A stretch of 12,103 nucleotides of DNA, from positions 6,764 to 18,866 of the forward strand of contig DAWB01000212.1 of the NCBI GenBank assembly GCA_002505805.1, read 5' to 3'. Both the position numbers and the translations under genes were made by a program. Origin of the DNA: Methanosaeta sp. UBA80. GTDB taxonomy: Archaea; Halobacteriota; Methanosarcinia; Methanotrichales; Methanotrichaceae. The notes below the pieces were generated by a model that worked only from the letters and a program-made list of their open reading frames with translations, made no database searches and was not told where the DNA came from. Position 1 is the first letter of the stretch; each line of letters starts with the position of its first letter. Shown in pieces: positions 1 to 12,103 of this stretch.

Positions 1-451
1 TAACATAGTTCTCCGCACTTGAATGTCCGAAAGCGAATGCCTCTCTATTGCCTGCGCTGATCTGATCCAGATTAACCTTGGCACAGCAATCCTTGCAGGG
101 CGTGTGATTGGCCACGCGAGAGCCAATGCTTGGAGAGACATTATCGAATCCTTTCTGGCAGCAATAGCACTCTCCGGAGTCCTGATTCTTCTTGATCTCC
201 AGGTTGTTTGTTGCAGAAGCCAAACCTATCTTTTGCCAGATATTGTTAAACGCCATTGCCTTCTCATTTCCAACAGTTAGCGATTCGATATTTGTGTCTT
301 GAGATGCCGGGAAATTAAAGGCCGATTCTTCTGTCTCAAAGATCCCTCCGTATGTTCCCAAGACATTGGCACCGCTGGCCATGGCAGGAACTGCCAATAA
401 AGCCACTGCTAGCACAATTTCAATTATTCTAATGGTTTCATCCCCTTTCAT
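1..451 (-). CDS. Partial exported Cys-rich protein of unknown function (3' end beyond window)
   Basis: An open minus-strand frame of 150 codons reaches the left edge without a stop, so the C-terminus is missing. It begins with a hydrophobic segment (IVLAVALLAVPAMA, about residues 12-25) ending in an A-x-A-type signal peptidase site, so the protein is probably exported. The mature part carries two Cys clusters, C-x-C-C (95, 97, 98) and C-x2-C-C (119, 122, 123), which could bind metal or form disulfides, and one N-glycosylation sequon (NHT, 115). I do not recognise a family. The canonical ATG at 451 has no Shine-Dalgarno. A GGGGATGA stretch (445-438) sits 4 nt before an in-frame ATT at 433, which would give the cleaner signal peptide MRIIEIVLAV, so the real start is uncertain. 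It lies downstream of another exported protein gene on the same strand but has its own promoter. Confidence 0.72.
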   Translation of the reverse strand, partial: MKGDETIRIIEIVLAVALLAVPAMASGANVLGTYGGIFETEESAFNFPASQDTNIESLTVGNEKAMAFNNIWQKIGLASATNNLEIKKNQDSGECYCCQKGFDNVSPSIGSRVANHTPCKDCCAKVNLDQISAGNREAFAFGHSSAENYV

Positions 452-480
452 TGCTATTTAGTTATTCTAATTGATGTATT

Positions 481-490
481 CTATTTATAA
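481..490 (-). promoter_or_regulatory. TATA box of the partial exported-protein gene
   Basis: The minus strand reads TTATAAATAG here, close to the archaeal TATA consensus. Initiation about 26 nt downstream would fall near 459-460. That leaves a leader of about 9 nt to the ATG at 451, or about 27 nt to the in-frame ATT at 433, which has the better ribosome binding site. Confidence 0.5.
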
Positions 491-542
491 TTATCCACAG
501 CAATTTCGGCGTGTAGAGTCCGGAAATTATTTCGTGCCGATC

Positions 543-587
543 CAAAAAAGACCCGAAAGAGAAGAAGGATAGATCGCATCCTCCTTC
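543..587 (-). terminator. Stem-loop plus T-tract terminator of the 288-aa exported protein gene
   Basis: On the minus strand GAAGGAGGAT (587-578) pairs with ATCCTTCTTC (570-561): ten pairs with one G-U wobble around a 7-nt loop. A T-rich run ending in TCTTTTTT (to about 543) follows. It lies 40 nt past the stop of the upstream gene and before the next promoter, which is where a terminator is expected. Archaeal termination mainly needs the T-run; the stem may add efficiency or protect the 3' end. Confidence 0.55.
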
Positions 588-626
588 ATCGGATTGCTTT
601 CTTGGTAGAGAATTTGCTGAAAATCC

Positions 627-1493
627 TCAGCAATCAATTCCGTCGCAAGGGACCTTTTCCTTCTCCGGGACTGGATTCTCATGGAACTTTATGAGCTTCT
701 CCGCCTCGAACACTCCTGAGAACATCTCGTGGGCTTTGATGTCTTTGTAGAAGATCTTATGCCAGGTAGCATCGGTTCCCCAGGTACCATTGAAGCTGTT
801 TTTGGTGTCCATGCCTATTACATGAGCGGCATTATTGCCCATAAGCGCAGCCACACGATCTGTATCCCTTCCAGCATCCTTGAGGGCCTTGATGAGCTCC
901 TCGGGAGTCATGGTGGGATTGGCCTGGGCCATGTACTTGGAGTATTCCTCGGGATAGTACAGTGCCAAAAGCTGCAGATAATCCTGGTTCACAGGATCCA
1001 CAGGCCACTTTCTGGTGGTAGGCGCGGTTGAGACAAAGAATGCAGTCTGATCCTTCTCCATCTCAAATACAGCAAAATTCTCATCTATGGTGGCCCCGAT
1101 GCCGCCATAAAACTCCTTGGACTGCATGTGCTTGGCACCCACCAGGGGGGTATCTCCCGCATAGGTGAGCTTGGTGGACTCGTACAGATTGAGCTGCGAC
1201 TTGTCTCCCCCATTAACCGAGGTTATATTTCTCAGCAGCTTATCCGCATTCTGCGAGTAGGCATGCTCTTGATCTAGCTCCAAATCGCCATCACCCGCCA
1301 TGTTGTTGAAGTACTCCAGAGCGAGCTTTTTATCGACTATGGAGGTGCTGACATCAACAACACCTGTTCCTGACACTTTTTGTGCCTCGCAAAACTGCTC
1401 GTATTGTATTGGCGAAATCAGAGGAGGATTGGCCAATGCAATAGAGCAAGATAGCAATAGAACTAATGTTACTGCTATTACTACTCCCTTCAT
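627..1493 (-). CDS. Exported 288-aa protein of unknown function
   Basis: The protein starts with a Sec-type signal peptide (MKGVVIAVTLVLLLSCSIALA, cleavage likely after ALA-21). No further membrane segment is seen, so it should be released or held at the cell surface. An LLSC at residues 13-16 weakly resembles a lipobox but comes early. The mature chain has three Cys (35, 283, 288, the last two in a terminal CDGIDC), N-glycosylation sequons NIT and NGT, and a mixed alpha/beta composition. I recognise no catalytic motif. The start is well supported: a GGGGTGA ribosome binding site lies 6 nt upstream and a strong TATA box about 50 nt upstream. From memory, similar proteins are common in Methanothrix-type methanogens, which would fit an expanded lineage-specific surface family, but I cannot verify that here. 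Function is unknown. Confidence 0.85.
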   Translation of the reverse strand: MKGVVIAVTLVLLLSCSIALANPPLISPIQYEQFCEAQKVSGTGVVDVSTSIVDKKLALEYFNNMAGDGDLELDQEHAYSQNADKLLRNITSVNGGDKSQLNLYESTKLTYAGDTPLVGAKHMQSKEFYGGIGATIDENFAVFEMEKDQTAFFVSTAPTTRKWPVDPVNQDYLQLLALYYPEEYSKYMAQANPTMTPEELIKALKDAGRDTDRVAALMGNNAAHVIGMDTKNSFNGTWGTDATWHKIFYKDIKAHEMFSGVFEAEKLIKFHENPVPEKEKVPCDGIDC

Positions 1494-1499
1494 TTCAAT

Positions 1500-1551
1500 T
1501 CACCCCTTTTTTGATAGATTAATCAAAGAATTTGCCTTGAAGAGATATAAA
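1500..1551 (-). promoter_or_regulatory. TATA box and ribosome binding site of the 288-aa exported protein gene
   Basis: On the minus strand TTTATATC (1551-1544) is a near-consensus archaeal TATA box, preceded by TTCGATATG as a possible BRE. Initiation would fall near 1522, giving a leader of about 29 nt. GGGGTGA (1506-1500) lies 6 nt before the ATG at 1493. Confidence 0.6.
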
Positions 1552-1682
1552 CATATCGAAAGCAGTGGCAGGAATATGCCATCTGAATATTAAATAATAC
1601 GATCGTAGTAATACTAATCTTATTAATACCGAACATATAGCTAAATTAGCCTAAAATATTAGTATATCAATTAATTAGAATT

Positions 1683-1713
1683 TGACTCATTTAAAAAATA
1701 GCCTGACTCATTT
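1683..1713. repeat. Spaced direct repeat TGACTCATTT in the divergent promoter region
   Basis: TGACTCATTT occurs at 1683-1692 and again at 1704-1713, a 21-nt period, or about two helical turns. The first copy runs into an A/T stretch (TTTAAAAAATA) that could be the TATA element of the rightward DUF255 gene. The spacing is typical of tandem regulator sites on one DNA face; that reading is an inference. Confidence 0.4.
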
Positions 1714-1723
1714 CGATAATCAC

Positions 1724-1741
1724 TTTGCCATGCGTGGCAAA
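1724..1741. promoter_or_regulatory. Perfect inverted repeat TTTGCCA-TGCG-TGGCAAA
   Basis: Two exactly complementary 7-nt arms (1724-1730 and 1735-1741) flank TGCG. The element lies 46 nt before the preferred start of the DUF255 gene and downstream of its likely TATA element. It could be a DNA operator or a leader-RNA hairpin. Confidence 0.4.
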
Positions 1742-1786
1742 TGAATTCAAGTACTGACTATGGCTATAAGGTCTATTGTGATCCTT

Positions 1787-3889
1787 ATGGCTAAAGATCC
1801 CAATCAAAGCAAGAGTCCGTCCGCTCTCTCTGGACCTGCCAATCGCCTCATCGACGAGAAGAGTCCCTACCTTCTCCAGCACGCCCATAATCCCGTGGAC
1901 TGGTACCCCTGGAGCGAGGAAGCCTTCCAGGCTGCCGCCAGAGAGGACAGGCCGGTCTTTCTATCAGTGGGCTACTCCACCTGCCACTGGTGCCACGTGA
2001 TGGAACGGGAGACATTTGAGGACGAGAAGGCCGCCCGTGTTTTGAATGAGGGATTTGTGAGCATCAAGGTGGACCGGGAGGAGCGGCCGGATATAGACCA
2101 GATCTATATGAAGGCCGCCCTGGCCATGACCGGCCGGGGAGGCTGGCCCCTTTCCATAATCATGACTGCAGACAAGAAGCCCTTCTTTGCCGCAACCTAT
2201 ATTCCCAAGAGGGGGAGCTTCGGCCAGGCGGGGATGATGGAGATCATTCCCAGGATAGGAGAGCTATGGCGGGAGAACAGAGATGAACTGCTTCGCTCGG
2301 CTGACCAGATCCTGGATCATCTAAAGCAAGCTGCAGTCGTGCCCTCCCCGGAGGATGAAGCTCTAGACGAATCCCTTCTGAAGAGGGGCTATGATGCTCT
2401 TGCATCCATCTATGATCCCCAAAACGGCGGCTTTGGCGGCGCACCCAAGTTCCCCGCCCCTCACAACCTCCTCTTTCTTCTCCGTTACTGGAAGAGAAGC
2501 AAAGACGCTTTTGCCCTGCAGATGGTAGAAGAGACCCTGCAAGCCATGAGCATGGGCGGCGTCTTCGATCACCTGGGAGGAGGATTTCACAGATACTCCA
2601 CCGATGCCGGATGGCGCATTCCTCATTTTGAGAAGATGCTCTACGACCAGGCCACGATGGCCATGGCCTATACCGAGGCCTACCAGGCCACGGGAAAAAA
2701 GGAGTATGCTAGGACGGTCCAGGAGATTTTGGGGTATGTTCTGCGCGATATGACCTCCCAACAGGGAGGCTTCTTCTCCGCCGAGGATGCCGACAGCGAG
2801 GGAGAAGAGGGAGCATACTACCTCTGGGGGGCGGAAGAGCTGAAAGAGGTGCTGGAAAAAGAGGATCTTCGTCTCCTGATCAGGCTCTTTGATATTTATG
2901 AGAGCGGCAACTTCGAGACGGGTAGGAATATTCTCATCGCCAGATCCACCTTCAAGGATGCAGCATCGGTGCTCGGCGTCAGCGAGGGTGATCTCTGGAG
3001 GCGTTGGGAGGGCATCAGAGAGAGACTGCTGTCTGTGCGCGAAAAGAGGGTGCATCCCCAAAAGGATGACAAGATACTGGCCGACTGGAACGGCCTGATG
3101 ATATCCGCCCTGGCCAAAGCGGCTCAGGCTCTAAACCGACCGGATTATGCCAATGCCGCAGCCAGGGCGGCAGATTTCATATTAAATGAGATGAAAACTG
3201 AAGACGGCAGACTGCTTCATTCCTACCGGGAAGGTTCAGCGATATCCGGCTGCCTGGATGATTACGCCTTTCTGGTTTGGGGTCTGATCGACCTCTATGA
3301 GACGCTATTCGAGATCAAATACCTGCGTGCTGCCGCTAAGCTGACCCGGGCCATGATAGAGCATTTCTGGGATAATGGAAAAGGCGGCCTATTCTTTTCC
3401 CCCGATGATGCATCGGATCTGCCCCTGAGAGAGAAGGCATTTCGCGATGGAGCTATTCCCTCCGGAAATTCTGCCGCCATGCTGGACCTTCTCCGGCTCA
3501 GCCATCTCACCGGCCAGCCGGAATGTGAAAATAAAGCCTGGCAGCTGGCCAGAGCCTCAGGAGCCTCGGCAGCTGGCCAGACCCTGGGATACACCATGCT
3601 TCTCTCCTCCCTGGACTATGGCCTTGGACCGGCCATCCAAATCGCCCTGGTGGGTAAAAAGGAAGATGAGGACGCTGTTGAGATGCTCAAAGTAATAAGA
3701 GAGCGCTTCCTGCCCAGCAAATCTGTACTCCTCTCCCAGGGAGAGGATACGGCAGAGATGGCCGAATTCGCCAGAGGCCTGGCAAAAATCGAAGGCAAGA
3801 GCGCTGCCTATGTTTGCAGCGGCAAGAGCTGCCGCCCACCGGTCACCAGCCCTCGGGAGTTAATGCTTATGCTGGGGGAGCAAAATTAG
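1787..3889 (+). CDS. Thioredoxin-fold DUF255 protein (YyaL/SPATA20 family)
   Basis: This 700-aa protein has the family's two-part layout. The N-terminal thioredoxin-like domain (about residues 20-180) has the hallmark [18 protein letters not shown] stretch and the redox motif STCHWCHVM (Cys 66 and 69), followed by [11 protein letters not shown]. The rest matches the alpha/alpha-barrel part that resembles GlcNAc 2-epimerase-like six-hairpin proteins, including [17 protein letters not shown] and [16 protein letters not shown]-terminal CSGKSC (677, 682) is also present. Length is normal and the chain looks intact. No signal peptide is seen, so it should be cytoplasmic. The biochemical role of the family is not settled; thiol-disulfide chemistry is the usual inference. 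I prefer the ATG at 1787 because GTGATC (1778-1783) precedes it. An in-frame ATG at 1760 would add nine residues but has no ribosome binding site. Confidence 0.93.
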
Positions 3890-4266
3890 GATGGAAGTCA
3901 CGCCCCTGGCGCTAGTCAAACGCCAGGGTCTGGGTTGATTCTCGCGATATTGCTTCCTGGATGCAGAGATGGCCGACAATAGGATTAGAGATCACAAGGG
4001 CAATAGATGCCGATATGGCTGAAAAGCCCCTCCTTCAGCTCGATAAAAATAAATACTACCAGTCCAGGAATAAGGGCCTGAGGAGATCCATATTTCCGAG
4101 AACGAGATTGCATCCGATCCCGATCGGCACCGTAGTTTGAATAGACACCGTAGCGGTAGCTACAAAGAAATGTCAGATATCGCCTCACGCAAATCTGGAA
4201 GCAAACCGTATTTTCTCGACAAGACAGGTCTATTTTATCACACGCAGGCTATGCGGTGATTCTTTA
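3890..4266. other. 377-nt intergenic gap without a supported gene
   Basis: Apart from the hairpin just after the DUF255 gene, I find no convincing gene. A short plus-strand frame (ATG at 4015, 41 codons) and a 67-codon minus-strand frame have no ribosome binding site or recognisable motif. CACCGTAG is repeated at 4128-4135 and 4146-4153, next to an 8-nt palindrome CCGATCGG (4120-4127). The last 60 nt hold candidate TATA elements (GTATTTTC near 4209, TATTTTATC near 4231). GGTGAT at 4255-4260 serves as ribosome binding site for the next gene. No tRNA-like structure is seen. Confidence 0.5.
3904..3928 (+). terminator. GC-rich hairpin after the DUF255 gene
   Basis: CCCTGGCG (3904-3911) and CGCCAGGG (3921-3928) are perfect complements around a 9-nt loop, 14 nt past the stop codon. 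Only a weak T-rich stretch (TTGATT) follows, so it is a terminator-like or 3'-end-protecting stem rather than a textbook terminator. Confidence 0.4.
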
Positions 4267-4920
4267 ATGAACAAACACAAAGACCACATTCCTAAAAGGG
4301 ATATAATGTATGTCTTAAAAGAAGATGACTCTCAATATATTGTTAATGAGAGTTACTTCTACAAGACTGAGCCCTATTACACCATAGTCAGAAATGAGAA
4401 AGAGTGGATCAGGACCATACCCAGCAGCAGCGATGTGCTGGATGCCTACATCGTCCCCATCTGTCTGGAGAAGGCCAAGCTGGCCGGAATCCCGGTCTGC
4501 GAATGGATCATATCCAATGTCTATGTCTCCCTGCCGGCCATAGTATATGGGCTAAACTACTTCTCCACTCCATCGGACCATTTTCTGGTGTCGGATCTGG
4601 AGCAGGCCAAGCAGATAATCAAGCATGTCACCAATCGGGGGAGATATCCCTTCTGCTATCAGAAGATAAGCGAGAGAGCTACTGTGGTCAAATGCGTATC
4701 CATCTTCGGCAAGTCCATAAATTGCTGCGAGAAGGCCAGGGATCTGGCAGAAAGGATCTATGAGGTATTTCACCTCCCACTGGTGGAGATAGTGATGGTC
4801 AAGGACGAAGCAGGCTGCCGTCTCTCATCTCTCTCCCCTGTAAAATACTCCCAATTATCAAAAGATGAGACGGAAATGCTACAGGACCTCCTGGATAAGA
4901 GGGTGAGCCGCCTTGAGTAA
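4267..4920 (+). CDS. RLAN-like protein (RimK-like ATP-grasp N-terminal domain), stand-alone
   Basis: A 217-aa cytoplasmic protein without signal or membrane segments. I assign it to the RimK-like ATP-grasp N-terminal (RLAN) type mainly because it sits directly before a RimK-type ATP-grasp gene of the class that normally carries this domain fused at its N-terminus. Supporting features are the N-terminal Tyr-rich segment (ESYFYKTEPYYTIVRNEKEW, about residues 28-47) and a C-terminal segment with VVKCVSIFG and HLPLVEIVMVKDEAGCRLSSLSPV, which has the look of an RLAN tail. The family is proposed to help bind or position a substrate for the ligase. The start is supported by GGTGAT (4255-4260) 6 nt upstream. 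Its last 8 nt overlap the next gene, and that gene's ribosome binding site lies inside this one, so the two should be translationally coupled. Coding is near certain; the family name is moderate. Confidence 0.7.
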   Translation: MNKHKDHIPKRDIMYVLKEDDSQYIVNESYFYKTEPYYTIVRNEKEWIRTIPSSSDVLDAYIVPICLEKAKLAGIPVCEWIISNVYVSLPAIVYGLNYFSTPSDHFLVSDLEQAKQIIKHVTNRGRYPFCYQKISERATVVKCVSIFGKSINCCEKARDLAERIYEVFHLPLVEIVMVKDEAGCRLSSLSPVKYSQLSKDETEMLQDLLDKRVSRLE

Positions 4921-5941
4921 GCTGGGCATATTTGTAAATCGACAGACCTTGAGCAGCTCGGAGCAGATCACGGCTGTGATAAAATGCAGAGATGTGGCTG
5001 AGAGCATGGGCCATACCGTAGAGTTCATCTTCCCCGTGGACATGAAAAAGATCCCCAAGCTGGATGCCCTCTTTATCCGTGCCAATACCGATCCCATGAA
5101 CAGCACCTATGTTGCGGCCCGGATGGCCCAGATGTACGGCATACCGGTGATAGACGATCCTGAATCCATAAAGATCTGCGCCGATAAAATCAATATGTAC
5201 ATGCATCTTATGAAAAAGAAAATCTCCATGCCTCAGACCCGCTTTTTAAGGAAAAAGGAACTGGATGAGGCCCAGGCAGCTGCACTATTCCTGGAATTGG
5301 GCTCTCCCCTGGTGCTCAAAGAGCCATCCACCTCCTTTTCCGCCCGGGTGGAGAAGGTGGAAAGTGTGGAGGATTTGCTCAAGGTGGCCAGAAGGTTCTT
5401 CAAGCTCTCGGACTGGATTGTGGTGCAGGAGTATATCGAGAGCAGGTTCGACTGGAGGGTGGGGGTGGTCGGCGGCCAATTGCTCTATGCCTGCCGGTAC
5501 ATCATTCCCTCTGAGACCTTCAAGATCCAGGCATCGGTGAATGGCCATGTCGTTTATTGCGATGTGGAGAGCGTGCCTGCCGATCAGGTTCCCCCGGAGG
5601 TCATAAGTCTGGGGCTAGAGGCCGGCAATGCTATAGGCAAGGGCCTATACGGAGTGGATATCAAGGAGAGCAACGGAAAGCTCTATGTCATTGAGGTCAA
5701 CGACAATCCCTCTCTGGAAGGGGGAGAGGATGCTCATTATCCGGATATGTTCGGAAAGATCATATCCTATCTCATGACCGGAGACGCAAGAGGCTATGCC
5801 GAGAGCCTCTCTCAAAAGGCCCTGGATTATGATGGCCTTGAGGGTGGACTGAGCCTGCGATCCGATTCTGCTTTATGCAGCCCATCCGCTCTGACCGAAA
5901 ATGAGTCCTACTCCTATAAAATAGATTTTTCGGAGAGATAG
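4913..5941 (+). CDS. RimK-type ATP-grasp ligase
   Basis: A 342-aa ATP-grasp enzyme, expected to activate a carboxylate as acyl-phosphate and join it to an amine. Visible family marks, in order: LDALFIRANTDPMNSTY (50-66) and GIPVIDDPESIKICADK (76-92) in the pre-ATP-grasp region, LVLKEPSTSFSARVEKV with ATP-contacting Lys136, VVQEYIESRFDWRVGVVGG (170-188), GVDI with Asp249, and the Mg-binding IEVNDNPSLEGGEDA (Glu261, Asn263, Asn265). These fit the RimK branch that usually carries an RLAN domain. The last ~45 residues, rich in Ser/Leu, form a tail beyond the normal end. It starts at TTG (4913) with GGGTGA (4901-4906) 6 nt upstream, overlapping the RLAN-like gene by 8 nt (TTGAGTAA). A T-run (CTTTTTTTAT, about 5953-5961) after the stop could end the transcript. 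Substrate is unknown; glutamate or another amino acid is plausible. Confidence 0.9.
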   Translation: MSKLGIFVNRQTLSSSEQITAVIKCRDVAESMGHTVEFIFPVDMKKIPKLDALFIRANTDPMNSTYVAARMAQMYGIPVIDDPESIKICADKINMYMHLMKKKISMPQTRFLRKKELDEAQAAALFLELGSPLVLKEPSTSFSARVEKVESVEDLLKVARRFFKLSDWIVVQEYIESRFDWRVGVVGGQLLYACRYIIPSETFKIQASVNGHVVYCDVESVPADQVPPEVISLGLEAGNAIGKGLYGVDIKESNGKLYVIEVNDNPSLEGGEDAHYPDMFGKIISYLMTGDARGYAESLSQKALDYDGLEGGLSLRSDSALCSPSALTENESYSYKIDFSER

Positions 5942-5951
5942 AGAAAGCCCA

Positions 5952-5962
5952 ACCTTTTTTTA
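5952..5962 (+). terminator. T-run terminator after the ATP-grasp gene
   Basis: ACCTTTTTTTATG follows the ATP-grasp stop by about 11 nt. A run of seven T is enough for intrinsic termination in archaea. AT-rich promoter-like sequence follows (TATTTATTTG and ATTAAATTAAATC, about 5992-6023), suggesting the next two genes can be transcribed separately. Confidence 0.4.
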
Positions 5963-6052
5963 TGCTGCATGAGAGGACGCATTTTAAAGGATATTTATTT
6001 GAATATTACTATTAAATTAAATCAAAGAGTCATTCAAAGAGATGATGATCTG

Positions 6053-6544
6053 ATGGAAGATGATCTATGCGAGGCTTTAAGCCGCTCTTGCCAGGGCTGC
6101 CGTCTTCAAGGAGGCTGCTGCTTTCAGGCCAGGCCGCCCCTGAGCCAGGAGAGAATCGATATTCTGAGAAGAAACGGTGTGCCTGATGAGGCTATGGAAT
6201 TTGAGGGATATTGGAGGCTGCGAACCAAGCCTGACGGCTATTGCATTCTCTTTGTGGATGGCAAATGCAGCATTCATTCCATTAAGCCGGAGAGCTGCGT
6301 GGCCGGGCCTTTTACATTTGATATTAAGAAGAGAATGCTCCAGATCTTCCTCAAGAGAGAGGTCATCTGTCCCATGGTCGGTTTTCTCAAGGCCAATCCC
6401 AATGCCTATGATTCACTGATGGAGACATCCGTGGACAGGATCATGCATCTGGTGAGAAGCATTCCCGCCGCAGAGATGGCCGAGATCCTGAAGATAGATG
6501 AGCCGGAAACGGATCTGGTGGCAGAGATAGCTCTAAAGGACTGA
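6053..6544 (+). CDS. YkgJ-type Cys-cluster (zinc/iron-binding) protein
   Basis: A 163-aa protein with the YkgJ/CxxCxxCC arrangement: C-x2-C-x5-CC (Cys 13, 16, 22, 23) near the start, then GYC-x7-C-x9-C (64, 72, 82) within GKCSIHSIKPESCVAGPF, and a further Cys at 107. These Cys are expected to bind zinc or an iron-sulfur centre; the family's biochemical role is not established. I prefer the ATG at 6053, preceded by GATGATC. An upstream in-frame ATG at 5969 would add 28 residues with unrelated composition, encoded by AT-rich DNA that looks like a promoter, and has no ribosome binding site. The gene ends 6 nt before the GCS2-type ligase gene, so they almost surely share a transcript. This suggests a role beside the ligase, for example metal supply or modification, but that is inference. 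Confidence 0.85.
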   Translation: MEDDLCEALSRSCQGCRLQGGCCFQARPPLSQERIDILRRNGVPDEAMEFEGYWRLRTKPDGYCILFVDGKCSIHSIKPESCVAGPFTFDIKKRMLQIFLKREVICPMVGFLKANPNAYDSLMETSVDRIMHLVRSIPAAEMAEILKIDEPETDLVAEIALKD

Positions 6545-6550
6545 AAGGAT

Positions 6551-7720
6551 ATGCCCACAGCATTTTTCAGAGCTTTGGCAGCCGGGTCATGCATCGGAAC
6601 AGAGCATGAGTACTCCATAAACGACAAGAGCCAGCGGGCTCTGGCCATATCCGATCAGATCATAGAGAGAATTGCCGGATGGCTGGATCATGAGGTGGCC
6701 TTCGGGGGCATCCTGGTCTCCAAGGAGCTGCAAAAGCATGCCATCGAGCTGATCCCCCATAGGCCGGGAGGCCTGGGATTCTTGGAAGAGAACCTCTACC
6801 AGGGTCTCTGCCAGCTTTACCATGCCACCAACCATGAGTATGCCTTCATGGGCCTGGGAATGCATCCGCTTTTAAGGTTGGATGAGACGGCATGCTGGGA
6901 CCATGACGAGCAGGAGTACTATCAGACTTACGACCGCCTCTTTAACATAAGACAGCATGGCTGGCTGAACATTCAGGCTCTGCAGATCAATATCCCCTAT
7001 CGGGGAAAACGAGATCTAGTGGCCATGTTCAATAAGATCCGCGCTCTTATGCCCTATCTGGTGGCCGTATCCGCCTCCTCGCCTCTGGTGGAAGGAAAAG
7101 CCACATCCTATATGGACAACCGGCTGGTCTACTACCGGGAAAACCAGGCAGCCATCCCTGAGATCTGTCACGGCATCCTGCCGGAGAAGCTGGAGAGCGC
7201 GGATGAATATGTGAAAATCAACCGGCAGATATACACCCAGCTCAAGAAGCAGGGGGCAGACATCCTCTGCCGGGAGTGGGTTAACTCCCGAGGGGTTATA
7301 GTCAGGTTTAGCAGAAGCTGCCTGGAGGTAAAGGCCATAGATGAACAGGAGTGCCTGCACTCGGATATGGCCTTTTCCGCCTTCCTTTTAGCCCTGCTGC
7401 GATCAGACCTTGTCCTGGAGGAAGATGAAGAGAGCCTCCTCTCTCTGCTGGAGGAGGCCATGCGCCGTGGAGTAGCCTGCCTTCGTCCGGAGCTGGAGAG
7501 GCTGCTAGGGCAAGCGGAGAAGAGCGCCACAGCAGAGGAGAGGGGATATCTGCCACTGGTAGCCGAGAGAATTGAACAGGGAAGCCTGGCCGAGCTGATG
7601 GTAGAGAAGCTTCAAGAGACGGGTGCGGGGGAGGAGAAGATAAAGGATCTGATGCGCCAGATGCAGTGGTGCCTCAAGGAGAACCGGCCCTATTCTGTGG
7701 GGATGGAGAGCTGCAGCTGA
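6551..7720 (+). CDS. GCS2-type carboxylate-amine ligase (glutamate-cysteine ligase-like)
   Basis: A 389-aa cytoplasmic protein of the glutamate-cysteine ligase family 2 / glutamine-synthetase-like fold. The N-terminal IGTEHEYSI carries the metal-binding acidic pair (Glu18, Glu20). SKELQKHAIELIP (57-69) supplies further metal/ATP glutamates (59, 66), GLGMHPL (101-107) and LQINIPY (144-150) match later core strands, and RFSRSCLEVKAIDEQE (252-267) matches the usual R-x-x-x-x-x-E-x-K/R-x-x-D element. Members join the gamma- or alpha-carboxyl of an amino acid to an amine using ATP; classical ones make gamma-glutamylcysteine, but many have other substrates. Length is typical. The start is preceded by AAGGACTGAAAGGAT, and the gene follows the YkgJ-type gene by 6 nt. 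Specificity cannot be read from sequence, so no symbol is given. The company of an ATP-grasp ligase and a disulfide reductase favours a two-step peptide or thiol pathway. Confidence 0.88.
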   Translation: MPTAFFRALAAGSCIGTEHEYSINDKSQRALAISDQIIERIAGWLDHEVAFGGILVSKELQKHAIELIPHRPGGLGFLEENLYQGLCQLYHATNHEYAFMGLGMHPLLRLDETACWDHDEQEYYQTYDRLFNIRQHGWLNIQALQINIPYRGKRDLVAMFNKIRALMPYLVAVSASSPLVEGKATSYMDNRLVYYRENQAAIPEICHGILPEKLESADEYVKINRQIYTQLKKQGADILCREWVNSRGVIVRFSRSCLEVKAIDEQECLHSDMAFSAFLLALLRSDLVLEEDEESLLSLLEEAMRRGVACLRPELERLLGQAEKSATAEERGYLPLVAERIEQGSLAELMVEKLQETGAGEEKIKDLMRQMQWCLKENRPYSVGMESCS

Positions 7721-7733
7721 AAGACAAAGAAAA

Positions 7734-7742
7734 TCTATAAAG
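7734..7742 (+). promoter_or_regulatory. TATA box of the disulfide reductase gene
   Basis: TCTATAAAG, preceded by A-rich AAGAAAA as a possible BRE, lies about 36 nt before the ATG at 7774. Initiation near 7761 would give a leader of about 13 nt without a Shine-Dalgarno, so translation would be nearly leaderless. The gene can be expressed apart from the ligase cluster that ends at 7720. Confidence 0.5.
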
Positions 7743-7773
7743 GCATTCTGTCCCTAAAATCATTTTCGATATT

Positions 7774-9171
7774 ATGGAAGAATTCGATCTCATTGTCATC
7801 GGCTCCGGAGCGGGGACCAATGTGGCCTCAGAGGCAGCTCAGAAAGGCCTGCGAGTAGCCCTGGTGGACCAGGGACCCACAGGCGGCACCTGCCTGAACA
7901 ACGGCTGCATTCCCTCCAAGATGCTCATCTATCCGGCGGATGTTATCCGCAGCATTCAGGATGCCAGAAATATCGGCGTTCATGCTGAGCTGCATGAGGT
8001 TGACTTCGAAAAAATCATGAGCCGCATGCATGGTGTGGTGGATGAGGCCCGCCGAAATCTGGAGGAGTCTCTGGACAAGGCAGAGGGCCTGACCTATATA
8101 AAAGAGAGAGCGGAATTTGTTGGCGATTATGTGCTTAAGGTGGGTGAGAAAACCATCACCTCCCAAAAGATTGTCATCGCCACCGGTGCCCGGTCCCTCC
8201 TACCTGCCATTCCCGGCCTGCGGGAGGCGGGATTTCTGGACAATGTGTCGCTTCTCCAGGCAAAAGAGCTGCCCCGCAGCCTGATCATCATCGGGGGAGG
8301 CTATATCGCCTGCGAGTTCGGCCACTTCTTTTCCGCTCTGGGTGTTGATGTCACCATAATCGGCCGCCATCCTCTTCTCCTGAAAGGAGAGGACCCGGAG
8401 GCGGCTAGGCTGGTTCAGCAGAGATTGTCCTTGTTCATGCGAATTGTCACCGGCCATGAGGTCGTCTCCGTGGAAAGCAGAGGAGGGCGGAAAGCTGTCT
8501 CTGCCAAAAACATGGAGGATGGGAGAATTCTTCAGTTTGAGGGCGATGAGATTCTTCTGGCAGCAGGCCGCCAGCCCAACTCCGATCTGCTCCACCCTGA
8601 GAGAAGCGGCGTGAAGACGGACCGGCAGGGATGGATTTGGGTCGATGAGCATCTTGAGACCAGCAAGAAAGGCGTATATGCCCTGGGCGATGCCCTGGGA
8701 AAGCACATGTACCGGCATACGGCCAATTACGAGGCAGAGGTGGTAGGCCATAATCTGTTTCATGGGGAGGGAGAGGCAAATCTGGTTGAGGCAGACTACC
8801 ATGCCGTTCCTTATGCCGTCTTCACCTATCCTGCGGTGGCGGGAGTGGGGATGAAGGAGACAGAAGCTGCTGCTAAAGGCTTAAAGGTGCTTGTAGGAAG
8901 AGCTGCCTACATGGACACGGCCAAGGGGATGGCTATGGGCGAAGAGGACGGCCTGGTCAAGGTTGTTTTAGAAGAGGAGACAGGAAAGATTCTGGGGGCC
9001 ACAATTGTAGGCCCGTCTGCCCCGGAGCTGGCCCAGCAGGTCGTCTATCTCATGAACACCGAATACCAGGACCTCATGCCGGTAATAAGATCGCAGGTGA
9101 TTCATCCCACCCTAAATGAGGTGCTGGTGAGGGCTTTTTCCCGGATGCAGCGCCCAAAATGGCAGGCTTGA
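7774..9171 (+). CDS. FAD-dependent pyridine nucleotide-disulfide oxidoreductase
   Basis: A 465-aa class I flavoprotein disulfide reductase of the dihydrolipoamide dehydrogenase/mercuric reductase/mycothione reductase group. Order of elements: FAD-binding VIGSGAGTNVA (8-18), redox-active GGTCLNNGCIPSK (Cys40, Cys45), NAD(P)-binding IIIGGGYIACEFG, second FAD motif KGVYALGDALGKH, and the dimer-interface catalytic HPTLNE (His444, Glu449). All catalytic residues are present, so it should pass electrons from NAD(P)H through FAD to a disulfide. The asparagine in CLNNGC, and the absence of nearby 2-oxoacid dehydrogenase E1/E2 genes, argue against a routine lipoamide role. Mercuric reductase is unlikely: there is no N-terminal metal-binding domain and no C-terminal vicinal Cys pair. 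It lies 53 nt after the GCS2-type gene on the same strand with its own TATA box. A substrate made by the upstream ligases, for example a gamma-glutamyl-thiol disulfide, is an attractive inference. Confidence 0.92.
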   Translation: MEEFDLIVIGSGAGTNVASEAAQKGLRVALVDQGPTGGTCLNNGCIPSKMLIYPADVIRSIQDARNIGVHAELHEVDFEKIMSRMHGVVDEARRNLEESLDKAEGLTYIKERAEFVGDYVLKVGEKTITSQKIVIATGARSLLPAIPGLREAGFLDNVSLLQAKELPRSLIIIGGGYIACEFGHFFSALGVDVTIIGRHPLLLKGEDPEAARLVQQRLSLFMRIVTGHEVVSVESRGGRKAVSAKNMEDGRILQFEGDEILLAAGRQPNSDLLHPERSGVKTDRQGWIWVDEHLETSKKGVYALGDALGKHMYRHTANYEAEVVGHNLFHGEGEANLVEADYHAVPYAVFTYPAVAGVGMKETEAAAKGLKVLVGRAAYMDTAKGMAMGEEDGLVKVVLEEETGKILGATIVGPSAPELAQQVVYLMNTEYQDLMPVIRSQVIHPTLNEVLVRAFSRMQRPKWQA

Positions 9172-9344
9172 CCGGGAGAAGAGCAGCGGATTAAAAGCTC
9201 GAATGATCGGACCAAGCCATAACAAGACAGACGCAGAAGAGAAAGAGAGGAATGTCTGCCCGCAAAAGATTAATGTAAATCGAAGGCAACATGCCTTAGA
9301 CATATGCCAGACCTATATCAGTATGAATCTTAAATGACTAAATC

Positions 9345-9482
9345 TCAATAATCGCTATGATCCTCCAGAAAATGCAATTTAAGCTCGTCCTTCGAGTCAA
9401 AGATCATACGGCAGATCTTGCACTTAAATCTGCCCTCTCTTCGTGATCTGCCAGCTATTTTCTTAGATCCGGTGCCTGCCAT
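9345..9482 (-). CDS. 45-aa single C2H2 zinc-finger protein
   Basis: A small minus-strand gene. After a basic N-terminal arm (GSKKIAGRSRREGR, residues 5-18) comes a classic finger, C-x2-C-x12-H-x4-H (Cys21, Cys24, His37, His42), with the usual hydrophobic core Phe (FDSKDEL) and Leu (LKLHF). One finger with a basic arm suggests DNA, RNA or protein binding; archaeal single C2H2 proteins are mostly uncharacterised. The start at 9482 is supported by GAGGTG (9493-9488) 5 nt upstream and by a TATA-like GCTAAATAAT (9529-9520), whose predicted start near 9500 lies downstream of an alternative ATG at 9518 that would add 12 residues. It is divergent from the rubredoxin/flavodiiron operon across a dyad-rich control region, which makes it a candidate local regulator. 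That role is inference. Confidence 0.72.
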   Translation of the reverse strand: MAGTGSKKIAGRSRREGRFKCKICRMIFDSKDELKLHFLEDHSDY

Positions 9483-9519
9483 TTCAACACCTCGAATCAT
9501 AAATCCCTTGGACTTCATT

Positions 9520-9529
9520 ATTATTTAGC
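9520..9529 (-). promoter_or_regulatory. TATA box of the zinc-finger gene
   Basis: The minus strand reads GCTAAATAAT with ACCAAAA just upstream as a possible BRE. Predicted initiation near 9500 gives an 18-nt leader containing GAGGTG, which fits the start at 9482. Confidence 0.45.
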
Positions 9530-9536
9530 TTTTGGT

Positions 9537-9554
9537 TGACAGGACCTCCTGTCA
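9537..9554. promoter_or_regulatory. 18-nt palindrome TGACAGGACCTCCTGTCA, candidate operator
   Basis: Two perfect 8-nt arms (9537-9544 and 9547-9554) flank CC. The site abuts the BRE/TATA region of the leftward zinc-finger gene and lies about 36 nt upstream of the first TATA candidate of the rightward rubredoxin gene. A second, shorter dyad, GCTCA-CT-TGAGC, follows at 9569-9580. Size and symmetry fit a dimeric regulator site serving one or both promoters. Confidence 0.5.
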
Positions 9555-9590
9555 GAGATCTTGGCCGGGCTCACTTGAGCGGTAGGATGA

Positions 9591-9616
9591 AATAAATACC
9601 TGCGGGGTAAATAATC
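9591..9616 (+). promoter_or_regulatory. TATA candidates of the rubredoxin-flavodiiron operon
   Basis: AATAAATA (9591-9598) and GTAAATAAT (9607-9615) could each act as a TATA box. Predicted starts near 9619 and 9635 would both keep the GGTGAT ribosome binding site (9644-9649) in the leader. I cannot choose between them. Confidence 0.35.
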
Positions 9617-9653
9617 AAAGAGCATAATCGATTTCTGGTTGATGGTGATGACG

Positions 9654-9821
9654 ATGACGGCTAAGAGATATCAATGCAGCATCTGCGGATACATTTACGA
9701 TCCGGCGAAAGGAGATCCTGACTCTGGAATTGCCCCAGGCACGCCTTTTTCCGATCTTCCCGATAGCTGGATCTGCCCCATGTGCGGCGCTATGAAAAGC
9801 GATTTCAGAGCCCTGGACTGA
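9654..9821 (+). CDS. Rubredoxin
   Basis: A 55-aa one-iron electron carrier. It has the two iron-binding knuckles (CSICGY near the start and CPMCG near the end) and the full core [18 protein letters not shown] followed by FSDLPDSW. Length is typical. I place the start at ATG 9654 because GGTGAT (9644-9649) lies 4 nt before it; in-frame TTG, ATG and GTG codons at 9639-9650 would only add a Met-rich leader (MMVMT). It lies 20 nt before the flavodiiron protein gene, so the two form an operon. In bacteria rubredoxin feeds electrons to flavodiiron proteins; methanogen FprA can take them directly from F420H2, so this rubredoxin may be an alternative donor or serve another partner. Confidence 0.95.
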
Positions 9822-9841
9822 TCGCGAAGAGGATGAAAGAG

Positions 9842-11026
9842 ATGGCTCTGTGCAGAGAGATCAGGCCGGGAATAATGTGGGTCGGCGCACTGGACTGGGA
9901 TCGCAGACTCTTTGATGCTCTGATTCCCCTTCCTCGGGGAACCAGCTACAACTCCTATTTGATCCGGGGAGAAGAGAAGACTGCTCTCATCGATGCTGTA
10001 GATGAGAGCAAGATAGAAATGCTCATGGACAGCCTCAGATCCCTTTCTGTCGAGAGGCTGGACTACATCATCGTCCAGCATGCGGAGCAGGACCACTCCG
10101 GAGGACTGAAGAGGCTCCTGGAGCAATATCCGAAAGCCATAGTACTGGGATCGGCCAGATCTCTGGATCTGCTGGCTGAGTTTGGCCTGATAGAAGGGGG
10201 GACAGGACAGGAGGCAAAGGACGGAGATATCATACCGCTGGGCGGAACAAGCCTCCAGTTCATAGTCGCTCCCTGGGTTCACTGGCCGGACACCATTTTC
10301 ACCTATATCCCGGAGGAGCGTATCCTCTTCACCTGCGACTTTCTGGGCTCCCATCTGGCAACAAGTGATCTGTTCCCCATGGATGAGGCACAGCTGTATC
10401 ATCTTGCTAAAAGGTATTATGCCGAGATCATGATGCCCTTCCGCTCCAGCGTCAAGAGACACCTGGCCAGATTGGAGGGCCTGGAGGTGGAGATCGTAGC
10501 CCCCAGCCACGGGCCGGTTCTGGACCGGCCGGGTTTGATCCTGGATGCCTACAGAGACTGGGCCTCAGACAGGGTCAAAAATGAGGTGGTATTGGCTTAT
10601 GTCTCCATGCATGGCTCCACCCGGATCATGGCCGATCATTTTGTCGAGGCTCTGATCTCTCGAGGGGTAGCGGTGAGGAGATTCGATCTAACCGATTATG
10701 ACCTGGGAGATCTGGCCGAGTCCCTGGTTGATGCGGCTACCATTGTAATCGGAACCCCAACTATGCTCGCCGGAGCCCATCCTCTGGCCCTTTATGCCGC
10801 CACACTGGCCAATGCCCTGCGGCCCAAGACCAGGTACGCCTCCGTCATTGGCTCTTTAGGCTGGGGAGGCAAGATGCTGGAGCAGATCACAGAGAGCCTC
10901 TCCGGCCTTCAGCTTCAGTTCCTGGATCCGGTGGTGGCAAAGGGCAGGCCCAAAGAGGCCGATTTCGCTGCCCTGGATCGCCTGGCCGATGAGATAGCCT
11001 CCCTGCATCAGAAGCTGGCTGAGTGA
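9842..11026 (+). CDS. fprA: Flavodiiron protein, FprA-type (F420H2 oxidase)
   Basis: A 394-aa A-type flavoprotein that reduces O2 to water (some homologues act on NO), protecting an anaerobe. The N-terminal metallo-beta-lactamase-like domain has all six diiron ligands: H-x-E-x-D-H (His80, Glu82, Asp84, in QHAEQDHSGG), His147 (WVHWPD), Asp166 (TCDFLGSH) and His223 (PSHGPVL). The C-terminal flavodoxin domain begins near residue 250 with AYVSMHGSTRIMA for FMN phosphate binding and continues with VIGTPTMLAGAHP. Length is normal. I prefer ATG 9842 (MALCREIRPGI) because GAGGATGA (9829-9836) precedes it by 5 nt. Upstream in-frame ATGs at 9833 and 9782 exist; the latter would overlap the rubredoxin gene by 40 nt. 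F420H2 as donor is inferred from FprA in methanogens. Confidence 0.93.
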   Translation: MALCREIRPGIMWVGALDWDRRLFDALIPLPRGTSYNSYLIRGEEKTALIDAVDESKIEMLMDSLRSLSVERLDYIIVQHAEQDHSGGLKRLLEQYPKAIVLGSARSLDLLAEFGLIEGGTGQEAKDGDIIPLGGTSLQFIVAPWVHWPDTIFTYIPEERILFTCDFLGSHLATSDLFPMDEAQLYHLAKRYYAEIMMPFRSSVKRHLARLEGLEVEIVAPSHGPVLDRPGLILDAYRDWASDRVKNEVVLAYVSMHGSTRIMADHFVEALISRGVAVRRFDLTDYDLGDLAESLVDAATIVIGTPTMLAGAHPLALYAATLANALRPKTRYASVIGSLGWGGKMLEQITESLSGLQLQFLDPVVAKGRPKEADFAALDRLADEIASLHQKLAE

Positions 11027-11034
11027 GAATCAAG

Positions 11035-11050
11035 GCAGATCTCTATCTGC
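11035..11050 (+). terminator. Small hairpin after the flavodiiron gene
   Basis: GCAGAT (11035-11040) and ATCTGC (11045-11050) are perfect complements around CTCT, 8 nt past the flavodiiron stop. There is no following T-run, so a processing or regulatory stem is as likely as a terminator. Confidence 0.3.
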
Positions 11051-11084
11051 AGGGCATAATCTTGCTGCTGAAGAGCGGATCGGG

Positions 11085-11107
11085 CAGAGATAGATGCAGG
11101 ATCTCTG
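11085..11107 (+). promoter_or_regulatory. Hairpin just before the TauE/SafE gene
   Basis: CAGAGAT (11085-11091) and ATCTCTG (11101-11107) form a 7-bp stem with a 9-nt loop, ending 10 nt before the ATG at 11118. It occupies the place of a ribosome binding site, none of which is obvious. The AGAGAT arm can also pair with ATCTCT at 11039-11044 in the preceding hairpin, so alternative folds are possible. Confidence 0.3.
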
Positions 11108-11117
11108 ACTTCAGGCC

Positions 11118-11960
11118 ATGATTTCCGAGTCTCTGATCTTCTATGCGCTGGTACTTCTGGCGACGGGGATAGCAGTAGGCTTTTTCTGCGGCCTTCTGGG
11201 GGTGGGGGGAGGCTTTCTCATGGTGCCGATTCAGATCTGGCTCCTCTCCCTGCAAGGAGTTGAGGCTACCCTGGCCACCAGAATTGCCTTTGCCACCTCT
11301 CTGGCCGTGGTGCTTCCCACGGCTATTTCCGGCTGCAGAAAACACTCCTGCTGGGGAGTGGTCCTGTGGCAAGAGGGGGTGATCATAGGGCTCTTCGGGA
11401 TGCTGGGCGGCTTTTTAGGGGGGACCATAGCCTCTTATGCACCCGGAGAGCTTCTCAGGATGATCTTCGGAATTATCGTCATACTTGCGGCTGCAAGAAT
11501 GCTGTTTGTCCCCCATTTCCAGACCTGGCAAGAGCCTCATAAAAGGCCGAAAAAGAGCATTATCCATTATATGATCTGGGGGGTGGCGGTGGGGGTTCTA
11601 TCCGGACTGACAGGCATCGGAGGTGGATTGATGCTGGTTCCGATAATGATTATTGCCCTGGGCTTTAACTTGTATCAGGCCATTGGCACCTCCTCTGTAG
11701 CCATATCCTTTAACGCCCTGGGTGGAATCACAGCCTATGCCATAAACGGGTGGGGTTTGGAGGGACTGCCCAGTTATTGTTTGGGCTACATCGACCTTCT
11801 GCAGTTTCTCCTTTTGGCCGCAGGCAGCATATTGGCTGCCCCATGGGGAGCAAAGATTGCCCATCGATTGCCGGCAGATAGGCTCAAGCATATATTTGTG
11901 ATATTGATGTTCTATATAGGGCTGAAGATGATAGGAGCCATAGAGTGGGCTGGACTATAG
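11118..11960 (+). CDS. TauE/SafE-family membrane permease
   Basis: A 280-aa integral membrane protein with about eight hydrophobic segments in two related halves. Each half opens with the family signature: GLLGVGGGFLMVPI (about residues 25-38) and GLTGIGGGLMLVPI (about 163-176). The halves are joined by a polar loop around residues 130-147 (HFQTWQEPHKRPKK). The family (YfcA/TauE/SafE) exports or imports small anions and sulfur compounds such as sulfite, sulfoacetate or taurine; the substrate here is unknown. The internal duplication and length are typical. It follows the flavodiiron gene by 91 nt on the same strand with two hairpins between, so co-transcription is possible but not assured. 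No clear ribosome binding site precedes the ATG. A link to sulfur/thiol metabolism of the upstream genes is only suggestive. Confidence 0.9.
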   Translation: MISESLIFYALVLLATGIAVGFFCGLLGVGGGFLMVPIQIWLLSLQGVEATLATRIAFATSLAVVLPTAISGCRKHSCWGVVLWQEGVIIGLFGMLGGFLGGTIASYAPGELLRMIFGIIVILAAARMLFVPHFQTWQEPHKRPKKSIIHYMIWGVAVGVLSGLTGIGGGLMLVPIMIIALGFNLYQAIGTSSVAISFNALGGITAYAINGWGLEGLPSYCLGYIDLLQFLLLAAGSILAAPWGAKIAHRLPADRLKHIFVILMFYIGLKMIGAIEWAGL

Positions 11961-12020
11961 AAGATGAGATTGAAATCGAGCCCTTTGCTATGGCGGAAAG
12001 GAAGGACAATGATCCCTGCC

Positions 12021-12103
12021 CATCTCTTCAGGACGGGGGGGGTCAAGTCCAATAGCTCATCTCTTCAGGACGAGGGGGTCAAGTCCAATGGCTCATCTCT
12101 TCA
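12021..12103 (+). repeat. Tandem 36-37-nt direct repeat, cut by the window edge
   Basis: Each unit begins CATCTCTTCAGGACG, continues with a G-rich run and GTCAAGTCCAAT, and ends GCT. Unit 1 is 12021-12057 (37 nt), unit 2 is 12058-12093 (36 nt), and unit 3 begins at 12094 and is truncated at 12103. The full units differ only in the G-run (eight G versus GAGGGGG) and one A/G change (AATAGCT versus AATGGCT). There are no spacers, so this is not a CRISPR array. GGAC and GTCC within each unit can form a short stem. All three plus frames are open across a unit, while every minus frame meets a TGA. An open frame from ATG 11964 or 12009 runs into the repeats. Confidence 0.85.

Follow-up and report, generated by a model that had tools for sequence, protein, structure and literature searches.

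Gene content of the locus

Do the ligase genes and the flavoprotein gene that follow one another in this stretch of Methanosaeta sp. UBA80 DNA (12,103 nucleotides, referred to here as the window) form a single pathway, and what kind of product would such a pathway make? A sequence-only reading had taken five genes together as a possible peptide or thiol pathway. An ORF check of the window confirmed the five genes at their place, all on the + strand. Four of them, encoding an RLAN protein, a RimK-like ATP-grasp ligase, a CxxCxxCC (YkgJ-type) protein and a GCS2-type ligase, make up what we refer to as the cassette. The features are as follows:

1760..3889, +, YyaL/DUF255 thioredoxin-fold protein (PF03190, E 6.3e-75); upstream neighbor, not counted as part of the cassette
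4267..4920, +, 217-aa RLAN protein; compact fold of ATP-grasp type by prediction, lacking the catalytic residues that its ATP-grasp partner keeps
4913..5941, +, RimK-like ATP-grasp ligase; PF08443, catalytic residues retained, TTG as start codon, PDB relatives ArgX and RimK
6053..6544, +, CxxCxxCC (YkgJ-type) protein; eight invariant cysteines, PF03692, start set by homologues (longest ORF from 5969)
6551..7720, +, GCS2-type carboxylate-amine ligase; subfamily apart from YbdK and from the further archaeal GCS2 proteins in the comparison
7774..9171, +, FAD disulfide reductase; lineage-specific neighbor, judged to lie outside the cassette

The RLAN and ATP-grasp genes overlap by 8 bases. Most aligned homologues of the YkgJ-type protein begin at Met29 (window position 6053) of the longest ORF; the gap before this gene is therefore probably 111 bases, not 27. 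The YkgJ and GCS2 genes are separated by 6 bases, and the GCS2 and reductase genes by 53. No known RNA family was found in the window at the gathering threshold, and scans for sigma-70 promoters and terminators, which are not suited to archaea, gave results at about chance level.

Conservation of gene order and co-inheritance

The order RLAN–ATP-grasp–YkgJ–GCS2 is kept in 33 of 39 testable loci in one set and in 55 of 67 in a second set that overlaps the first. Among 392 genomes of the phylum, 52 encode a cassette-type GCS2; the ATP-grasp gene is present in 51 of these and the YkgJ gene in 49. The order and the co-occurrence agree with the earlier suggestion that the ligase genes belong together. 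Conservation of all five genes across Methanotrichaceae and Methanosarcina, which the sequence-only reading had proposed as a check, was found in part: the four-gene order is conserved, whereas the reductase adjoins it in close relatives only, and the 80 named loci retained from the 111 found include no record named Methanosarcina. When the 60 largest clusters of neighborhood ORFs are considered, no other same-strand cluster spans Methanotrichaceae (family f1) and other families in more than six loci. The YyaL protein was rejected as a cassette member, its cluster being present in 16 of 20 loci from Methanotrichaceae and in none of 20 others.

The cassette is patchy and its parts can be separated. 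The GCS2 gene is present in none of nine genomes of a genus (g8) in the same family. The YkgJ gene is missing from three of the 52 GCS2-containing genomes and from five of the 67 named loci, and RLAN–ATP-grasp is found without the cassette-type GCS2 in 7 of 58 genomes, so this pair can work alone. Five Methanomassiliicoccales genomes have YkgJ–GCS2 at one locus and RLAN–ATP-grasp at another. Eight genomes in which the GCS2 locus is unusual (seven labeled Methanomassiliicoccales, Methanomassiliicoccaceae or Methanomassiliicoccus, and one Methanoperedens) were searched for the ATP-grasp gene, and all eight have it. The GCS2 subfamily is also present in Archaeoglobaceae, where the YkgJ gene faces the ATP-grasp gene in four loci (L177-L180) and the GCS2 gene is elsewhere. 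The YkgJ protein is thus not tied to GCS2 alone, and a division into two fixed modules, RLAN with ATP-grasp and YkgJ with GCS2, was dropped on account of these loci. At two loci (L127 and L140), the ATP-grasp gene adjoins GCS2 and RLAN was not detected.

The disulfide reductase

The reductase matches Pyr_redox_2 (E 1.2e-57), contains the motifs GGTCLNNGCIPSK and HPTLNEVL, and exceeds the NCBIfam dihydrolipoyl dehydrogenase cut-off (642.7 vs 592); its best solved relatives are mycothione reductases. Of the 70 named loci that extend 1.5 kb or more downstream, only two (L091 and L115) have it next to GCS2; it also adjoins GCS2 in L090, where the contig ends inside the reductase gene. In another set, from which the close relatives L090, L091 and L115 were left out, it adjoins GCS2 in none of 40 loci. 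Both genes are present in 26 family genomes; by their coordinates they are adjacent in G000, G020 and G025, and they adjoin across a contig break in G040. The reductase is also present in 9 of the 11 family genomes that lack GCS2, and over 50 family genomes the presence of one gene is unrelated to that of the other (odds ratio 0.44, p 0.47). Given linkage confined to close relatives and the lack of co-inheritance, the reductase was rejected as a fifth member of the cassette. The proposal that it recycles a thiol product thereby loses its main support, and nothing here points to a thiol.

The RLAN and ATP-grasp proteins

The ATP-grasp protein matches PF08443 (RimK) with E 2.1e-13 (50.7 bits vs a cut-off of 21). 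Residues K92, K136, D249, E261 and N263 are invariant in 24 of 24 aligned rows; the ligase keeps its catalytic residues, as had been claimed. Its best PDB sequence relatives are RimK, ArgX and LysX, enzymes that act on protein tails. The protein scores under all 21 listed NCBIfam cut-offs, including those for RimK (88.5 vs 143.4), LysX (73.1 vs 275.6), MptN (72.3 vs 350) and CofF (38.6 vs 300). Unlike RimK, ArgX and LysX, it usually has an RLAN gene alongside, L127 and L140 being exceptions.

The RLAN protein matches PF14401 with E 2.7e-7 (30.8 bits vs a cut-off of 25), the match being limited to profile positions 79-149. Structure prediction gives it an ATP-grasp-like fold that lacks the invariant catalytic residues of its partner. 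A profile-profile comparison of RLAN with ATP-grasp gave no sequence relation (0.65% probability), so the reading of RLAN as a pseudo-enzyme rests on the predicted model.

The GCS2-type ligase

The GCS2-type protein matches PF04107 with E 1.3e-40 (140 bits vs a cut-off of 21). The GhExE motif (G16, E18, E20, with Thr or Pro as h) is present in 30 of 31 aligned rows, and in the remaining row (L082) it lies in frame upstream of the chosen start; thus the second ligase, too, retains its catalytic residues. The protein is predicted to adopt the GCS2 fold, which is common to PafA and Dop, and its model matches plant glutamate-cysteine ligase. Its sequence identity to YbdK and to plant glutamate-cysteine ligase is 14-17%, and it does not reach the NCBIfam cut-offs for GshA/YbdK (best 50.2 vs 176.4 bits).

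Gamma-glutamylcysteine synthetases (GshA) have an E-h-R motif close to the C-terminal catalytic strand, and its Arg is catalytic. All 31 rows of the cassette GCS2 have Lys (K261) at this position, whereas Arg is found in YbdK, in five other archaeal GCS2 proteins of the phylum and in a related GCS2 from Legionella. The chemistry of the archaeal cassette enzyme may therefore differ from that of known GCS2 enzymes. Against the cassette GCS2 profile, the five other archaeal proteins, three of which (L197-L199) appear to be haloarchaeal, score 27.6-43.3 bits, and the Legionella protein scores 255.

The YkgJ-type cysteine protein

The match of this protein to PF03692 (CxxCxxCC) has an E value of 1.7e-7 (32.3 bits vs a cut-off of 23), and its eight cysteines are kept in 21 of 21 aligned rows. 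According to a passage of PMC8598068, FliB, which has a similar cysteine motif and likewise eight conserved cysteines, binds a [4Fe-4S] cluster. By analogy, the cassette protein may carry a metal in the form of such a cluster. Unlike FliB and other CxxCxxCC proteins, it is small, stands alone and is tied to ligases.

Related systems in bacteria

A 2009 comparative-genomics study of amidoligases reportedly linked RLAN-type ATP-grasp enzymes in RLAN systems to GCS2-like ligases. This link, invoked in the sequence-only reading, is borne out by a plasmid of Legionella adelaidensis (L183), where a fused RLAN–ATP-grasp gene directly precedes the related GCS2 gene. The plasmid and the cassette both have RLAN and RimK-type ATP-grasp domains upstream of GCS2. 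In the plasmid, however, the two domains form one protein, the next gene encodes an N-formylglutamate amidohydrolase rather than a YkgJ-type protein, and the Arg of E-h-R is kept. The pairing is therefore not purely archaeal, and the split arrangement that includes YkgJ is one variant of it. RLAN is fused to ATP-grasp in all five bacterial members seen, whereas the archaeal cassette has separate, overlapping genes; GCS2 is absent nearby in four of the five bacterial loci. The Azospirillum brasilense locus (L185), for example, shares RLAN and the RimK-type ATP-grasp with the cassette, but the two are fused, a GNAT/DUF3335 (GNAT-peptidase C39-like) protein is encoded upstream, and there is no GCS2 within 6 kb.

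Since Archaeoglobaceae have the GCS2 subfamily and Legionella has a related gene pair, the product would not be specific to methanogens. The titles, abstract openings and passages searched in the literature contained no description of an RLAN–ATP-grasp–YkgJ–GCS2 cassette, and the searchable parts of papers gave no substrate for any cassette enzyme.

Alternative explanations

The cassette could act in protein tagging: RLAN–ATP-grasp would extend a protein with amino acids, in the way RimK modifies ribosomal protein S6, and GCS2 would cap this tag or transfer it, in the way PafA handles Pup. The protein-tail ligases closest to the ATP-grasp protein and the fold that GCS2 has in common with PafA and Dop fit this scheme, as does a passage of PMC2588565 that derives PafA from GCS2. 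However, no small carrier gene is widely common to the neighborhoods of Methanotrichaceae and other families among ORFs of at least 90 aa in the 60 largest clusters, a coverage that would miss a short carrier, and the aligned YkgJ homologues have no invariant C-terminal glutamate. On balance we consider tagging unlikely. Glutamylation of a cofactor, with amino acids added to tetrahydromethanopterin, F420 or methanofuran, seems quite improbable: the MptN and CofF profiles do match the ATP-grasp protein, but far under their cut-offs, and the patchiness of the cassette and the related gene pair in Legionella also speak against it.

A glutathione-like pathway, in which gamma-glutamylcysteine made by GCS2 is extended by the ATP-grasp enzyme and the reductase recycles the disulfide, was the original proposal. 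The match of the GCS2 model to plant glutamate-cysteine ligase, the kinship of the reductase with mycothione reductases, and the synthesis of gamma-glutamylcysteine by Haloferax GshA (in a passage of PMC7278568) are in its favor. But the reductase is neither generally linked to nor co-inherited with GCS2; the five other archaeal GCS2 proteins are distant and have Arg in E-h-R; and a report cited in that passage found neither glutathione nor gamma-glutamylcysteine in five unidentified methanogens. We regard this pathway as very unlikely. That the four genes are mere neighbors with unrelated roles is hardly credible: their parts do occur apart in some genomes, but Methanothrix and Methanomicrobiales loci conserve their order, and co-inheritance holds where the parts are unlinked too.

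Proposed function

Our preferred reading, to which we give about an even chance, is that the four genes at 4267-7720 are one functional unit, with which anaerobic archaea make a small peptide-like metabolite, and that the reductase is no component of it. The ATP-grasp protein would convert a carboxylate to an acyl phosphate and join it to an amine. RLAN, as an inactive ATP-grasp-like partner, would pair with it and shape or present the substrate. GCS2 would form another amide bond, its likely site being the side-chain carboxylate of an acid resembling glutamate, and the YkgJ-type protein, a putative carrier of metal (by analogy, of a [4Fe-4S] cluster), would modify or handle the same product. 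Conservation, gene order, co-inheritance and the intact ligase residues are observed and the folds are predicted; what we infer is which reactions take place and in which order, what RLAN and YkgJ do, and that the product is a free small molecule. More tentatively, a pseudo-ATP-grasp RLAN, an active ATP-grasp enzyme, a Lys-type GCS2 and a cysteine-cluster protein might together make an undescribed metabolite common to Methanothrix, Methanomicrobiales, Methanomassiliicoccales, Methanoperedens and Archaeoglobaceae.

With the reductase recognized as a bystander, a misleading thiol lead is removed, and what is left is a compact target of two ligases, one partner and one metal-type protein. If correct, the RLAN model accounts for a Pfam domain whose name gives just its location. 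A four-gene set kept in several anaerobic archaeal groups, including Methanothrix, very probably has a defined job.

Gene order across loci

The cluster of ligase genes recognised in the sequence-only reading was confirmed, and the genes of the window are as follows.

627-1493, minus strand: protein without a Pfam match at E 0.01
1760-3889: YyaL/DUF255 gene, upstream of the cassette
4267-4920, plus strand: RLAN protein
4913-5941, plus strand: RimK-like ATP-grasp protein (TTG start)
5969-6544 (longest ORF; probable start 6053), plus strand: CxxCxxCC (YkgJ) protein
6551-7720, plus strand: GCS2 protein
7774-9171, plus strand: FAD disulfide reductase
9782-11960: FprA-like flavodiiron protein and TauE/SafE permease, downstream of the cassette

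The source genome is a draft (66.6% complete, 244 contigs) with a single GCS2 match. Both C240 and C257 of this GCS2 protein are invariant in 31/31 aligned homologues.

Gene order was compared in 40 neighbourhoods, 20 from the Methanotrichaceae and 20 from the remaining Halobacteriota. The count required at least 2.5 kb of upstream sequence, and one locus (L061) was too short, leaving 39. The order RLAN–ATP-grasp–YkgJ–GCS2 on one strand was found in 33 of these; two (L077 and L085) had RLAN–ATP-grasp–GCS2, with YkgJ directly after GCS2 in L085, and the other four, all from the Archaeoglobaceae, were arranged differently. A second, overlapping set, whose counts cannot be added to the first, comprised the best 80 of 111 relatives from a scan of named genome contigs, including Methanothrix, Methanoregula, Methanolinea, Methanomassiliicoccales, and Methanoperedens. 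After 13 with short upstream sequence were dropped, 55/67 had the full order, 5/67 lacked a YkgJ match, and 7/67 differed. As a control, ORFs of at least 90 aa around the 40 loci were clustered; among the 60 largest clusters, those common to the Methanotrichaceae and other families, beyond the four genes, were all opposite-strand shadows of those genes or occurred in at most six loci.

The YyaL/DUF255 gene, 377 bases from the cassette in the window, lies 5' of it in 16/20 fetched Methanotrichaceae neighbourhoods versus 0/20 others. The FprA-like and TauE/SafE pair is also found 3' of the cassette in L093 and L115, and the minus-strand protein at 627-1493 occurs close to the cassette in several Methanothrix loci. 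In one Methanomicrobiales locus (L123), about 3 kb of additional sequence separates ATP-grasp from YkgJ.

Co-occurrence and rearranged loci

A set of 392 genomes from the phylum contained 52 with the cassette subfamily of GCS2 (E <1e-30), 58 with ATP-grasp (E <=1e-40), and 51 with both; 41 further genomes with only weak GCS2 matches (E 4e-8 to 1e-3) were excluded as carrying other GCS2 families. The Fisher p for the pair is 4e-55, which is not a true probability because the genomes are related. ATP-grasp occurred without GCS2 in seven genomes (four from family f13, two from f4, one from f24), and GCS2 without ATP-grasp in one, which is 73% complete. YkgJ (E <=1e-15) was found in 49 genomes, all among the 52 with GCS2, leaving three with GCS2 but no YkgJ. 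Within the Methanotrichaceae, 39/50 genomes contain GCS2; none was detected in the nine genomes of genus g8 or the two of g11. A family-model search found RLAN in 27/196 genomes of the phylum and 0/14 control genomes.

The best RLAN matches among these 196 genomes are three f13 loci (L174, L175, and L176), where RLAN is paired with ATP-grasp although the genomes lack GCS2 of the cassette subfamily. In genomes G224 and G368, the ATP-grasp and GCS2 matches are split or contain stop codons, pointing to decay or assembly errors.

In three Archaeoglobaceae loci (L084, L087, and L089), GCS2 is followed by YkgJ, and RLAN–ATP-grasp faces both. L084 is probably from Archaeoglobus fulgidus, and, from its genomic position, its cassette GCS2 is likely AF2307. 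In L177-L180, RLAN–ATP-grasp faces YkgJ, and GCS2 is at another place in the genome; in L181, all four genes are on the same strand. Five Methanomassiliicoccales genomes carry YkgJ–GCS2 at one locus (L128, L135, L137, L147, and L148) and RLAN–ATP-grasp at a separate one (L191-L195). The ATP-grasp gene adjoins GCS2 in L127 and L140, with no RLAN detected at these two loci, and in L132 (Methanoperedens) ATP-grasp–RLAN is faced by GCS2. An ATP-grasp gene is present in all eight genomes of L127, L128, L132, L135, L137, L140, L147, and L148. Judged by these loci and genomes, the closest association is that of RLAN with ATP-grasp; YkgJ can group with either GCS2 or ATP-grasp, and the cassette parts are co-inherited even where unlinked.

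Bacterial relatives

A 2009 paper reportedly noted a link between RLAN and GCS2. In a tblastn search of a plasmid collection (44 records matched, five loci examined), RLAN–ATP-grasp fusions were found in Legionella, Pseudomonas, Azospirillum, Tistrella, and Aeromonas. The link mentioned in the sequence-only reading was seen at one of the five loci, that of Legionella adelaidensis, where the fusion is followed by GCS2, with overlapping ends, and then by an N-formylglutamate amidohydrolase; on the basis of this one locus, the RLAN–GCS2 link therefore extends beyond archaea. The Legionella GCS2 scores 255 bits against the archaeal GCS2 profile, and this record was the sole match to the window GCS2 in the collection. 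The relatives of this Legionella protein number 4575 at E 1e-15; among the 120 matches listed, the organism-named ones are from Legionella or Tatlockia. In Azospirillum, the gene 5' of the fusion encodes a GNAT–peptidase C39-like protein.

The disulfide reductase

The sequence-only reading proposed checking whether a five-gene order ending in the reductase is conserved; the four-gene part held, whereas the reductase adjoined GCS2 in 0/40 fetched loci, a set that excluded the closest relatives L091, L115, and L090. Of the named loci, 70 have 1.5 kb or more of downstream sequence, and the reductase adjoins GCS2 in two of these (L091 and L115); in L090, the contig ends within the reductase gene, with GCS2 alongside. 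These three are relatives with 81-92% identity. With a presence threshold of E 1e-100, the 50 Methanotrichaceae genomes divide into 26 with both genes, 13 with GCS2 only, nine with the reductase only, and two with neither (odds ratio 0.44, p 0.47). The two genes are adjacent by coordinates in three of the 26 (G000, G020, and G025) and across a contig break in G040; in the remaining 22, the reductase is far off or on a different contig, with the caveat that most of these are draft contigs. The reductase is a local neighbour, and its membership in the pathway was not borne out. Its nearest solved relatives are mycothione reductases, and it passes a dihydrolipoyl dehydrogenase model.

Possible function

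The four-gene unit is conserved and co-inherited, and both ligases retain their catalytic residues. The earlier interpretation, two ligases building a product that the reductase keeps reduced, was half right, with the reductase falling away. The ATP-grasp protein would form an amide bond and RLAN would play a non-catalytic part; GCS2 would form a second such bond, perhaps onto a glutamate-like side chain. By analogy with FliB, whose [4Fe-4S] cluster is described in PMC8598068, YkgJ may contribute a metal centre. As an experimental hint, PMC4543118 gives the Archaeoglobus fulgidus glutamate-cysteine ligase AF2307 as more than 2-fold up in growth with CO.

The two amide bonds might serve to tag a protein, our second choice, or to build a free peptide-like metabolite, which we prefer as the product. 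The four genes represent an archaeal version of a kind of system that is known but, in the literature searched, uncharacterised.
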